Source: Promethearchaeota archaeon
Lineage (GTDB): Archaea; Asgardarchaeota; Lokiarchaeia; Helarchaeales; RDOG01
DNA: 64,000 nt
NCBI GenBank assembly: GCA_011365055.1
Contig: RDOG01000008.1
Location: forward strand, 62,001-126,000
Direction of reading: 5' to 3'
Shown in pieces: positions 1 through 64,000 of the stretch. Positions within the stretch are counted from its first letter, which is position 1. Each line of letters starts with the position of its first letter. The notes beneath the pieces were generated by a model. It was not told where the DNA came from. It was given only the letters and a program-made list of their open reading frames with translations, and ran no database searches. The position numbers and the translations under genes were made by a program.

Positions 1-150
1 TTGTACATGAGAATGTGAATGCATGGGTAAAATTGCTCCTTTTTCCAATCTAAAATGAACCAACATTAATTGATCTTGATGTGCCATGGTCGTACGATAT
101 ATTCCATCAATCATCTTTATTTCTTTTTTTCCTTTTTTACTCACTTTCAT
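1..150 (-). CDS. cupin-domain protein, 3' part missing (cut by left edge)
   Basis: Reading the minus strand from an ATG at 150 gives 50 codons open to the window edge. The visible part has the first half of a small cupin barrel: a short basic start, then a strand ending in a Gly-Ala-Ile-Leu-Pro turn and the metal-binding motif HSHSHVQ, in the usual G-x-x-x-P-x-H-x-H-x-H-x-Q arrangement of single-domain cupins. Cupins of this size are often metal-binding regulators or sugar and cofactor isomerases, and the substrate cannot be read here. It lies 22 bases downstream of the DNA methyltransferase on the same strand, so they may be co-transcribed. The metal-ligand Glu and second His motif would lie beyond the edge. 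Confidence 0.75.
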   Translation of the reverse strand, partial: MKVSKKGKKEIKMIDGIYRTTMAHQDQLMLVHFRLEKGAILPMHSHSHVQ

Positions 151-172
151 CTAAAATCATCTTGTAAATACA

Positions 173-1078
173 TTATAAAAAATCTTCTAATTTTTTTTGA
201 TTTAAATTATTTTTAATCCTTTTTTTCGCATTTTCAACATAAATTGGATCTTTATCCATACAAATAAAATATCTATTGCTTTGTAATGCAGCTAAAGCTG
301 TTGTACCCACACCACAAAATGGGTCGAGTACTATTTCATCCTTAAAAGTGTATAGTTGGATACATCGGTAAGGCAGTTCTAATGGAAAAGGAGCTGGATG
401 TCCCACCTTTTTAGCTGATTCAGGAGGAAAATCCCATACGCTCTTAGTATAGTTCAGAAACTCATCTTTTTTAATGGTATTTTCCCGTTCATTTTTTTTC
501 CTTGAAAATTTCCCTTTTGAAAATATTAAAATATATTCGTGAATATCTCGCAAAGTTGGATTAGACGCAGAGAGCCAGCTCCCCCAAGCTGTTGAAACTC
601 CAGCACCAGCGCCTTTATTCCAAATTATTTCACCTCTCATAAAAAATCCGATATCTTGCATGATATCAATAATGAATTTATGGTATGGTATGTATGGTTT
701 CCTACCTATGTTAGCAATATTTATACAAGCTCTTCCACCATTAATTAAAACTCTATAAGTTTCTTTAAAAACATCTGTTAATAATCCTATATATTCATTC
801 AGGTTGAGATCAGCATCATATTCTTTTCCAACATTGTAAGGAGGTGAAGTCACCATGAGGTGAATGCATGAATCAGGTATGTTCACCATATTCCTACTAT
901 CTTGACAAAATATTTTATTAAGAAGATTTTTTGGGACAAGTGTTTCAATTTCATTAATTTTTTCATCAATTATTAAATCACCATATAAATTACTTTTATA
1001 AAATGATGATGAATCGTGACTTTCTCGTTTTGAAACACCAAAATTACTGGTTTTAGAAGATTTTTTCTTTTTCATCAT
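173..1078 (-). CDS. site-specific DNA methyltransferase (N4/N6, beta class)
   Basis: The 301-residue protein carries the catalytic motif IV TSPPY at residues 77-81 and the S-adenosylmethionine-binding motif I DPFCGVGTT at 252-260. Motif IV before motif I defines the beta class (N6_N4_Mtase family). A Ser-Pro-Pro-Tyr catalytic tetrad is most typical of N4-cytosine enzymes, although N6-adenine activity is not excluded. A basic N-terminal extension of about 45 residues precedes the domain. Two adjacent ATGs (1078 and 1075) give equivalent starts. No restriction endonuclease is recognisable next to it: upstream is a metallo-beta-lactamase-fold gene 18 bases away on the same strand, downstream a cupin. 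It therefore looks like a solitary methylase. Confidence 0.88.
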   Translation of the reverse strand: MMKKKKSSKTSNFGVSKRESHDSSSFYKSNLYGDLIIDEKINEIETLVPKNLLNKIFCQDSRNMVNIPDSCIHLMVTSPPYNVGKEYDADLNLNEYIGLLTDVFKETYRVLINGGRACINIANIGRKPYIPYHKFIIDIMQDIGFFMRGEIIWNKGAGAGVSTAWGSWLSASNPTLRDIHEYILIFSKGKFSRKKNERENTIKKDEFLNYTKSVWDFPPESAKKVGHPAPFPLELPYRCIQLYTFKDEIVLDPFCGVGTTALAALQSNRYFICMDKDPIYVENAKKRIKNNLNQKKLEDFL

Positions 1079-1096
1079 TCACACGATTTTTTACTC

Positions 1097-2083
1097 TTAT
1101 TTTAAAGAGTAAATTTTTTTATTATTTAAATTTGCGTCCGATGACTTGATCATATCTCTCTTGATTAGATCATCAATATATTTTATTGCCCAAAATTGGG
1201 TCATTTTCATCAATATCGTATAAAATAAGTTGTGAGTAAAATGAGTGCGCTCATATGCGTTTCGTGAAATTTCTTCAAGAGTCATTGGTCTTTTTTTTAA
1301 GCAATTGAGAATACGTAATTGGGCTTGTTTCATATCATCCAAGAAATCCAGAAAATTTTTTTTCTCAATCTCCCATTTATGAGGATAACCATGACCTCTA
1401 ATAACTAATTTGACGTCTAGATCAAGAATTTTTCTAATACTTTTTCGGAAATGTGCTATTGAACAATGTGGATAAGGAGTCCATGGAATAAAATCACCTA
1501 GAAATAATAATTTCTTAGATCGTTCATATAAAACTATAGAATCAGGAGAATGTCCAGGGGTATAAATTACTTCAAGTTTAAAAGGAGAAACTTCAATTAT
1601 ATCGCCTGTTTTTACTTTCTTATTAATTATAATGTCATAATGTTTACCATAATAAAGTCTTGAATACATATAATATCCAATATTTTTGATAAGCCTATCT
1701 TTAATAAATGGATAAAAAGATTCAAGATATTCATCGAAATGTGATGCCATATCTGGATCTCTTGGACTTATTTTACCTTCAATCTTTATACGTTCATGAG
1801 CATAAATTTTTGAGTCGAAAGTTTTTTGAAACAAACCCGAAGCATGGCAATGATCTAGATGACTGTGTGTAATTATCAATTTCGAATCTCTGAATGATGG
1901 ATTGATTGGATTTAACACCCTTTTAATCAAATTGATACCGGGATCTTTAACGGAGCCAGAATCAATAAAAGAAACTTTACCATCTTTTGGATTTCTAATA
2001 ATGATAACATTTGCATTACCAGAAATATCTCTTCTTGGAAATAAAATATAGAGATATTTAGAGACTCGAATGAATTTAACCAT
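1097..2083 (-). CDS. metallo-beta-lactamase-fold hydrolase with C-terminal helical domain
   Basis: The metal-binding signature HSHLDH is at residues 73-78, followed by a ligand His at 178 (PGHSPDS), an Asp at 197 (FLGD) and a His at 231 (RGHG), the complete set of the MBL superfamily. The C-terminal 90 residues are helical with a winged-helix flavour (LEEISRNAYERT), as in LACTB2/glyoxalase-II-like members. Substrates of this subgroup vary (thioesters, RNA, lactones), so no specific reaction is assigned. The product is 328 residues and cytoplasmic, with no signal peptide. It precedes the DNA methyltransferase on the same strand with an 18-base gap. Confidence 0.85.
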   Translation of the reverse strand: MVKFIRVSKYLYILFPRRDISGNANVIIIRNPKDGKVSFIDSGSVKDPGINLIKRVLNPINPSFRDSKLIITHSHLDHCHASGLFQKTFDSKIYAHERIKIEGKISPRDPDMASHFDEYLESFYPFIKDRLIKNIGYYMYSRLYYGKHYDIIINKKVKTGDIIEVSPFKLEVIYTPGHSPDSIVLYERSKKLLFLGDFIPWTPYPHCSIAHFRKSIRKILDLDVKLVIRGHGYPHKWEIEKKNFLDFLDDMKQAQLRILNCLKKRPMTLEEISRNAYERTHFTHNLFYTILMKMTQFWAIKYIDDLIKRDMIKSSDANLNNKKIYSLK

Positions 2084-2233
2084 TGTTTAAAAAAGATATT
2101 TTTGATATTAAAATGTTCCCTTCGTGAAATTTCAAAATTGAACTGATTAATTCATATGAATTTTAGGTATTTTGTGATATTTGAGACTATTTAAAAAAAA
2201 GTCAAGGAAATTAGAATTAAAAAAATTCAGATA

Positions 2234-2752
2234 TTAAAATGCCCCATCCATATAATTATCGGGAAGTTTTAAATCTTCTTTCTTTTTATTTGAAACAGGA
2301 TATTCCATAACACGGTATAATTCTTGAAATCCTAAATTTTCATATAATTTTCTAGCTGTTTGCGTGGCAGCCCTGACATTGACAAGAATTGAATCTACAT
2401 CCATTGTTTTCAAATAATTAATTGCATGCGCTACTAATTCTTTCCCAACACCTTTGCCTCTTGCACTTTCATCTATGATTACGGTTCTTATATAACCTGT
2501 AGAAGTGCCCGTAGGTTCGATATTAATATCAGCTAATAAAAATCCTATAACTCTAGGTTTCCCATCCCCAATATCTTCTTCAGCGATCAACATACCATTT
2601 TTCTTTAATGCGTCATATAAACGCATTTTTAGGCCCCATAAGAAACGCTCTTCTAAGAATTCGGTTCCAGTTAATTCACATAATTGAATCATTAATTTCT
2701 TTGCAGATTCTATGTCAGGCTTTTTGAAACGTCTTATATTTATCGAGCTCAT
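2234..2752 (-). CDS. GNAT-family N-acetyltransferase
   Basis: This 172-residue protein has the single GNAT fold. Motif A with the acetyl-CoA pyrophosphate-binding loop RGKGVG is at residues 98-103, followed by the helix ELVAHAINYLK. Motif B near 135-145 reads TARKLYENLGFQELYRVMEY, the usual end of the domain. The acceptor cannot be deduced; relatives acetylate small amines, antibiotics or protein N-termini. It stands alone on the minus strand, divergent from the Ras-like GTPase. Confidence 0.88.
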   Translation of the reverse strand: MSSINIRRFKKPDIESAKKLMIQLCELTGTEFLEERFLWGLKMRLYDALKKNGMLIAEEDIGDGKPRVIGFLLADINIEPTGTSTGYIRTVIIDESARGKGVGKELVAHAINYLKTMDVDSILVNVRAATQTARKLYENLGFQELYRVMEYPVSNKKKEDLKLPDNYMDGAF

Positions 2753-3060
2753 TTAAATAACCTTGAAATTTTAACTCTTTTGTTACAATCCCCAATTTGG
2801 ATAGTATAATTATGAATATATTTGTCTTATTTAACTCTATTAATTACCTAATTTATAATATATATATCATTTCATTAATTTAATCTTTCTTTAAGATTAT
2901 TATACAAGCTTTATTAATTAATAAGGAAAATATGTATTAAAGATATTTATTTATTTTATTTTAAATTTATATTTGAAAAAAATTGAATGAATGTCCTTGA
3001 TGCGAGTCTTAAAAAATTGAATCTTTATGAAAAAAATCTTCAATAAAGTGTAAAAATAAA
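2753..3060. other. AT-rich spacer between divergent genes
   Basis: This 308-base gap between the GNAT gene (minus) and the Ras-like GTPase gene (plus) holds no reading frame with recognisable content. It must contain both promoters. TATA-like runs occur on both strands around 2855-2870 and 2940-2975, but they are so common in this AT-rich DNA that I do not assign one. Confidence 0.5.
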
Positions 3061-3594
3061 ATGATCGAATTTCAAAACGATGTATGTTTTATTTTAAAAA
3101 TCATTATCATCGGAGAACCCAGTGTGGGAAAGACAAGTTTAATTAGGAATTTTATTGGCGGAAAAATTGAAGTTGAATATAAGCCTACTATAGGAACTGA
3201 TTTATTTCATAACTTTATAACAACTGAGAAAGGAGTAGCTAGTCTTGCGATTTGGGATATAGCTGGGCAATCAAAATGGCAAAGTTTCCGACAAATATAT
3301 TATACAGGAGCACGCGGGGGTCTTGTTGTATATGATTGTTCAAGATTGAATACATTTAGAGCTTTAGAAAATTGGTTTGAAGATGTTAGAAAGTTTTTAC
3401 CTGACATTCCACTTATTTTAATTGAGAATAAAATAGATTTAAAAAATAAAGAGCTTATAACGCAAAATGAAATACAAAGATTAAAAGAAAAATATGATTT
3501 ATTAGAATTTTATAAATCTTCTGCAAAGACAGGGGAAAATGTAGAGAAGATTTTTAAGGCTCTAGCTAATGAATTGGTAGATTATGAATCCTAA
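3061..3594 (+). CDS. Ras/Rab-type small GTPase
   Basis: All five G motifs are present and in order: P-loop GEPSVGKT (18-25), switch I Thr in PTIGT (42-46), DIAGQ (66-70) with the catalytic Gln at 70, NKID (123-126) and SSAK (153-156). At 177 residues it is the length of a bare Ras/Rab G domain. It therefore should bind and hydrolyse GTP as a molecular switch. The C-terminus ends DYES without cysteine, so there is no prenylation site, and membrane association would have to be by a partner. Asgard archaea carry many such GTPases; the effector is unknown. No GAP or GEF is adjacent. The gene is monocistronic, with no clear Shine-Dalgarno site, so it may be leaderless. Confidence 0.93.
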   Translation: MIEFQNDVCFILKIIIIGEPSVGKTSLIRNFIGGKIEVEYKPTIGTDLFHNFITTEKGVASLAIWDIAGQSKWQSFRQIYYTGARGGLVVYDCSRLNTFRALENWFEDVRKFLPDIPLILIENKIDLKNKELITQNEIQRLKEKYDLLEFYKSSAKTGENVEKIFKALANELVDYES

Positions 3595-3670
3595 AATTAA
3601 AAATAGAGGAAATATTTGTCAAATTATTTTTATTTTTTGACTTTTTTTTGATCTCAAACAATTGAAGTAC

Positions 3671-3690
3671 GAAACATATATATTATAATA
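3671..3690 (+). promoter_or_regulatory. TATA-box promoter of the lysine-rich peptide gene
   Basis: A purine-rich BRE-like stretch (gaaac) followed by catatatattataat lies about 75 bases before the TTG start. Transcription would begin near 3705-3710, leaving a leader of about 45-50 bases that ends in a perfect AGGAGGT ribosome-binding site at 3743-3749. Confidence 0.5.
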
Positions 3691-3755
3691 ATTTCTATTT
3701 CTTATCATATCATTCTAATATGCTTAATAAATTATGTTATTTAGGAGGTTAAAAT

Positions 3756-3830
3756 TTGCCGAAAGCAAAAAAAGCTACTAAAGCAAAGAAAGGTGGAAAA
3801 GCAAAGAAAGGCGGAAAAAAGAAAAAATAA
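3756..3830 (+). CDS. 24-residue lysine-rich basic peptide
   Basis: A TTG start at 3756, six bases after a consensus AGGAGGT at 3743-3749, opens a frame of 24 codons: MPKAKKATKAKK followed by two GGKAKK/GGKKKK-type units. Thirteen of 24 residues are Lys, with only Ala, Gly, Pro and Thr besides. The composition is that of histone-H1-like or HMG-type tails and of basic nucleic-acid-binding peptides. It has its own TATA box upstream and a perfect hairpin directly at the stop codon, which argues that it is an expressed gene and not chance AT-rich sequence. Function is unknown; DNA or RNA compaction is a guess. It is too short for most automatic gene callers. Confidence 0.65.
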   Translation: MPKAKKATKAKKGGKAKKGGKKKK

Positions 3831-3855
3831 ATAATTTTTATTTCTAAAAATTATT
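3830..3855 (+). terminator. hairpin terminator after the lysine-rich peptide
   Basis: The arms aataattttta (3830-3840) and taaaaattatt (3845-3855) are perfect 11-base reverse complements with a four-base loop, and a T-rich tract follows from about 3872. The hairpin overlaps the stop codon. The stem is purely A/T, so it is weak by bacterial standards, and the T-rich tract may be the working archaeal signal. Confidence 0.5.
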
Positions 3856-3943
3856 ATTTCGAAAAAACCTTTCTTTATTATTTTTATTTTTATTTATTGA
3901 TTTGTTTTTATAATTTTATTTTATACAAACATCTATTTAAAAT

Positions 3944-5137
3944 CTAATTTATTTTTATATCATTCTCCTCTGCTATATTGATGAATATATTTATTACTTT
4001 CTTTATTTCTTCCCATGTTAATCCATAAGTATTTATTTTAAAGCTTTTAGTTGATCCAGGAAATAAACCTGCTATTTTTTTCTTTTTTAACGCTTTGAAA
4101 AGAAAATATCCTTTGTCTTTATGATTTTTGGATGCCTCATGAAGAGATGGTGTTTCCAATTTTGTTAAAGTATGATTATGTGGCCTTTGGCCAACTTGTT
4201 TTATACCTTCAATCTTTTCAATTTCCTGAACGAAAAAACGGATTTTTTTGACTTCTTCGTCCCAAATTTCTTTTTTAGTTCGTTGTACGATTGTTGGAAA
4301 GCTTGCCATTAATGTAGCTATTGGAGCTCCATAAACTGGCGGACATCCAAATAAATGACATTCTTTGTTTCCAAATTTTCTACCAGACCAATCACCAATT
4401 ATTGATGACTTTTCAAATAATTTATCTGCTAACTTATCGGTGGTTCCTAAGATTCCTATTGGTCCAGAAGCCGCCATACTTTTATGACCACTTGCAATTA
4501 ATATATCAGCGAGTAAATCCATCCCTTTAACGGGCATTACACCAACACTATATGCACCATTTATTACAAATGGAATCGAAAATTTTTTAGATATTTCCCC
4601 CACTTTTTTAGCATTACAAATATTCCCATAATTATAATCAACTTGGGTTAAAACAATAAAAGCAGGAAGTTTTCCAGTTTCTTTTTTAACCATTTCTATT
4701 TTTTCTTCGAATAAATCTTCATAAATAATAAAATCAGGATATCCAGAATTTGGAACCTCTTTTAGCTTAACCAAGTTATCTTCAGCAGCTAAATAAGTTG
4801 TATAATGTGCATTACCATCAAGAATTACTACATCACCAGGCTTAGCTAAGACTTTAAATACTATATTCATTGCCATACGGGATCCAGCTGTTGGTCTTGC
4901 AGTTTCCATGCCCATAAATGTTGCCAAATCATCTAAAAAGTCTTTTATTGGTGGATTCTTAATTGTTTGTAACTTTCCTTCTAAACATAAATCACATACA
5001 GAATATCCATCTCCAAATTCTATTAATGCTTTTTTTGCTGCTTCAGTGAGTTTTCCTGCAGCTTGAATGGGGTGAATATTAATAAAATCAGGCCTTGTTC
5101 GCCTTTTAATTTGACTATATTTTTCTAAGTTTTCCAT
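3944..5137 (-). CDS. pscS: O-phosphoseryl-tRNA:Cys-tRNA synthase (SepCysS)
   Basis: This PLP enzyme converts phosphoseryl-tRNA(Cys) to cysteinyl-tRNA(Cys), the second step of tRNA-dependent cysteine synthesis in methanogens and several Asgard lineages. The 397 residues show the family opening FINIHPIQAAGKLT, the paired cysteines C48 and C51 (SVCDLC) and a third at C265 (LFGCPP), which are the catalytic or cluster-binding cysteines of the family. The PLP-binding Lys is K219 (SGHKSMA). SepRS, its partner, is not in this window. The gene is isolated, with a gene-free kilobase upstream. The family assignment rests on remembered motifs, which match throughout. Confidence 0.9.
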   Translation of the reverse strand: MENLEKYSQIKRRTRPDFINIHPIQAAGKLTEAAKKALIEFGDGYSVCDLCLEGKLQTIKNPPIKDFLDDLATFMGMETARPTAGSRMAMNIVFKVLAKPGDVVILDGNAHYTTYLAAEDNLVKLKEVPNSGYPDFIIYEDLFEEKIEMVKKETGKLPAFIVLTQVDYNYGNICNAKKVGEISKKFSIPFVINGAYSVGVMPVKGMDLLADILIASGHKSMAASGPIGILGTTDKLADKLFEKSSIIGDWSGRKFGNKECHLFGCPPVYGAPIATLMASFPTIVQRTKKEIWDEEVKKIRFFVQEIEKIEGIKQVGQRPHNHTLTKLETPSLHEASKNHKDKGYFLFKALKKKKIAGLFPGSTKSFKINTYGLTWEEIKKVINIFINIAEENDIKIN

Positions 5138-6164
5138 TTATACTCAAGACCAAAAAATCTATTCAATGATAGACAATAAAAAATTATTATTAAGAACACA
5201 TAATTAACGTTATCTTTTTAATTTATAAGAAATACATGTAAATACAACCTTAAAAAGTTAAAATTTATTGGGTAAAGAGAATTATAAAATTGTCGTTAAT
5301 TAGAAATTTATTTAAAGATCCTGATATTTTTGGTAAAAATATCAAATTTTTTTTTATAATGATGAAAAATATTGAGCTCATTATTATCCTCGTCGAAATG
5401 TTTGAATAAATTTAAAATTTTAATGGGAATATTCCCAATGACGATAATTTTTATTTAAAAAGATTAATTTACGTTCTTATCAATAATTTAATTAAATGTT
5501 ATTTTTAAATTATTTATATTTGTCCCAGAAATAGTAAAAGATTTATTTTTAAGATAACTTTTAAGCTTGCTTAAGTTAAATATTATATTTTATCTTCTAC
5601 TTTAGCTTCAAAAATTAGAAATGGTTTCGTATTTTCTTTATATATGACGTAATTACATATAAAAATCCATAATGTTATGAGTATCATTAATTTTGTTTCA
5701 ATTAACGAAATAATATATATTATTGATAAAAATAATTTTATAATTAATTATACTTATGAAAATTTTATTTTTTCTGTTTTTACTTATTAATTATACATAT
5801 AAGTTATTTAAAAATTTTGTTAAAATGCATGAACTCTCGTTAAGCTAGCTTGCTTTTTAAAATTATTGTTAAAAAGAACGTTCCTAATTCTAAATCATGG
5901 AATTATCTTAAAAATTACAGAATTAAGAAATTTATTTATCAAAAATAATGCTAAACAATCTCAAAGTTATCCAAATTATTATTTGATTCAAAATTTTCAT
6001 TCAAACTTTATAAAAATCATAGAATAATTATATAATCTTTTTATTACAGAGATAAATTTTAAGGGAATGATAAATATTAATCTGAGATATGATATTTAAT
6101 AGCAGAACGTTACTCTTGGTATAATTATTAGTATATTAAATAGTCTGATAGAGAATTTAAGTGA
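5138..6164. other. 1-kb gene-free AT-rich region
   Basis: No frame longer than a few dozen codons looks real here, and no tRNA-like or repeat-array structure is visible. The most distinctive element is a perfect 14-base palindrome TGGGAATATTCCCA at 5424-5437. Two related short palindromic patches sit near 5571-5585 (taagcttgctta) and 5840-5855 (aagctagctt). The region must also hold the promoter of pscS. I see nothing else to annotate. Confidence 0.5.
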
Positions 6165-6491
6165 TCAAACTTTTCTTTTCGTCCACCGATTTAAATCTCT
6201 TTTATCGTATTTTTTTATTATTTTATCAAAAGCTTTTACCAAATCAATCTTGTAATAATTTGCCATGCATATAATTGAAAATAAAAGATCAGCCAATTCT
6301 TCGGAAATTCGTTCAATTTCGTCTATATCATTTTTTTTCTTCTTATATTTTTCTAGACTATTAATTTCTCTCGATAGTTCACCCACTTCCTCCATGATTG
6401 ATGCAAGCATAGATAATGGTGGCCAATATCCCTCTTCAAATTGGTTTATCCATTTATCTACTTCTTCTGCAATATCATTTAGACTTTTCAA
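6165..6491 (-). CDS. MazG-like nucleotide pyrophosphohydrolase
   Basis: This 108-residue all-alpha protein has the MazG/dUTPase-like metal site: EEVGE at 34-38 and EELAD at 64-68, matching the E-x-x-E followed by E-x-x-D signature that binds Mg2+. Proteins of this single-domain type hydrolyse non-canonical or excess NTPs to NMP and pyrophosphate. It lies alone, divergent from the coiled-coil protein at 6638. Confidence 0.88.
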   Translation of the reverse strand: MKSLNDIAEEVDKWINQFEEGYWPPLSMLASIMEEVGELSREINSLEKYKKKKNDIDEIERISEELADLLFSIICMANYYKIDLVKAFDKIIKKYDKRDLNRWTKRKV

Positions 6492-6637
6492 TTAAAAAAC
6501 CTCGATATCTGGTTAATTTCTTTAACTTTTTTAAAGTGAAATTCGATATGTACAATTAAAAAACTTTTAATTTAAAGGATGACTCATAAGATATTACTGT
6601 AGAATTCTCTTTTCATTAAGGATTTTTGTGAGTTAGA

Positions 6638-7777
6638 ATGTCAACGGATCCAGATTATGAAATGTCAATTAAAAATGATATAGTTCCAACTATAGCAATT
6701 AAATTAGAAAAAAAAGTGGATCCAAGCGTGTTATTTCGGCTACCGGTTGATGTTTTAGACCACATTTTCGGATTGTTATATCAAGATACAACAATAAGTT
6801 CTGCGAGCATATCCCAAATTATATTAGATAATAAAGAAACCCCAGAAAAAATTATTGGTATCCTAGATCAAGAACTTCAACAAACGATGGATATTCCAGA
6901 TACTTATAATGAGAGAGAAGACATCATCGCAGGAATTTTAATCAACGTAGTTGAAGAATATGTGGGAACAGATTTAAAAAAAGAAATAGAGAGACGATTA
7001 AGGGAAATTAATAACATTGATAAGTTAAATAAGATGGCTCAAATGTCATTAGTTGAGTTAGAAGTTGCGTTGGAATTGAGACCTGCACTCCAAGTACCAG
7101 AGAACATGCAATCATCAATAAGAACATCCCCCACACCTCGGATTATTAGACCAGGTACTCCAGATGTCGAAGTTTTGGCTGCTGAAGAGATTTCACAAAC
7201 TAACGAATCACCAATTGTTCCCTTCGTTTCACAAAAACCAACCCCTAAACCTGCACCTCAAGCAACTACTCCAAAACCTGCAGCTACACCAGATCAAGAC
7301 AAAGTCCTCGCTGAAAGAAAAGCGAAAGTAGAGCAATTGATGAAACAAATTGAGAAATTATTTTCAAAAGCAAAGATAAAATTAGAAGAACATTTAAACG
7401 ATCTTGAAGTATTGAAGAGAATTCACCCAGATAGGTTAGAAAAATTCATTGATTTATTAAAAATTGCCAAAAAGAAGCAAGCTGAAGCATTTATGGATTG
7501 GTTTGTCATTTCACAACAAATTGAAGAGATAGATGTTCTTGTCACGCATTGGCAGGGCATTGTAGAAGGTGCAGGAGTCTTTAGAGCAGCGATACCTGTT
7601 GCCAGGTATGATGCGATTCTCCCAGATCTAACAATAAAAGATCTTGAACATTTTATTGTACGGGCAAGACGTGCAGTTGCAGAAGTTCAAGAATCTCAGG
7701 ATATAAATGAACGATTCATTGGAATAGAAGAAATAAAAGAATTAGCATCTGATTTAATGAGAAAAGCAATATATTAA
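6638..7777 (+). CDS. uncharacterised protein with helical domains joined by a Pro/Ala linker
   Basis: I do not recognise this 379-residue protein. It has a mostly helical acidic N-terminal part (about 1-150), a low-complexity linker rich in Pro, Ala and Thr (about 155-225, including a PKPAPQATTPKPAATP stretch), and a charged, probably coiled-coil C-terminal part (about 225-379). There is no signal peptide or membrane segment. The neighbouring TaqI-type methyltransferase begins 44 bases downstream on the same strand, so an operon is possible, but nothing in the protein resembles a nuclease or specificity subunit. Confidence 0.7.
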   Translation: MSTDPDYEMSIKNDIVPTIAIKLEKKVDPSVLFRLPVDVLDHIFGLLYQDTTISSASISQIILDNKETPEKIIGILDQELQQTMDIPDTYNEREDIIAGILINVVEEYVGTDLKKEIERRLREINNIDKLNKMAQMSLVELEVALELRPALQVPENMQSSIRTSPTPRIIRPGTPDVEVLAAEEISQTNESPIVPFVSQKPTPKPAPQATTPKPAATPDQDKVLAERKAKVEQLMKQIEKLFSKAKIKLEEHLNDLEVLKRIHPDRLEKFIDLLKIAKKKQAEAFMDWFVISQQIEEIDVLVTHWQGIVEGAGVFRAAIPVARYDAILPDLTIKDLEHFIVRARRAVAEVQESQDINERFIGIEEIKELASDLMRKAIY

Positions 7778-7820
7778 TTGGAATAAAAAAATTTATTTTT
7801 CATATATTCCTAATTAAAAC

Positions 7821-9749
7821 GTGTCAGTTTCTAATTTTAAAAGAAAACTTGGACAATATTACACCCCAAATTTTATTGCAGACTTCATGTTACAGCGTTC
7901 TTTGGGTATCTATCTAAATGAATTAAAGAATGATTTAATTAAAGATCCAAGTACATCAAATACTAATTTAATTTATGATGTAATTTCAAATTATAAAATT
8001 CTTGATCCGGCATTAGGGGAAGGAATTTTTTTAGAATTAACGTTAAAGAGAATGATAGATTTTTACAACTTTTTTAATAAAACTCAGGATCATATCAAAA
8101 TATATAATCCCTTTTTATTTGCTTTATTAAATAATATATATGGTGTTGAATTTAATATAAATGCATTAAATGCAACTAAAAAAAGGTTGAATAGCTCTAA
8201 GATAAATTCAAATTATGATATTTTTCTTAATTTGAAGCATGGAAATTCCTTGAAATGGCCTACTCCATTTTATGAAAATAAAAAGAGATTAAGAAATTTA
8301 TTAACGTTAAGAAAAAAAATGAGAGATTTAATTTTAAAAAATGAATATAAAGAATATGAAATCTGTAAAAAGGATTTTTCCGAAGTAAAAAAAGAAATTT
8401 TTTCGAATTCTGATAATTTTCATTGGGAATTAGAATTTCCTGAAGTTTTTTTTTCTGATAATGGAAATCAAGGAGGAGGATTTGATTTAATTATTGGAAA
8501 TCCACCATATATAAGAGTACATAAACAAGAAAAGGAATTAAAGAAATTTATTAGAAATAGATATTATACACCAATGAAGGATTTTGATTCATACATAATT
8601 TTTATTGAACTTGCAATAAAATTAGCCAAGGAGAATTCCCTTATTTGTTTTATTACGTCAGATAAGTTTTTAACTCGATTATATGCCAAAAAATTGAGAG
8701 AATTAATGTTAAGTGAATTGACTTTTAGAGAATTCTATGACATTTCTCGATGCAAGGAATCATTTCAAGTTGATACTTATCCAATAATTTTTATTGCGAA
8801 AAAGAAAAAATTGAATTGTATTTCAGAATTTGATTATTTCTTAATTTTAGATAAATTAAAAGAAAATTTAACTTCCTTAGAATTAAATAGACGTCTTCAT
8901 AAGGATAAAATTATTCAAAATGACTTTCTACGAAATGAAAATTATGAAATATATTTAACGCCCAAAAAATTGAGAGACATTATTAGTGATCTTGAAAAAA
9001 AAGAGAGATTAGAAAGTATCGTTCAGAAGAATCAAGTATTCTGTGGCACACCTCGAGCAAAAGATTACCACTCTTGGAAAAGATATGTTATTGATTCTTT
9101 AAAAAAACCATCTGGCGAATGTTTAAAATATATTGTTTGTCGAAACATTCAACCCTTCGTAATAAATTGGGGCATACAGATTAATTCTTTGAGAACCAAT
9201 TACATAAATCCATATTTTATTTTTCAAGATAATTGCATGTCAGAAAATCGTTGGAAGAATTTTAAGTTCAAACCGAAAATTCTCGTAAGAGGAAACGACA
9301 CCCGTATTACAGCAGCTTTAGATGAAGAAGGATTTGTTTGTAATGGAATATATGGAATAATTCAAGAACAAATTGAAAATGAAATTCTGTTAGGCATCCT
9401 AAATTCTGAGATATTGAATTTTTATTTTATGTTTAAAAATCCATCAATTAAAATAAGTGGGAATTTTTATTCTATCAACAGTATTCATCTAAAATCACTC
9501 CCAATAATTCTAGATGAATTAAAACAACAATCTGAATTACAGAATATTGTAAGAAATCTAATAAAAATAAAGAAAAATATTAATATGAATGGCGAAGATT
9601 CAGTGTTTAAAGAGGAGTGGGAGAATTTTCAAGAATTTTATCGTCAATTAAATGAGATTTGTTATGATATATATCAAATAGATAAAAATAAAAGAGATGA
9701 AATAAAAGATTTTCTTAAAGATCCTTATATATCGAAATTTCATCTTTAA
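7821..9749 (+). CDS. adenine-specific DNA methyltransferase, TaqI/Eco57I type with specificity domain
   Basis: The 642-residue protein opens with the N-12-class signature LGQYYTP (10-16), then has motif I DPALGEG (62-68) and the catalytic motif IV NPPY (227-230). Motif I before motif IV with an NPPY tetrad indicates an N6-adenine gamma-class enzyme. The C-terminal third (about 400-590) resembles the TaqI-like target-recognition domain (PKILVRGNDTR, then LLGILNSEILNFYF). There is no PD-(D/E)XK or other nuclease segment before the methylase, so it is not an obvious type IIG fusion. The start is GTG at 7821 without a clear ribosome-binding site. The last 35 bases overlap the end of the convergent PCMT-like gene. 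Confidence 0.87.
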   Translation: MSVSNFKRKLGQYYTPNFIADFMLQRSLGIYLNELKNDLIKDPSTSNTNLIYDVISNYKILDPALGEGIFLELTLKRMIDFYNFFNKTQDHIKIYNPFLFALLNNIYGVEFNINALNATKKRLNSSKINSNYDIFLNLKHGNSLKWPTPFYENKKRLRNLLTLRKKMRDLILKNEYKEYEICKKDFSEVKKEIFSNSDNFHWELEFPEVFFSDNGNQGGGFDLIIGNPPYIRVHKQEKELKKFIRNRYYTPMKDFDSYIIFIELAIKLAKENSLICFITSDKFLTRLYAKKLRELMLSELTFREFYDISRCKESFQVDTYPIIFIAKKKKLNCISEFDYFLILDKLKENLTSLELNRRLHKDKIIQNDFLRNENYEIYLTPKKLRDIISDLEKKERLESIVQKNQVFCGTPRAKDYHSWKRYVIDSLKKPSGECLKYIVCRNIQPFVINWGIQINSLRTNYINPYFIFQDNCMSENRWKNFKFKPKILVRGNDTRITAALDEEGFVCNGIYGIIQEQIENEILLGILNSEILNFYFMFKNPSIKISGNFYSINSIHLKSLPIILDELKQQSELQNIVRNLIKIKKNINMNGEDSVFKEEWENFQEFYRQLNEICYDIYQIDKNKRDEIKDFLKDPYISKFHL

Positions 9750-11091
9750 TTATATTAATCAACTCATTAACAAGTTCAATTTGTTCCGCAGTATATTTTT
9801 CCAGATGTTTTACATTTTCTTTTTTTAAATCCTTCTCAAGACGTAATAAGGTTATGTTTTTACTTTGTATTGCATCATAAGTACTTTTAATTTTCTTAAT
9901 TTTTAAATTAAAATTTTGAAATCTTTCTAAATTTTCGATAATAGAATAAATTATTTTTAGATTGTCTCTATTTTTTGAAATATCTGCTTCCATTTTCAAG
10001 TTTTCTAATTCATCTTTTAAATTTTTTAATAATTCATTGATTTCATTTATTTTTTTCAAGTTTTCTTGAGATTTGATTATAAAAACAGCATTTAAAAGCA
10101 GGTTAGGGTCCAGTTTTTTAATTGTTCCTTTTTTGGAATTCTTTAATGCAGCTTCAATAATTTCAATATCAAGATCCAATATATCTGAAAGAGATAAAAG
10201 ACTAACAATACCTCCTTGTTCCCGTGCAATTTGTTCACAATCTTCTACTATAAAATTTTCTGGAATTTCTTCGGGATTTTCTTTATTAATATTACCTAAG
10301 ATCAAGCCTTTAATTACATCTTTTATTTTCTCATCAGCTTCATCTAAGTCTAATTTAAAAGTCAGAGGAATTCGTTTTTGAGCACTAAAATCAGGAGGTG
10401 GTTCTTCTTCATCAAGACTTGTTGTATAGGGATCTATATCAAGAGGACCAAAAACAACGTCTCCAATAGTTTTATAAAAGTAATCATCTCGCTTTCTAGT
10501 GATTTTCGTAAATTTTTGTTGGAACATATCCCCTATAGGTGCAAACAATACACCACCATCCGGATCTAGTTGATCTAAAATTATATCAAGATCTTCTTTC
10601 ATTACTTGACCAGTTACTAACATTTTTTGCCAAGGTGCCATATTTTTTAATCCAAATAATGGATTTTGATGAATAATTGTAATATTTTGACCAAATCCCG
10701 TATTTTTTAGGTTTTCCTTTGTAAATATAACAATTTCTTCTATTGCTTCAAGAATGAATATTTCACCTTCTGGACATAAATGTGCAGCAATGGAGCTAAT
10801 ATATCCACTTTTAGAACCTAAAATGAGTAAATTATCTTTAGGTTTGAGATCAAGTTGCTCTAACATTATCACTATCATATGAGGTGCAGATATAGTTCTT
10901 TTATTTTGAAGATTCTTATACCAAAAAAGTTGAGGAATGTCCATGTAAATTTGGTCTTTATCCAATAGATTTCTTGGGATGAATTTTTCCAATGGAACTT
11001 CTAAAAAAGAACGCGCAATTCTATTATCATGTAAAATGTTCCTGCTTTTTAAATATTTTACCAACATTTCAGCTTTTCTTCTATATGCCAT
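9715..11091 (-). CDS. PCMT-like methyltransferase with long coiled-coil extension
   Basis: The first ~220 residues follow protein-L-isoaspartate O-methyltransferase: an N-terminal helix, then ISAPHM (67-72), which contains the conserved active-site Ser region, and an SAM-binding glycine-rich loop LILGSKSGY (89-97). That loop is degenerate compared with the usual E-x-G-x-G-S-G-Y. The ordinary enzyme is 210-230 residues; this one is 458. The extra half contains a short helical module (about 260-330) and a long charged coiled coil (about 330-455). Repair of damaged aspartyl residues is possible but unproven given the altered loop. The extension suggests a dedicated partner or multimerisation. 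Confidence 0.75.
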   Translation of the reverse strand: MAYRRKAEMLVKYLKSRNILHDNRIARSFLEVPLEKFIPRNLLDKDQIYMDIPQLFWYKNLQNKRTISAPHMIVIMLEQLDLKPKDNLLILGSKSGYISSIAAHLCPEGEIFILEAIEEIVIFTKENLKNTGFGQNITIIHQNPLFGLKNMAPWQKMLVTGQVMKEDLDIILDQLDPDGGVLFAPIGDMFQQKFTKITRKRDDYFYKTIGDVVFGPLDIDPYTTSLDEEEPPPDFSAQKRIPLTFKLDLDEADEKIKDVIKGLILGNINKENPEEIPENFIVEDCEQIAREQGGIVSLLSLSDILDLDIEIIEAALKNSKKGTIKKLDPNLLLNAVFIIKSQENLKKINEINELLKNLKDELENLKMEADISKNRDNLKIIYSIIENLERFQNFNLKIKKIKSTYDAIQSKNITLLRLEKDLKKENVKHLEKYTAEQIELVNELINIIKDEISIYKDL

Positions 11092-11280
11092 TCTTAACCC
11101 TAAATAATCATTCTTTATTTATTCTAATTTTTCAAATTTAGTATACAATATCTAAAAGAAACGTTTATTCAAAAACTTAATTTTTTTGTATTGGATCAAA
11201 TATTGAGTTTAGAGAATTTCATAATTATTTATATAAATAAAAATTAAAATGAAAATAAAAAAAAAATAAAAAGAGTAATT

Positions 11281-12090
11281 TTATTTTACTAAAATTCCTC
11301 GACCTTTAAGGTAATTTTTTACTTCTTTAACGGAATATTGGTCATAATGGAAAATACTAGCAGCTAATGCCGCATCAGCTTTGCCTTCAGTTAAAACTTC
11401 TAGGATATGATAAGGGTGACCACATCCACCAGAAGCAATTACTGGTGTTTTTACATTTTCCGTAATTGCGCGAGTCAATGGAATGTCATATCCAGATGTT
11501 GTACCATCAGCATCCTTGCTTGTAAATAAAATATCGCTAATACCCAACTCTGACATTTGAATACTCCAATCGATCAGATCTATATCCGTTACTTTAGTCC
11601 CTCCGTATATAACAACATTTCCCCAACAAGGACCTTCTACAGTTTCATAAACGTGTTTATCTTCAGGAACTTTTCCATGCACGTAATATCTCATTGCATC
11701 AATAGCAATCACTATTTTATCGCCTCCAAATTTATTTACAGCTTCTTTTACAAAGCTAGGATCTTTTATAGCTGCCGTATTAATGCTAATTTTATCACAA
11801 CCCGCTTTTAACAACGTTTCAATGTTTTTAATATTTTTGATTCCGCCTCCAACAGCAAAAGGAGTTGATAATTTTTCTGCAGTTCTTTTTACAACGTTTA
11901 ATAAAGTATCACGCCCTTCAACTGAAGCACTAATATCCAATAAAATTATTAGATCTGCTCCATCCTTTTCGTATTTTACTGCAAAATCTGCAGGATCGCC
12001 TATTTCCCTTAAATTTATGAATTTAATACCTTTAACGAGTTTACCTTCTTTTGTATCTAAACAAGGAACAATTTTTTTGTAATCAGTCAT
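11281..12090 (-). CDS. hisF: imidazole glycerol phosphate synthase cyclase subunit (HisF)
   Basis: This 269-residue TIM barrel has the HisF catalytic aspartates: D12 in PCLDTKEG and D131 in IAIDAMR. The phosphate-binding turns FAVGGGI (79-84) and VIASGGCGH (near 222) and the segment TSKDADGTTSGYD are also present. With a HisH glutaminase, HisF makes IGP and AICAR in histidine synthesis. No hisH or other his gene is in the window, so this copy is detached from any his operon. The family also includes cyclases working in sugar amidation, which remains an alternative. Confidence 0.88.
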   Translation of the reverse strand: MTDYKKIVPCLDTKEGKLVKGIKFINLREIGDPADFAVKYEKDGADLIILLDISASVEGRDTLLNVVKRTAEKLSTPFAVGGGIKNIKNIETLLKAGCDKISINTAAIKDPSFVKEAVNKFGGDKIVIAIDAMRYYVHGKVPEDKHVYETVEGPCWGNVVIYGGTKVTDIDLIDWSIQMSELGISDILFTSKDADGTTSGYDIPLTRAITENVKTPVIASGGCGHPYHILEVLTEGKADAALAASIFHYDQYSVKEVKNYLKGRGILVK

Positions 12091-12203
12091 ATTTGTACAA
12101 TAATCAATATGTTTTTTAAATTTGAATCCAAATTTAAATTAAAGAGAACTAGTTCTAATTGCATAATATTATATGTTTGATGTAATTCTTGAGGATTGAT
12201 GTA

Positions 12204-13748
12204 ATGTCAACATCAAATTTATTAGATCTTATAAAATTTATCAAGAACGATGTAAATAATCAAGATTGGGAAGCCTTAAAACAACATTACCTGGATTTGA
12301 AAAATTATATAGCGACTGTAAATAATCCGATAATAAGAGAGATGGCTGAATTAAATGAATTCGTTGCTTCTTTAGAAGAATTATTGGTTTCTTCCCAAAG
12401 TCAAAATAAAATGATTTTTCAAGCGAAGTTGGAATTTATACAGATAAAAATATTTTCAATAGAAAATATTGTTGAAAATTTAAATATGGATTTTCAGAAA
12501 GATTTAGATGATTTATCAAACGCATTAGGAGAACTAGGAGTATCAGAGGAAGAGATAAAGACGCCAATTATTAAAGAAACGACTTTTTCGAGTTTAGGTA
12601 TGGAAAAGGATGTTTCTGTGGATTCGAAACCACCTGAAATATTGGAAAGATCATCAATTACTGGACCACCAACAGAAGTACCCATGAAGATACCTCCAAC
12701 CGCACCTCCTAAAGCAATAAGTGGTCCTCCTACTGGAGTACCCATGAAGATACCTCCAACCGCACCCCCTAAAGCAACTAGTGGCCCTCCTACTGAAATG
12801 TCCATGAAGATACCTCCAACCGCACCTCCTAAAGCAAGAAGTGGACCTCCTTCTGGGATTCCAATGAAATTACCTCCGACGGCACCTCCTAAACCAATAA
12901 GTGTTACTGCATCAACAGATCAACCAACAGAAGATTCGTCGCTTGAATATATCGAAGCATCAATGCATGAAGAAAAAAGAGAAGAACCCGTACCATTTTC
13001 ATTTTTATCTAAGGCACCACCTCCTTCAATGGATTCTATATCCTCAAAAAAGAAAAAAGAGGCTACACCAGTTCACGATAGGGAAAGGAAATCTGAAATA
13101 ACAGGAGCGCAAATTGAATCCGTCTCTGAAAATGTTCTCCAACGTAATACTAGAATTAGTTATTTTGATCAAATGAATCCAGATACAAATTATACGTTAA
13201 AGATTAAAATTTCCAAACAGCAAATTGATAAAATTCAATCAGAGACAGTTACACACGTATATAGCTCTTTTGAAGTTGAAAAAACTGAGCAAAAACCTCC
13301 GATCGTAAAAATAATTCCTTTTTTCCCAGGATGCTTGATAACTCCAAATCAAGCAGAAGTTAATATCGAAGAAGACAATCTTGAAGTGTTATTCTGGATA
13401 ACTCCTTTAGTTCTAGGAAAAATTGATTCATGTGTAGAATTCTGGTTTGAAGGGAAACGTATTGATAAAGTTGAAACGCCAACAAAAATTGTAACCCAAA
13501 CCATTTCAAAAGTCATGGCGACAGCAGGAGTAGTTACAGGCGTTGTCCCTGCAGCATTAGAATTCTTGAATATAGATGTAAATGGTTATCTGAGTGCCCT
13601 TTTTAGTACATATTGGCCTCAAATGGAAACATTTTTTTCAGTTTGGGGTATATTAATCATAGAAATTATAATTGTTAGCGCATTGATTGGATTAGGGGCA
13701 TTCTTCTATTTAAAGAAAAGACCTAAAGAAACAGAAGTTGAAAAATAA
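12204..13748 (+). CDS. proline-repeat protein with C-terminal membrane anchor
   Basis: The protein is not a recognised family. A helical N-terminal part (about 1-115) is followed by a Pro-rich tract with four 20-residue repeats built around PPTAPPKA and SGPP (about 154-233). A charged linker, a beta-rich domain (about 310-430) and, at the very end, a strong membrane segment (about 475-500, WGILIIEIIIVSALIGLGAF) come next, then the short basic tail KKRPKETEVEK. With no signal peptide this is the layout of a tail-anchored protein with its bulk in the cytoplasm, though a weaker hydrophobic stretch near 435-455 could make a hairpin. I prefer ATG 12204 to the upstream TTG at 12189; GAGG at 12191-12194 is a suitable ribosome-binding site. 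Confidence 0.75.
   Translation: MSTSNLLDLIKFIKNDVNNQDWEALKQHYLDLKNYIATVNNPIIREMAELNEFVASLEELLVSSQSQNKMIFQAKLEFIQIKIFSIENIVENLNMDFQKDLDDLSNALGELGVSEEEIKTPIIKETTFSSLGMEKDVSVDSKPPEILERSSITGPPTEVPMKIPPTAPPKAISGPPTGVPMKIPPTAPPKATSGPPTEMSMKIPPTAPPKARSGPPSGIPMKLPPTAPPKPISVTASTDQPTEDSSLEYIEASMHEEKREEPVPFSFLSKAPPPSMDSISSKKKKEATPVHDRERKSEITGAQIESVSENVLQRNTRISYFDQMNPDTNYTLKIKISKQQIDKIQSETVTHVYSSFEVEKTEQKPPIVKIIPFFPGCLITPNQAEVNIEEDNLEVLFWITPLVLGKIDSCVEFWFEGKRIDKVETPTKIVTQTISKVMATAGVVTGVVPAALEFLNIDVNGYLSALFSTYWPQMETFFSVWGILIIEIIIVSALIGLGAFFYLKKRPKETEVEK
12663..12902 (+). repeat. four tandem 60-bp repeats in the proline-rich protein
   Basis: Four in-frame copies start at 12663, 12723, 12783 and 12843. Each encodes a 20-residue unit with SGPP, a Met-Lys step and PPTAPPK. 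The first three are nearly identical at the DNA level around catgaagatacctccaacc, and the fourth is more diverged. This suggests recent expansion by slippage or unequal crossover. Confidence 0.9.
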
Positions 13749-13752
13749 CTTC

Positions 13753-15099
13753 TTAAACTCCTTTTTTACTTTTTTCTTTTCTTATAATAATGTAAATTAT
13801 TAATAAAATTGTAACGATTATAGCCAAAATAACGAAAGGAAGTATGAAATTAGCTCGGAGATCAATAACATTTCTTAAAAACATTTCTGATATAGCATAA
13901 ATCATTAAACTTCCTGCAATAATAACAATTCCATTATCTAATTTTCTTTTTTGTGCGATTATATTTCCAATATAATTCCAAGGATAAGCAAGTAAAATAT
14001 CAAATAAAACATATATTAAAAATGCAAGGGGAGCGAAATATATGGGCAGTGAAAAAAGACCAAACATAATGAATATAGTGATTTCCCACGGAAATCCTTC
14101 TAATAAATACATTTCATAATTCATTTTTCCTAGTTTTTTAAACGGTTTATTTAGACTTGGACGATTCATAAACAAATAAGTTAAAAATAAAATTAAAGAA
14201 GTTGCCATAATCGGAATGCAAATGAATCTTTCATAAATACGCTGTCCAAGAAAATGGAAAGAAAAAGAAAAAGATAAGATATATACTGAACTAGAAATTA
14301 AAAGTGAAATAATTGAAAAAATACCCATCAATTTCTCCTTAAAATATCTTAAGTTCACCAGGTTTTCCTTTGCGATCCAGTATCCAATCAAAGCTCCAAA
14401 AAAGAATTCGAAATATCGAGCTATACCAAACCAGAGGTCATTTAAATTTGGAAAATAAATATTAATGTTATAAAAAATGATAGCACAAACGATAAAACTA
14501 GCAATTGTTATTATTGATGTTAAACGAAAATTTTTTTTCATAAATATAAAATATAATGGGAAAATTAAATAGCATGATAAGATGAAACTGATAAACCATT
14601 GGTAGGTTAAAATTAGGGTTCCATTCAATCCTCCAAGTCCGCTAAGGTTGATAATTATAGAGTTCGCATCATAATATAGCGTGTTTGGTAAGGAATTACC
14701 GATAATTAATACTGTGGGAAGAACGATAGCCAAAGTCAACCATAAGATTGGGAAAATTCTAGTTATTCTTCTTTTATACCATTTTGGCCAAGAAATGTAA
14801 TCATTACTTGTCATTAATATATTAATGGTCAGAAATAAAGAACTGAGTATTGTAAAAAGGTCAACGCCCATATCAGTTAAATCAAAAAAGATTCGTACAA
14901 AAAGAAAGGGATGATATATTAAGTTTGCATTGAACCAAGGAGCTGACCACCATGCAAAATGTAAAATTAAAATTAAAATTGCAGAAATTGCTCGAATAGA
15001 ATAAATACTCGATGAAAATTTTTTATAATCATCATTATTTAGGGTCGGTTTGTTATTAAGACCATTTTTTTCATCTTGGTATATAGTCATAATAATCAA
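13753..15099 (-). CDS. acyltransferase-3 family membrane protein
   Basis: The 448 residues contain about ten hydrophobic segments. The family opening SIRAISAILILILHFAWW (about 34-51) has the Arg and His expected at the start of the OafA/YrhL-type acyltransferase-3 domain. These enzymes transfer acetyl or other acyl groups from acyl-CoA to sugars or lipids at the membrane, usually on surface polysaccharides. The start at 15099 or at the downstream ATG (15090) is equally possible. The acyl-CoA synthetase subunit gene lies 15 bases upstream on the same strand, which may be an operon. Confidence 0.85.
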   Translation of the reverse strand: MIIMTIYQDEKNGLNNKPTLNNDDYKKFSSSIYSIRAISAILILILHFAWWSAPWFNANLIYHPFLFVRIFFDLTDMGVDLFTILSSLFLTINILMTSNDYISWPKWYKRRITRIFPILWLTLAIVLPTVLIIGNSLPNTLYYDANSIIINLSGLGGLNGTLILTYQWFISFILSCYLIFPLYFIFMKKNFRLTSIITIASFIVCAIIFYNINIYFPNLNDLWFGIARYFEFFFGALIGYWIAKENLVNLRYFKEKLMGIFSIISLLISSSVYILSFSFSFHFLGQRIYERFICIPIMATSLILFLTYLFMNRPSLNKPFKKLGKMNYEMYLLEGFPWEITIFIMFGLFSLPIYFAPLAFLIYVLFDILLAYPWNYIGNIIAQKRKLDNGIVIIAGSLMIYAISEMFLRNVIDLRANFILPFVILAIIVTILLIIYIIIRKEKSKKGV

Positions 15100-15114
15100 A
15101 TAAAAGATGATTTT

Positions 15115-16554
15115 CTAATAATTAAAACCAAGATTATTATATTTCACGATATTGGATAAAGTTTTTGTCAAGGATTCGATACTACCAAACATGGGGAGAG
15201 AAATTTGGCTTAAATTTTTCCTTATATTATCAAATTGCGTATAATCACCAAAGATCCAAAAAAATATTGGTTTTTTAAAAGATTTTAATATATCCATAAA
15301 TGCCTTATTCCCAAGCATGTCCCATTCTCGATGTCGGACAGCAACCATTGTAAAAATTAAAATATCAACGCCTTCATCTCGCATTATTGCATTTAAAATA
15401 TCAAGAACTACTCCAGGTCCATTGACTTCAATTGCAGGCCAGATATCACAAGGATTTCCCTGTCCAGTTTTCATCCATTTAGGAAACGCTTTGGCAATTT
15501 TTTCTTTAGTTTTTTCATTAAAACTTGCCATTTTAAGATTTTTTTGTCGTTCAATGTTATCAGAGAGAACCACTCCAGCACCACCTGAAATTGTAATGAT
15601 TGCAACCTTATTTTCTTTAGGCAATTTATTAGAATCATTCTCATACAACATTGAAAAGGCACTTAAGGTTTCTAAAAACTCTTGAAAATCCTTAACACGT
15701 ATAATTCCTGATTGTTTTAAAGCATGGCTCAAGATAACATCATTAGTAGAAAGCGAACCAGTATGGGACATGGCAGCTTTAGAGCCACTTTCAGAAGAGC
15801 CACCTTTTAATAATACAATTGGCTTCTCTTTGATGATTTTTTTTACTAACTTCATAAATCTTTTCCCATCTGAAAATCCCTCTAAATATAAACCAATAAT
15901 TTTAGTGTTAGGATCTTTTCCCATAAATTCTAAAGCATCACACTCATCTATATCAAGCTTATTTCCAATTGCCAAAATCTTATTTGGTTTAAAATAATGT
16001 CCCGAAGCTATTCCTGTTAAGATTTGAAACATCATTCCTCCAGCCATCATTCCTGATTGCGATGCTATAGACACATTACCTTTTAACTCATCTAATTTCA
16101 AGTTTAAGTCCCTAAGCATGTTTCCTAACGGTGCAAATGGCGTGAAAATCTGTTGATGGAAATCTACATATCCAGTACAATTAGGACCCCAAACACGAAT
16201 GTCAGCATCCGTTGTTAATTTCTTAATTTGATTAAATAATTCGTAATTACCGACTTCATTAAAACCTGATGACTCAATTAAAATGGCTTTTACTTTTTTT
16301 TCTACACAATTTTTTATTACATCCAAGACTTGATCTGGAGGTATGAAAATAATTACAAGGTCAAGATCTTCGTTTACATCTAAAATAGATGGATAGGTTT
16401 TTAAACCTAATATTTCATCAGCAAAAGGATTGATTGGAAATATTTTTAATTGTTTTTTAAGCAATAAATTCCGAATAATATTATTACCATCTTTTCTTGG
16501 ATTCCGGGATGCGCCTACGACGGCAATAGTTTGAGCTGAAAAAAAGTTTTCCAT
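15115..16554 (-). CDS. acdA: ADP-forming acetyl/acyl-CoA synthetase, alpha subunit
   Basis: The 479-residue protein begins with the CoA-binding Rossmann domain (AVVGASRNPRKDGN at about 11-24) and continues with two ligase-CoA domains. The phosphohistidine motif reads MSHTGSLS near residue 262, as in the alpha subunit of archaeal ADP-forming acetyl-CoA synthetase, which makes ATP from acyl-CoA. No ATP-grasp beta subunit is adjacent: downstream is the acyltransferase, upstream a decayed gene fragment. The beta chain must be elsewhere, or this is a CoA-binding paralogue. Its length is close to the ~460 usual for alpha. Confidence 0.83.
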   Translation of the reverse strand: MENFFSAQTIAVVGASRNPRKDGNNIIRNLLLKKQLKIFPINPFADEILGLKTYPSILDVNEDLDLVIIFIPPDQVLDVIKNCVEKKVKAILIESSGFNEVGNYELFNQIKKLTTDADIRVWGPNCTGYVDFHQQIFTPFAPLGNMLRDLNLKLDELKGNVSIASQSGMMAGGMMFQILTGIASGHYFKPNKILAIGNKLDIDECDALEFMGKDPNTKIIGLYLEGFSDGKRFMKLVKKIIKEKPIVLLKGGSSESGSKAAMSHTGSLSTNDVILSHALKQSGIIRVKDFQEFLETLSAFSMLYENDSNKLPKENKVAIITISGGAGVVLSDNIERQKNLKMASFNEKTKEKIAKAFPKWMKTGQGNPCDIWPAIEVNGPGVVLDILNAIMRDEGVDILIFTMVAVRHREWDMLGNKAFMDILKSFKKPIFFWIFGDYTQFDNIRKNLSQISLPMFGSIESLTKTLSNIVKYNNLGFNY

Positions 16555-16574
16555 AAATTAGAAATAAAGATTTT

Positions 16575-16885
16575 TTAAAAAAAATCTTCCTTTATTGAAT
16601 GATATCCTTGTTTTGATGTAAAATATTTGCATTTTTCAATAATTGGATGGCTAATTGATAGATTCTTTTTATCACCAATAATAGAATTTAAGTATATCAT
16701 AGTTGAAGATTCAGACCACGCACAATGATCCCAAAATTTGAATTTATTATCTAAAAGAAAAGGTGTACAAGTAAAAACAAAAGCTCCGATCCTTTTTAAA
16801 TCATCTAAAACTTGACTTTGTATGAATCACCTAATTTAATTGATAATTTCATTAATTTTCCTAATATTTCACCCTTATTTCGATT
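16575..16885 (-). pseudogene. decayed aconitase-X (phosphomevalonate dehydratase large subunit-like) remnant
   Basis: Two minus-strand segments in different frames look like pieces of one aconitase-X protein. The downstream frame (16826-16575, no start codon, stop TAA) translates to 83 residues with VFTCTPFLLDN, then DHCAWSESSTMIYLNS and a GYH near its end. This matches the family core C-x-P-Y-L ... G-(D/E)-H-x-A-W-x-E-S-S-A-x-x-Y-A-N-S. The upstream frame (about 16885-16811) gives KGEILGKLMKLSIKLGD, like the family N-terminus (G-E-x-G ... LG-x-x-Y). Roughly 250 residues between them are gone, the frames differ and the C-terminus is cut short. A living copy may exist elsewhere for the archaeal mevalonate pathway. 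Assignment is from remembered motifs. Confidence 0.6.
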
Positions 16886-17010
16886 TTAAATTTCTTATTC
16901 TCATTTATTCAAGTAAATATTGTTTCAATTTATCTTGAATGGTAGAAAACATTTTAAAATATGATTTTTATTATTTATCTAATAATAAAATGTTTAAATA
17001 TAAATTATTC

Positions 17011-17685
17011 TTAGTCAATTTTCTCATTAGTCAAATCTAGAAATTCTACCAGTTCATTCATGATAAGATGTTCAATTTTATTAATAGATTTAATTTTTGT
17101 GAGCCACCTTTTAATATAGATAGATTCAAGAACAATATAAGAGAGTATCATAATAATACTTAACCACCTCATAAAATCAATAAAAAAAGAAAAATTTTCT
17201 TTAGGGGGATGAGGAACGAATATAATTGAAGGAGAAATAAATTGCGTCAATAAAATATAGGATGCGATTCCTAATATTAAGGCTGAAACAATCATTAATT
17301 TATTTAATTGATTTATTATAGTATAATGTGATTTAACTAAAGATGAATCAGGAAGACTGGCTGATTTATTCCATTTAATAATTATTCTAAACTGATAAAA
17401 ACCTAAAATAACAATAGGAATATCAGGTATCTGGAATAATAAGCCACCAAAGTCAAATAATTGATTTGCATTGGTTCTAAATAATGAAAGAAAAAAGTTT
17501 AGAACAAGAAGAAAAATCATAATTAATTCTATAATAAATAGAATAATCTGAAATGTTCTTTCTTTTTGAGTATGTTTCCTGTATCCATTATATATTTTTA
17601 CATAAAGTTGATCTATATTTCCAGAATTATTTAATTTATTCAATTTTTCATTATTAGTTAAATTTTTTGAACTATTTTTTTCCAA
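17011..17685 (-). CDS. four-helix membrane protein, unknown
   Basis: This 224-residue protein has four hydrophobic segments, at about 46-66, 82-98, 131-153 and 166-187. A charged Asn/Lys-rich N-terminus and an acidic C-terminal tail (NELVEFLDLTNEKID) flank them. I recognise no family. It follows the wHTH gene by nine bases on the same strand, so the two are very probably co-transcribed and the regulator may control it. Confidence 0.7.
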   Translation of the reverse strand: MEKNSSKNLTNNEKLNKLNNSGNIDQLYVKIYNGYRKHTQKERTFQIILFIIELIMIFLLVLNFFLSLFRTNANQLFDFGGLLFQIPDIPIVILGFYQFRIIIKWNKSASLPDSSLVKSHYTIINQLNKLMIVSALILGIASYILLTQFISPSIIFVPHPPKENFSFFIDFMRWLSIIMILSYIVLESIYIKRWLTKIKSINKIEHLIMNELVEFLDLTNEKID

Positions 17686-17694
17686 TTAATATTT

Positions 17695-17991
17695 CTACTC
17701 CATTAAATTTAATTCAGAAGATAAACAGATAAACCATTTATATCGTTGAAGACCCTTATCTGTTATTTTTACGACATTTTTAACTCTATCATTTCCCCAT
17801 TTTGTTTCATCAACTGTTATGTAACCGGCTAAAATTAATTGAGATAGATATTTTTCCCCAGTAGCAGTCTTCATTGATAATTCATGAATTAATTTTGATT
17901 TTAAAATTCCTTTTTCTTTAACTTTTGTCAATTTTTCTAAAATTAACTCAATTATCAACAATGCATTCCGATATTTTTTATTTGAACTCAA
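17695..17991 (-). CDS. small winged-helix transcriptional regulator
   Basis: The 98 residues form one winged-helix domain: helices over LLIIELILEKLT, KSKLIHELSM and GEKYLSQLILAGYI (recognition helix), then a wing containing KNVVKITDKGLQRY. The pattern is that of archaeal wHTH/PadR- or ArsR-like regulators with a C-terminal KGLQ signature. It heads a two-gene unit with the membrane protein at 17011. It faces the ABC exporter at 18505 across a 513-base gap, which makes it a candidate regulator of both. Confidence 0.72.
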   Translation of the reverse strand: MSSNKKYRNALLIIELILEKLTKVKEKGILKSKLIHELSMKTATGEKYLSQLILAGYITVDETKWGNDRVKNVVKITDKGLQRYKWFICLSSELNLME

Positions 17992-18504
17992 TTTTCTTCA
18001 ATACGTTTTTTAATAATTTTGGATGATTTAAGAAATGATATTAGTTTTTTTATAACATTTCTGCTTTTAATATAACTTTTAGGATGTAATAATGAGAAAT
18101 AAAAGGATAATATAATTCTTTTGGTACGTATAAATAAGAATTAAGAAATTTCATAAAACATTATCAAATAATGAATTTGCATAATATGCATTAATCATTA
18201 CAAATTAATTAAATAAAGCTGAAATTTATTAATTTTGAATTACTAAATTAATTTTTAATTTCTAAATAATGAAAATTTTTACAATAATTAAATAACATGT
18301 AAATAACAGTACCTTTTTCTTGCACCTTTCGTCCAAAAATCTTTATACTATTAATTTTTGTTAGGATTTACTATCAAATAAAAAACTTAAGTTAAATAAG
18401 TAAAATTTCAAAAAAAATATCTTTTATGGACCTTTGGTCTATTAAAAGTTTGAATTTGTATCTAAATCATATTATTAGAAAAATTCACTTATGAAGGCTA
18501 TTAA
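17992..18504. other. long divergent intergenic region upstream of the ABC exporter
   Basis: This 513-base AT-rich gap holds no credible gene. It contains an inverted repeat at 18421-18448, annotated separately, and must contain promoters for the wHTH gene (minus) and the ABC exporter (plus). Otherwise I see nothing in it. Confidence 0.5.
18421..18448. promoter_or_regulatory. inverted repeat, candidate operator upstream of the ABC exporter
   Basis: The sequence cttttatggacc-ttt-ggtctattaaaag is a near-perfect inverted repeat (GGACC/GGTCT core, CTTTTA/TTAAAAG outer arms, one offset base) 57 bases before the exporter start. It could be an operator, for example for the winged-helix protein encoded at 17695-17991, or an RNA hairpin. 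Confidence 0.4.
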
Positions 18505-19284
18505 ATGGTGGTAATAGTTCGAGCTGAAGATGTAAAAAAAATATACATGCAAGGTAAAATCGAAGTTCCGGCACTTAGAGGTATCAGTTTTACAATAAAT
18601 GAAGGTGAATTTGTATCAATTTTAGGACCTTCAGGAAGCGGTAAGTCAACTTTGTTGAACATTCTAGGTGCATTAGATAGTCCAACAGAAGGGAAAATAT
18701 TACTTGACGGAAGCTACGTTTCTGAGATGAAAGAAAAAAAAAGAGTTATTCACAGGCAAAAAGTTGGTTTTGTTTTTCAATCTTTAAACTTAATTCCGCA
18801 TCTTACAGCAATAGAAAATATAGAACTATCAATGAATATTCAAGGAATATCAAGGTCGGAAAGATATAAGAAAGCAATACAATGTTTAAGATTTGTTGGA
18901 CTTTCACGCTGGATCAGACATAAACCAAATGAGTTGAGTGGCGGTCAAAGGCAGAGAGTTGCTATTGCAAGGGCATTAGCTCGCATTCCACGACCAAGTT
19001 TTCTTCTTATGGACGAACCAACAGGTAATGTCGATATAAAGTCTCGAGATATAATTATGGATTTGATTTGCAAATTAAACAAGGAATATGGGATTACAAT
19101 TGTCATAATAACTCATGATATTGAAGTAGCAAAATTAGCCGACAGAACATTATACCTTGTTGATGGTTTAATATTTGAATCAGAAGAAGAGTATGTAAAA
19201 AAAATCCAAACTTGGGCGAATAATGAATATAGAAGCCAATTTAGTTCTGATAAAAAAGAAAAATTTTATGATCAAGATGATTAA
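18505..19284 (+). CDS. ABC transporter ATP-binding protein, MacB/LolD type
   Basis: The protein has Walker A GPSGSGKST (41-49), the Q-loop FVFQSLNLIPHLTAIEN, signature LSGGQRQRVAIARAL, Walker B LLMDEPTGNVD and the H-loop THD, so it should be an active ATPase. Its length (259) and the LNILGALDSPTEG segment place it in the MacB/LolD/FtsE branch. That branch powers mechanotransmission exporters acting on lipoproteins, peptides or cell-surface components. The cognate permease starts 15 bases downstream, and a third gene for a repeat-bearing surface protein follows. Confidence 0.95.
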   Translation: MVVIVRAEDVKKIYMQGKIEVPALRGISFTINEGEFVSILGPSGSGKSTLLNILGALDSPTEGKILLDGSYVSEMKEKKRVIHRQKVGFVFQSLNLIPHLTAIENIELSMNIQGISRSERYKKAIQCLRFVGLSRWIRHKPNELSGGQRQRVAIARALARIPRPSFLLMDEPTGNVDIKSRDIIMDLICKLNKEYGITIVIITHDIEVAKLADRTLYLVDGLIFESEEEYVKKIQTWANNEYRSQFSSDKKEKFYDQDD

Positions 19285-19298
19285 AGGAAGAGTCTAAT

Positions 19299-20600
19299 TT
19301 GAAACCTGTCGATATTTTAAAATATTCTCTTAAAACTTTTAGAACGCGTAAATTTAGAACGCTTTTAACTGTTCTTGGGATTATGATAGGTATTTCTACG
19401 GTGGTTGCTTTAACATCACTTAGTGCTGGATTTGAAATACAGATACAAGAGCAGATTGAAAACACTTTTGGAACAAATCTTGTTACTATTTATTCCAGAT
19501 TTAATAGATTCGGTGGTGATTCCATCGTCTTCAATTATTCTGATGTTGATTATCTTGAATCAATTCAACATGTTGATCTTATTGTTCCTTTTATTCAAAA
19601 GAATGTCTATTATGAATATGAAGGAAAAAATATATCTGCAACATTAATAGGAGTAGATTTTGCGGATTATCAAACAATATATAATAATTTTAATGCATAT
19701 TTAGGCGAAATTCCTTTAGATACACAAAATAGTTCATTTGTAATAGGTTATAATACTTATTTCCCTGATTGGTATGTTTTTAAAGATATAGATGATAATC
19801 TAAAAATTTATTATTCATATAATAGCTTTGAAATGAATCTATCGTTCAACAGTTATGAGACAAATATCGTGGGTGTTTTAAATGAAATTGGCGAATTTTC
19901 GATGAGTGGTCCATCGGATTCTAATATATATTTGCAAATAAATAAGACTTTAGAGTTGTTTCAAAATGAAAATGGCACGGTTGACGGCTTTTATATGATA
20001 GTAGATGATACTTCTGATGCAGTGATTGAATATATTGAATTAGAATTTCAATCATACTATGGTGAATCAATCAGAATAATGATACCGACTACAACAATTG
20101 ACTCAGTTACTGATGTTTGGAATACTATTACTTTATTTTTAACTGCAACTGCTGTAATTGCTCTTATAGTAGCGGGACTAGGAATTATGAATATAATGTA
20201 TGTTTCTGTTACCGAACGTACTCGAGAAATAGGTATACTAAAAGCAATGGGTTCCAGAGACAGCTCAATACTTGCTTCATTTTTAATTGAAGCAGCGATT
20301 ATTGGAGTATTAGGGGGTATATTAGGATTAGTTGTTGGGTGGATCATTGGTGCAATTGTAGGACAATTTTTAGTTCAAGTAATGTCAGGGTTGACAGCAT
20401 CTTCTACGGCAGCTCCCGGACCTTTTGGTCAAACTACTAGTATCTTAGAGGGAATTACTGCAATTATTCCCGTTATGAACTTAGAAATAATACTTCAAGC
20501 ACTTGGATATAGCATCTTAATTTCTATTATATTTGGATTATATCCGGCATGGCGAGCAGCTCGTATGAAACCTGTAAATGCTTTACGAAAAGAGTTTTGA
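19299..20600 (+). CDS. ABC transporter permease, MacB/FtsX type
   Basis: The topology is one N-terminal membrane segment (about 21-40: LLTVLGIMIGISTVVALTSL), a large extracytoplasmic domain (about 45-270) and three C-terminal segments. The FtsX-domain hallmark near 305-325 reads VTERTREIGILKAMGSRDSSI. This is the MacB_PCD plus FtsX architecture of exporters that use ATP to move a periplasm-facing domain. The start is TTG 19299 with an aaaggaagag ribosome-binding site; no nearby ATG fits. Length is 433 residues, usual for the family. Confidence 0.92.
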   Translation: MKPVDILKYSLKTFRTRKFRTLLTVLGIMIGISTVVALTSLSAGFEIQIQEQIENTFGTNLVTIYSRFNRFGGDSIVFNYSDVDYLESIQHVDLIVPFIQKNVYYEYEGKNISATLIGVDFADYQTIYNNFNAYLGEIPLDTQNSSFVIGYNTYFPDWYVFKDIDDNLKIYYSYNSFEMNLSFNSYETNIVGVLNEIGEFSMSGPSDSNIYLQINKTLELFQNENGTVDGFYMIVDDTSDAVIEYIELEFQSYYGESIRIMIPTTTIDSVTDVWNTITLFLTATAVIALIVAGLGIMNIMYVSVTERTREIGILKAMGSRDSSILASFLIEAAIIGVLGGILGLVVGWIIGAIVGQFLVQVMSGLTASSTAAPGPFGQTTSILEGITAIIPVMNLEIILQALGYSILISIIFGLYPAWRAARMKPVNALRKEF

Positions 20601-20617
20601 TACATAAGGTGCTAGAA

Positions 20618-21559
20618 ATGAATGAAAAGGAAAATCTTTTAAATAATTCAAGATTTGAAAAATTTTCCAATCAAACGAGAAAAAAAAAGAAGAGGCAATA
20701 TAAAAAATTAAAGTCAAATATATTTTTTATTGCCTTATCTTTTTTATTATTAACAGGAGTAGGATTTGGCGAATTTTATTACTGGTACTCAGGAACATCA
20801 TTTTATATTACATCTAATTATCAAGGTGGGTTCTTTTATTATTATTATAATCCTCCAACAATTATCTCGTTTGATATTATTGCAGTATTGGGACACCAAA
20901 TAGCTTATCAACAACAATTAAATGACCAGACTTATTATCTTTTATATGAAGTTACGGGAATATCAGATAGTTCATCTTTTGTGGTAATAACTTTCAATCT
21001 TTATAATGCCTCAAGTTTAGAGGGTATTAGTTCAGCAATTCCAATTCAGAAACAAATAAGACTTTCAGGTACAAGTTCGGATATCGTTGGTTTTGCTGGT
21101 GGTGGTAATTTTGGTGGCGGAGGTTTTCAGCCTCCCGAGAATTTCGAACCACCTGAAGGGTTTGAACCTCCTGATGATTTTGAACCTCCTGATGATTTTG
21201 AACTACCTGAGGGTTTTGAACCTCCTGATGATTTCGAGAGACCTAATGGAGGATTCATGGCGTATGAACCAAATGTAGTTATTCCTGATGAAACAGACAT
21301 TCAAACATTTGAATCAGAAATATTAGAAACATATGAATCAATGGTTGAGAGAATTGGTGATTCCGAAGTAGAGATCTCTATAACTGAACACACAATAAGA
21401 ATTATAATAACAGGATCAATGTCTCTGAATTTATATTATCAATTTTCAGAAACAGGAGTCTTGTTAAATTCGTCGACTACTTATACGAGTCTCTCTGATG
21501 GATCAACAACTTACAATAATTACCAAATAATTTCACAATGGTCCAATATTCCACTTTAA
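20618..21559 (+). CDS. membrane-anchored surface protein with PPDDFE hexapeptide repeats
   Basis: Starting at ATG 20618, just after the permease stop and behind AAGGTG, the protein is about 313 residues. A basic N-terminus leads into one membrane segment (about 36-55, IFFIALSFLLLTGVGFGEFYYWY). A beta-rich outside part follows, then a Gly run, six repeats of the type PP-(D/E)-x-F-E, and a final beta-rich domain. The upstream in-frame ATG at 20549 lies inside the permease and is less likely. Being third in the exporter operon it may be the accessory or cargo-contacting subunit, by analogy with MacA, though it has no sequence likeness to MacA. Confidence 0.75.
   Translation: MNEKENLLNNSRFEKFSNQTRKKKKRQYKKLKSNIFFIALSFLLLTGVGFGEFYYWYSGTSFYITSNYQGGFFYYYYNPPTIISFDIIAVLGHQIAYQQQLNDQTYYLLYEVTGISDSSSFVVITFNLYNASSLEGISSAIPIQKQIRLSGTSSDIVGFAGGGNFGGGGFQPPENFEPPEGFEPPDDFEPPDDFELPEGFEPPDDFERPNGGFMAYEPNVVIPDETDIQTFESEILETYESMVERIGDSEVEISITEHTIRIIITGSMSLNLYYQFSETGVLLNSSTTYTSLSDGSTTYNNYQIISQWSNIPL
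21131..21238 (+). repeat. six tandem 18-bp repeats encoding PPxxFE
   Basis: Six in-frame 18-base units run without a break from 21131. Units three and four are identical (cctcctgatgattttgaa). They code for an acidic proline-rich stalk on the outside face of the surface protein. Confidence 0.9.
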
Positions 21560-21710
21560 CATAAAAGAGAAGCAGGTAGAATAATTTGGCTCGAAAAGAA
21601 AAATGGAATATATCTTTAATTATCATTATTCATGCTAATGAGGCTCAATTCATTACGAGGTTTGTTCATTAACAAATTATTTTCAAAATAAATTTAATTG
21701 TGATTTAAAT

Positions 21711-22904
21711 ATGGTCAAAAAGAAACTAATAGTTTGCATTCTTCTCATTTTTTTTTCTTCTTGTTTAATAATGATTCCAACCATAAAAGCTGATGCCACA
21801 AGAATGGATGCCATGGAATCCTATATAATGGAGTGTAATATTGGACCAGCATGGGGTAACTCTCCGGATGCTACAGAGCCAACTTTATTATCTACATTTC
21901 AAAGCTTGTACATTTTATACACATTTTTTAACTTAGAAGGAATAGATTCATATTATTTGATTGAATGGCTAATTTTATGTAAAAATAGGGATAATGGATA
22001 TGGGATAATACCATATACGGAATCATTGATATATTATTCTTATTATGCTTCTTGGATTCGTGCTATTTTCAATCAAGAGCTAGAATATGGTACACAAGCG
22101 TGGATTTTAAGTTGTCAAAAAGAAGAATCAGGGTATGGAGCAAATCAAAATAGCCCAGCAACGTTAATTTCTACATTCTATGGATTAATGGCTTTAAATT
22201 TGTATGATACTAGCATTGATGATGAAAACTTGATTATTTGGTTAAAAGAAAAACAAAATTTAATACCTTCATCTATTGATTTTGGGGGATTCTCAACTGA
22301 TGGAAGTTCATCAAATTTATGGGATGCATTTTCAGCAATTGCATCATTATCAATTTTACAAGATTTTGGAGGGGTTCTACTTAGTCCATTAATTGATTGG
22401 ATAGCAAGCTGTCAAAATCTCAATAATTATCACGATCAATATGGTGCTTTTAGTTCCACGCCAGAAAATACTGATTATTCTCTTGTAAATACTTATGCAG
22501 CAATAGCTTGTTTAAGTATACTTGGTTCTTATTATTTAAATCAAATTAATCTCGATGCAACCATAAATTGGATCTTAAAACTTCAAAATGAGGATGGAGG
22601 GTTTTCAAACCTTTATGGTGGGGGTGGTTCGAGTCTGTCTTCAACATATTTTGCAGCTTGTATTTTAGATTTACTTGATTTAAATGTGTTAGTTTCGGAT
22701 CCAGTTCCATGGGATGAAAATTTTATTTTCAGTTTAAGATTGACTTTTATTATTTGTTTAATTGGAATATTTATTGCTATTAACGCTATTATAATAATAA
22801 AAAAACGCAGATATAATAGAAAGATTCAAGCAGAGAGAGAGAAGGAAAAAGAACAATTCTTCTTAAATGAGGCGGAATTAAATAAAGAGAAATTAAATAA
22901 TTAG
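21711..22904 (+). CDS. secreted prenyltransferase/squalene-cyclase-fold repeat protein, membrane-anchored
   Basis: A signal peptide (about 1-27, KKKLIVCILLIFFSSCLIMIP) is followed by repeats of the alpha/alpha-toroid type. These carry motifs NRDNGYG, KEESGYGAN, LQNEDGGFSN and their STYFAA- or TYAAIACL-type helices, as in the prenyltransferase beta-subunit and terpene-cyclase superfamily. The C-terminus has a membrane segment (about 345-365) and a basic, charged cytoplasmic tail. Prenyltransferase zinc ligands (Asp/Cys/His) are not evident, and a secreted location argues against protein prenylation. A binding or alpha-2-macroglobulin-like scaffold role is more plausible. Confidence 0.8.
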   Translation: MVKKKLIVCILLIFFSSCLIMIPTIKADATRMDAMESYIMECNIGPAWGNSPDATEPTLLSTFQSLYILYTFFNLEGIDSYYLIEWLILCKNRDNGYGIIPYTESLIYYSYYASWIRAIFNQELEYGTQAWILSCQKEESGYGANQNSPATLISTFYGLMALNLYDTSIDDENLIIWLKEKQNLIPSSIDFGGFSTDGSSSNLWDAFSAIASLSILQDFGGVLLSPLIDWIASCQNLNNYHDQYGAFSSTPENTDYSLVNTYAAIACLSILGSYYLNQINLDATINWILKLQNEDGGFSNLYGGGGSSLSSTYFAACILDLLDLNVLVSDPVPWDENFIFSLRLTFIICLIGIFIAINAIIIIKKRRYNRKIQAEREKEKEQFFLNEAELNKEKLNN

Positions 22905-22910
22905 CTTTGA

Positions 22911-23795
22911 TTATTTATTTTTTTCTAAGATTTCTTGAATTTTTGGTTTTACTTTTTTAATATCTTCTTGATATTTTAAAATAACAGATAATGTATTGAT
23001 TATTAAATCCGGATCTAATTCTTTTATCTCATTTTTCGTTAGCATTAAAAGTGACTGTATCCATTCAAAGGTTTCACTAATTGAAGGTAATTTTCTAAGG
23101 TCAAATCTTCTTATTTCGTGAACTATTGAAACAACTTTTTTAATTAAATGATCTGAAGCATCTGGTACGTGTAACTTCACGATCTCTTCTTCTCTTTCTT
23201 TAGTAGGGAAATCTAAATGTAAGTATAAACATCTTCTTTTTAATGGTTCAGATAATTCTCGTTCAACATTACTTGTTAAAAATATTAGAGCATTGTTTTT
23301 TAACTTAAAAGTTCCTAATTCTGGTATAGTAATCTGTTTTTCCCCCAAACTTTCTAATAAAAAACTCTCAAATTCAAAATCAGACTTATCAATTTCATCA
23401 ATCAATAGAACTACATCGTCCTTTGAAAGAAATGATGTCAAAAGAGGTCTATATATGAAAAAATCCTCAGAAAAAATATTTTTTTCTAAATCTTTTTTAT
23501 CGAATTCATTCCTGTATAATTCAATATTTAAGATTTGTTTTTGATAATTCCATTCCCCGATAATTCGCTCCTCAGTTATGCCTTCATACACTTGAATCCT
23601 TATCAATTTTCGATTGAGAGCTTTAGCAACACTTAAGGCAATTGATGTCTTTCCGGTTCCAGGTGGACCTTCAATAAGAACTGGTTTATTTAACTTAAAT
23701 GCCAAAAAAATAGATGTGGAGATTTTCTCATCAGGAATATAATCTCCTTTTTTTAATAATAATTCTATATCTGAAACATCGTTTATTTCCATCAT
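22911..23795 (-). CDS. MoxR-family AAA+ ATPase
   Basis: The protein has Walker A GPPGTGKT (43-50), Walker B VVLLIDEID (128-136), sensor 1 FLTSN near 205 and the arginine finger region LKRRCLYLHLDFP. MoxR proteins are chaperone-like AAA+ machines that usually act with a VWA-domain protein on metal-cofactor or membrane complexes. Here no VWA gene adjoins it: it is convergent with the prenyltransferase-fold gene (six bases between stops). The gene upstream (ValRS side) is an unrelated membrane protein. Length is 294, slightly short for the family. Confidence 0.9.
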   Translation of the reverse strand: MMEINDVSDIELLLKKGDYIPDEKISTSIFLAFKLNKPVLIEGPPGTGKTSIALSVAKALNRKLIRIQVYEGITEERIIGEWNYQKQILNIELYRNEFDKKDLEKNIFSEDFFIYRPLLTSFLSKDDVVLLIDEIDKSDFEFESFLLESLGEKQITIPELGTFKLKNNALIFLTSNVERELSEPLKRRCLYLHLDFPTKEREEEIVKLHVPDASDHLIKKVVSIVHEIRRFDLRKLPSISETFEWIQSLLMLTKNEIKELDPDLIINTLSVILKYQEDIKKVKPKIQEILEKNK

Positions 23796-23913
23796 TATTT
23801 TAAGAACAAATTATTTGTATATAAATTATTTTTGAAAAACTTACATTTTCATAGTTTTTATCGTTTAGACTTTTTTTTAATAATATTTATATCAATGCAA
23901 AAAAAAGAAAGAA

Positions 23914-24525
23914 CTATTTTTCAAGTTCTTTTTTCAAAAAGATTATACCAACAACGGCGAGGGGAATTCCAAAAATGATTAGAGCCCAAAATGCAGCCCA
24001 TAGCGCCACGTATATGAAATAACTATAGCTAAGCGATCCAAATGGAATGTAAATATTGCCATCAACCCATATTATGATTAATGAAATAATCAATAACATA
24101 AATTGTATTACACCGCCGCCACCGCCAAATGTCCCCCATTGTTTATATCTCTTTCTTCTTTCTTTTTCTTTCTGGTCCCGTTCCTTGATTTCTTGTCTTT
24201 CCTCTTCAGTCATTACTTTTTTCCAAAGGAGATAGAAACAAATACCAAAACCTGCTCCAAATGGTATGATTACAAATAGAAATTCCCAAAATACAATTCG
24301 GACGATAAAACTACCCATAGTATCTATACTCCACTGATCGAACGTCCAGGTTCCTCGACCACCAATTGAACTAGTTTGAATGTAATTTAGAAAAACAAAT
24401 AAGGCAATAATTATAGCTGCAATTGCACCAACAATCATAAAAGGAATATATTTCCAATATTTTTTTAGGTATTTTCTTCCGAATTCGATATCTTCGTCAA
24501 ATCTACCTTGAATATCCTCAGACAT
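23914..24525 (-). CDS. four-helix membrane protein with charged central loop, unknown
   Basis: The 203 residues have hydrophobic segments at about 28-48, 73-100, 140-154 and 166-197. A highly charged central loop (EEERQEIKERDQKEKERRKRYK) runs into a five-Gly hinge. Positive residues flank the loop, placing it on the cytoplasmic side. No family is recognised. It is a single gene between MoxR and valS on the minus strand. Confidence 0.75.
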   Translation of the reverse strand: MSEDIQGRFDEDIEFGRKYLKKYWKYIPFMIVGAIAAIIIALFVFLNYIQTSSIGGRGTWTFDQWSIDTMGSFIVRIVFWEFLFVIIPFGAGFGICFYLLWKKVMTEEERQEIKERDQKEKERRKRYKQWGTFGGGGGVIQFMLLIISLIIIWVDGNIYIPFGSLSYSYFIYVALWAAFWALIIFGIPLAVVGIIFLKKELEK

Positions 24526-24783
24526 TAAAAAACCTCATTTATGAAAATTAAAATACTAAATTAATATGAAATTAAAAAAAATAATCATATTTAATTATTC
24601 ATAATTGAACAAATCGTTGAATTCTATCAAAATTAATCCTAAATATTAAAAATGAATGGGATTTTAACGAATTCATAGTAACATACAAATTCAAATCAGT
24701 AAAGCATAGATGAAACTTCCCAAGAAATTTTATAAGTAATAGTCGAAATTTAATATAGAAAAAGTTTTTCAAATTTATAAAAA

Positions 24784-27270
24784 TTATTTTTTCTTTTCTG
24801 GAACATTCCAATTGATTATGATTTCACCTATATTAAACGTATCATCATATTTCTCATTAGTTTCCTCAGATTTTATTTCTAGATTTGCTATTTTTAATGT
24901 CTTTGATATATCTTCTTTCATCACTTCAACTTGTTCTTTGGCTAGGTGGGGTATTTTAATATGAGCTTTTTCAATTTCTAAATTTAAAGGAATTTGTTTA
25001 CTCGCCTTTTGGTTCCTAAAATCTTTAATAATTAAAATTATTTGATTTCCGGTAACATTTTCTTCGATTTCATATAATTTAGGCCATTTGTTATGATGAA
25101 TACTCTCTATTTTTTCATTATCTTTAAATAGAAGTTGATAAATCTCTTCAGTTATAAATGGCATTACTGGAGCAAGCATCTTTAAAGTATCCAGAATTAC
25201 AGAATATACAGTAAATAATCCTGCTAGCTTTTGATTATCTGAAACATCTGTATAAAACCTATATTTAACAGCCTCAAGATAGTTATCGCAAAAATCATGC
25301 CAGAAAAATGTTCGAACTGAATTGAGACCAGCGTGAAAATTGTAATTTTCAAATGCCTCAGTGCAAGTTTTTATGGAATCATCGAGCTTGTGTAGAATAT
25401 CTTTATCAATAGGTGATAATTCAGGTCTATTTTTTAATTTATTTTTATTAAATTTCCCTAAATGACCTGATGAAAAACGACATGCGTTCCATAATTTAGT
25501 GTTAAATCTCAATCCATATTCAATTTCTTTGAAATTAAATGGATAATCATCACCTAATGAACCCAATGCACCCCATTGTCGTAGGGCATCAGTTCCATAC
25601 TTTTTTACTGTTTCGTCAGGACTAACAACGTTTCCATAGCTTTTACTCATTTTTCTGCCATCAGTTCCAGCTACCATACCATTAATCATTAAATCTTGAA
25701 AACAAGGTATGCCCGTAAGTTTCAAACACCTAAATATCGTGTAAAAAGCCCACGTGCGAATGATTTCATAACCTTGAGGTCTTAAGGCGCTAGGATATGT
25801 TTTTTTGAAGAATTCATCATCTTCACGCCATTTTGCAATTACTAAGGGAGTAATACTACTATCAATCCAACAATCACAAACATCTGTTACACCCACAAGA
25901 GTTCCTGAACATTTAGGACATTTATCAATGGGAGGTTTAGCATCTCGTGGATCAATTGGAAGATCTTGTTCTCGTGCAGCTATTATATTATCGCATTTTT
26001 GACATGTCCAAAATGGAATTGGAGTTCCAAAAACTCTTTGTCTGCTAATAACCCAATCCCAATCAAGTGATTCAATCCAATCCTGCAATCTTTTTATCAT
26101 ATTTTGAGGATACCAATTCATTTTAAGCGCAGCATCGTATATTTCTTCTTTAAAAGGGCGAATTGAAATAAACCATTGTTTAATTGGTAAATATTCAATT
26201 GGATTCATACAAGCGCTTCGCTCAGTATGAACAATAACACGATGTTCGAAGGATTCTTCTTTTTCAAGTAAACCAAGATTTTTAAGATCTTCTATAATAT
26301 TCTTACGTGTTTCAACGATAGAAAGACCTTGATATTTTCCTGCGTTACTTGTCATGAATCCTTTTTCATCAACAGAAATAATTACAGGTAAATTATATGT
26401 TTTTTGCCAATTTATGTCTGTTTCATCCCCATACGTGCAAACATATACAATCCCAGTCCCAAACTCTATATCCACTCCAGAATCTTGGTAGATCGGAACT
26501 TCTCGTCCGAATATTGGTAATTTTATCTTTTTATTGGATAAATGATAGTGTCTATTATCATCGGGGTGTATTAAAACTGCAACGCATGAGGACATAAGTT
26601 CTGGTCGAGTAGTTGCAATGGTAGCATGACCAGATCCGTCAGATAATGGAAGTTTTATAAACCACAACTTTCCTTTTTTATCAACATAACCTACTTCTTG
26701 TTTAGCTAAAGCAGTTTGACAATTAGTACACCAATGAATCGGGTGATCATCTTGAAATAACCACTTTTTTTCGTAAAAAAATAATAAAGTTCTTTGAACC
26801 ATCCGTAAATACTTTTCATCCATGGTTCGATAAGTATAATCCCAATCACTTGAATAACCTAAATCATCAAATTGATCTCTCATTTGTTTTATGGCTTGAT
26901 TGGTCCATTCATAACATTTTTCCAAAAATTTGGAACGATCATCTTTCGAGATTTTATATTCTTTTTCAACTTTTAGTTCGGTTGGAAGCCCATGGCAATC
27001 AAATCCTTGAGGAAAATAGACATTATATCCTCTCATCCGTTTAAATCGAGCAGCTAAATCAATCCAAGTATGATTTAAAATATGACCCATATGTAATACG
27101 CCACTAGTGAAAGGCGGTGGTGTATCAATAGAATAAATAGGATGTTTATCTTTAATATTAAATTTATAGATATTTTTTTCATTCCAGAATTTTGTTAATT
27201 TAGCCTGTACTTCAGCAAAGTTGTACCGTTTTGGCAATTTAAACTCTAATTTACCCAAATTAAAATCCAA
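24784..27270 (-). CDS. valS: valyl-tRNA synthetase
   Basis: This class I synthetase has the HIGH motif as HMGH (60-63) and KMSKS (540-544). Assignment to valine rests on the editing-domain stretch TTRPEL (220-225) followed by SCVAVLIHPDD, where isoleucyl enzymes have TTTPWTLP, and on the archaeal ValRS opening DTPPPFTSG. A zinc-knuckle-like pair C423/C426 and C451/C454 lies inside the catalytic insertion. At 828 residues it is a little shorter than most archaeal ValRS. The start is TTG 27270 after an AAGG; no closer ATG precedes the HMGH motif at a sensible distance. Confidence 0.93.
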   Translation of the reverse strand: MDFNLGKLEFKLPKRYNFAEVQAKLTKFWNEKNIYKFNIKDKHPIYSIDTPPPFTSGVLHMGHILNHTWIDLAARFKRMRGYNVYFPQGFDCHGLPTELKVEKEYKISKDDRSKFLEKCYEWTNQAIKQMRDQFDDLGYSSDWDYTYRTMDEKYLRMVQRTLLFFYEKKWLFQDDHPIHWCTNCQTALAKQEVGYVDKKGKLWFIKLPLSDGSGHATIATTRPELMSSCVAVLIHPDDNRHYHLSNKKIKLPIFGREVPIYQDSGVDIEFGTGIVYVCTYGDETDINWQKTYNLPVIISVDEKGFMTSNAGKYQGLSIVETRKNIIEDLKNLGLLEKEESFEHRVIVHTERSACMNPIEYLPIKQWFISIRPFKEEIYDAALKMNWYPQNMIKRLQDWIESLDWDWVISRQRVFGTPIPFWTCQKCDNIIAAREQDLPIDPRDAKPPIDKCPKCSGTLVGVTDVCDCWIDSSITPLVIAKWREDDEFFKKTYPSALRPQGYEIIRTWAFYTIFRCLKLTGIPCFQDLMINGMVAGTDGRKMSKSYGNVVSPDETVKKYGTDALRQWGALGSLGDDYPFNFKEIEYGLRFNTKLWNACRFSSGHLGKFNKNKLKNRPELSPIDKDILHKLDDSIKTCTEAFENYNFHAGLNSVRTFFWHDFCDNYLEAVKYRFYTDVSDNQKLAGLFTVYSVILDTLKMLAPVMPFITEEIYQLLFKDNEKIESIHHNKWPKLYEIEENVTGNQIILIIKDFRNQKASKQIPLNLEIEKAHIKIPHLAKEQVEVMKEDISKTLKIANLEIKSEETNEKYDDTFNIGEIIINWNVPEKKK

Positions 27271-27431
27271 CCTTAAAAGACATATCTTAATGTTCCATTA
27301 ATTGCATAAAAAAAGATATTTTTATTTTTTGATTTAACTTTATTTTAAATTAACTCTTTTTTAATTTAGTTGGATATAATATAATTTAAATGCAGCAAGG
27401 AATATTAATCTGATATTCATAAATATTTAAA

Positions 27432-27746
27432 TTAAGTTGAATTAGAAGTTTCACGTGATTTTATAGTTTTTCCACATGATTTGCAATATATAATACCATT
27501 TGGGTTAGAATAACCACATTTCAGGCATTTAATTTCCTTTGAATAATCTAAATCACCTTCATCATTTTTAAGGACAAACCAAATTAATAATAACGGGCCT
27601 CCCAATACTAAAAAAACACATATAGCATATTGAAAAAAATAAAAAGTATAAACGATTCCACTTGGTATAATAATAAAACTAATAGCAATTAAGGCAACAA
27701 GTATTACACTATACCATCCTAAATTATGTTTCTTCAAATTATACAC
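27432..27746 (-). CDS. small membrane protein with C-terminal zinc ribbon
   Basis: This 104-residue protein has two hydrophobic segments (about 12-32 and 37-62) and a single C-terminal zinc ribbon CLKCGYSNPNGIIYCKSCGK with two CxxC knuckles. It starts 10 bases after the pyruvate-kinase gene ends, so it is co-transcribed with it. The ribbon would face the cytoplasm. Function unknown; this layout is common among archaeal small proteins. Confidence 0.75.
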   Translation of the reverse strand: MYNLKKHNLGWYSVILVALIAISFIIIPSGIVYTFYFFQYAICVFLVLGGPLLLIWFVLKNDEGDLDYSKEIKCLKCGYSNPNGIIYCKSCGKTIKSRETSNST

Positions 27747-27756
27747 TTGGAATTAT

Positions 27757-29298
27757 TCATACTTTTCCGAAATTTAAAACATCTTTTACGAGATAAACAC
27801 CAATCGTGTTTGCGCTTTTTTTAGGGGAAAGCACGCTTCCCGAAACTATAATAATAAAACCTGTTTCTGTAAGATATCCCATCTCATAAGCTTGTTCAAC
27901 TGCAATGTAAGTAGTTGTGAGATGATCTGGAGTCATTGGTAGAACGATAGGTTTGACACCCCAAGATAATTTTAACTGTCTTTTGATTTTTTCATCGAAT
28001 GTTGCAGCTATTATTTGGAGCTTGGGTCGATACTTTGAAACCATTCTGGCTGCGAATCCTGATTTTGTTATGACAAGAATACCATCCAAATATTCAGGTG
28101 ACTCAGGATGTTGTTCCATTCTTTCTTCGAATTGTTTAACGATGGTATGAATGGTATGGCCAATAATTTCAGCATTAGTAGTATAATCAGAATCATAATA
28201 ATCAGGATTTCGAGCAAGCATGTCTTCTTCGCTTATTCTAATGATCCTCTCCATCATTTCGACTGCTTTAATAGGATGTTTACCCGTTGCAGATTCCCCT
28301 GAAAGCATAACGGCATCAGCACCATCATAAATTGCATTATATACATCACTGGCTTCTGCTCGAGTAGGTATAGGAATTGTTGTCATGGATTCAAGCATCT
28401 GTGTTGCGCAAATGACAGGTTTTCCAGCGCGATTACATTTTAAAATTAATTGTTTTTGAACACTTGGAACAAGTTCGGGGCGTAATTCTACACCTAAATC
28501 CCCTCGTGCAATCATAATTCCATCAGATACTTGCAGGATTTCATCAAATTTACGGATTGCTTGAGGACGTTCAATTTTTGAAATGATTGGAATTGAAGCT
28601 CCTGCATCTTCAATAACCTTCCGAACATTGATAACGTCTTCAGGTTCAGAAATGAAGGATGCAGCTACAAAATCTAAGTTTTTTTTCGCCATAAACTTTA
28701 AATCAGCTATATCTTTTTTAGTAGGAACCCTCTGACTAATTTCTCCGGGGATATTAATTCCCTTTCTTGAAGATAAGTTACCTCCTGCCAAAACTTCACA
28801 TATAATATCAGTTTTTCCCGTCATATCGTTCTTTTTGGCAGTTTTTTTTGGTTTTGCACCATTATCATTAATTCTTTTAATTTCGAGAACCTTTAATGCA
28901 ATGATACCATCATTAATGTAAAGCATTTCACCTTCATCTACTTCATTTGGAAGATTTTTATAAGTAGTTGAGGTAATGTCTTTAGTGCCGATTACATCTC
29001 GACTAGTAATAGTGAATTTTTGTCCATGTTGTAGTAAAATAATAGGATCTTTTTCATCCATTGGTCCCGTTCTTATCTTTGGACCCTGTATGTCACCTAA
29101 AATAGCAATGTCGTCAGAAATTGAGCGTATTTTATTAATGTTTTCTTCATGTTGATCGTGTGTACCGTGAGAAAAATTTAACCTCACCACATCTACACCT
29201 TCCTTGAAAAGTTGTTTTAGCATTTCTTCACTACTGGATGCCGGACCGATCGTTGCTGTTATTTTTGAACGTGTAATCTTTCTTCTCAATTTAATCAC
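27757..29298 (-). CDS. pyk: pyruvate kinase
   Basis: The protein transfers phosphate from PEP to ADP in lower glycolysis. Its opening RSKITATIGPASSS and the VRLNFSHG segment are canonical. So are the catalytic Lys/metal site KIERPQAI, the MIARGDLGVEL segment and the TQMLESM loop. An Asp/Gly/Lys insertion near 140-160 (NGAKPKKTAKKND) lies in the B domain. Length 513 is a little over the usual 470-480, mostly because of this insertion and a modest C-terminal domain. The start is GTG 29298. Confidence 0.96.
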   Translation of the reverse strand: MIKLRRKITRSKITATIGPASSSEEMLKQLFKEGVDVVRLNFSHGTHDQHEENINKIRSISDDIAILGDIQGPKIRTGPMDEKDPIILLQHGQKFTITSRDVIGTKDITSTTYKNLPNEVDEGEMLYINDGIIALKVLEIKRINDNGAKPKKTAKKNDMTGKTDIICEVLAGGNLSSRKGINIPGEISQRVPTKKDIADLKFMAKKNLDFVAASFISEPEDVINVRKVIEDAGASIPIISKIERPQAIRKFDEILQVSDGIMIARGDLGVELRPELVPSVQKQLILKCNRAGKPVICATQMLESMTTIPIPTRAEASDVYNAIYDGADAVMLSGESATGKHPIKAVEMMERIIRISEEDMLARNPDYYDSDYTTNAEIIGHTIHTIVKQFEERMEQHPESPEYLDGILVITKSGFAARMVSKYRPKLQIIAATFDEKIKRQLKLSWGVKPIVLPMTPDHLTTTYIAVEQAYEMGYLTETGFIIIVSGSVLSPKKSANTIGVYLVKDVLNFGKV

Positions 29299-29407
29299 AA
29301 AAAAATTATTTTTATAAATACTTTTAACTTAATAATTTAGAGATTATCACTTATAAAAATGATTTATAAGAATATTATTTACTTTAAACCATAATTTCAT
29401 TATTCGA

Positions 29408-29818
29408 GTGTTTGAAATGGATGATGTCCCATACGGAGTCAAGGTTCTAGCCATTTTTTTAGCAATATCTGGTGTTATTTCAATAATTGGAGGATTTCTT
29501 ATTCAAACACCAATATTAGGAATTATGGTTACATATCTCGATAACATTTCCAAAACTTATTTTTATAACTTGATAGATTTTGCAGCAATTTATAAAATAA
29601 TTTTACCTTTTTTAATAATTATTAGCATTATATTTTTTATTGGAGGAGTTTTTTTATTTATATTAATATTTGGTTTATTTAAATTACAAAATTGGGCATA
29701 TCAAACAGCATTAATCATTTCTATTCCCTCAGTTATAATTATTATTGGGATTTTTATCATTTGGTTTTTATTGCAAGATGATGTGAAGGACGCTTTTAAA
29801 CGTAAAAATAAATCATGA
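29408..29818 (+). CDS. small three-helix membrane protein, unknown
   Basis: The 136 residues contain hydrophobic segments at about 5-32, 56-83 and 95-118, and a charged C-terminal tail (DDVKDAFKRKNKS). The opening VPYGVKVLAIFLAISGVISIIGG is typical of small archaeal integral proteins with a glycine-rich first helix. There is no catalytic motif. Its ATG start is at 29408 or 29417. Confidence 0.7.
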   Translation: MFEMDDVPYGVKVLAIFLAISGVISIIGGFLIQTPILGIMVTYLDNISKTYFYNLIDFAAIYKIILPFLIIISIIFFIGGVFLFILIFGLFKLQNWAYQTALIISIPSVIIIIGIFIIWFLLQDDVKDAFKRKNKS

Positions 29819-29891
29819 GTATATAAAAAGGTATATATTCAATATCAAGAAGTCAAAAAAATTGAAGCTTTTTAAGTTTTAGTTAAATAAA

Positions 29892-29951
29892 GATTTATAA
29901 ATATATTTTGGAATTCATTGATATATTTCAAAATACGTGACTTTTTGAAAT
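29892..29951 (+). promoter_or_regulatory. promoter and 9-bp inverted repeat before the hydrogenase/Hdr operon
   Basis: A TATA-like tttataaatatatttt (about 29893-29908) is followed by the inverted repeat ATTTCAAAA (29925-29933), nine bases, then TTTTGAAAT (29943-29951). The repeat falls about where transcription would start, so a bound regulator would block initiation. The arms are perfect. It is the only such repeat in the 190-base leader. Confidence 0.45.
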
Positions 29952-30027
29952 CTATTAGATTTTAGTAAATAGACTAAAAATAGAAACTAAAAATCAAAAA
30001 GTACGATAAATAATGAGGCGGAAAATG

Positions 30028-31365
30028 ATGGATAAAATATCAGTTGCATTCATGCAACTCGGTTCCTGTTGGGGCTGCCATCAAAGCCTTCTCGACTTAC
30101 ACGAGGAAATTCTTGACATCTTGCCATTAATTGATATAAAATTTTGGCAAGCTGTCGTTGATACCAAGGAAAAAGATTTAGAGGCAATGCCGGATAAATC
30201 TATAGAAGTAGGTTTTGTTGAAGGCCACATTAGAACCGAGCACGACGTTCATTCTCTAAAATTAATGCGCAAAAAAAGTAAAACCCTTGTATGTTGGGGT
30301 GCTTGCGCATGTAATGGTGGAATACCAAGTTTAGCAAATTCATTTCCGATTGAAGAAAATGTCAAGAGGAAATATGTAACTGCAGATACAGTTGTAACTA
30401 GTAATCCAATAACAGAAAACTTACCAGCATTTGTAGACAAAATAATTCCTAACGACGAAATTGTTCAAGTTGATGCTTATCTTTATGGTTGCCCTCCAAA
30501 AAGAGAGAACATTAAAGCTGCCATTTTTGGAGTTGTTGAAGCATTATATGGTCAACTTTGGCTCGATACGAACGTATGCTCCGTTTGCGAAATGAAAGGA
30601 GCAGAATGCTTGTTGAGAAAAAGCATCCCATGTTTTGGTTCAGTTACTGGTGCACCACCAGGCCTTAAATGGACCAAAGATAAAGGTCCATGCATGGGAG
30701 AATATGGTATGACTAAAAATATTTCAATGGAAGAAGCTACAATATTAACAAATTTTGTTGATGGACTCACACAAGTAACTCCAGCTGTTGCAAAAATCAT
30801 TATTGAATTTGTAACTTTGTATTTCAGGCTTCCTGCTTTGGGATCGCTTGTGTTACCAATTGATCCACTGCAAGCTGTTGCACAAGGAAAATTAGGAGAA
30901 TATCCTCTAGAAAGATTAGCGGGAGGCGGTGATGGATTAGCTTTAGACGTTCCAGAACCCATTAGAAACTTTGCAGTTATTGCTCTTAAAAAACTAGCTT
31001 CAGCAAACATTCCTTCAGGAATTCAAAATGTTTGTGCCCATTGTGAAAGAAATAAGGACATAAAGATAGTAGGATACAAACGAGATCATGAAGGAAAAGC
31101 AGATCCAAAAGTTTGTTTCTTAAACCAAGGATATATGTGCATGGGATTCTTAACTAATGCAGGTTGTGGTGCAACTTGTCCTGGCGTGAACATGCCATGC
31201 GCAGGTTGTTATGGTCCAACTCCAGATATCGTCAGCAATCCAGAAGCTTTTATAAAGAAGATAACCGATTTAGGCGGAAATCCAGATATTTTAAAAGATA
31301 CTAGAGGACTATTTTATAGATTTAGTTATGCAAAAACAAAACATTCTGGGAGATTAGATAAATAG
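30028..31365 (+). CDS. [NiFe]-hydrogenase small-subunit-like protein (MvhG type) with Cys-rich insertion
   Basis: The N-terminal part has all proximal Fe-S cluster ligands of a hydrogenase small subunit: C19/C22 in GSCWGC, C94/C98 in CWGACAC and C160 in YGCPP (numbered from 30013). The C-terminal part has the distal clusters: VCAHCE (341-344), CFLNQGYMCMG (368-376) and AGCGATCPGVNMPCAGC (385-399), as in MvhG. Between them is an insertion of about 150 residues with five extra cysteines (C189, C192, C199, C207, C227). MvhG is about 300 residues; this is 446. I prefer start 30028 after GAGGCGG over ATG 30013. No large subunit is encoded nearby; HdrC- and HdrB-like genes follow directly. Confidence 0.88.
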   Translation: MDKISVAFMQLGSCWGCHQSLLDLHEEILDILPLIDIKFWQAVVDTKEKDLEAMPDKSIEVGFVEGHIRTEHDVHSLKLMRKKSKTLVCWGACACNGGIPSLANSFPIEENVKRKYVTADTVVTSNPITENLPAFVDKIIPNDEIVQVDAYLYGCPPKRENIKAAIFGVVEALYGQLWLDTNVCSVCEMKGAECLLRKSIPCFGSVTGAPPGLKWTKDKGPCMGEYGMTKNISMEEATILTNFVDGLTQVTPAVAKIIIEFVTLYFRLPALGSLVLPIDPLQAVAQGKLGEYPLERLAGGGDGLALDVPEPIRNFAVIALKKLASANIPSGIQNVCAHCERNKDIKIVGYKRDHEGKADPKVCFLNQGYMCMGFLTNAGCGATCPGVNMPCAGCYGPTPDIVSNPEAFIKKITDLGGNPDILKDTRGLFYRFSYAKTKHSGRLDK

Positions 31366-31373
31366 AGGTGGAA

Positions 31374-31868
31374 ATGATGGAAAATTTAGATTTTAGAAGA
31401 AAGGTAATGGAAAAACACATAAAAGCCGGATTAAATTACTGCTATCAGTGTAATAGATGTACCGAAAAATGCCCGGTTGCGACTACAATTGGTGAAGATA
31501 AATATAATCCTAGAAAATTAATTTTGCATTCGTTCCTTGGATTTTTAGATAACATTATGCCTAAAGAAGTTGGAGATGTAAAATTATGGGGATGTACATA
31601 CTGTGATTCATGTGATGAGGTTTGTCCTAACGAAATAGAGTTGACAGAAATATTTTACCTCATTAAGAACATGTTAGCACAAAAGAAACAAGTACCCGAA
31701 TTTTATTTGACTCAAGCAAAAACAATCATGGAAAATGGAAAAGCAATCCCCATCATGGATGCTATAATAAGGAGAAGAGAGCAGATGGGTTTGCCAGTCA
31801 TACCAAGCCCTGACTTGAGCAAAGTGCAGACAATAATGAAAGAGACAGGAATGGAGAAAATAGTTTAG
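31374..31868 (+). CDS. hdrC: heterodisulfide reductase subunit C-like, two [4Fe-4S] clusters
   Basis: The protein has two ferredoxin-type motifs, CYQCNRCTEKCP (about 20-31) and CTYCDSCDEVCP (about 80-91), so it should carry two cubane clusters relaying electrons between the hydrogenase-like small subunit and HdrB. It starts eight bases after the small-subunit stop, and the next gene starts nine bases after it. The ribosome-binding site GAGGTG (31365-31370) suits ATG 31374 or 31377; the GTG at 31368 lies inside it. Length is normal for HdrC. Confidence 0.9.
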   Translation: MMENLDFRRKVMEKHIKAGLNYCYQCNRCTEKCPVATTIGEDKYNPRKLILHSFLGFLDNIMPKEVGDVKLWGCTYCDSCDEVCPNEIELTEIFYLIKNMLAQKKQVPEFYLTQAKTIMENGKAIPIMDAIIRRREQMGLPVIPSPDLSKVQTIMKETGMEKIV

Positions 31869-31877
31869 GTGATAAAA

Positions 31878-32711
31878 ATGGCAGAAATGAAACTTTTTTT
31901 AGGTTGCACGATACCAAATCGTCTACCTTATTTGGAAAAGGCAGCAAGAATTGTATTTGACAAATTAGGAGTTCAAACTTCTGATGCAGCATTTGCTTGT
32001 TGTCCAGAACCTATTGGTCTCCAGACTGTTAATCAAAAAACTTGGATTACTTTAGCAGCTAGTAATTTAGCTATTGCAGAAGCAGAAGGAAAAGATATTG
32101 TTAGCTTGTGTAATGGATGTACACAAACTTTAAAGGCTGCAAACCACGAATTAAAACACGATACAGCCTTAAAGAGTGAAGTTAATGGCGTTTTGTCAAA
32201 AGTTGGTCAAAGTTTGAACGGGACTATTAATGTACGACACTTCATTGATGTCTTAATTAATGATGTTGGTATTGATAAAATTAAAGCAGCAGTTACGAAA
32301 CCTTTAACAGGGTTAAAAATTGCTTGTCATACAGGATGCCATTATGCAAGACCTTCCAAAATTATGCAATTTGATGATCCCTTTGAACCAAAGTATTTAC
32401 GGGCACTCGTTGAAGCATTGGGAGCTACAGTAGTTCCTTACGAAAGTGAATGGATCTGCTGTGGGACTGGTGCAGGCAACACGAATCCAGACCTTGGTAA
32501 TGAGATTGCTAAAAATAAATTAGATGATGCACAAAAACAAGGTGCTCAATTAATGGCAGTTAATTGCCCAGCATGTTTCCAACAATTAGATGGTCAAAGA
32601 GTAATTCCCGTTGCATACATTACTCAATTAATGGCTATAGCAATGGGTGAGACATTCGATTCCTTAAACATGAAATTGCATAGAACTAAAGCAAAAGAAT
32701 TATTTGAATAA
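31878..32711 (+). CDS. hdrB: heterodisulfide reductase subunit B-like, two CCG domains
   Basis: Two cysteine-rich CCG domains are visible. The first has LGCTIPNR, then ACCPEP and CNGC; the second has CHTGCHY, then ICCGTGAGN and CPAC. These ligands hold the non-cubane [4Fe-4S] clusters at which HdrB reduces disulfides. Start ATG 31878 is chosen because AGGTGAT (31867-31873) is placed correctly; the GTG at 31869 overlaps it. No HdrA flavoprotein is encoded, so the complex must use one from elsewhere or lack bifurcation. The native disulfide is unknown; CoM/CoB is unlikely in a non-methanogen. Confidence 0.9.
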   Translation: MAEMKLFLGCTIPNRLPYLEKAARIVFDKLGVQTSDAAFACCPEPIGLQTVNQKTWITLAASNLAIAEAEGKDIVSLCNGCTQTLKAANHELKHDTALKSEVNGVLSKVGQSLNGTINVRHFIDVLINDVGIDKIKAAVTKPLTGLKIACHTGCHYARPSKIMQFDDPFEPKYLRALVEALGATVVPYESEWICCGTGAGNTNPDLGNEIAKNKLDDAQKQGAQLMAVNCPACFQQLDGQRVIPVAYITQLMAIAMGETFDSLNMKLHRTKAKELFE

Positions 32712-32713
32712 AA

Positions 32714-32747
32714 TTTCTTCCTCTTTTTTTATTTTTTTTTTTAATTT
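32714..32747 (+). terminator. T-rich terminator after hdrB
   Basis: A pyrimidine tract (runs of seven, nine and more T) follows the hdrB stop at once. Archaeal transcription usually ends at such U-rich stretches without needing a hairpin. This closes the three-gene operon. Confidence 0.5.
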
Positions 32748-32963
32748 ATACCGTTTTTTCCTAATCAATCTTAATTACTATTCTTATTATTAAATTTAAA
32801 ATTAGTTGCATTTTGAAATATATTCAACTTTTAATATAAAAGATTAAGTTCTTTGCTAAAGAAAAAACCAAAACATAGAAATATTTATAAGGAAATGATT
32901 CTTGTAAACATTAAATTTTAAATAATAATCATGCTTAAAAGTATAAAACTAATCAGATTTACA

Positions 32964-33014
32964 TCATCTCAAAAATATACTGCGTATAATTCAGACTTAA
33001 AAAATATGAGATGA
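32964..33014 (+). promoter_or_regulatory. hairpin in the leader of the TFS-like gene
   Basis: TCATCTCA (32964-32971) pairs perfectly with TGAGATGA (33007-33014), enclosing 35 bases. The second arm ends one base before the GAGGT ribosome-binding site at 33016. It could modulate translation, but eight pairs with a long loop is weak evidence. Confidence 0.3.
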
Positions 33015-33027
33015 CGAGGTTACGATA

Positions 33028-33363
33028 ATGGAATTCTGTCCAGAATGCGATGCTCTGCTCTATCCCTCAAAAAAAACATCTAAGTCCACAACGTTGATTT
33101 GTAAATCTTGTGGATATGAAATTAAATTAGAAAATGAAGTTGTGGACGAGGAATATAAAATAAATACCAAGGGTAAAAAATTAGAGGATATTGTGTTTAT
33201 TGAAGATGACGAAGAGATACATTTACCTCAAGTTAATGAATATTGCGAAAAGTGCGGGAATAACAGAGCTTATTACAAAGAGGAAATCATGGACTCCGAA
33301 GGTGGAGATATAGTAACTTTTTATAGATGTACTAGATGTGGACACACTTGGCGAGAAGAATAA
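33028..33363 (+). CDS. TFS/RpoM-like transcription factor with altered catalytic hairpin
   Basis: The layout is that of archaeal TFS, the TFIIS-like RNA-polymerase cleavage factor. The N-terminal zinc ribbon uses C4/C7 and C25/C28, an acidic linker follows, and the C-terminal ribbon uses C73/C76 and C101/C104 (YRCTRCGHTWREE). Spacing between the two C-terminal cysteine pairs is the same 24 residues as in active TFS. At the position of the catalytic Asp-Glu pair (RAADEP in active TFS) this protein has Glu-Gly-Gly-Asp (91-94). The transcript-cleavage residues are therefore replaced by two glycines. It may be an RPB9-like or inhibitory paralogue. The symbol tfs would be misleading. Confidence 0.87.
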   Translation: MEFCPECDALLYPSKKTSKSTTLICKSCGYEIKLENEVVDEEYKINTKGKKLEDIVFIEDDEEIHLPQVNEYCEKCGNNRAYYKEEIMDSEGGDIVTFYRCTRCGHTWREE

Positions 33364-33416
33364 AAATTACTTTTCAAAATAAAGAAAAAACAAAAAAATA
33401 CAAAAAAATTAATTTT

Positions 33417-33647
33417 CTAAACTACAGATTCAACACTTATGTCATTACCTAATTCTTGTTTTAGATAACGTTCAACACCGTGTTTTAAAGTCATGGCTGC
33501 GTGCGCACACCCATGACAGGCACCCATTAATCTGACAACAACTTTATTGCCTGTCACGTTAATCAATTCAATACCACCGCCATCAGCTTGAAGTGAAGGA
33601 CGTATTTTGTCTAAAACTTTTTCTACTTCTTCGGTTGTAACTGCCAT
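33417..33647 (-). CDS. NifU C-terminal-domain protein, Fe-S cluster scaffold
   Basis: The whole 76-residue protein is one NifU/NfuA domain: a helix, IRPSLQADGGGIEL and the cluster-binding pair C44/C47 in GACHGCAHA, followed by an amphipathic helix. Such proteins carry a [4Fe-4S] cluster for delivery to apo-enzymes, in keeping with the Fe-S-rich genes around it. The AAGGTGAA ribosome-binding site lies six bases upstream of the ATG. Confidence 0.9.
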   Translation of the reverse strand: MAVTTEEVEKVLDKIRPSLQADGGGIELINVTGNKVVVRLMGACHGCAHAAMTLKHGVERYLKQELGNDISVESVV

Positions 33648-33770
33648 AAATTTTTCACCTTCATTATTCTTTTATATAAAAAATGAAAATTGGTATATTT
33701 AACTTTTCAACTTTTTTTAAAGTAACTAAATTTTAAGATTTGAAGTTATTTTACTTTGTTTAAAATTGGT

Positions 33771-34014
33771 GGGAAAAACGTGCTGTAAAAATTAGGATAT
33801 AACTCTTCGTAAGAGTAAGGAGGGAGGGATTAATTATTAAAGGGAGAAAAATCTGCAGCACGTCTTCCCGTTCGGTTATTTTGGTAAACACCTTCAAGTT
33901 TATAGGTGAGATGCGCTTCAAGAGGGAGGGGAGGGATTTATTATTTGAGGGGATTTATCATAAAATGGGAGGGATTAAAAAAGTAGGGCGCATCTCTTCA
34001 CCCAACTTGAAGGT
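33771..34014 (+). ncRNA. candidate structured RNA: two hairpins with G-rich loops
   Basis: No gene fits this stretch, which is conspicuously G-rich on the plus strand. Hairpin A pairs 33771-33775 with 33865-33869 and 33778-33785 (acgtgctg) with 33856-33863 (cagcacgt), and encloses a small perfect hairpin (actctt-cgt-aagagt, 33802-33816). Hairpin B pairs 33890-33900 with 34004-34014, 33905-33909 with 33998-34002, and 33910-33916 with 33988-33994: 23 base pairs in all. Both loops contain ggagggagggatt/ggaggggagggattt followed by an A/T patch and agggg. A pyrimidine tract at 34015-34038 could terminate a plus-strand transcript. RNA family unknown; strand is inferred. Confidence 0.55.
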
Positions 34015-34044
34015 ATTTTCTTTTCTCTTATTTCCTCCTAGTAA

Positions 34045-34212
34045 CTATTCTGTATTCATTTTATATTGTAATACATAAGTGTTATCGCCGTTTTTCTTAA
34101 GTTCTAATTCAAACTCTGAATCATCGGACAAGTCCATCATTTTTGCGATGGTCTTGGGAATTAATAGGTACGTGGACTGTTTTATTCGAATGCAACGAAC
34201 ATTTAATGGCAT
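34045..34212 (-). CDS. AbrB/SpoVT-like 55-residue DNA-binding protein
   Basis: The ATG at 34212 opens a frame of 55 codons beginning MPLNVRCIRIKQSTYLLIPK. The N-terminal half follows the swapped-hairpin (AbrB) fold: a strand, a loop, the strand-turn TYLLIPKTIAK, then DLSDDSEFELEL with its acidic middle. Proteins of this kind are dimeric regulators or the antitoxins of toxin-antitoxin pairs. No toxin gene adjoins it. It ends 31 bases before hairpin B of the candidate RNA. A TATA-like atatac lies about 26 bases upstream of the ATG, suggesting a leaderless transcript. Confidence 0.7.
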   Translation of the reverse strand: MPLNVRCIRIKQSTYLLIPKTIAKMMDLSDDSEFELELKKNGDNTYVLQYKMNTE

Positions 34213-34363
34213 ATTTCTTTCCCCGAGTAATTTATCATTAATTGTATATTCTTAAGATTTCTAGATTTTCTTTTAATAAAAACCTTATGAATTATTTAGT
34301 CTGTAAATGCAATTTTTTGTGGAAAAAAAAATTCAAATATACATATTTGTGCATAAGAAAAGG

Positions 34364-35638
34364 TTATTTTTTTGAGGTATCAGGTTTTGCAAATTTTAGC
34401 GAACACACGCCCAACGAAACAATTTTTTTATCTTCATCTAAAGTCCAACCATAAACATTGAATAATCCTTCATAATAGCGAGCTAAACATCCCATGAGAT
34501 CTTCATCAATCATGGTTCCAATAAGCCTAAAATTTAATTCTTCAGAATCCTCAGTAAGTTCTATTTTAAATCCAGTAATATCAGCAAAATAAACATAATT
34601 TAATAAACTTTTATATTCTTCAACTGGAAAAGAAGAGAATTGGATTTTCACCAAATTTGCATCTTTAACACCTTCTTCATACCATTTATTGACCCAATTT
34701 TTATCTTTAAACAACTTTATTTTAACACATTCAAAATAGATGCTTGCAGGTACAAGGATCATATCAATTTCTTTAACTACTTGAAAAAGCACATATTCTG
34801 ATACTATATCTTCTATACTTTGATCGAAATTTTCTTCGATTGAGATACAATTTTTCAAAACGTGTTCGTTCACGTAATTGAATAAAGTCATGTTCCTTTT
34901 CTTTGAAATTTCAAGTAAGGTTTCTGCTATTTCTTTATCTACGGCTAAAGTTTTTCGATCTATTGAATGATCATCTTCTCCAGGTTCAAAAAAATTAGAA
35001 GGTTCTGTCATTCTCATTTTAATTATATTCAATAATTCTTTTGTTTTTGGTTCAAATGATATGTTAATATGAGATGTCTCAAAGGTTTGAGAAGTTTTCT
35101 TAAATCCCAAATGTTCAAAAATAGCAATGAACGTTTGAGAATAATAATTTAAAAACGCATCTGGGAAATCCATATTTTTTTTTATGACATTTAATTGATG
35201 AGTATAATCATCATTTAATCTGAATTTTACTTCAATATCTCTCCAAAAGGCGTTTTTAGCAAATTTAATGAGAATATCAATCCGTTCATTAATACTAGGA
35301 TATTTTGCTTCACAATATCGAATCATCCATTTACCAAATTCATAAAATTTGTTTTGAAATTCTTCTATATAATCTTCCACACCACTTAAAGCGCTATAAA
35401 ATAAATTACTTGGAGCTAATACAAATCCCAATTTTTTTGCAAGCTCAAAGGATTCTATCTTTTCAATAATATTACTTAAATCCGTATTTAATTCATTTTC
35501 TGCCCTGATAGCTTGTAACATGCACTGGTTCAAAAAGTTGTAAAGTGTTATACCCCTTTCTTTAGTAGATTCACTTATTTTAACCGCTAATGCCTTCGCT
35601 ACGGCTAAGGTCTTTCGTTCTTTTGACAAAATCCCCAC
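34364..35638 (-). CDS. uncharacterised protein with two ~200-residue internal repeats
   Basis: The 424 residues fall into two related halves. Each opens with a similar 35-residue helical segment, RKTLAVAKALAVKI...GITLYNFLNQ at the start and RKTLAVDKEIAETL...NMTLFNYVNE near 235. A shared pattern follows: FVLAPSN/MILVPAS, then a long helical part and a C-terminal beta region. The Leu-Ala-Val-x-Lys ... Thr-Leu-x-Asn opening slightly resembles ribbon-helix-helix DNA-binding segments. No family or function is recognised. The protein is cytoplasmic by sequence. Confidence 0.75.
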   Translation of the reverse strand: MGILSKERKTLAVAKALAVKISESTKERGITLYNFLNQCMLQAIRAENELNTDLSNIIEKIESFELAKKLGFVLAPSNLFYSALSGVEDYIEEFQNKFYEFGKWMIRYCEAKYPSINERIDILIKFAKNAFWRDIEVKFRLNDDYTHQLNVIKKNMDFPDAFLNYYSQTFIAIFEHLGFKKTSQTFETSHINISFEPKTKELLNIIKMRMTEPSNFFEPGEDDHSIDRKTLAVDKEIAETLLEISKKRNMTLFNYVNEHVLKNCISIEENFDQSIEDIVSEYVLFQVVKEIDMILVPASIYFECVKIKLFKDKNWVNKWYEEGVKDANLVKIQFSSFPVEEYKSLLNYVYFADITGFKIELTEDSEELNFRLIGTMIDEDLMGCLARYYEGLFNVYGWTLDEDKKIVSLGVCSLKFAKPDTSKK

Positions 35639-35717
35639 GTGAAAATTATTTAAATTTAATATTAAGAATTACTTGAGCTATTATATCTAAGCTTTTATTT
35701 TTAAAAATTATTGTGAA

Positions 35718-36674
35718 TTATTTCAAGCCCATTTGGGTTATTATGAAATCTAAAGATGATATGCCATAAATTTCCTCTTCATTTAATATAATTTTTTGAG
35801 GACTATATTTTTCAAATTTATCTTTAATTATATCGTAATTTTTTTGTTGAGTTTTCTTTTTCCTTTCGCAGAATTTGCATTCATGATTTGTTGTATCTGG
35901 GAGGAATTTATTCACATATATTCCAGCAACTTGAATATCGTATATATTCAATTGTTTTATTAATCGTTCAGTTTCTAGTATTGAAAGCATTTCTGGGATC
36001 ATTACAGCAATAAATAAAGTAGATTCTTTATTTGATAATCTTTCTTTAGTTGATATTGCCCATTCCTTTATTTTTTCCAGGAATTCAGCAGGATCAGCTT
36101 TCTTTTCCTCAACTTTTTTCCTTCTGAATGCACTTGTAAATTTATCAATAACGCTGCCCAATTTATGTCTAATATTAATTAATCTCATGCTAGTACCCTT
36201 CATAAATTCTGGAAGATTTAATAAATTAAGAGTATGACCAGTAGGAGCAGTATCAAGAATAACGATATCGAACATGATACCGTCTTTTCCACCAACGAAC
36301 GTCCTATTTACATCTAAAATACCAAATCCTTCACTCATTCCGGGAACTAATTCTAATGAATCACCCAAAATTAACTTTAATTCTGGTTGGTTTTCAATAT
36401 GAACTTCATAATCTTTTGCAACTTGCTCTGTATTTATTTCGAGCATGTATAAAAATTCGTTGACTTTTACAAGTTTTCCAGGATTAGGCTCTACTTGATA
36501 AATATCACTAACAGAATGGGCAGGATCAGTCGACATTATTAAAGTCTTTTTCTTTTTTCGGGAAACGTATAAAGCCGTTGCAGAGGCTAAGGTAGTTTTT
36601 CCAACACCACCTTTTCCTCCAAAAATAATAAGTTTTTTCCCATTTTCGTTAATGAAATCAGTTAAATGCTTCAA
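35718..36674 (-). CDS. Get3/ArsA-family ATPase with CxxC (tail-anchored targeting type)
   Basis: The deviant P-loop GKGGVGKTT with its signature Lys is intact, as are switch I STDPAHSVSD and switch II DTAPTGHT. Near the C-terminus is CKFC, the zinc-binding pair that holds the Get3 homodimer. This set is diagnostic of Get3-type ATPases, which carry tail-anchored membrane proteins; ArsA arsenite pumps usually lack the CxxC. I start it at TTG 36674 (MKHLTDFINENGKKL) behind GGAG, because the frame further upstream to 36755 encodes an unlikely hydrophobic stretch and runs into the divergent gene. The protein is about 318 residues. A second, divergent family member lies at 45846. Confidence 0.88.
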   Translation of the reverse strand: MKHLTDFINENGKKLIIFGGKGGVGKTTLASATALYVSRKKKKTLIMSTDPAHSVSDIYQVEPNPGKLVKVNEFLYMLEINTEQVAKDYEVHIENQPELKLILGDSLELVPGMSEGFGILDVNRTFVGGKDGIMFDIVILDTAPTGHTLNLLNLPEFMKGTSMRLINIRHKLGSVIDKFTSAFRRKKVEEKKADPAEFLEKIKEWAISTKERLSNKESTLFIAVMIPEMLSILETERLIKQLNIYDIQVAGIYVNKFLPDTTNHECKFCERKKKTQQKNYDIIKDKFEKYSPQKIILNEEEIYGISSLDFIITQMGLK

Positions 36675-36776
36675 TTCTTTCTCTCCAGTAAAATAAATCC
36701 TAAGATAAAATAATTTAAAAATTTCATAAACAATATCTTTAATATTAAAGTACAAATAAAGCGAGTTATATTTTAA

Positions 36777-37994
36777 ATGTTCTCAACTGAATTTGATATA
36801 ATTTTATTTGGAAGAGGAATAAATACCTTAACATTAGCTTTAGAATGTGCCAATCAAAGTAGACGTGCGATTATAATTGAATTAAATGATAATAAATCTC
36901 AGGAGATTCAAGAACCGTGTTATATTTGGGATGAATCTCTAGATGAGTATCCGTTTTTAAAAGGGGGAAGGGGAAATAAGATTTCTGAAATAATTTGGAA
37001 AGGTAAGGAGAAAAATTATAGACTTGATATGAATGATTGTTGGAAATTGGACTCCATAAAAATATCTACGTTGTTAAAAAAAGAATTAGATAAGTTTAAC
37101 ATTCCAATAATAAAAGCAAATACAATTAAAATGGAATTAAGTGAAAAATTAACAGTTCAAGCGAACCAAGACACTTATACTGCTCGATTATGCACTTTAA
37201 ACCATAATTATTTGTCAAATAATAACTTTAAATCAAATTTTAATTTAAAATCCATAAAAAATAAGGAAATTCGAATTAATAATCACATAGAAAATGTTAA
37301 AGGTTTTCCAATAACTAACGATATCATGCATATTAATAATTTTTTAGTCGAAACTCCAGGACACAATCATAAATATCAAGCTAGAATTCTTTCTAATATC
37401 ATTTATCCAATCCATGAATCAGGAGCAGTAATTTCACTAAATTGGGGTGATGAGTGCAATATTGATCAGGAATTGAAGGAGATTTATCTAAATGAATTAT
37501 GCGTACGTAATTGGAGAAGAAAGAGGAAAATAATTACTGTAGTAAATCAGATCCAAGATAGATCAATTAATATTCTAAATTCTAGTAATATAATTTCTCC
37601 TGAAAATAGGTTAATGATGTTAGAACCAGCTATCGATCAACTAAATTTTAATTTTTTTGGATTAGATCTTTCTAAATCCTTTAATTTTGGAAAAATATTT
37701 TTGAAATGGTTAAATAATGCATTTTTTAAGGAAAGATTAGAATGGAATCCTCAAACCTTTTTTGAAGCCATAAATAAAGAGACTGAAATTCATCATGACA
37801 TGTACTTAAATGCTTATTTAACTCAAAAATTGGTAAACTTCTTATCTACATTGGATTCAGAAAAGATTGATGTCGTTATTTCAGAGTTCTTGTATAAATA
37901 TCTAAAAATTAATGAGAATATTAATTTATTTTTAAAAGGAATGCTTCCTCAAGATATTATTAATGATGTTTTAAATAATTTAATTGGAATTTAA
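36777..37994 (+). CDS. FAD-binding-like protein with degenerate dinucleotide motif
   Basis: The first 40 residues form a Rossmann strand-loop-helix: DIILFGRGINTLTLALECA, then RRAIIIEL with the acidic end expected for FAD or NAD binding. The usual G-x-G-x-x-G is G-R-G-I-N-T here, so the third Gly is lost. The following layout (YIWDESLDEYP, then LDMNDCWKLDSIK) distantly resembles geranylgeranyl-reductase/lycopene-cyclase-type flavoproteins. The rest (about 200-405) is not recognised. Whether it still binds a cofactor is unclear. It is divergent from the Get3-like gene and upstream of a longin-like gene. Confidence 0.6.
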   Translation: MFSTEFDIILFGRGINTLTLALECANQSRRAIIIELNDNKSQEIQEPCYIWDESLDEYPFLKGGRGNKISEIIWKGKEKNYRLDMNDCWKLDSIKISTLLKKELDKFNIPIIKANTIKMELSEKLTVQANQDTYTARLCTLNHNYLSNNNFKSNFNLKSIKNKEIRINNHIENVKGFPITNDIMHINNFLVETPGHNHKYQARILSNIIYPIHESGAVISLNWGDECNIDQELKEIYLNELCVRNWRRKRKIITVVNQIQDRSINILNSSNIISPENRLMMLEPAIDQLNFNFFGLDLSKSFNFGKIFLKWLNNAFFKERLEWNPQTFFEAINKETEIHHDMYLNAYLTQKLVNFLSTLDSEKIDVVISEFLYKYLKINENINLFLKGMLPQDIINDVLNNLIGI

Positions 37995-38022
37995 TTTCTG
38001 AAAATTTCTAAAAAAATGAAGA

Positions 38023-38784
38023 ATGGACGATATCTTGATTAAAAATATCTGGATTATTAAAGAAACAGGAGAAAATCTCTATACAAGAACCTTTGGCGAA
38101 TCCGTTCACGGCGGATTAGATGAAAATTTAATTTCTGGTTTGTTTATGGCTGTTGCTAACTTCGCTAAGTCTGCGGGAAAAGATGAAATGGATTCAATAT
38201 CAATGAAAAACAAGAAATTTCTATTTTTAAACAAAGGAGAAATTTTTATTGTTTTAGGAATAGAAAAAGAAACAGATGAGGAAACCGTAAAAACGCAGCT
38301 CAGTAAGATAGGAGATTTATTTATCGAGGAGTTCAAGGAAATTTTAAATAATTGGGATGGAAATGTTAGAATTTTCAAACGATTTACTGAAGTTTTAGAT
38401 AATGAATTTAAGACAGAGATAATTGAAGAAGTAAAACCTATAAAAAACAATGAACCAGCCAAAGAAATAAAAAAAGTTGACGAAAATATATTTAATGAAA
38501 GCAAGCAGGTCAGCATGGAGTTTCCAACCGAAATTATTCAAGATAATCCAGCACATATTAAAGTCTTTTTATCAAAAAGTTTAACAGAACATTACTCTAT
38601 TGAAATTGATTTTTCCAAATTTCCTGAAAAGCCAATCGTAAATTTCGGAGAAATCGCTAAAGTGTTGGGTGAGAATCCTAGCTTGATACTAGAAAATTGG
38701 AATGCAGAAAATCCTCCAAAAATTTGCGAGGTTATAAGAGAAATAGAATCATATTTAATTGGACCACAATTAGGATTTATGTAG
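38023..38784 (+). CDS. longin-like domain plus possible RWD/E2-like domain
   Basis: No family name can be proved from sequence alone. The first ~125 residues predict strand-strand-helix-strand-strand-helix: KNIWIIKET and LYTRTF strands, helix ENLISGLFMAVANFAKSAG, strands KKFLFL and IFIVLGI, and a long helix to ILNNW. This is the longin/roadblock layout common among Asgard trafficking-like proteins. A charged linker follows, then a C-terminal domain (about 165-253) with YSIEIDFSKFPEKPIVNF and a later ENWN, which looks like the strand and Trp regions of RWD/E2-like folds, without an active-site Cys. It ends 13 bases before the glycosyltransferase start. Confidence 0.55.
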   Translation: MDDILIKNIWIIKETGENLYTRTFGESVHGGLDENLISGLFMAVANFAKSAGKDEMDSISMKNKKFLFLNKGEIFIVLGIEKETDEETVKTQLSKIGDLFIEEFKEILNNWDGNVRIFKRFTEVLDNEFKTEIIEEVKPIKNNEPAKEIKKVDENIFNESKQVSMEFPTEIIQDNPAHIKVFLSKSLTEHYSIEIDFSKFPEKPIVNFGEIAKVLGENPSLILENWNAENPPKICEVIREIESYLIGPQLGFM

Positions 38785-38797
38785 GAGGAGCAAAAAG

Positions 38798-39997
38798 TTG
38801 AAAATTGGATTTTTTACGGATACTTATGCACAAATGAATGGAGTTACAGTCATAATTAAGATGTTAGAGAACCAATTGAGAGAGCTTGGTCATGAGGTGC
38901 ATGTTTTTGCTCCGAGAAGTACTCACAAAGAGGATAAAAAAAATCCATATCTTCATACTTCGGAAGCTGTCAGATTCCTTCCTTCTCCAGAATATAAATT
39001 ATCTCCTTTTCCAATATTCTTATTTGATTTACCTCCTTTAGATATCATTCACATTCATTCCCCAATATCTCTTGGAATTTCTGGTTTATTTGCAGCTCGG
39101 AGATTGGGAATTCCTACGGTAGGAACCGTTCATACGTTGATTCCTGAATTTTGGAGCGTTTTTATGAACAACATGATTCCTTCAGTAGGTATCCCGATTG
39201 TAAAGGATTTCATTAATTTAGTTGTTGATACTGCTGTAGATGTAACTAGCGTCTTTGCGCAATATTTTAGTTGGAGGTATTATGTACAATTTTTTAAAAG
39301 ATGCGATATTACAACTGTCCCGAGCAAATATGCCCAAGATATTTGTAAAGAAAAAGGTCTGGACACCAAAATTTTACCTAATGGAATAGATTTCAGTAAA
39401 TTTGATAAAATTAGTAAAAGTTTTTTAAAAAAATTTAAAATATCTAAAGAAAATAGATATTTAATTTCGGTAGGAAGACTAAGTGAAGAGAAAAAAATAG
39501 AAACTTCTTTAAAAGCATTCATTTCAATAATAAGAGATTATCCCGATTTAAAATTTCTCATTGTTGGTGATGGTCCGATGCATTCGACCTTGTCTTCCAT
39601 GGCCGAAAGGGGAGGAATTTCTGATAAAGTCATATTTACGGGGTATTTGAATGAAGCAGAACTAGCTGCAGCATATCAAAATTCTCACATTTATGTGACG
39701 AATTCACCTTTTGAGACTCAAGGATTGAGCATTATTGAGGCACTATATTTCAATTTACCCGTAATAGGAGTTAAATCTGGTGCAACAGAAGATTTACAAC
39801 TTCAAGATAATAAAATTGGTCTTTTTCATGATGGAACAGAAGAGAATTTGGCGAATCAGATAAAGACGTTGTTAAATCTTAAAAATTTATACGATGAATA
39901 TCAAAAGCATGCTAAGACTTATTCCTTAAAATATAACATGAAAGATTTTGTAAAAAAACAAGTAAATTTATATGAAGAACTGATTTCAAAACGTTAG
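38798..39997 (+). CDS. family-4-type glycosyltransferase
   Basis: The 399-residue protein has two Rossmann-like (GT-B) halves. The first opens KIGFFTDTYAQMNGVTVIIKM. The second has VGRLSEEKKIETSLKAF, a GYLNEAELAAAYQNSHIYVTNS segment and the E-x7-E-like nucleotide-sugar pocket ETQGLSIIEAL. This is the RfaB/GT4 pattern (for example glycolipid or glycan mannosyl- or glucosyltransferases); donor and acceptor are unknown. A GGAGGAG ribosome-binding site precedes TTG 38798. A short hydrophobic stretch near 130-160 could give peripheral membrane association. The end overlaps the convergent small gene by four bases. Confidence 0.92.
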   Translation: MKIGFFTDTYAQMNGVTVIIKMLENQLRELGHEVHVFAPRSTHKEDKKNPYLHTSEAVRFLPSPEYKLSPFPIFLFDLPPLDIIHIHSPISLGISGLFAARRLGIPTVGTVHTLIPEFWSVFMNNMIPSVGIPIVKDFINLVVDTAVDVTSVFAQYFSWRYYVQFFKRCDITTVPSKYAQDICKEKGLDTKILPNGIDFSKFDKISKSFLKKFKISKENRYLISVGRLSEEKKIETSLKAFISIIRDYPDLKFLIVGDGPMHSTLSSMAERGGISDKVIFTGYLNEAELAAAYQNSHIYVTNSPFETQGLSIIEALYFNLPVIGVKSGATEDLQLQDNKIGLFHDGTEENLANQIKTLLNLKNLYDEYQKHAKTYSLKYNMKDFVKKQVNLYEELISKR

Positions 39998-40317
39998 GTT
40001 TTTTTCTCATAAACCACGAATTCAGCATAATCTGAAGATTGCATGGCTTTGATGACCATATCATTATCAAATCCAGGAAGTTTTTGTAGAAGAAACAATA
40101 CCATTTGTATAAATGGAGCTTCATTTTCTATTGTTATTGTCGCAGTAGGAGTTATAAGGATCCAAAATACGTCTGGTAACCAAGGACCTTTATCTGTAGT
40201 GACAATTTTCACTTTAATTAAATCTTTAAACAACATTGTTTTACTGTAATTATCTGAATATTGAATACCACCTTCAATGAGGTTGATATCATAAACAGTA
40301 TTTCCTTCTTCGTACAT
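39994..40317 (-). CDS. small protein of unknown function
   Basis: The 107-residue protein is predicted as mixed beta and helix (YDINLIEGGIQYSDN, VFWILITPTATITIEN, a helix over PFIQMVLFLLQKL). It has no cysteine cluster, signal peptide or catalytic motif I can identify. It converges on the glycosyltransferase and overlaps its end by four bases. Its own short upstream spacer carries no clear operator. Confidence 0.6.
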   Translation of the reverse strand: MYEEGNTVYDINLIEGGIQYSDNYSKTMLFKDLIKVKIVTTDKGPWLPDVFWILITPTATITIENEAPFIQMVLFLLQKLPGFDNDMVIKAMQSSDYAEFVVYEKKT

Positions 40318-40479
40318 CTATTGTACCATTTTGTTAATCTTAAAAATAATATTTGAAATTTATTTATATTCTTTATAATCAATTCTGAATTTATTACTTA
40401 GCTCCTTTTATTTTTTCCAAGATATTGGATAAGCATTTATTTATTATTAAAAGATTAAAGATTCATAAAACTAAAATTT

Positions 40480-41256
40480 TTATTCAAAACCTTCGCAAAA
40501 CGCATGAACATTTAAACCAAGGTCAGCATGATAATATCCACCTTCTAATAAAGCATATCTTTTGCCTTCAGTTTTTTCTTTAGAAAAATCTCTCATTAAT
40601 CGGCCGATTATACGATAAGCATCTGTCGATAATTTGTGTCCCCAATCCTTTACATATTCATCAAATCCTGCCGAAGCAACTATTATGTCAAATTTTCCAG
40701 CCTGTTTGAAAGTTTTAGCAATTTCATCCAAGTAATCATCTTCTTGATCACTTGCAGGATTTAATATTTGCGTTCTGATTAAATCTTTTTTTTCATTTAA
40801 AATATTAATATTACCATCACCAGTATGAAGATCAAAATCAAGCACGAAAGCAGATTTAATTTTGTATTTCTTAACAAGATACAATAATGAAACGCTAATA
40901 TTGTTGAAATAACAAAATCCCCAGCAACTATTGGCTGAAGCATGATGACCTGGAGGCCTGATAACACCAAAACAAGGAGTTCCGTTATAAGCTAGATCAG
41001 CACATTTTATTGCACCACCAGCGGCTAAAATGGCCATCTCGTATATTTTAGTATTAAATCTATCATCTTTTATAGAAACTACATGCTCAGGAGTGTGAGC
41101 TAATAAAATATTCTCATCTGTAGCACGTTGTGGTTCAATAAACTCGTAATCTGGATATTTTTTTAATTCTTTAATAATGGGTTCCAATCTACCTTCTGAT
41201 GCTGCGGGATCAGAAGTGTAAGATCCATAAAAATTATCATGAAATACAATTTTCAT
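40480..41256 (-). CDS. histone-deacetylase-family hydrolase (class II/APAH-like)
   Basis: This 258-residue protein has the deacetylase active site: RPPGHHA with the His pair at 104-105, GFCYFNN, zinc ligands D142 and H144 in LDFDLHTGDG, D199 in SAGFDEY and the Tyr-containing EGGYYH. It should be a Zn-dependent deacetylase of lysine or polyamines. Archaeal relatives act on acetylated Alba, polyamines or metabolites; no substrate is deducible. It lies 24 bases after the tandem esterase genes on the same strand, so co-transcription is possible. Confidence 0.92.
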   Translation of the reverse strand: MKIVFHDNFYGSYTSDPAASEGRLEPIIKELKKYPDYEFIEPQRATDENILLAHTPEHVVSIKDDRFNTKIYEMAILAAGGAIKCADLAYNGTPCFGVIRPPGHHASANSCWGFCYFNNISVSLLYLVKKYKIKSAFVLDFDLHTGDGNINILNEKKDLIRTQILNPASDQEDDYLDEIAKTFKQAGKFDIIVASAGFDEYVKDWGHKLSTDAYRIIGRLMRDFSKEKTEGKRYALLEGGYYHADLGLNVHAFCEGFE

Positions 41257-41280
41257 ATAAAAATCACCAAAAATAAAGGA

Positions 41281-43023
41281 TTAGATTAAATCATTTATAC
41301 ACAGGTACATGAAGCGTTCCATATAATATAAAAATGGTTGATTAAGAAATCCATTAAAATACATATCGTTTCCATGTCCACCCAAAAAATTCCAGAAAAT
41401 AGAACATTTTTGGTTTGATGATGTAGCATACTTGTTTTTAAGATCAACAGTGCCTAACCACATTATATCGCTCGTTCCTTGATAAATCAAGCATGGAGGA
41501 CTAGTGCTATTTACTATTGCTGAAGGGTTAACAAGATCTCGGCTTCCAGTAATTCCAAGGTCTGAAGTCCTACCGTTTGCAGGATAAAATGGCACATATC
41601 CTTTTATGGTTAAGCTATCACTGAAATAATGGGTATAATTACCACTCCAAATTGCTAAAGCTGCGGCACAACACATTTGACCTCCAGCACTTCCACCTGA
41701 TATTATCACAGATGACAAGTCCGCGCCAAATAATGAATAATTCGCTGCAAGATAATGCGTGAAATTACCGATATGTCGAACCATTTGATCAATCGTAAAA
41801 TCTCCGAATACGCTTGGTGGAGAAACTACCCCAATAAATGGAGAAATAGGAGTTCTTTGAAGCCCATATTGTACGTCAAAAACGACATAACCTTGAGCAG
41901 CAAAATATTTATTCATTTGCATCATATTGCCCATACCTTTTCCGCCGAGAATCCATGCACCGCCATGAATTCTTATTAAAGTTGAATTTTTACCAGGAAG
42001 TCCAACGCCTCCATTAGGCGGTAGATACGCATCAAAGCGTAGCGAAACGCCCTCAGTAGCGTTCGTATAATAGAGTATATCTTGCATTATAATACAATCT
42101 TTTGGAGGAATTCCAAGGAAATATTCAGGTAATGAGAATGGAGTTGTTAAAAAATATGCTTCATCTGCGGGAGATATTTTACTTCTCCAATCTGATCCAA
42201 ATGCAGCTTGAAAATTTAACTCTCCAACATATAAATTAATGGGTGTCATAACAAGTGGCATCATCAAGATTCCAGATGCCGTTAACCCAATAATTGCAAT
42301 CGCATAATAGCTCCGTGGATTCCTTTTTCGGACTTTCAGTCTTAAAAGAATTAATGTATTCGAAATAAAAATAAAGCATAAAAATACCCCCCATCCAGGG
42401 ATGAAAAATCCGATCATCTCTGCGATCATTGGTTCGATCCCACCCATGAGAGTTGCATAAGCAAATAGTGCACCAAGAATTAACCATATATAACAATCAA
42501 GTTTTAATAAAATCTTCAAAATTCTCTTTATTTTATTACTTCTAGATGATGGAGCCCATGAACTGGCTGTTTTTTTATCCCATAGGTCCTTATTATCGAG
42601 ATTTTTCAAGTGAATGTATGCATACCCTACCCCAAAGGATAACACACCCATGTAACTCAATATCACGAGCATATCAACACCTATAGCATTTGCATTGATA
42701 TACGTAACAGAAATCAAGAAATTTCCCAACCACATACCAAGCATTGCGAAGGTCGTAACTAATAGGAAGATATATGAGACTATATTCAGTCTATGCCCCA
42801 ATTTCGTTGATTTATTCAATTTATTTGAATTTTGATAAACGAGTATGAAATTATTGAACAATGTTATTAAAATAATAACTCCAGTAATATCCCATAATAC
42901 AGTGTAAATAGGTATAAGTAAATATAATACTCCAAGAATGATAGAGGTTAAATTTAATGCAATTGCCGCATAACTAACTTTTTTAATAGTTAAAAACTGA
43001 TCTAATTTTTCTCCTATTTTCAA
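41281..43023 (-). CDS. membrane-anchored alpha/beta-hydrolase (BD-FAE/esterase type), paralogue 1
   Basis: The N-terminal ~265 residues hold about seven hydrophobic segments. The C-terminal half is an alpha/beta-hydrolase with the oxyanion motif HGGAW (353-357) and the nucleophile elbow GGSAGG (443-448, Ser445). Late Asp (YQGTSDIM) and His (GGHGND) are placed to complete the triad. This is the BD-FAE/carboxylesterase pattern. The orientation of the hydrolase part, inside or outside, cannot be read from sequence with certainty. The gene at 43095 is a close paralogue in tandem. Confidence 0.85.
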   Translation of the reverse strand: MKIGEKLDQFLTIKKVSYAAIALNLTSIILGVLYLLIPIYTVLWDITGVIILITLFNNFILVYQNSNKLNKSTKLGHRLNIVSYIFLLVTTFAMLGMWLGNFLISVTYINANAIGVDMLVILSYMGVLSFGVGYAYIHLKNLDNKDLWDKKTASSWAPSSRSNKIKRILKILLKLDCYIWLILGALFAYATLMGGIEPMIAEMIGFFIPGWGVFLCFIFISNTLILLRLKVRKRNPRSYYAIAIIGLTASGILMMPLVMTPINLYVGELNFQAAFGSDWRSKISPADEAYFLTTPFSLPEYFLGIPPKDCIIMQDILYYTNATEGVSLRFDAYLPPNGGVGLPGKNSTLIRIHGGAWILGGKGMGNMMQMNKYFAAQGYVVFDVQYGLQRTPISPFIGVVSPPSVFGDFTIDQMVRHIGNFTHYLAANYSLFGADLSSVIISGGSAGGQMCCAAALAIWSGNYTHYFSDSLTIKGYVPFYPANGRTSDLGITGSRDLVNPSAIVNSTSPPCLIYQGTSDIMWLGTVDLKNKYATSSNQKCSIFWNFLGGHGNDMYFNGFLNQPFLYYMERFMYLCINDLI

Positions 43024-43094
43024 TTAAAAATCATACTCCTAACTTTAATCAAGTAGAATTAAACTTAGATTCTTGTTTTATATAAAGATATTTC

Positions 43095-44819
43095 TTAGAT
43101 TTTATCATTTACAGCAAGATAAAGAAACCTTTCCATATAATAAATAAATGGAACGTTAAAGTATCCTGGAAAATATACATCGTTAGAATGACCTCCGAGT
43201 GGTAGCCATATTATAGCGCATTTTCTATTTTCTTTTTCGATATAACGATTTTGTACTCTTCGGCTGACGTCTGGACATAGTAAATCAGAAGTCCCTTGAT
43301 ATATCAAACAAGGAGGGGAAGTCCCATTAATTAGATTTTCGGGATATAAGAGTTCTTGATCACCATCAAGACCACTTAATCCATTTCCAGGATAAAATGG
43401 AAGTAATCCTTTTATTTTGAGAGTTTGGTTGAAATAATGAGAAAAATTTCCACTCCAAATTCCTAATGCGGTTGCCATTGCGAGATGTCCGCCTGCTGAG
43501 CCTCCAACTAGAAAAACAGAGGATAAGTTTGCACCATAAATATTATTATTTGCTAAAAAATGGGTAAAATTTCCAATGTGTCTTATCATATCGTTAATAG
43601 TAAAGGCTCCAATTACATTTGAAGGAGGAGGAGCTAAATACTGAAGAAAGTCTCTATTTAATCCATGCTGTATGTCAAATATCACATATCCTTGAGCAGC
43701 AAAATATTTGTTTCGTTGTATTTGACTTCCTTGACCTTTATCGCCTATTCTCCAAGCGCCTCCATGAATTTGGATAATTGTTGAATTCTTGCCAGGTAAT
43801 CCAGCTCCTTGATTTGGAGGTAAGTACGCATCAAAATATAATGAAACTCCTTCAGAATTATTTTGATAATAAAGAACGTCTTGAATCACGATGCATTCTT
43901 TTGGGTGAATTCCTAGGAAATATTCAGGAATAGAGAAGGGTGAAGTTAAAAAATAATTCATTTCAATTATGGGATCAATTTTATTACGCCAATCATATCC
44001 ATAAGTAGTTGAAAAACTCATTTCAGCATTAAACAAGGTAAAGGGAGTCAGACAAAGTGGCATCATAAATATTCCAGAAATTGTTAATCCAATTATCGCA
44101 GTTGCATAGTATTTCCTTCGATTATATTTCCAATTTCCAAGATTAAGGAGAATTAGGGTCGTTGAAAGAAAAATAAAAGTAAAAAATAATGTATAATGAT
44201 TAAAGCTCATTGCCATGATCCAACCAAATGGTTCAATTGCACCGGAAAAAGTCGTGTACGCAAGAATGATCCCCCAAATTAAAATACCATAAAATATAAT
44301 TTCAAAGGTTAACTTTAATCGCCTTTTAAAATTTGAAGGTATTTCAGATAAATTATCCCCCTTTGAACCCCAAATCTCATTATCATCAAAAAATTTAATA
44401 TTTAGAAATGCAATGGCACTTCCAAAGATTAAAGGTCCAAAATAACAGAAGTATAGAAGTAAATAAGGCCATAAATAATCGATGATTAAGGTAGAATATA
44501 TTTTTCCAATTATAGAGTTAGAATAACCCAAACCCATCATACCTAGAATTAAAAAAATTAAGAAAATATAATTGATAATATTAAGGCGAAATCCTAGTTT
44601 CGATGATTTATTAAGTTTTATTGAGTTTAAATAAATGAGGAGAAGGTTATCAAATAAAGAAATTAAATATATAATGCCAAAAATGTCCCAAAAGAATGTA
44701 TATATAGGAATGGATTTATAGATAATACCAAATATGATACATATAAGATTTAGACAAAAAGAGGTATAGCCAACATTTTTAATAGAAAAGTATTTTTCTA
44801 ATTTTTCTTTAAATGTCAA
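43095..44819 (-). CDS. membrane-anchored alpha/beta-hydrolase, paralogue 2
   Basis: This 574-residue protein aligns along its length with the gene at 41281. It has the same multi-segment membrane half, the segments SYYxAIAIIGLTxSGIxMMP-like, FSIPEYFLGIHPKEC, HGGAW and GGSAGGHL, and a final GGHSNDV. It is the older or newer product of a tandem duplication, with a 71-base gap between the copies. The catalytic Ser, Asp and His are preserved in both, so both should be active. No lipoprotein or secretion signal precedes the first helix. Confidence 0.85.
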   Translation of the reverse strand: MTFKEKLEKYFSIKNVGYTSFCLNLICIIFGIIYKSIPIYTFFWDIFGIIYLISLFDNLLLIYLNSIKLNKSSKLGFRLNIINYIFLIFLILGMMGLGYSNSIIGKIYSTLIIDYLWPYLLLYFCYFGPLIFGSAIAFLNIKFFDDNEIWGSKGDNLSEIPSNFKRRLKLTFEIIFYGILIWGIILAYTTFSGAIEPFGWIMAMSFNHYTLFFTFIFLSTTLILLNLGNWKYNRRKYYATAIIGLTISGIFMMPLCLTPFTLFNAEMSFSTTYGYDWRNKIDPIIEMNYFLTSPFSIPEYFLGIHPKECIVIQDVLYYQNNSEGVSLYFDAYLPPNQGAGLPGKNSTIIQIHGGAWRIGDKGQGSQIQRNKYFAAQGYVIFDIQHGLNRDFLQYLAPPPSNVIGAFTINDMIRHIGNFTHFLANNNIYGANLSSVFLVGGSAGGHLAMATALGIWSGNFSHYFNQTLKIKGLLPFYPGNGLSGLDGDQELLYPENLINGTSPPCLIYQGTSDLLCPDVSRRVQNRYIEKENRKCAIIWLPLGGHSNDVYFPGYFNVPFIYYMERFLYLAVNDKI

Positions 44820-44830
44820 TGAATATGCGC

Positions 44831-45445
44831 CTATTTAATTGATTTTCTTAATTTTAGACTAATATTTTCTTTTTTAGCTAAATCATTTAATATATCCTTG
44901 AGAATTTTAGATTTTGATTTTAAATCATCTGAACCGATTTTCTCTTTTTTAACTATCTCAGTACTTCTTTTTAAGGCTTCTTCCAATATAATAACAGGTA
45001 ACAAAGATACGGCGAGACAAAAAAAACTTCTGGACCTACCTTCATTAAATTCCTCCAACATTTGTTCTAGAATTTCACGTTTTTCATGTTGTTGTTTAAA
45101 ATACTTTGCTATACCGTTTTTTTGAATGAATTTTAGATTGAGAAGTGAATTCTTATGAGAAACAAAAGAATCGACTTTATCCCAATCTTTAATTTTTAGA
45201 CAGGGAAATTCTTCACAATCGCTGCAAACTTCAAATCCTTTCTTCTTAACACAACAAGTTATGATGGAGCAGGATGGATGTTTTTGGTAAAAATCAAGAC
45301 CATCACAACCTGGACATTTTGATTTTGCAGTTGAATGATGGGTAGGACATAATCCACAATCAATACCGCAACAGCCAATAGAAGGATATTTCTTGGTTGA
45401 AATTCTTTTCATATCATTGGACACATTAAAAAGTCTATTATTCAA
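44831..45445 (-). CDS. DUF3795-like cysteine-rich protein
   Basis: The N-terminal ~80 residues have the DUF3795 cysteine pattern: GCCGIDCGLCPTHH, then CPGCDG, CSIITCCVKKKGFEVCSDCEEFPCL. About a dozen cysteines are likely to bind zinc or Fe-S. The C-terminal 120 residues are helical and lysine-rich. The function of the family is unknown; members often sit beside CMD or methyltransferase-linked genes. It starts inside the stop of the CMD-like gene (eight-base overlap), so translation is probably coupled. Confidence 0.78.
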   Translation of the reverse strand: MNNRLFNVSNDMKRISTKKYPSIGCCGIDCGLCPTHHSTAKSKCPGCDGLDFYQKHPSCSIITCCVKKKGFEVCSDCEEFPCLKIKDWDKVDSFVSHKNSLLNLKFIQKNGIAKYFKQQHEKREILEQMLEEFNEGRSRSFFCLAVSLLPVIILEEALKRSTEIVKKEKIGSDDLKSKSKILKDILNDLAKKENISLKLRKSIK

Positions 45446-45740
45446 ATAATTCTTTCATGGCATGAGATGCAGCATAAACACAACCAACTCCGCTTATATA
45501 ATGAGCTACCCTAATTGCCTCTAAAATTTCTTCTTTTGTTGCACCTGCAGCTTTTGCAGCCTTAGCTAATGCGATTACTCCTGGAACAGCTCCATGGCTT
45601 GCGTCTAATACCATTGCAATTAAAAGTTTAAATTTTTTAGGTAATGCACCATCTGAAAGGGCGAATTCTATTGCTTTGCTTATATTGCCATGGAGATCAG
45701 GATCTATTTTCTCATATATCTTTAAAGGATCTAAAGACAT
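45438..45740 (-). CDS. carboxymuconolactone-decarboxylase/AhpD-like protein
   Basis: This 100-residue helical protein has the CMD fold: a DGALPKKFKLLIAMVLDASHG helix pair, then AGATKEEILEAIRVAHYISG. The AhpD CxxC redox pair is absent, as DASHGAVPG stands there. It is therefore more likely a decarboxylase-like or structural member than an alkylhydroperoxidase. Its end overlaps the DUF3795-like gene by eight bases. A strong GATGAGGTG ribosome-binding site lies before its start. Confidence 0.82.
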   Translation of the reverse strand: MSLDPLKIYEKIDPDLHGNISKAIEFALSDGALPKKFKLLIAMVLDASHGAVPGVIALAKAAKAAGATKEEILEAIRVAHYISGVGCVYAASHAMKELFE

Positions 45741-45845
45741 GTATAAATCACCTCATCAAATTTTAGTTATATTATATTATATCTAAAATAAGAAAAAAAT
45801 GATTTATTTATTTTGATTAAAAGAAAAAATAAGAAATTAAGCAAA

Positions 45846-46844
45846 CTACTTTGGGTTTAGAATATCGTTTAAACTTGCATCGCCATATATATTTGTAGCT
45901 AATTTTCGGAGACCTTCAATATTAATGGGTTCATTCGAATTCAAAGGAATTTCAAATGTTTTCAATTTAATTCTTTCTCTTACTTCTTCAACTCTTGTTA
46001 TTTGCTCTTTTTTCTTCTCTTCTAAAAATTTATTACCTTGAATAACCTCATCAGAAATGATTTTATTGATGTATAGACAGTCAGGAGAATAATAGTGTTC
46101 AAAAATTTCTATATCATCAAGTGTCTCCAAAATGGAAGCTTTTTCAGGTATGGTTACAAGACGAAAGGATAGGTAATCTTTTAACATCTGATGGACAGTA
46201 TCACCTTTTTTCTTGATATCCTTAACTTCTTCCAGCAATTCACCCAGTGGAGAGCGCCCATCTAAAATTTTAAGAGGGTTAAGTAGTCTTCGGACACCTT
46301 CATAAGCGATTTTTACCGCACTTTCGGTTGCTCCTGTCATAAATTTTTTCATCAATTGATCAATGAAAAATACAGGAACCTCAAACAAATTTAATGCACC
46401 TCCAGATGGAGGAAAATCACCTATAACATAATCATATTTTTCTGCATCAGCATTTAGAAAGATTTGAAAGAAAGCACTTTGTTTTGCTTGCATGGGAATA
46501 TTTTCTTTTGTTAAAAGCATATCTATCATGCTTTTGAGAGTAGGAGATAATCTTGTAACAACTAAATCATAAATTGTAGCTTTGGCTAACGCAAATGTTT
46601 TTCTTGTATACTCATCAATATAATAATCAGGGTCAGGTTCGATACCCCATAAATTATCGGTTAATTTAGTTAAATTATTTCCAATATCCACACCAAAAAC
46701 ATCAGCTAAATTATGTGCAATATCAAAAGAAACAATTAAAACATTTGCATCTTTTTCAATGTCAGCTATTTTTAGTGCTGTTGCACAAGAAATCGTCGTC
46801 TTTCCGACTCCGCCTTTTCCGGACAGTATAATTATTTTTTTCAT
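45846..46844 (-). CDS. second Get3/ArsA-family ATPase, divergent
   Basis: The P-loop GKGGVGKTT is kept. The switch I region reads SFDIAHNLAD instead of STDPAHSVSD, switch II reads GDFPPSGGA instead of DTAPTGHT, and there is no CxxC near the C-terminus. It therefore hydrolyses ATP with altered switches or has lost regulated activity. Length is 332. The client or partner is unknown; the neighbouring CMD-like and DUF3795-like genes, 106 bases downstream on the same strand, may belong with it. Compare the canonical copy at 35718. Confidence 0.85.
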   Translation of the reverse strand: MKKIIILSGKGGVGKTTISCATALKIADIEKDANVLIVSFDIAHNLADVFGVDIGNNLTKLTDNLWGIEPDPDYYIDEYTRKTFALAKATIYDLVVTRLSPTLKSMIDMLLTKENIPMQAKQSAFFQIFLNADAEKYDYVIGDFPPSGGALNLFEVPVFFIDQLMKKFMTGATESAVKIAYEGVRRLLNPLKILDGRSPLGELLEEVKDIKKKGDTVHQMLKDYLSFRLVTIPEKASILETLDDIEIFEHYYSPDCLYINKIISDEVIQGNKFLEEKKKEQITRVEEVRERIKLKTFEIPLNSNEPINIEGLRKLATNIYGDASLNDILNPK

Positions 46845-47168
46845 ACCAAATCTCCGTGATTTTAGTAAAATGTTTTATCTCATTATCCAAGAGTGAAAAT
46901 AAAATAAATCTTTTATTCATTCTTATAATTCTTATTCTCATAAATTAAAAAAAAAAAATAATAAAAAAGTTAGCTTTAAGAGATTAAAACTATAAGCATT
47001 CTTTTTTATTTTATTTTTCAGTAAAAAATACAAAAAAAATAGAGAAAATGAAGTTATTTTTGGAACATTACAATTGAAAATTTATGCTACCGCAATAATA
47101 TTTGTTCCAGTTTTATTCAAATTTTTCAAGAGAAATTTTTAAACTATTATTATCAAATATATTAACAT
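46845..47168. other. spacer between divergent Get3-like and LRR genes
   Basis: This 324-base AT-rich gap contains A-runs near 46945-46960 and no convincing gene, RNA or operator. The GTG start of the LRR gene follows directly. I see nothing further. Confidence 0.5.
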
Positions 47169-48116
47169 GTGAAATCAAGTTCAAATCAAACATTAATCAA
47201 TTACTTTCAAAAAAAATACAACTTGAACAAGTTTGATTACGAAATTGATACAAATTCGGAAATCATTACCTTATACTTAGGAGAAAAAAACTTAGGAATG
47301 GTTCCTCAAGACTTGTGTAGCTTGAAAAATTTATTCAAATTGTATCTATATAACAATTTTATAAAGGAAATAAAGAATTTAGATAATTTAATAGCATTAA
47401 AGCATTTATCTTTACTGAGAAATGGGATAAAAAAAATTATAAATCTTGAAAATTTGAAAAATTTAACGGATTTATACTTGAATTTTAATGAAATAGAACA
47501 AATAAGCGGATTAGAAAGTTTAAAATCTCTTGAAGATTTAAATCTAAGTTACAATAAAATTCGCAATATTGAAAACCTTGAAAATTTATCTAATTTAAAA
47601 TATTTGCATCTCAAAGGGAATCAAATTGAAAAGATCACTGGTTTAGAATCACTGCAAAATCTTACTTATTTGGACATTTCGGCAAATAGAATTGAAAAAA
47701 TAGAGGGGCTAGATCAGTTAAAAAACCTGAAATCATTAGGTCTAGCGATAAATAACGTGAAAAAAGTTGAAGGATTAAGTAATCTGAAAAATCTAGAGTG
47801 GCTAAATCTCTCCAATAACAACATTACTGAGCTAGAGTATTTTGATGACTTACCAAATCTAAAGGAAGTCTATTTACAAGGAAATCCCATTGATGTATAT
47901 AAAGAATTTGGGAGAATCGAGTTACGGAGATATAGAAAACATAGAAATCTCAAGAAGTTGGCGCTCTCGCACCCTTCTGACTCCCTTCCTTCACCTTTAT
48001 GGCATAATTTTGATAAGTATTTAATATTTGTTGATAAAACGGGGCAAGAGTTAACACCCAGACGAGTGTTTGAAATTATTGAAAGCAAGGAAAAATGTAA
48101 TTGCTATTTTTCTTAA
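47169..48116 (+). CDS. SDS22-like leucine-rich-repeat protein with C-terminal CaaX-like tail
   Basis: Residues ~50-235 contain about eight 22-residue leucine-rich repeats of the SDS22/LRR_4 type, for example LTDLYLNFNEIEQISG, LEDLNLSYNKIRNIEN and LKYLHLKGNQIEKITG. A capping helix and an ~80-residue non-repeat part complete the protein. The last six residues are CNCYFS, so Cys-Tyr-Phe-Ser forms a CaaX-like box. Start is GTG 47169; the overlapping ATG at 47167 runs into a stop. LRR proteins of this form bind partners such as phosphatases or GTPases in eukaryotes; the partner here is unknown. Confidence 0.88.
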   Translation: MKSSSNQTLINYFQKKYNLNKFDYEIDTNSEIITLYLGEKNLGMVPQDLCSLKNLFKLYLYNNFIKEIKNLDNLIALKHLSLLRNGIKKIINLENLKNLTDLYLNFNEIEQISGLESLKSLEDLNLSYNKIRNIENLENLSNLKYLHLKGNQIEKITGLESLQNLTYLDISANRIEKIEGLDQLKNLKSLGLAINNVKKVEGLSNLKNLEWLNLSNNNITELEYFDDLPNLKEVYLQGNPIDVYKEFGRIELRRYRKHRNLKKLALSHPSDSLPSPLWHNFDKYLIFVDKTGQELTPRRVFEIIESKEKCNCYFS

Positions 48117-48298
48117 ACATATAGGTTATAAAATAATTTTAAACGTTAAATCTCCGTAATTTCGTTTACAAATTATTACAAATGATAGAATATTATATTA
48201 TTTTTTGGATGAAATTAGGTTATTAATCTATAGATAAATATTATATACAATTTTTAAACATTGATTAAAATTAAAGAAAATAAAAAAAGGGGGGTTAT

Positions 48299-48577
48299 TT
48301 AATTTATTTGTTTTATTTCCCTGTATTTTTTTATACCGTAGAAAATTCCAACTGCTCCAAAGAATATGCATACAGGAATTATTATCCCAATTATATAATC
48401 TCCAAATGGTCCTAAATCTATACCTGGATAAAATCCTTCTGGAATTTCAAAACCAATTTGCTCAAAACTTGCCTCCATGCCATCTCCTCCAACCCATGCA
48501 AGAAGGGGGATTAAAATTAATAATACGGCAACGATAATGGCCAAAATTAACCAAGTTTTCTTTGTAAATTCAACCAT
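48299..48577 (-). CDS. PDGLE/CbiN-like membrane subunit of a nickel/cobalt ECF transporter
   Basis: The 92 residues form two membrane helices (about 9-28 and 62-82) around an extracytoplasmic loop. The loop begins GGDGMEASFEQIGF, where the usual family motif is PDGLE. This is the small NikN/CbiN-type subunit that accompanies CbiM-type substrate-binding subunits. It lies ten bases after the CbiM-like gene on the same strand. It is short but intact. Confidence 0.78.
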   Translation of the reverse strand: MVEFTKKTWLILAIIVAVLLILIPLLAWVGGDGMEASFEQIGFEIPEGFYPGIDLGPFGDYIIGIIIPVCIFFGAVGIFYGIKKYREIKQIN

Positions 48578-48587
48578 AATACATCAC

Positions 48588-49277
48588 CTACTCAAAAGAC
48601 AACTCCAATAATTCATTTGTTGAAATTAATTCAGGTTTTGCCTTCATTATAAACGCAAGGACGGCACAAGTAATCAGCACTTCCCCTATTCCTATGATAG
48701 CATGCCAGAAAACTAAAAATTCAATTAATATAAGATTTGTAGTTGGACTTAATTGAGTGATACTAGAAGATAGGGAGATTTCAATTCCTAATAACAACGC
48801 AGCTAGGACTATTGTTATGTAGCTTGCAATTCCTGTACTAATGAGGAGGTTAGACTTGTCGTCAATTTTGCCTTTTAAAATTTTAACTAAGCCAAAAACA
48901 ATTAAGAATCCGAGGAAACAACCAATAACTCCCATGTTAAAAATATTTAGACCAATAACCGTTATTCCTCCATCTCCAAAAAGCATTTGGACTAATAGAA
49001 CCAAAGTCATTACAATCGCACCAGCATAAGGACTTAATAATACTGCAACCAAAACTCCACCAACTAAATGACCTGAAACTAGTGGAGCCACAGGAAAGTT
49101 AACAAATTGAGCGGCAAAAATAAATGCTGCCATTATACCTATAAAAGGAATCATTTTCTCCATGTCATATTTTTCATCTTTGCTCAATTTATAAATTGAG
49201 AATACGATGACACAAGCGGATACTATTAATAATAAGATCCATATCCATGGTTCAATTATACCATCAGGTACGTGCAT
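48588..49277 (-). CDS. CbiM/NikM-type nickel/cobalt transport substrate-binding subunit
   Basis: The 229-residue protein begins MHVPDG, whose amino-terminal Met/His ligate the metal ion in CbiM/NikM. Its helices then follow the family pattern, with APLVSGHLVGG (about 85-95) and the metal-binding His region VSGHL present. It imports Ni2+ or Co2+ with the CbiN-like, CbiQ-like and CbiO-like partners. The AGGAGG-type ribosome-binding site is at 49287-49293, immediately beside operator 1. Two NikR-type sites upstream favour nickel as substrate. Confidence 0.92.
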   Translation of the reverse strand: MHVPDGIIEPWIWILLLIVSACVIVFSIYKLSKDEKYDMEKMIPFIGIMAAFIFAAQFVNFPVAPLVSGHLVGGVLVAVLLSPYAGAIVMTLVLLVQMLFGDGGITVIGLNIFNMGVIGCFLGFLIVFGLVKILKGKIDDKSNLLISTGIASYITIVLAALLLGIEISLSSSITQLSPTTNLILIEFLVFWHAIIGIGEVLITCAVLAFIMKAKPELISTNELLELSFE

Positions 49278-49295
49278 TTTTCATTAATCCTCCAA

Positions 49296-49323
49296 GTAAT
49301 ACTTTTTTTGAATTTAGTACTAC
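49296..49323. promoter_or_regulatory. NikR-like operator 1
   Basis: GTAATAC - 14 bases - GTACTAC: an inverted repeat with one mismatch (arms 6 of 7 complementary), 28 bases in all. Flanking A and T extend both arms. It sits next to the ribosome-binding site of the CbiM-like gene on the minus strand. Same total length as the E. coli NikR site GTATGA-N16-TCATAC. Confidence 0.6.
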
Positions 49324-49344
49324 TAAAAATACAAAACAATATAA

Positions 49345-49372
49345 GTATTACTCATATTTATCAAAGTAATAC
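49345..49372. promoter_or_regulatory. NikR-like operator 2
   Basis: GTATTAC - 14 bases - GTAATAC is a perfect inverted repeat of 28 bases. With the adjoining A and T the arms are AGTATTACT and AGTAATACT, nine perfect base pairs. It directly precedes the TATA-like cttaaaaatatta (about 49376-49388) of the CbiQ-like gene. Operator 1 lies 49 bases away centre to centre, so dimers could bind in tandem between the divergent genes. Confidence 0.65.
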
Positions 49373-49408
49373 TCACTTAAAAATATTAACATTTTAAATT
49401 GAAAAAAA

Positions 49409-50206
49409 ATGAGTTTTATCCCTTTTAGAAGCGAAACTGAAATTAATCACCTTTCCAGAATAAATCCGGAAATAAGAGTAATAATTGCATTAATCTTTGG
49501 AGTTGTTACTGTATTTTTAAAATATTTAATTTCATTTTTGATAATTATTATAGTTCTTACTATTATTGGTTTATTTACACGCGTGAAATTTATTCCAATA
49601 TTTAGGAGAACGGTATCTATTTTACCGATTGTAATCATGTTAACTTTATTCATACCAATTACATCAGGGCAAGTTGTAATTTTCTCATTTCCATTCATTG
49701 TTTGGCAAATCAATATTTATAGGGATGGTATTGTAATAGCGTTGAATTTTGCAATAAGAATGCTTTCAATTTTTTATTTTTTTATGATATTTCTTTCAAG
49801 TTTATCACTCACAGAATTTACTCGATTAAGAATATTTCCGACCATAATATCTGGTTCTTTATTAATTATGATTAATTTTATTCCAGTTTTCATGATGCAA
49901 GAACGGAAATTAATTGAATCCCAACAATTAAGGGGTAAAAAATTATCTAGTAGAAGCGAAAAAGTTCGTTCTGCAGGAAATATCATTGGAACAACTTTAA
50001 TAAAAGCATATGAACAATCGGAAAGAACATATGAGTCCATGAGGTTGAGAGGATTTGGAGGAAAACTCCAATTAAAAAAATTAAAAATTAGAGCTTCAGA
50101 CATTTTTTGGTTAATTTCTGTAAGCTTATTTGTACTTTCAATATTAATCTTGTTTGAATTTTATTGGAGAATTGATTTATGGAAAGTAATTGGATTATCT
50201 GTGTAA
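49409..50206 (+). CDS. CbiQ/EcfT-type transmembrane subunit of a nickel/cobalt transporter
   Basis: The 265 residues hold about six hydrophobic segments. Near 193-214 is the CbiQ/EcfT coupling-helix motif, recognisable as AYEQSERTYESMRLRGFGG, with the Arg-Gly pair that contacts the ATPase. It opens with the basic-acidic motif MSFIPFRSETEINHLS. The ATPase gene overlaps its last 28 bases. It faces the CbiM- and CbiN-like genes across the operator region, so the transporter is encoded in two divergent halves. Confidence 0.9.
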   Translation: MSFIPFRSETEINHLSRINPEIRVIIALIFGVVTVFLKYLISFLIIIIVLTIIGLFTRVKFIPIFRRTVSILPIVIMLTLFIPITSGQVVIFSFPFIVWQINIYRDGIVIALNFAIRMLSIFYFFMIFLSSLSLTEFTRLRIFPTIISGSLLIMINFIPVFMMQERKLIESQQLRGKKLSSRSEKVRSAGNIIGTTLIKAYEQSERTYESMRLRGFGGKLQLKKLKIRASDIFWLISVSLFVLSILILFEFYWRIDLWKVIGLSV

Positions 50207-50931
50207 AAGATTTAAATTATAAATATCCAAAATTTGAATTAAAGAATATATCTTTTAATGTAAAAAAAAGGGAGCGTTTCGCATTAGTAGGACCTAATGG
50301 TGCAGGAAAAACTACCATATTCAGGTTATTAGTAAATTTAAATAAAGCAACTTCTGGAATTGTTAAAATTTTAGGACAAGAGCTTTCTAAAAAAACAGAA
50401 TGGGATATTAGAAAACAAATTGGATATTTATTTCAAAATCCAGAAGATCAAATTTTTTCACCTACTGTAAGAGAAGAAGTTGCATTTGGACCAAGAAATT
50501 TAGGATATGAAGAAGACAAAATTGAAAGTTTAATAGAACATTCTTTAAAACATGTTGACATGTACGAATATATTGATCATTCTCCAAGTAACTTGAGTTG
50601 GGGTCAGAAAAAAAGAGTTGCGTTAGCGTCTATTTTGGCCATGGAACCAAAGATTTTATTATTAGATGAGCCCTTTGTTAATTTAGATAATAAATCAATC
50701 ATTAATTTATTTAAAATTCTTGAAAAATTACGAAATGGTCATGAAATAACTATTCTTTTCACTTCACATAATTACTTCTTTATCGAGAATTGGGCAGATA
50801 ACATGTTAGTTATGAATCATGGGCATCAAATTTTTTATGGAAATCCGAAAGAAGGACTAAAAAAAGAAGAAGTTCTAAATGCAATAGGAAACTTAAATGA
50901 AATTGAAAAATTATTAAATATAAATTTATGA
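50179..50931 (+). CDS. CbiO/EcfA-type ATPase of the nickel/cobalt transporter
   Basis: The 250-residue ABC ATPase has Walker A GPNGAGKTT, Q-loop LFQNPEDQIFSPTV (the DQIF signature is typical of EcfA/CbiO), signature LSWGQKKRV (LSGGQ is LSWGQ here), Walker B ILLLDEPFVNLD and the H-loop TSH. It couples to the CbiQ-like membrane subunit encoded just upstream. Its start ATG 50179 lies within the CbiQ-like gene, implying translational coupling. The Trp in place of the signature Gly is found in some members and need not be inactivating. Confidence 0.93.
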   Translation: MESNWIICVKDLNYKYPKFELKNISFNVKKRERFALVGPNGAGKTTIFRLLVNLNKATSGIVKILGQELSKKTEWDIRKQIGYLFQNPEDQIFSPTVREEVAFGPRNLGYEEDKIESLIEHSLKHVDMYEYIDHSPSNLSWGQKKRVALASILAMEPKILLLDEPFVNLDNKSIINLFKILEKLRNGHEITILFTSHNYFFIENWADNMLVMNHGHQIFYGNPKEGLKKEEVLNAIGNLNEIEKLLNINL

Positions 50932-50978
50932 AAGATATAGATATATTGTAGGTCATATCTTTATTTCAAGGGATAATT

Positions 50979-51794
50979 ATGAGTTCTAATGATTTTGACT
51001 TTTTAAAACCGCTTAATAAATATGGATTTTCAAAATTGGATATTAAAATAGATAAAGATATTATTAAAAAGATAGATTTGATAACCCGTTCGAGAAAAAT
51101 TATGGATTTAAAAGAAGGGGAATTACAATTACGATCTGAAGTTCATCACATGTTAGGATCGGAACTAATAACGTATGGATTGGAGAAATTAATTACTTTA
51201 TTTTCTCGAATTCGTTCTGGTGAAGAAAAAAAGGAACTTAAGTCTATATTGAAATATCATGTTATACGAATGGAGCCAAATTATGATGAAAACGAGAAGA
51301 AAAGAGTTGATGAGTTATATTATAATAAAGTAAATGCTCCAGTTAAAAGGGTTATTGATGTAGTAGAAGATAGAGTAAAAAAAAGTAAAGATTTTGTCGA
51401 AGATACTGATAAATATGTTCGCGGTGAGGCTCGTGATCTTGCATTTAAGGAAATTGGAAAAAGAATTCGAAGAACAGGAGAAGATCTTGGATTTGATGTC
51501 AACCAAATTACAAAAAGATCTGAACAAATATTTGGAAGAATATTAAATGTTTTATCTGATGAACATTCAAAAAAAATAGAGCCAATCGAATACAGAGCAT
51601 ATATTAGATCAAGAATGGGTGGATCTTTAGAATCTTCAAAACCGCAATTAACAATACATCAAACGGAAAGTGGTCTTAGAATCATGGGAGGATCCTTAAT
51701 TGATGAGCAATTTGATGACGTTTCACCTGAATTGTTAGAAGATGCATTACAATTCATGTTATTGAGTAAAGCAGAGATGAAAAAAGATGGATAA
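50979..51794 (+). CDS. uncharacterised helical protein next to the FmdE-like gene
   Basis: I do not recognise this 271-residue protein. It is acidic-basic alternating and mainly helical, with a coiled-coil-like centre (about 95-180, VKRVIDVVEDRVKKSKDFVED) and a beta-poor C-terminus (about 200-271) ending KAEMKKDG. No membrane segment or cysteine cluster is seen. It overlaps the FmdE-like gene by eight bases and follows the transporter genes by 47 bases, so a shared transcript is likely. Confidence 0.7.
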   Translation: MSSNDFDFLKPLNKYGFSKLDIKIDKDIIKKIDLITRSRKIMDLKEGELQLRSEVHHMLGSELITYGLEKLITLFSRIRSGEEKKELKSILKYHVIRMEPNYDENEKKRVDELYYNKVNAPVKRVIDVVEDRVKKSKDFVEDTDKYVRGEARDLAFKEIGKRIRRTGEDLGFDVNQITKRSEQIFGRILNVLSDEHSKKIEPIEYRAYIRSRMGGSLESSKPQLTIHQTESGLRIMGGSLIDEQFDDVSPELLEDALQFMLLSKAEMKKDG

Positions 51795-52389
51795 AAAATC
51801 CAAGTACGAAGAATATTATGATTTTGCAGTTAAATTTCACGGGCACTCGTGCCCTGGGATGTTATCAGGATTGCTAATGTCAATTTATGTTTTGGAAAAC
51901 TTTAATGTGAATAGAGCCATGGATGAAGAGCTCGTCACGATTTCGGAAGGAACGAGTTGCATGGTTGACAGTTTTCAAGCAGTTTTGGGGACGACTTTGG
52001 GAAAGGGAAATTTGTTAATAAAAGATTATGGAAAAAATGCAGCAGTTTTTTTAAATAGAAATACGGAAAAAGGCATTAGATTATCGTTTAATTATTTAAA
52101 AATGAGAGAAATTTTAGGTTTAGAAGATTTAAGGCCTCAATTACAAAACCTAACTCCTAATGAAAGAAGCGAATTTATAAAAAACTTGTATTTTAGACTT
52201 CTCGAAAAGCCATTAAATAATTTCATTGATGTTGAGAAAATAAACATGACGTTTCCTGACGAAGCTCATATTTTTCAAACTATCATTTGTGAATCTTGCG
52301 GAGAAGGAGTAATGGAAACTAGAATCCGAGTTAAAGATGGGAGGAAATTATGCATCTCCTGTGCTGAAGGAAAATACTGGAAAAAATAA
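51787..52389 (+). CDS. FmdE-family protein (formylmethanofuran dehydrogenase subunit E-like) with zinc ribbon
   Basis: The first domain has the family motif HGHSCPGMLSG (18-28) and EGTSCMVDSFQAVLGTTLGKGNL, with His and Cys ligands for a metal. The C-terminal 40 residues form a treble-clef or zinc ribbon: CESCGEGV then CISCAEG. In methanogens FmdE accompanies formylmethanofuran dehydrogenase, but in other archaea members occur without it, and no such complex is in this window. Its location beside nickel/cobalt transport may hint at a metal-handling role. Length 200 is normal. Confidence 0.87.
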   Translation: MDKKSKYEEYYDFAVKFHGHSCPGMLSGLLMSIYVLENFNVNRAMDEELVTISEGTSCMVDSFQAVLGTTLGKGNLLIKDYGKNAAVFLNRNTEKGIRLSFNYLKMREILGLEDLRPQLQNLTPNERSEFIKNLYFRLLEKPLNNFIDVEKINMTFPDEAHIFQTIICESCGEGVMETRIRVKDGRKLCISCAEGKYWKK

Positions 52390-52396
52390 AAAAAAA

Positions 52397-54358
52397 TTAA
52401 ATTTTTAAAGCAGCTTTATATCCGTCTTTTACAGCATCTACAATTTTTCTGGGTTTTTTACAATCCCCAATTTTCTTTAAATTCGGAAATTTAGATTTAA
52501 TCTCTTCTTCTAGTTTATCGTTTGATTTGACACCAGTTGCTATTATTAAATCATCAAATTTAATACTAATATCGTTCTTTTTTTGCGTCCCTATTAACGT
52601 ATTTTCTTTGATTTCAGTAATTTTAGTTCTGAGATAAGTTGTAATGTTCTCATTTTCATTTATAAGAGGAATTACGACATTCTTGACCATTTCTTGAACG
52701 TTAGCACCTAAGTTCTTTAACATCTCTACGACTACCACTTTTTTCTTTTTATCAGCAAGATATTCAGCAACTTCTAATCCTACCATTCCCCCACCAATAA
52801 TTGCGATGTTTTGTCCTTTAGGAATCTCCCCTTCCAGGACATACGAATATAACTTGTAAGGAACCTTGCTTAATCCCTCTATTTCAGGTAGTATTGGTTC
52901 TGATCCTGTTGCAAGAATTATATGATCAGGTTTATAATCATCAAGTATTTTTTCTGAAAATGGCATATTTAACTTCACATTGACTCCTAATTCCATGAAA
53001 ACTTGGTTATAATAAGAAATTATGTTTTTAACTTCTTCCTTAATAGGTGCAACGCTTGCAATGTAAAGATTTCCACCTATTTTACCGGATTTTTCTATCA
53101 AAAGCACATCATGCCCCCTTAATTTTGCGACTTTTGCAGCTTCCAAACCACCGGGACCAGCACCAATTATGAGCACTTTCTTAATGTCTTTTGCTTTTTG
53201 GATATCATCATCAACACCAAATAAATTAGGATTGACTGCACATTCGATTGGTTTTTGCCACATTAAATTCGTAATACAAGTGTTGCATGCTATGCAAGTT
53301 TTAATATCCATCCTTTCTTCTTTAGCTTTTAATGGGAATTGAGGATCTGCAATTAAACCGCGCCCAATTGCTACTAAATCAGCTTTTCCTTTTTCTATAA
53401 TTTCGTTTGCCAATTTCGGAGTGTTTATTCTACCAACAGTGATAACTGGAGTTTTAGTTAAAACTTGCTTAACACTCGCAGCACGTTCGACGTTAAATCC
53501 TTTCGGAAAGCTCATATAGGGAATCATTGGATTTTTTAGAGAGCTGTGTGTTCCACAAGAGATACTTATAATGTTTGCACCTAATTCTTCCATTTTTTTT
53601 GCAACTTGAATGGTTTCCTCAAGTTCGAATCCACCCTCAATGTAATCACTTCCATTCAATCGAACAGAGATTAAAAAATCATCTCCGATGCGGTTTCTGA
53701 TTTCATTGTAAATTTCAATTAGAAATCTCATTCTATTTTCTAAAGATCCACCATATTCATCAGTTCGTTTATTAATATTCGGTGAAAGAAACTGATTAAT
53801 GATATAACCGTGAGCGCCATGAATTTCAATACCATCAAATCCAGCCTTCTTGCATCTTTCTGCTGCATCACCATGCATTTTTACAACTTCTTGTATTTCT
53901 TCCTTATTTAAAATGTGTATTTTCTCCACGTGTCCCCCTAGAGCTTCTACCATCATGAGATCACTCATTTGAGATGCAGAAATCGGTTCAATATTAGTAA
54001 TTAATTTACTTGTTTGTCCTCCTGCATGAAATAGTTGGATTGATGCAACCGCCCCATGTTTCTTTATGGTTTGGGCAAGTTTTGACAATCCTTCGATCTT
54101 ATCATCACTTTCCATGCTTAACATTTGGCTTGTTTGCTGACCTCTTTTTTCAATATAAGTACCTTCAACAATAATTAAAGCAGTACCACCCTTTGCTCGT
54201 TGTTCGTAATATTTCAACGTGTCATTAATAACATTTCCATTAGCGTCACCCAAATTTGAATCCATTGGGGGCATTACGATTCTATTTCTAAGAGTAATTG
54301 TTCGCCCACTTTTTAATTTTATATTTAAAGGTTCAAATAGTTTCGTAAGAATCACCAT
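52397..54358 (-). CDS. NADH:flavin oxidoreductase / 2,4-dienoyl-CoA-reductase-like (OYE family)
   Basis: Residues 1-340 are an FMN-binding TIM barrel of the Old Yellow Enzyme type, with RIVMPPMDSN, AVASIQLFHAGGQ, FDGIEIHGAHGYI and SVRLNGSDYIEGG. The cluster motif CIACNTC then C (about 350-370) binds [4Fe-4S], and the remaining ~280 residues are an FAD/NAD(P) domain (VLIIGAGPGGLEAAKVA, IAIIGGGMVGLEVAEYL). This three-domain form is that of 2,4-dienoyl-CoA reductase and trimethylamine dehydrogenase-like enzymes. The substrate is likely an enoyl compound or amine but is not identifiable. Length 653 is normal. Confidence 0.93.
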   Translation of the reverse strand: MVILTKLFEPLNIKLKSGRTITLRNRIVMPPMDSNLGDANGNVINDTLKYYEQRAKGGTALIIVEGTYIEKRGQQTSQMLSMESDDKIEGLSKLAQTIKKHGAVASIQLFHAGGQTSKLITNIEPISASQMSDLMMVEALGGHVEKIHILNKEEIQEVVKMHGDAAERCKKAGFDGIEIHGAHGYIINQFLSPNINKRTDEYGGSLENRMRFLIEIYNEIRNRIGDDFLISVRLNGSDYIEGGFELEETIQVAKKMEELGANIISISCGTHSSLKNPMIPYMSFPKGFNVERAASVKQVLTKTPVITVGRINTPKLANEIIEKGKADLVAIGRGLIADPQFPLKAKEERMDIKTCIACNTCITNLMWQKPIECAVNPNLFGVDDDIQKAKDIKKVLIIGAGPGGLEAAKVAKLRGHDVLLIEKSGKIGGNLYIASVAPIKEEVKNIISYYNQVFMELGVNVKLNMPFSEKILDDYKPDHIILATGSEPILPEIEGLSKVPYKLYSYVLEGEIPKGQNIAIIGGGMVGLEVAEYLADKKKKVVVVEMLKNLGANVQEMVKNVVIPLINENENITTYLRTKITEIKENTLIGTQKKNDISIKFDDLIIATGVKSNDKLEEEIKSKFPNLKKIGDCKKPRKIVDAVKDGYKAALKI

Positions 54359-55247
54359 TATCTTATTTGTTCATTTTAAATTTTCTTAAAGGAGTATAAA
54401 GATTCTAATTCTGAGTAAAATATTTCAAAATCTCCTCAAGATTAATTATTACGAGTTTTTATTTAACTTAATAATTTAAAAAAAAATCAAATTAAAAGTT
54501 TTCATAATGAATTTCGAGCATAATTTTTATTTTCTATCTCCAATATTCTTGGAAATCAATAAATTAAAAAGAAATCAATTTAAATTTAGTGAAAAAAAAC
54601 TGTATAGAGAGAAATTTTTAATTTATAAATCTAATAATTTTTAAATCCTTAAAGAAAATCATATGAATATTTGTACAAAAGAATTTTATGCCAAATATAA
54701 TTTCGATTTAATTTTAAATAATATTTTTTTTGTTTTATATACAATTTAGATTGAAAAAATTTTGAATATTTAATTTTAGTAAGGTTATTGATTAATTTAT
54801 TACTATTAAAAAATCATTATAAATTAAAAAAATCCTTTATGAAATTCATATTCATCCTTCAGATAATATTTCTGTAAAAAAGTATCATATGGAAGAAATA
54901 ATTTGAGTTTCTGAGCATTTTAACTAAAATAATAATTAGAGTACAAGTAATAGACAATAATATTCGATTTATAAAAAAATTGAAATGTAAGAAATATATT
55001 GGTAAAATAATTTAGAATTTATATTAAATATTTTTTAAAATAAATTTAATAATGATTAAGATATTTCTAATCTTTAATATAATAATTGATTAATGGTAGC
55101 AAATTTCTATAAAAATTTGTTGAATGCATTAAAAATTGTCAAGAAATGTTTATATAGAAAATGCGAAAAAACTACACATCTCATTTAAAATCTTGATTTA
55201 AATTTGTTATAGGATTTAATTAAGGAATGGTTATGAGATGAATAGTC
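54359..55247. other. 889-base gene-free region
   Basis: No convincing gene, tRNA or repeat array is visible. The first part must hold the promoter of the OYE-type gene. At its right end a promoter for the surface protein gene is visible, annotated separately. The rest is AT-rich sequence without structure I can identify. Confidence 0.5.
55149..55156 (+). promoter_or_regulatory. TATA box of the surface-protein gene
   Basis: tttatata within gaaatgtttatatagaaaatg is a good archaeal TATA box 92 bases before the ATG at 55248. Transcription would start around 55177, giving a leader of about 70 bases that includes an aaggaa ribosome-binding site at 55223-55228. An ATG at 55238 begins another, short frame. 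Confidence 0.45.
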
Positions 55248-56498
55248 ATGAAAATAAAAATAATATTGCTTAGCTTTGTTTTATTATTTCCAATGATTTT
55301 TACTTCTAATTGTTTTTTGTATAATGTCTCTTTATCAGCGGGAAATAAGTTTGAAATTTCACGAACTGCTTCAAACGCGAATTGGCATGAAGGATCAGCA
55401 ACTACGACTTCTGAAGCATCGATTACTTATACAACAGACCTTAAGCCAAGTTCTGTTATAGATTATAATTATGTATACTATCAAAAAATGAGTATTAATT
55501 TTTTAGATGATACGAGTACTTCAGTTGAATTTAACTTCATAAATCACTTTTTAGAAGAAGGTGTAGATAATAATACGGGGACAATAACGGATTGGGACTA
55601 TTGTAGCTATATAGAACCTCATCTTATCAGCGAATCTTATAAAAATGGATATAATATCAAATCTAGTTATAAATTTAATGGTTTCGATATAGTTAATGGA
55701 AGCTCAAATAATTTATCATTCCAAAATAGCACTGAAGGAGGTAATTGGGGTCTAATGGTTGATGATAGCATCAAATTAGGCAGAATAGAATTTTCTAACT
55801 GTTCAAGTAGTATTAGCGACCCATATCTAACAACAAGAAATTATCAATATAATGGCCAATCTTTAAAGGAAAGTAGAATATTTTTTAATGTTACTTTAAA
55901 TTCAACAATTGGAATAACAAGCGATAAACGATATATTGATACAGTGCTTATGTTTGAAATTATACATAATATAACAACAACTTGGTATAAATATGGTCTT
56001 TTTTTGAATTGGAGTGAATATAAAGATTTTCCAACGAATTTTGCTATTAATACAGGTGATGATTTCTGTCTTGTTGCTAATGATAGGTTGGGAATTGGAA
56101 CGGCAGATTGGAGTATTTCTCAATTCAATGTTAGTGCAGAAAATGATACAGCAACGTTTATTTATAATGATGAGAATTATGCTCAACAATTCTTTACAAA
56201 GGAATATAATATTTTAGAAGATTCTACAGTTCGTTTTACGAATAGAACTTATTTTGAAAATGCAACTTATGTAGCAGATAGTGGAGTCATAAGTTCACGA
56301 GTTTTTACTTGTTTCGATGATTTTAAATATAATCAAAGTACGGGTATAAATTTTGATCCTAGTTTTTGTATTCCATGTAATTCTGTTCCAACAACCTCTC
56401 CTTCTATCCCAGGTTTTGAGTTCCTTTTTGTGATAATTGGATTAGCTGGTATCTTGGTTTTATTTCTAAGAAAAAGAATGCAATTAGAAGCATTTTAA
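55248..56498 (+). CDS. secreted beta-rich surface protein with PGF-CTERM-like sorting tail
   Basis: A signal peptide (about 1-26, KIKIILLSFVLLFPMIFTSN) precedes a Ser/Thr/Asn-rich beta region with several glycosylation-like sequons (NST, NIT, NET). The last 30 residues are a three-part sorting signal: SIPGFEF, a hydrophobic stretch LFVIIGLAGILVLF, then the basic RKR. This matches the PGF-CTERM type that archaeosortases cleave, attaching the protein to a lipid at the cell surface. Length is 416. Function unknown; the composition fits an S-layer or adhesion-type protein. Confidence 0.8.
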   Translation: MKIKIILLSFVLLFPMIFTSNCFLYNVSLSAGNKFEISRTASNANWHEGSATTTSEASITYTTDLKPSSVIDYNYVYYQKMSINFLDDTSTSVEFNFINHFLEEGVDNNTGTITDWDYCSYIEPHLISESYKNGYNIKSSYKFNGFDIVNGSSNNLSFQNSTEGGNWGLMVDDSIKLGRIEFSNCSSSISDPYLTTRNYQYNGQSLKESRIFFNVTLNSTIGITSDKRYIDTVLMFEIIHNITTTWYKYGLFLNWSEYKDFPTNFAINTGDDFCLVANDRLGIGTADWSISQFNVSAENDTATFIYNDENYAQQFFTKEYNILEDSTVRFTNRTYFENATYVADSGVISSRVFTCFDDFKYNQSTGINFDPSFCIPCNSVPTTSPSIPGFEFLFVIIGLAGILVLFLRKRMQLEAF

Positions 56499-56692
56499 TT
56501 TTCTTTAATTTTTTTTTCTGAATTCTTTAAATAAAGCCATTCATTATTATGTCAAAATATTTCACTCTATCCATAAATAGTATAAATAGATTTTTTATAT
56601 AAATGAAAAAATAGATCAATATAACAAATAGACTGAAGAATCAGATAATAGAATATTGTATTTGCAATTAAGTGCATTCTGTTATGAATTCA

Positions 56693-57574
56693 TTATATTG
56701 ATATAAAAATATTGATAAGAAATCCTATGAAAAACGAAATGGCAGCTATTCCCAGACTGATTAATACCATTTCTAAAAAACGTTTCTTGAAATTTAGATC
56801 TTTCGCAACTGAAATATAATAAGTAAAGAAGAGTATGACTAGTACTGAATTACCAATTGCCCAAGTTAAAGCAATTAAAACGTTTGATATTAAAAAATAT
56901 GGAAATACAAGAAGAAATACGGAAATAATATAAGCAATTCCCGTATATAAAGATGCTTTTAAAGGATTCTTATCAGTTTCTTCAGATTTTGTTGAAAGAT
57001 ATTCTGATGCACCCATGGACATTGCTGCAGCAATTCCTGTTATTAAAGCAGTTATGGCAATAAGTCCAGGGATTTGTAAAGCAAAAGTAAAACCTGCAAG
57101 AGCTCCCGTGAGTTCAACCAGTGCATCGTTAATTCCAAGAACGATTGAGCTGACATATTTTAACCTTTCTTCATCTAATAAATTAATTAGCTTATTTTCG
57201 TGATTAATTTCATCATCAATCACTTCTCGGAGATCAGGAATAAATTTTGATAATGTATCATAGTTATCTTGAGCATTCTTTTCACCCTTTTCCATCAATT
57301 TTATAGAGAATGTCATTCCGAACAGTTTCGATAAAAATTTATATTTATTTATGGTTCTATTATTTGGTTTTATATCAATACCTGTATATCTCTTCCAAAA
57401 GTTATAATGTTTTAATTCAGCATTTGCAATATCTTCTAAAACTTTTCTATTAGCATCATTTTTTTCTGTTTTCGCTAAATGCATATAAATGTGATATTCA
57501 GTTATTTCACATCTTTGATATCCTAACATAAGTGTCTTTAATTCTTCATCTAGCCCAGAAAAAATTTCAGTCAT
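56693..57574 (-). CDS. rubrerythrin-like plus VIT1/CCC1 membrane protein
   Basis: The N-terminal ~130 residues form a ferritin-like four-helix bundle with E-x-x-H-type iron ligands (ITEYHIYMHLAK, NAELKHYNFWKRY, DDEINHENKL). The C-terminal part (about 140-293) has five membrane helices of the VIT1/CCC1 family (GINDALVELTGALAGF, AAAMSMGASEYLSTKSE). This fusion, known as erythrin-VIT1 or MbfA, binds and exports iron or manganese, protecting against oxidative damage. The metal-binding Glu/His set looks complete. Same strand as the hydrolase gene upstream, 14 bases away. Confidence 0.9.
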   Translation of the reverse strand: MTEIFSGLDEELKTLMLGYQRCEITEYHIYMHLAKTEKNDANRKVLEDIANAELKHYNFWKRYTGIDIKPNNRTINKYKFLSKLFGMTFSIKLMEKGEKNAQDNYDTLSKFIPDLREVIDDEINHENKLINLLDEERLKYVSSIVLGINDALVELTGALAGFTFALQIPGLIAITALITGIAAAMSMGASEYLSTKSEETDKNPLKASLYTGIAYIISVFLLVFPYFLISNVLIALTWAIGNSVLVILFFTYYISVAKDLNFKKRFLEMVLISLGIAAISFFIGFLINIFISI

Positions 57575-57588
57575 TATATAGACATCTT

Positions 57589-58410
57589 TTATATTCTTTT
57601 TAAAAATTTATGTAATAAATCATTAAATTCTTTGATGTATTCTCGAGGGGGAGAATGTCCACACTCTTTAAAAGTTATAAATTGACAATTTTTAATTTTC
57701 TTGTAACTCTCAACGACTTGACTATTTAGAATTCTATCTTCTTCTCCGAAAACTACCAAAGTAGGGATTTTAATCTCCTTTAATTGTTGAGTCAGATCGA
57801 AAGCTCTTAATGCTTCAAAATATTTCTTCAACATTCGCCCATTAATAGCTTTTTCTCTTCTATCAATACTCCATGCCTTTAGTTTCTCATAAAATTCAAG
57901 TTTATTAACTGGAATTTTTTGTTTTGATAACGTCAATTGATGTGAAAAAAAATCTAATATTTCTTTTTCTGAAAAGCGTTCTACGAGTTCTAATGGCATA
58001 TTTTGTTTAAAGAAAGGAAGTCCATCTACAATTACCAATTTTTTGAGATTAAATGGATATCTAATTGCGTAATTCAAGCAAATAATTCCACCAAGTGAAT
58101 GACCAATTATGATAGGATCTTTTATTTTAAGAATATCAATAAAATTTTTTAGATCTTGAGTCAAAATTTCAAAACTTACTTCTGTACCCAGCTCAGAGCC
58201 TCCATGCCCTCTCATATTGAAACAAAAAATCTTGTAATATTTCTGAAATTCAGTGATTTGAAAATGCCATTCATCAATTGAACCAGTAAATCCATGAATA
58301 AAAATTAAATTTTCACGACCAATTCCTGATTCAAAATATTTTAGAATAATATCATTAATTTTCAAATCTTTTTTTTCTAAAATGATTTTAGGTGGAATTT
58401 CAAATTCCAA
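57589..58410 (-). CDS. alpha/beta-hydrolase
   Basis: The 273-residue protein has HGFTG (39-43), the nucleophile elbow GHSLGG (103-108, Ser105), an Asp in VVFGEEDRIL (about 222) and a His in KECGHSPP (about 255), so the catalytic triad is complete. The closest general type is the MhpC/esterase or haloperoxidase-like group. The substrate is not deducible. No signal peptide is seen. It sits between the helical protein gene and the iron transporter gene, all on the minus strand. Confidence 0.9.
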   Translation of the reverse strand: MEFEIPPKIILEKKDLKINDIILKYFESGIGRENLIFIHGFTGSIDEWHFQITEFQKYYKIFCFNMRGHGGSELGTEVSFEILTQDLKNFIDILKIKDPIIIGHSLGGIICLNYAIRYPFNLKKLVIVDGLPFFKQNMPLELVERFSEKEILDFFSHQLTLSKQKIPVNKLEFYEKLKAWSIDRREKAINGRMLKKYFEALRAFDLTQQLKEIKIPTLVVFGEEDRILNSQVVESYKKIKNCQFITFKECGHSPPREYIKEFNDLLHKFLKRI

Positions 58411-58419
58411 TAATATCCC

Positions 58420-59085
58420 CTATTGAGAATAAAGTTGTTTACTCATTTCTAATAAATAATCTAAAGTGTGTTTGTATCCCATTTTTAGTACATCAATAAC
58501 TGGGCGTTTTAATACTTCAGTAATTTTTAAAATAGAGGTGTCTTTTATAATTGTATTGATAGCTTTTTGGGTATAACTTATTTGTTTCAATAATTCTTTT
58601 TTAGACGTTTCATAATCAGGATACGTTTTTAAAATTATTTCATCGTATGTTTTACATTCTCCAACTTTCATCATTATAGCCGTTTCTTTAATACGATGGC
58701 GAAATGTCTTGAGTTGGTATTCAATTATTTGCTGATAATTTTTATGATTTTTCTTTAAATTTTGAGCTGTAATATCAAATTTTAGATATTGTTTTTTATT
58801 TTCTTCAACTAGAGCGTCGATGTTAGTCCCATCATATAATTTAGCAACTTGAATAAAAACATCTAATTGCTTAATGGTCTGATCTCTTAAATCTTTAAGA
58901 AAAATATTATATATCTGTTTTAACATTGGTGCACTCATTGTATCAGCAACTTTAGATAATTTAACTGATTTTAATACACTTTCAATCACGATTTCACCCA
59001 TATTTTCTTCTATATATTCAAGACCTTCAACAATCTCTTTTATCCACGCAGCTTTCATGAGTTTTATATTATTTTCAACGCTCAC
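58420..59085 (-). CDS. uncharacterised all-helical protein
   Basis: The 221 residues are predicted to be almost entirely helical, with Lys/Glu-rich amphipathic helices (NIKLMKAAWIKEIVEGLEYI, LKQIYNIFLKDLRDQ, QKAINTIIKDT). No membrane segment, signal peptide or enzymatic motif is seen, and no family comes to mind. It is ten bases upstream of the hydrolase gene and probably on one transcript with it and the iron transporter gene. Confidence 0.65.
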   Translation of the reverse strand: MSVENNIKLMKAAWIKEIVEGLEYIEENMGEIVIESVLKSVKLSKVADTMSAPMLKQIYNIFLKDLRDQTIKQLDVFIQVAKLYDGTNIDALVEENKKQYLKFDITAQNLKKNHKNYQQIIEYQLKTFRHRIKETAIMMKVGECKTYDEIILKTYPDYETSKKELLKQISYTQKAINTIIKDTSILKITEVLKRPVIDVLKMGYKHTLDYLLEMSKQLYSQ

Positions 59086-59179
59086 CGTATCTTACACCAA
59101 ATTCGGAATTTTATATTAGTAATAAAAAACTAATATATAATGAATTGCATTTCAAAACAAAAAATAAAGTAGTGATTAA

Positions 59180-59836
59180 ATGAAAGAATCTGAAAATTTA
59201 ATAGAAAAAGGAAAGGAATTTTCAGATAAAAAAGATGAAGAACAAGCTATTTTTTGTTTTAAACAGCTTATTGAGAAAAATCCTAAAAATTTTGAAGCAT
59301 GGTTACTAAAGGGTAAATCTCATTTTAAATTGGAAGAGTATGAAGAAGCACTTGCGTGTTTTGAGAGAGCAGTTAAACTTAACCCCAAAAATATCGATGC
59401 TTGTTTAGATTTAGGGAAAAGTTATCGAAAAACAGGAAACCCCTTTAAAGAATTAGAACAGATTAATAAAGCTATTCAAATGGATTCAAATGATTCGAAT
59501 GATTGGTGCAGAATTGGACATGCTTATACGAATCTCGATCAATATGAAAATGCTATTACATGTTTAAAAAAAGCTCTTGAAATAAATCCAAAGAATATTA
59601 GAGTAATGTATAGTTTAGCAATCATTTATGGCGATTATTTAGGAGATCCCAAATGGGCAATTCATTATTATGAAAAATTAGTAGATGTTGATAAATCAAG
59701 ATCTATGATTAAAGCATATGCATATTTAAAACTGCATAAAGAATATAATAAAATAGGCGATACCAAAAAAGCAAATGAATATCTTTTTAAAGGAGACGGA
59801 ATTTTATCAAAATTTCTTACTAAAAAATTATTATAA
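59180..59836 (+). CDS. tetratricopeptide-repeat protein
   Basis: This 218-residue protein has four TPRs. Each has the usual W/L-G-Y-A-F-A-P pattern in about 34 residues: AWLLKGKSHFKLEEYEEALA, CLDLGKSYRKTGNPFKEL, WCRIGHAYTNLDQYENAIT and VMYSLAIIYGDYLGDPKW. A short helical end follows. TPR proteins mediate protein-protein contacts; the partner is unknown. It is the first of three closely spaced plus-strand genes ending in a DNA methyltransferase. Confidence 0.9.
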   Translation: MKESENLIEKGKEFSDKKDEEQAIFCFKQLIEKNPKNFEAWLLKGKSHFKLEEYEEALACFERAVKLNPKNIDACLDLGKSYRKTGNPFKELEQINKAIQMDSNDSNDWCRIGHAYTNLDQYENAITCLKKALEINPKNIRVMYSLAIIYGDYLGDPKWAIHYYEKLVDVDKSRSMIKAYAYLKLHKEYNKIGDTKKANEYLFKGDGILSKFLTKKLL

Positions 59837-59883
59837 AAGATATTTTTGAACGGTCTTTTGTTTAATTTTTTGAGGAATGCATC

Positions 59884-60747
59884 TTGCAATCTATTGAAAA
59901 AATATTAAGTGATGAAATTATTTCAAAAATCTTTCAAAATGATTATGAAATATTAGATTTTGCTTTTTCTTCTTCAAAATTCCTTATTTTCTTGATCAAA
60001 ATAGATAAAATTTATTTATGTTTTTTAGAAAACGGTTCAATTCGTAAAGTCCCAATTGATTTTAATACCATCAAGTCTGGTAAGTTTCGGCCAAATAAAA
60101 TATCGATTGATTCTGAAAACAGAATATATGCATTTATGGAGGAAAAGAAATCAGAATCGGTTCCCTCTTGCGTGAAGGTTAAATTTGATGGAGAAGTAGA
60201 ATCATATTATTTCTTTAAAAATCACATCTCTAATTTATTGATTGATTCAGAAGGAAATATATTTGTTTCTTACCATAAAATGGATGAATTTTTGAGAGAT
60301 AATAAATTATTAGAAAAATATGATGCGTCAGGAGATTTAATTACCTCAAGATTCCCATCTGAACAGGTTCAAATAACAACAATCCGAGATTTCTTTTTGG
60401 ATAAGAAAGATAAACTTTATGTTGTTGGTATTAATGAGCAATTTGGAAACATGAAGATTTATTATTTTATAAAATTAAGCTCTTACCTTGATATTATCGA
60501 CATATTTATAGACATGGAACAATTTTTTCAATCTGAATTATCTAATATAACCTTAAATTCACAAAACAACATATTTGTCCTTCTTAAAAAATCCAATACA
60601 CTAAAAAAGTTGGATCAAGAAAAGAATTTCATTGATATAAAACTTGGAGAATTCTCTTCAACTATTAAAAAAATATTAATTCTTGATGATAATATTTATC
60701 TCACAACACGTAAGGAATTAATTAAGATTACAGGACTCGAAAAATGA
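59884..60747 (+). CDS. beta-propeller-like repeat protein
   Basis: Start is TTG 59884 behind GAGGAATGC. The 287-residue protein shows regularly spaced D-x-x-x-(N/K)-(I/L)-(Y/F)-(V/A) strands: ISIDSENRIYAFME, LLIDSEGNIFVSY, FFLDKKDKLYVVG, ITLNSQNNIFVLL and LILDDNIYLTT. This pattern is typical of NHL/SBBP-type propellers. The domain could be a binding platform. The methyltransferase start overlaps its stop by four bases, so translation is coupled. This is an unusual neighbour for a methylase and not a known restriction partner. Confidence 0.7.
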   Translation: MQSIEKILSDEIISKIFQNDYEILDFAFSSSKFLIFLIKIDKIYLCFLENGSIRKVPIDFNTIKSGKFRPNKISIDSENRIYAFMEEKKSESVPSCVKVKFDGEVESYYFFKNHISNLLIDSEGNIFVSYHKMDEFLRDNKLLEKYDASGDLITSRFPSEQVQITTIRDFFLDKKDKLYVVGINEQFGNMKIYYFIKLSSYLDIIDIFIDMEQFFQSELSNITLNSQNNIFVLLKKSNTLKKLDQEKNFIDIKLGEFSSTIKKILILDDNIYLTTRKELIKITGLEK

Positions 60748-62102
60748 ATTCCGAAGAAGAAATTAAAATTATTTGGAAAAATAAAATAAAACCAGAAATA
60801 AAAAAGGTAGATTTTAAATTAATTGAGACTTCTTATATTGAAAATTCAACAAATTCTCCCGATAATCTACTTTTTTATGGAGATAATAAAGAAGTTTTAT
60901 TTTTTTTGTTAGAAAATTTTAGAGAAAAAATTGATTTAATCTATATTGATCCGCCATTTGCAACAGGAGAAGCATTCAAGCATAAGATTAAAGTATCAGA
61001 CGGATCTTGGACATTAGTAGATAATTTTTTCGAAAAAAAGGCTTATGATGATACTTGGGGGAAAAATCTAAGCATTTATTTACAAATGTTATATGAAAGA
61101 TTATGTCTTATGAAGGATTTATTATCAAAAAGAGGTAGTATTTTTGTACATGTAGACTGGCGTGTAAGTGGATATGTCAAACTTATTTTAGAAGAAATTT
61201 TTGGTAAATATAATTTTTTAAATGAAATCATTTGGAATTATGTTACTCCAGGATATCCTAAAGACCGGTTTGCAAAGAAACACGATACTATTTTTTGGTA
61301 TGCTAAAAATGCAGGAGAACATATTTTTAATTTAGATGATGTAAGGACACCTTATGACGAAGAACGGAAAAAGAAAGCGACCTTGGATGATGATGGAAAT
61401 TTAGTATATGTTCATGGACCAGGGTTTGGAGTAACAAAACTTCATCCTAAAGGGAGAATTACGGATGATGTCTGGAAAATAGCGTTGGTAAATTCCATGG
61501 CTAAAGAAAGAACTACATATCCCACTCAAAAACCTTTAGAATTAATTGAAAGAATAACTAAAGCAGCATCAAATCCTAATAGTTTAATAGCTGATTTCTT
61601 TTTGGGATCAGGAACCACTTGTATTGCTGCAGAAAAATTAAAACGACGTTGGATCGGTGTAGATAATTCTTTTTTTGCATTAAATACTGCAAAAAAACGA
61701 TTATTAAAGAAAAAAACTCCATTTCATATATTTTCAAAATCAACGTTTAAAGAATCTCAGATACCCTTGAAAAATATCGAATGGAATTTTGACGTGCATT
61801 TGGATGGTGAATTACTTAAAATTACATTTAAGGATTATCAAAATGAGAAATTAATTAACATCTTAAAAGAGAAAATGACTGAAATAAAAATTCCTGATGA
61901 TCTTATTGATTTTTGGGCTGTAGATTTTGATTTTAGGAATGTATTTAATATTAATTGGTGTTCATTTAAAACAAGAAATAATAATTTTATAAATTTAGAA
62001 TGTTCACATCGATATAAAGAACTTGGGAAAAAAATTATTAAAATACAATTCATAGATATATTTAATAATTATTTTGAATCAGAAATGGAGATTTTTATTT
62101 AA
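60744..62102 (+). CDS. site-specific DNA methyltransferase (type III Mod-like, beta class)
   Basis: The catalytic motif IV is DPPF (69-72) in IYIDPPFATGEAF, and motif I ADFFLGSGTT (283-292) follows, so it is beta class. The YPTQKP segment (259-264) is typical of Mod/CcrM-like N6-adenine methylases. The last ~150 residues resemble no target-recognition domain I know. No type III Res subunit lies next to it; upstream are TPR and propeller genes, downstream is a small unknown gene. Length is 452. It is the third DNA methyltransferase in the window. Confidence 0.88.
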   Translation: MNSEEEIKIIWKNKIKPEIKKVDFKLIETSYIENSTNSPDNLLFYGDNKEVLFFLLENFREKIDLIYIDPPFATGEAFKHKIKVSDGSWTLVDNFFEKKAYDDTWGKNLSIYLQMLYERLCLMKDLLSKRGSIFVHVDWRVSGYVKLILEEIFGKYNFLNEIIWNYVTPGYPKDRFAKKHDTIFWYAKNAGEHIFNLDDVRTPYDEERKKKATLDDDGNLVYVHGPGFGVTKLHPKGRITDDVWKIALVNSMAKERTTYPTQKPLELIERITKAASNPNSLIADFFLGSGTTCIAAEKLKRRWIGVDNSFFALNTAKKRLLKKKTPFHIFSKSTFKESQIPLKNIEWNFDVHLDGELLKITFKDYQNEKLINILKEKMTEIKIPDDLIDFWAVDFDFRNVFNINWCSFKTRNNNFINLECSHRYKELGKKIIKIQFIDIFNNYFESEMEIFI

Positions 62103-62103
62103 A

Positions 62104-62490
62104 TTAAATGATAGGAACTATAATTTCAAATCGATAAGGTTCTCTTAAATGCGATACAAATCTATAATATCCTTCCTTGGTAATATCTTGAATTTTATTT
62201 ATATTTAATCTAACTTGTTTTTGTATAACAGAGAGTTGAAATAAACGATCTCCGTATTCTTTGATATCGTCAGCCTCAAGAAGATATTCTAAATTTTCAG
62301 ATTCATTGAAAATCAATTCTATGTAAGGTAAGGACTCATCAATAGTTTCAGATAAGTTAATTTCCTTATTTTTTTTAATTAATATTATCAAATCGTCTTG
62401 AATTTTAAAAATAACTTGACCCAGCTTTAACGGAGCAAAAAGATTAATCCTTTTGACAAGCTCCATCACGCTTTTCTTGAGATCCTTCAT
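62104..62490 (-). CDS. uncharacterised helical protein, 128 residues
   Basis: It is predicted as helical with a moderate coiled-coil tendency (KKSVMELVKRINLFAP, LIILIKKNKEINLSE, LEYLLEADDIKEYGDRLFQ). The last 30 residues contain strands. It ends two bases after the convergent methyltransferase gene. No motif is recognised. It lies 61 bases downstream of the hydrogenase-like subunit gene on the same strand, so it could be part of that operon. Confidence 0.6.
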   Translation of the reverse strand: MKDLKKSVMELVKRINLFAPLKLGQVIFKIQDDLIILIKKNKEINLSETIDESLPYIELIFNESENLEYLLEADDIKEYGDRLFQLSVIQKQVRLNINKIQDITKEGYYRFVSHLREPYRFEIIVPII

Positions 62491-62551
62491 TTGAATCTAT
62501 TAAGATAAATTTAATATTCAGCAATAAACCTTATGAGTTTCATTTCATTTT

Positions 62552-63418
62552 TTAATATTCTTTAGGTAATTTACTCAATTCACTTTGAGTAAATACTGGA
62601 CCGTCTACACAAATAAATTTCTCACCCAAGTTACATCTCCCGCATTTACCAATGCCACATTTCATCCTTGCTTCTAATGATAATAGAATTTGATTATCAC
62701 TGAACCCTAATTCTTGTAAAACAGGGATTGTAAATTTAATCATAATAGGTGGACCGCAAACTAATGCAAATGCGTTTTTTGGAGTTGGAGCTATTTCCTT
62801 GGTAATAGTGGGAACATAACCTTCTCTTTTTGTCCAAGTTTCATCACCCTTATCAACAGTTAAAATCAAATTTAAAGTATCAAGCATTTCCCATTCTTTC
62901 AAGTCTAGTTTATAGCATAATTCTCCTGGTTCTCGAGCTCCATAAATAACTGTAAGTTCACCATAATCTTTTCTGTTATCATCATCTAAGAGATATTTAG
63001 TTAAGGAACGTAGCGTTGAAAATGCAAAACCTCCACCAATTATTATAATATTTTTCCCTTTCATAGCTTCCACGGGCCAGCCGTTTCCAAGTGGACCTCG
63101 AATACCCATAATAGTCCCTACCTTTGAATTATGTAGCATACCTGTGACTGTCCCTACATTTTTAACTGTAAATAGAAGAAATCCTTTTTCCGTAGGAGAA
63201 GAAGCTATTCCAATTGGACATTCCCCGAATCCAAATAGGGATAGCTCTGCAAATTGGCCAGGAATGTACGAAAATTGCTCAATATCTTCAGAATCCTTAA
63301 ATTCTAGTTTAAATGTTTTCAGATCATTTGGAGGATTTTCAGATATTATATCTGCAATCCTTACTAATTTTGGTATATATGGATTTTCGATTTTTACTTC
63401 TTCTTCGGTCAAATTCAT
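62552..63418 (-). CDS. hydrogenase/sulfhydrogenase gamma-like FAD and [2Fe-2S] subunit
   Basis: This 288-residue protein belongs to the ferredoxin-NAD(P)+-reductase/PyrK-type family found as gamma subunit of cytosolic NiFe hydrogenases. It has an FAD-binding strand region (YIPGQFAELSLF, ECPIGIASSP), an NAD(P) loop IIIIGGGFAFSTLRSL, VCGPPIM and the C-terminal cluster motif C254-x4-C259-x2-C262-x7-C270 (KCGIGKCGRCNLGEKFIC). It moves electrons between NAD(P)H and the beta subunit. The beta-like gene overlaps it by four bases. Confidence 0.92.
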   Translation of the reverse strand: MNLTEEEVKIENPYIPKLVRIADIISENPPNDLKTFKLEFKDSEDIEQFSYIPGQFAELSLFGFGECPIGIASSPTEKGFLLFTVKNVGTVTGMLHNSKVGTIMGIRGPLGNGWPVEAMKGKNIIIIGGGFAFSTLRSLTKYLLDDDNRKDYGELTVIYGAREPGELCYKLDLKEWEMLDTLNLILTVDKGDETWTKREGYVPTITKEIAPTPKNAFALVCGPPIMIKFTIPVLQELGFSDNQILLSLEARMKCGIGKCGRCNLGEKFICVDGPVFTQSELSKLPKEY

Positions 63419-64000
63419 ATCTTACAACCCCCCTCACATATGATTTGGAGTATTTCTCTAATGTCTTGATTACATGGACATGAGATAAGGCATCTTCCAC
63501 ATCCAACACAACCACAAAGGTCATAATTATTAATATAATAATTAAATTTATGATAAATCCTTTGTCGAATTCGCTCTTTTTTTTCAGGTCGAGGATTATG
63601 TCCAGAACCATGAAGTGTAAATAATGGAAATTGACAAGTATCCCAAAGTCTTACTCTTTGACCTTTGTTTTTATTGATATTTTCATCGATTACATCAAAG
63701 CAATGACAAGTCGGACAAAGGAATGAGCAAGTTCCACAACCAATACACGTATCACCCAATAATTTCCACATTTTATTATCATAAATTTCGTCCAGATTTT
63801 GGGTAATCACTTCTATTGCAAATAAATCTTTCATATTTTCTATAACTTTTTTTGAAAGAACTTCTGCTTTAATAATTTCATCATTTAATGCATCTCTTAA
63901 CACATTTAAATTCTTGATTATATTAACTCCACTATCAGTTATGCTTTCAACGAGGTATCTATCACCTAAATCTGTAAAAAAAATATCAGTATCTTCTTTA
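63415..64000 (-). CDS. hydrogenase/sulfhydrogenase beta-like [4Fe-4S] subunit, 5' part cut by right edge
   Basis: The frame stays open past the apparent GTG at 63903 to the window edge and reads KEDTDIFFTDLGDRYLVESI there, the usual N-terminal segment of this subunit. The true start lies beyond 64000. The visible part has two ferredoxin-type motifs, CIGCGTCSFLCPTCHC and CGCVGCGRCLISCPC. Between them is WDTCQFPLFTLHGSGHNPRP, a known beta-subunit signature. It carries electrons between the gamma flavoprotein and the catalytic subunits, which should be encoded to the right. Confidence 0.92.
   Translation of the reverse strand, partial: KEDTDIFFTDLGDRYLVESITDSGVNIIKNLNVLRDALNDEIIKAEVLSKKVIENMKDLFAIEVITQNLDEIYDNKMWKLLGDTCIGCGTCSFLCPTCHCFDVIDENINKNKGQRVRLWDTCQFPLFTLHGSGHNPRPEKKERIRQRIYHKFNYYINNYDLCGCVGCGRCLISCPCNQDIREILQIICEGGCKI

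What the first reader, a model, noticed from the sequence alone, without database searches (positions are those of the whole stretch)
33771..34014. Two-hairpin, G-rich candidate structured RNA
In otherwise very AT-rich DNA this 244-base stretch has two long hairpins in tandem: A with 13 pairs around a nested perfect hairpin, B with 23 pairs in three segments. Their loops are related to each other (ggagggagggatta... and ggaggggagggattt..., each followed by an A/T patch and a further G run). The B loop has four runs of three or more G, so a G-quadruplex is conceivable. A pyrimidine tract follows. No protein frame explains it. High local GC with strong pairing in an AT-rich genome is the usual mark of structural RNA. 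The paired elements with matching loops suggest an internally duplicated RNA of unknown class, or less likely a small mobile element with inverted ends.
Basis: seen in the sequence. Interest (0 to 1): 0.75.

Follow-up and report, generated by a model that had tools for sequence, protein, structure and literature searches.

The report
Conserved two-hairpin RNA in Asgard archaea
A pair of long hairpins between genes of an Asgard archaeon belongs to an apparently uncatalogued family, also found in a distant relative, whose stems keep pairing although their letters change while their loops keep their letters, which points to a working RNA of unknown role.

Summary
One relative (G083) has a homologous A-B pair beside the same neighbour genes, plus two single copies: six hairpins in all. 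A covariance model built from two G083 A hairpins alone ranks the other four copies first in 97 kb; the weakest, window A, is barely above chance. On that model-fitted alignment 91.9% of stem cells pair and 12 of 15 pairs change on both sides (0 of 500 shuffles). Loops align above shuffles in all six comparisons; stem arms mostly do not. So pairing is selected in the stems and sequence in the loops. No Rfam family fits, and searches of the other 226 Asgard genomes held gave no convincing copy, at limited sensitivity. The transcribed strand is unresolved and there is no transcript evidence. Most likely it is a non-coding RNA that shows repeated G-rich (or, on the other strand, C-rich) motifs in open loops to capture a protein or RNA. 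CsrA and Ro/TROVE were not found in the two genomes tested. A quadruplex is possible only in B loops. A ribosome decoy is the boldest reading left open.

The parts
33771..33869 (.). Hairpin A: arms 33771-33786 and 33855-33869, loop about 70 nt; strand of the RNA not resolved
   Evidence: third best non-training hit of model R1 (16.6 bits; next, a chance hit, 15.5)
33820..33851 (+). Conserved part of the A loop, GAGGGAGGGATTAATTATTAAAGGGAGAAAAA (three GGG runs, as in both G083 A copies)
33802..33816 (+). Small perfect hairpin ACTCTT..AAGAGT inside the A loop; absent from the G083 A copies
33886..34018 (.). Hairpin B: arms 33886-33916 and 33988-34018, three paired segments, loop 71 nt
   Evidence: R1 hit 19.9 bits
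33922..33981 (+). Conserved part of the B loop with G-rich units (GGGAGGGATT 33929-33938, GAGGGGATT 33947-33955, GGGAGGGATT 33967-33976)
34013..34040 (+). Pyrimidine tract after B on the G-rich strand, terminator-like for that strand
34045..34212 (-). Small AbrB/MazE-like frame (55 aa, below the Pfam cut-off) between B and the RHH-like gene; no such frame seen at the G083 locus
34364..35638 (-). 424-aa two-domain protein (RHH-like start in each half), conserved neighbour
35718..36755 (-). ArsA/GET3-type ATPase, conserved neighbour
33417..33647 (-). NifU-like protein gene on the other side of the element

Best explanation
The two hairpins are members of one vertically inherited family of non-coding structured RNA in a Helarchaeota-like Asgard lineage. 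A long, sequence-free stem holds open a loop of about 55-75 nt that carries two (A type) to four (B type) copies of a short motif: GAGGG(G)ATT on one strand, AATCCCCTC/CCCTCCC on the other. The stem works as a scaffold (shown: pairing kept while letters change). The loop motif is the active part (shown: sequence kept). The RNA probably works by multivalent capture, as a decoy or sponge of a protein, or of an RNA, that recognises the motif (inferred). Transcription, its strand and the partner are not shown.
For: Homologous A-then-B pair in G083 C164 in the same order and orientation, beside the same RHH-like and ArsA genes. Two single copies in G083: A-type on C159 (about 340 bases from the contig end) and B-type on C110. 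Model R1, trained only on G083 A1 and A2 and run without filters over 97,395 bases chosen to hold the copies, ranks B1 26.3, B2 20.0, WB 19.9 and WA 16.6 bits next, all with the C-rich strand forward. Covariation score 0.818 against shuffles 0.278 +/- 0.055; 12 of 15 pairs with changes on both sides; 0 of 500 shuffles reach either; slid controls pair 37-44%. Loop-to-loop alignments z 2.5 to 12.7 in 6 of 6 pairs; 5' arms z -0.4 to 1.3 and 3' arms z -1.0 to 2.2 in the five pairs other than A1-A2. No Rfam match at gathering score in the window. On the C-rich strand, holding the loop open costs nothing in 3 of 3 B hairpins.
Against: Only six copies in two genomes. Searches of 227 Asgard genomes with R1, R2 and R3 gave no convincing further copy; they use stricter filters and score 16-22 candidates per genome, and R1 did not even list G083's own B copies at E<=0.1. 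WA's 16.6 bits lie close to the best chance hit, 15.5, and the 0.25 cut was set after seeing that list. A1 and A2 do share stem sequence (z 5.1 and 3.2). In A hairpins the open loop costs 2.2-6.6 kcal/mol on the C strand, and folding z-scores are weak for A1 on either strand (-0.6, -1.4). No RNA-seq. Strand evidence conflicts: wobble pairs 9 (C) to 5 (G), p 0.42; 6 to 1 on the fitted alignment, which is biased; two or more U4 tracts within 60 nt downstream in 2 of 6 (G) and 0 of 6 (C), background about 0.2; the promoter motif search gave no positioned motif. A cruciform or single-stranded DNA hairpin would show the same covariation. The A10 alignment is fitted to the structure it is counted on.
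Confidence: 0.45

Rival explanations
1. Ribosome-directed RNA on the G-rich strand: the loop units GGAGG..GATT imitate Shine-Dalgarno sequences and pair with the 16S tail, so the RNA acts as a 30S decoy or docks on the ribosome.
For: G083 16S ends GGATCACCTCCT. All six G-strand loops pair with that tail at -11.1 to -14.0 kcal/mol; composition-matched shuffles do as well in 4, 15, 18, 7, 15 and 12 of 200 (WA, WB, A1, A2, B1, B2). Both syntenic loci have at least two U4 tracts within 60 nt after B on this strand. Ribosome-associated non-coding sRNAs are known in Haloferax volcanii (PMC12482152, abstract and outline seen).
Against: The copies are related, so the six tests are not independent. The conserved unit GAGGGGATT differs from the perfect complement GAGGTGAT. 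Long SD matches are rare upstream of genes in the window (3 of 46 with six or more). On this strand the loop tends to misfold with the stem.
Confidence: 0.15
2. C-rich-loop antisense RNA on the other strand: open CCCUCC loops bind SD-like G-rich starts of mRNAs, as C-rich loops of some Firmicutes sRNAs do (recalled).
For: Opening the C-strand loop costs nothing in 3 of 3 B folds; wobble pairs lean to this strand. Two of 20 GAGGGGATT sites of G083 outside the family lie just upstream of an ATG (L144, L159).
Against: C loops pair with an SD consensus no better than shuffles (28 to 73 of 200 as good). GAGGGGATT is little enriched in G083 (24 sites, 4 of them in the family, against 13 for the reversed control).
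Confidence: 0.13
3. G-quadruplex RNA or DNA: the G-rich loop folds as a quadruplex on top of the stem.
For: B loops (WB, B1, B2) have 6, 4 and 5 G-runs; with quadruplexes allowed, 2 of 3 (WB, B2) put one in the best fold, with the stem formed.
Against: A loops have only three G-runs in 3 of 3 copies and none forms one; B1 does not either; 25 of 100 shuffles of the B2 loop form one too. The conserved ATT flanks are not needed by a quadruplex.
Confidence: 0.1
4. DNA element: cruciform or repeat site bound by a DNA-binding protein such as the neighbouring RHH-like protein, perhaps with the ArsA-type ATPase as in partition systems (recalled).
For: RHH-like halves and a P-loop ATPase are conserved neighbours in both genomes; the B loop units are direct repeats spaced 17 and 21 bp.
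Against: The contigs of the two single G083 copies (C110, C159) gave no RHH-like hit. R1 finds no such hairpin in the stretches taken around the RHH-like genes on C15 and C52, and R3 none in G001. The ATPase scores far better as GET3/ArsA (232 bits) than as ParA (32 bits). Operators rarely need 13-33 bp covarying stems (general knowledge).
Confidence: 0.12
5. Remnants of a small mobile element with inverted ends.
For: Several dispersed intergenic copies in G083; A1 and A2 are alike throughout (92% mean column identity). B2 has AAAAAAG just outside both ends.
Against: B1 and B2 of the same genome share no stem sequence; no flanking duplication seen by eye in the other copies; the A-B pair is syntenic between distant genomes.
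Confidence: 0.03

Closest known systems
CsrB/RsmZ sponge RNAs (recalled)
   Same: Hairpins that present repeated GGA-type motifs in loops for multivalent capture
   Different: CsrA not found in either genome tested; loops are 55-75 nt, not short; motif is GAGGGGATT
Y RNAs (PMC4726728, passages read)
   Same: Hairpin of about 90-150 nt, three-nucleotide bulge in the stem in 3 of 6 copies (A1, A2, WB), large pyrimidine-rich loop if the C strand is the RNA
   Different: Conservation is reversed (loop kept, stem free); no TROVE/Ro60 gene found in G083 or G001; no conserved Ro-site stem sequence
C-rich-loop sRNAs of Firmicutes such as RNAIII/RsaE/RoxS (recalled; PMC5419742 seen only in a search listing)
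   Same: Unpaired CCUCC-type loops if the C strand is transcribed
   Different: Archaeal; SD pairing no better than shuffles; far longer loops with repeats

Membership tests
Any Rfam 15 family | Covariance-model score at gathering threshold | tested here: not met
   0 matches over 64 kb; permissive searches of 33650-34250 and L037:3760-4950 gave four matches, all far below gathering scores, E 0.72-4.7
Y RNA / Ro RNP | Ro60-type TROVE protein encoded in the genome | tested here: not met
   0 of 2 genomes (G083, G001; completeness not told), control rings in 1 of 14
Y RNA / Ro RNP | Conserved lower-stem sequence with bulged C | tested here: not met
   stem letters are near shuffles between copies except A1-A2
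CsrB/RsmZ sponge | CsrA encoded in the genome | tested here: not met
   0 of 2 genomes, control rings in 3 of 14
CsrB/RsmZ sponge | Repeated GGA motifs in hairpin loops | tested here: met
   G strand: each of the six loops has several (read)
Anti-SD C-rich-loop sRNA | Loop pairs with SD better than chance | tested here: not met
   28-73 of 200 shuffles as good
SD-mimic ribosome decoy | Loop pairs with 16S tail better than chance | tested here: inconclusive
   4-18 of 200 shuffles as good per copy, copies related
G-quadruplex RNA | Four or more G-runs in every member | tested here: not met
   B 3 of 3, A 0 of 3
Structured non-coding RNA | Compensatory changes in stems across homologues | tested here: met
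   12 of 15 pairs, 0 of 500 shuffles; alignment fitted to the model
Structured non-coding RNA | Transcribed | not testable with these tools
   no RNA-seq at hand
MITE-like mobile element | Shared terminal inverted repeats among copies of one genome | tested here: inconclusive
   B1 against B2 arms near shuffles (z 1.3 and 0.5), but A1 against A2 alike (z 5.1 and 3.2)

The most novel reading that the evidence does not exclude
A new Asgard RNA class whose stem-held loops carry repeated Shine-Dalgarno-like units that dock on the 16S tail, making it a ribosome-targeting decoy RNA, with the A-B pair as the ancestral locus and single copies as later offshoots.
Probability: 0.13. Interest if true: 0.85.

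Novelty: new variant of a known kind. Interest (0 to 1): 0.6.

Why it matters
Three searches of the held paper library (listings only) showed no described RNA of this kind in Asgard archaea, which are held to be the closest archaeal relatives of eukaryotes (general knowledge). A family with clear covariation and a conserved loop code gives a concrete, small target for transcriptomics and pull-downs, and its inside-out conservation (loop kept, stem free) says where the partner must bind.

Tried and rejected
DNA search of 227 Asgard genomes with the raw element (three candidates scored per genome): 19 matches in 15 of 227 genomes at E<=0.01. I printed all 19; only the one in G083 C164 sits in a family hairpin, judged by eye.

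Pattern search: 25 rows in 14 of 227 genomes; five rows, four copies, in G083. Arm test: 31 other distinct matches (16 Asgard, 15 viral). The best were 21.0 (L046, p 0.025) and 19.0 (L129, p 0.055); neither was pursued. Under this strict test four of the six family copies score 32-36 (0 of 200 shuffles) but WA scores 19 (p 0.055) and A2 18 (p 0.365). Of the 21 viral loci, 15 passed the script's slightly different pattern; six were not tested.

Model searches of 227 genomes: R1 17 genomes at E<=0.1 (19 rows, 17 outside G083, 9 of these read); R2 51 genomes (scores fall from 43.7 to 19.3 bits; rows below not read except two places already printed); R3 9 genomes at E<=0.05 (12 rows, 8 outside G083, all 8 read, none with the repeated C-rich loop). 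The G083 copies that R1 (both A), R2 (both B) and R3 (all four) return were training members. G089 L072 (36.7 bits with R1) overlaps the start of a 517-aa frame that looks like a transposase to me and lacks the CCC units. G078 L074 (29.7 bits) has CCCC and CCCTCC but a weak stem; undecided.

Strand tests by wobble, terminator tracts and a home-made promoter motif were inconclusive. The promoter motif had no fixed distance to start codons; its mean best score upstream of the stems was 5.2 (G) and 2.8 (C) against 3.9 +/- 2.2 at random. K-turn and C/D-box readings of the bulge were rejected by eye. Complement to 16S beyond the tail: no longer than shuffles. RHH-like protein in viral contigs: no match to its patterns.

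Full report
What is in the window. The stretch 33771-34018 lies between a NifU-like gene (minus strand) and a small AbrB/MazE-like frame (minus strand), followed by a 424-aa protein and an ArsA/GET3 ATPase. Two hairpins are present as described: A (arms 33771-33786/33855-33869) and B (33886-33916/33988-34018). B is the strongest large-loop hairpin of the window and exceeds 12 Markov resamples; A alone does not. The organism is an Asgard archaeon near Helarchaeota: a Helarchaeota MAG encodes the closest named homologue of the 424-aa protein (54% over 89%), and the best genome hit of a hydrogenase-like neighbour is Helarchaeota LW55_61 (44%).

A homologous locus. I searched the 227 genomes held for that phylum. 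The 424-aa family occurs in 2 of 227 at E<=1e-5 (G001 and G083). Beside it in G083 C164 lie an A-like and a B-like hairpin in the same order and orientation. The ATPases of the two loci are 52% identical, so the lineages are well separated. A and B are 16 bases apart in the window and 208 in G083. In a sensitive DNA comparison of the locus the strongest matches are in genes; the A loop shows weakly (E 0.049 with A1, 0.007 with A2) and the B loop not at all, though the genome search found the B loop at E 2.6e-4. G083 carries two further copies, an A on C159 near a contig end and a B on C110. R3 finds none in G001.

One family, selected twice over. A covariance model made only from the two G083 A copies was run without filters over the window and three G083 stretches (97,395 bases, both strands). 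Below its two training copies it ranks B1 (26.3 bits), B2 (20.0), window B (19.9) and window A (16.6); the next hit, is 15.5 bits, so window A alone is barely above chance and rests on its place beside B and on its loop. A and B are one family. On the alignment of these six, 91.9% of cells pair, 12 of 15 pairs have changes on both sides, and the covariation score is 0.818 against 0.278 +/- 0.055 in shuffles; slid controls pair 37-44%. That alignment is fitted to the model and leans to the structure; but the arms of A, B and B1 were first seen as inverted repeats. Compared pairwise, loops align with z 2.5 to 12.7 in six of six pairs; stem arms lie near shuffles except between A1 and A2 (5.1, 3.2) and in the 3' arm of WB against B1 (2.2). 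Pairing is conserved in the stem and letters in the loop.

Loop code. On the G-rich strand, A loops carry GAGGGAGGGA(A/T)TAATT and AAGGGAGAAA (WA AAAGGGAGAAA); B loops carry three to four GAGGG(G)ATT-like units separated by A/T stretches. A 3-nt bulge sits in the stem of three of six copies (A1, A2, WB); B1 can be drawn with one too. The perfect hairpin nested in window A is not conserved.

Strand. Unresolved. Opening the loop on the C-rich strand costs nothing in the three B copies and 2.2-6.6 kcal/mol in the A copies; on the G-rich strand it costs 8.0, 8.7 and 0.6 in B and 2.0-3.8 in A. C-strand folding z-scores beat the G strand's in all six, but G-rich loops pair promiscuously with U, which favours that outcome anyway. 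Wobble pairs lean to C (9 to 5, p 0.42; 6 to 1 on the fitted alignment). On the G-rich strand both syntenic loci have at least two U4 tracts within 60 nt after B, a pattern that PMC8716108 (passages read) reports for strong archaeal terminators, also with a Lokiarchaeota aCPSF1; the background rate is about 0.2 per 60 nt. The promoter motif search failed to find a positioned motif.

Function. The inside-out conservation says that the loop is read by something. CsrA and TROVE proteins were not found in the two genomes tested, so the CsrB and Ro/Y routes are not supported as memberships, though a sponge with another partner remains the best guess. Pairing of G-strand loops with the 16S tail is better than most shuffles (4 to 18 of 200 as good); pairing of C-strand loops with an SD consensus is not (28 to 73 of 200). 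Long SD matches are rare in the window's genes (3 of 46). Quadruplexes are possible in B but not A. A DNA role with the RHH-like neighbour cannot be excluded; the contigs of the two single copies gave no RHH-like hit.

Breadth. Models R1, R2 and R3 over 227 genomes give only G083 clearly (R3: 99.7 to 69.0 bits, next 32.2), and those G083 copies were in the training sets. The searches use stricter filters and score 16-22 candidates per genome; R1 missed G083's own B copies. Diverged copies could be missed. Among the viral contigs tested none is a copy.

Literature. Searches (0 papers; 2 papers, on group I introns and IS200/IS605 RNAs, listing only; 15 of 5,199 listed) showed nothing on such an RNA in Asgard archaea. 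The library lacks most subscription journals and holds no bioRxiv preprints.

Verdict. Its strand, transcription and partner are open.

Noticed in passing
window 34364-35638 (-); L037:5004-10100: A 424-aa family with two halves, each with an RHH-like start (weak RHH_3 hit, below cut-off, in a single-domain G001 relative) plus a domain whose better natural structure matches are H-NOX and TRAPP Bet3-type (Foldseek E about 0.005-0.05, none at 0.001 or better, designed proteins rank first; model pLDDT 69.8, RHH parts poor). Three copies lie around an ArsA ATPase in G083; it occurs in 2 of 227 Asgard genomes.
   Followed up: partly
window 34045-34212 (-): A 55-aa AbrB/MazE-like frame (17.7 bits, below Pfam cut-off), too short for the ORF list.
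   Followed up: no
window 33660-33689 and L068:484-513: A 90% identical 30-base stretch on opposite strands, upstream of the NifU gene and of a gene whose translation looks like an enolase-superfamily enzyme to me; perhaps the promoter form of this lineage.
   Followed up: no
L074:1501-1580 (G078): Stretch outside any listed frame with CCCC and CCCTCC units (29.7 bits with R1) but a weak stem; possible distant relative.
   Followed up: partly
L144 and L159 (G083): Two genes have GAGGGGATTTGG, a near match to the loop unit, just upstream of their ATG; possible targets of a C-strand RNA.
   Followed up: no
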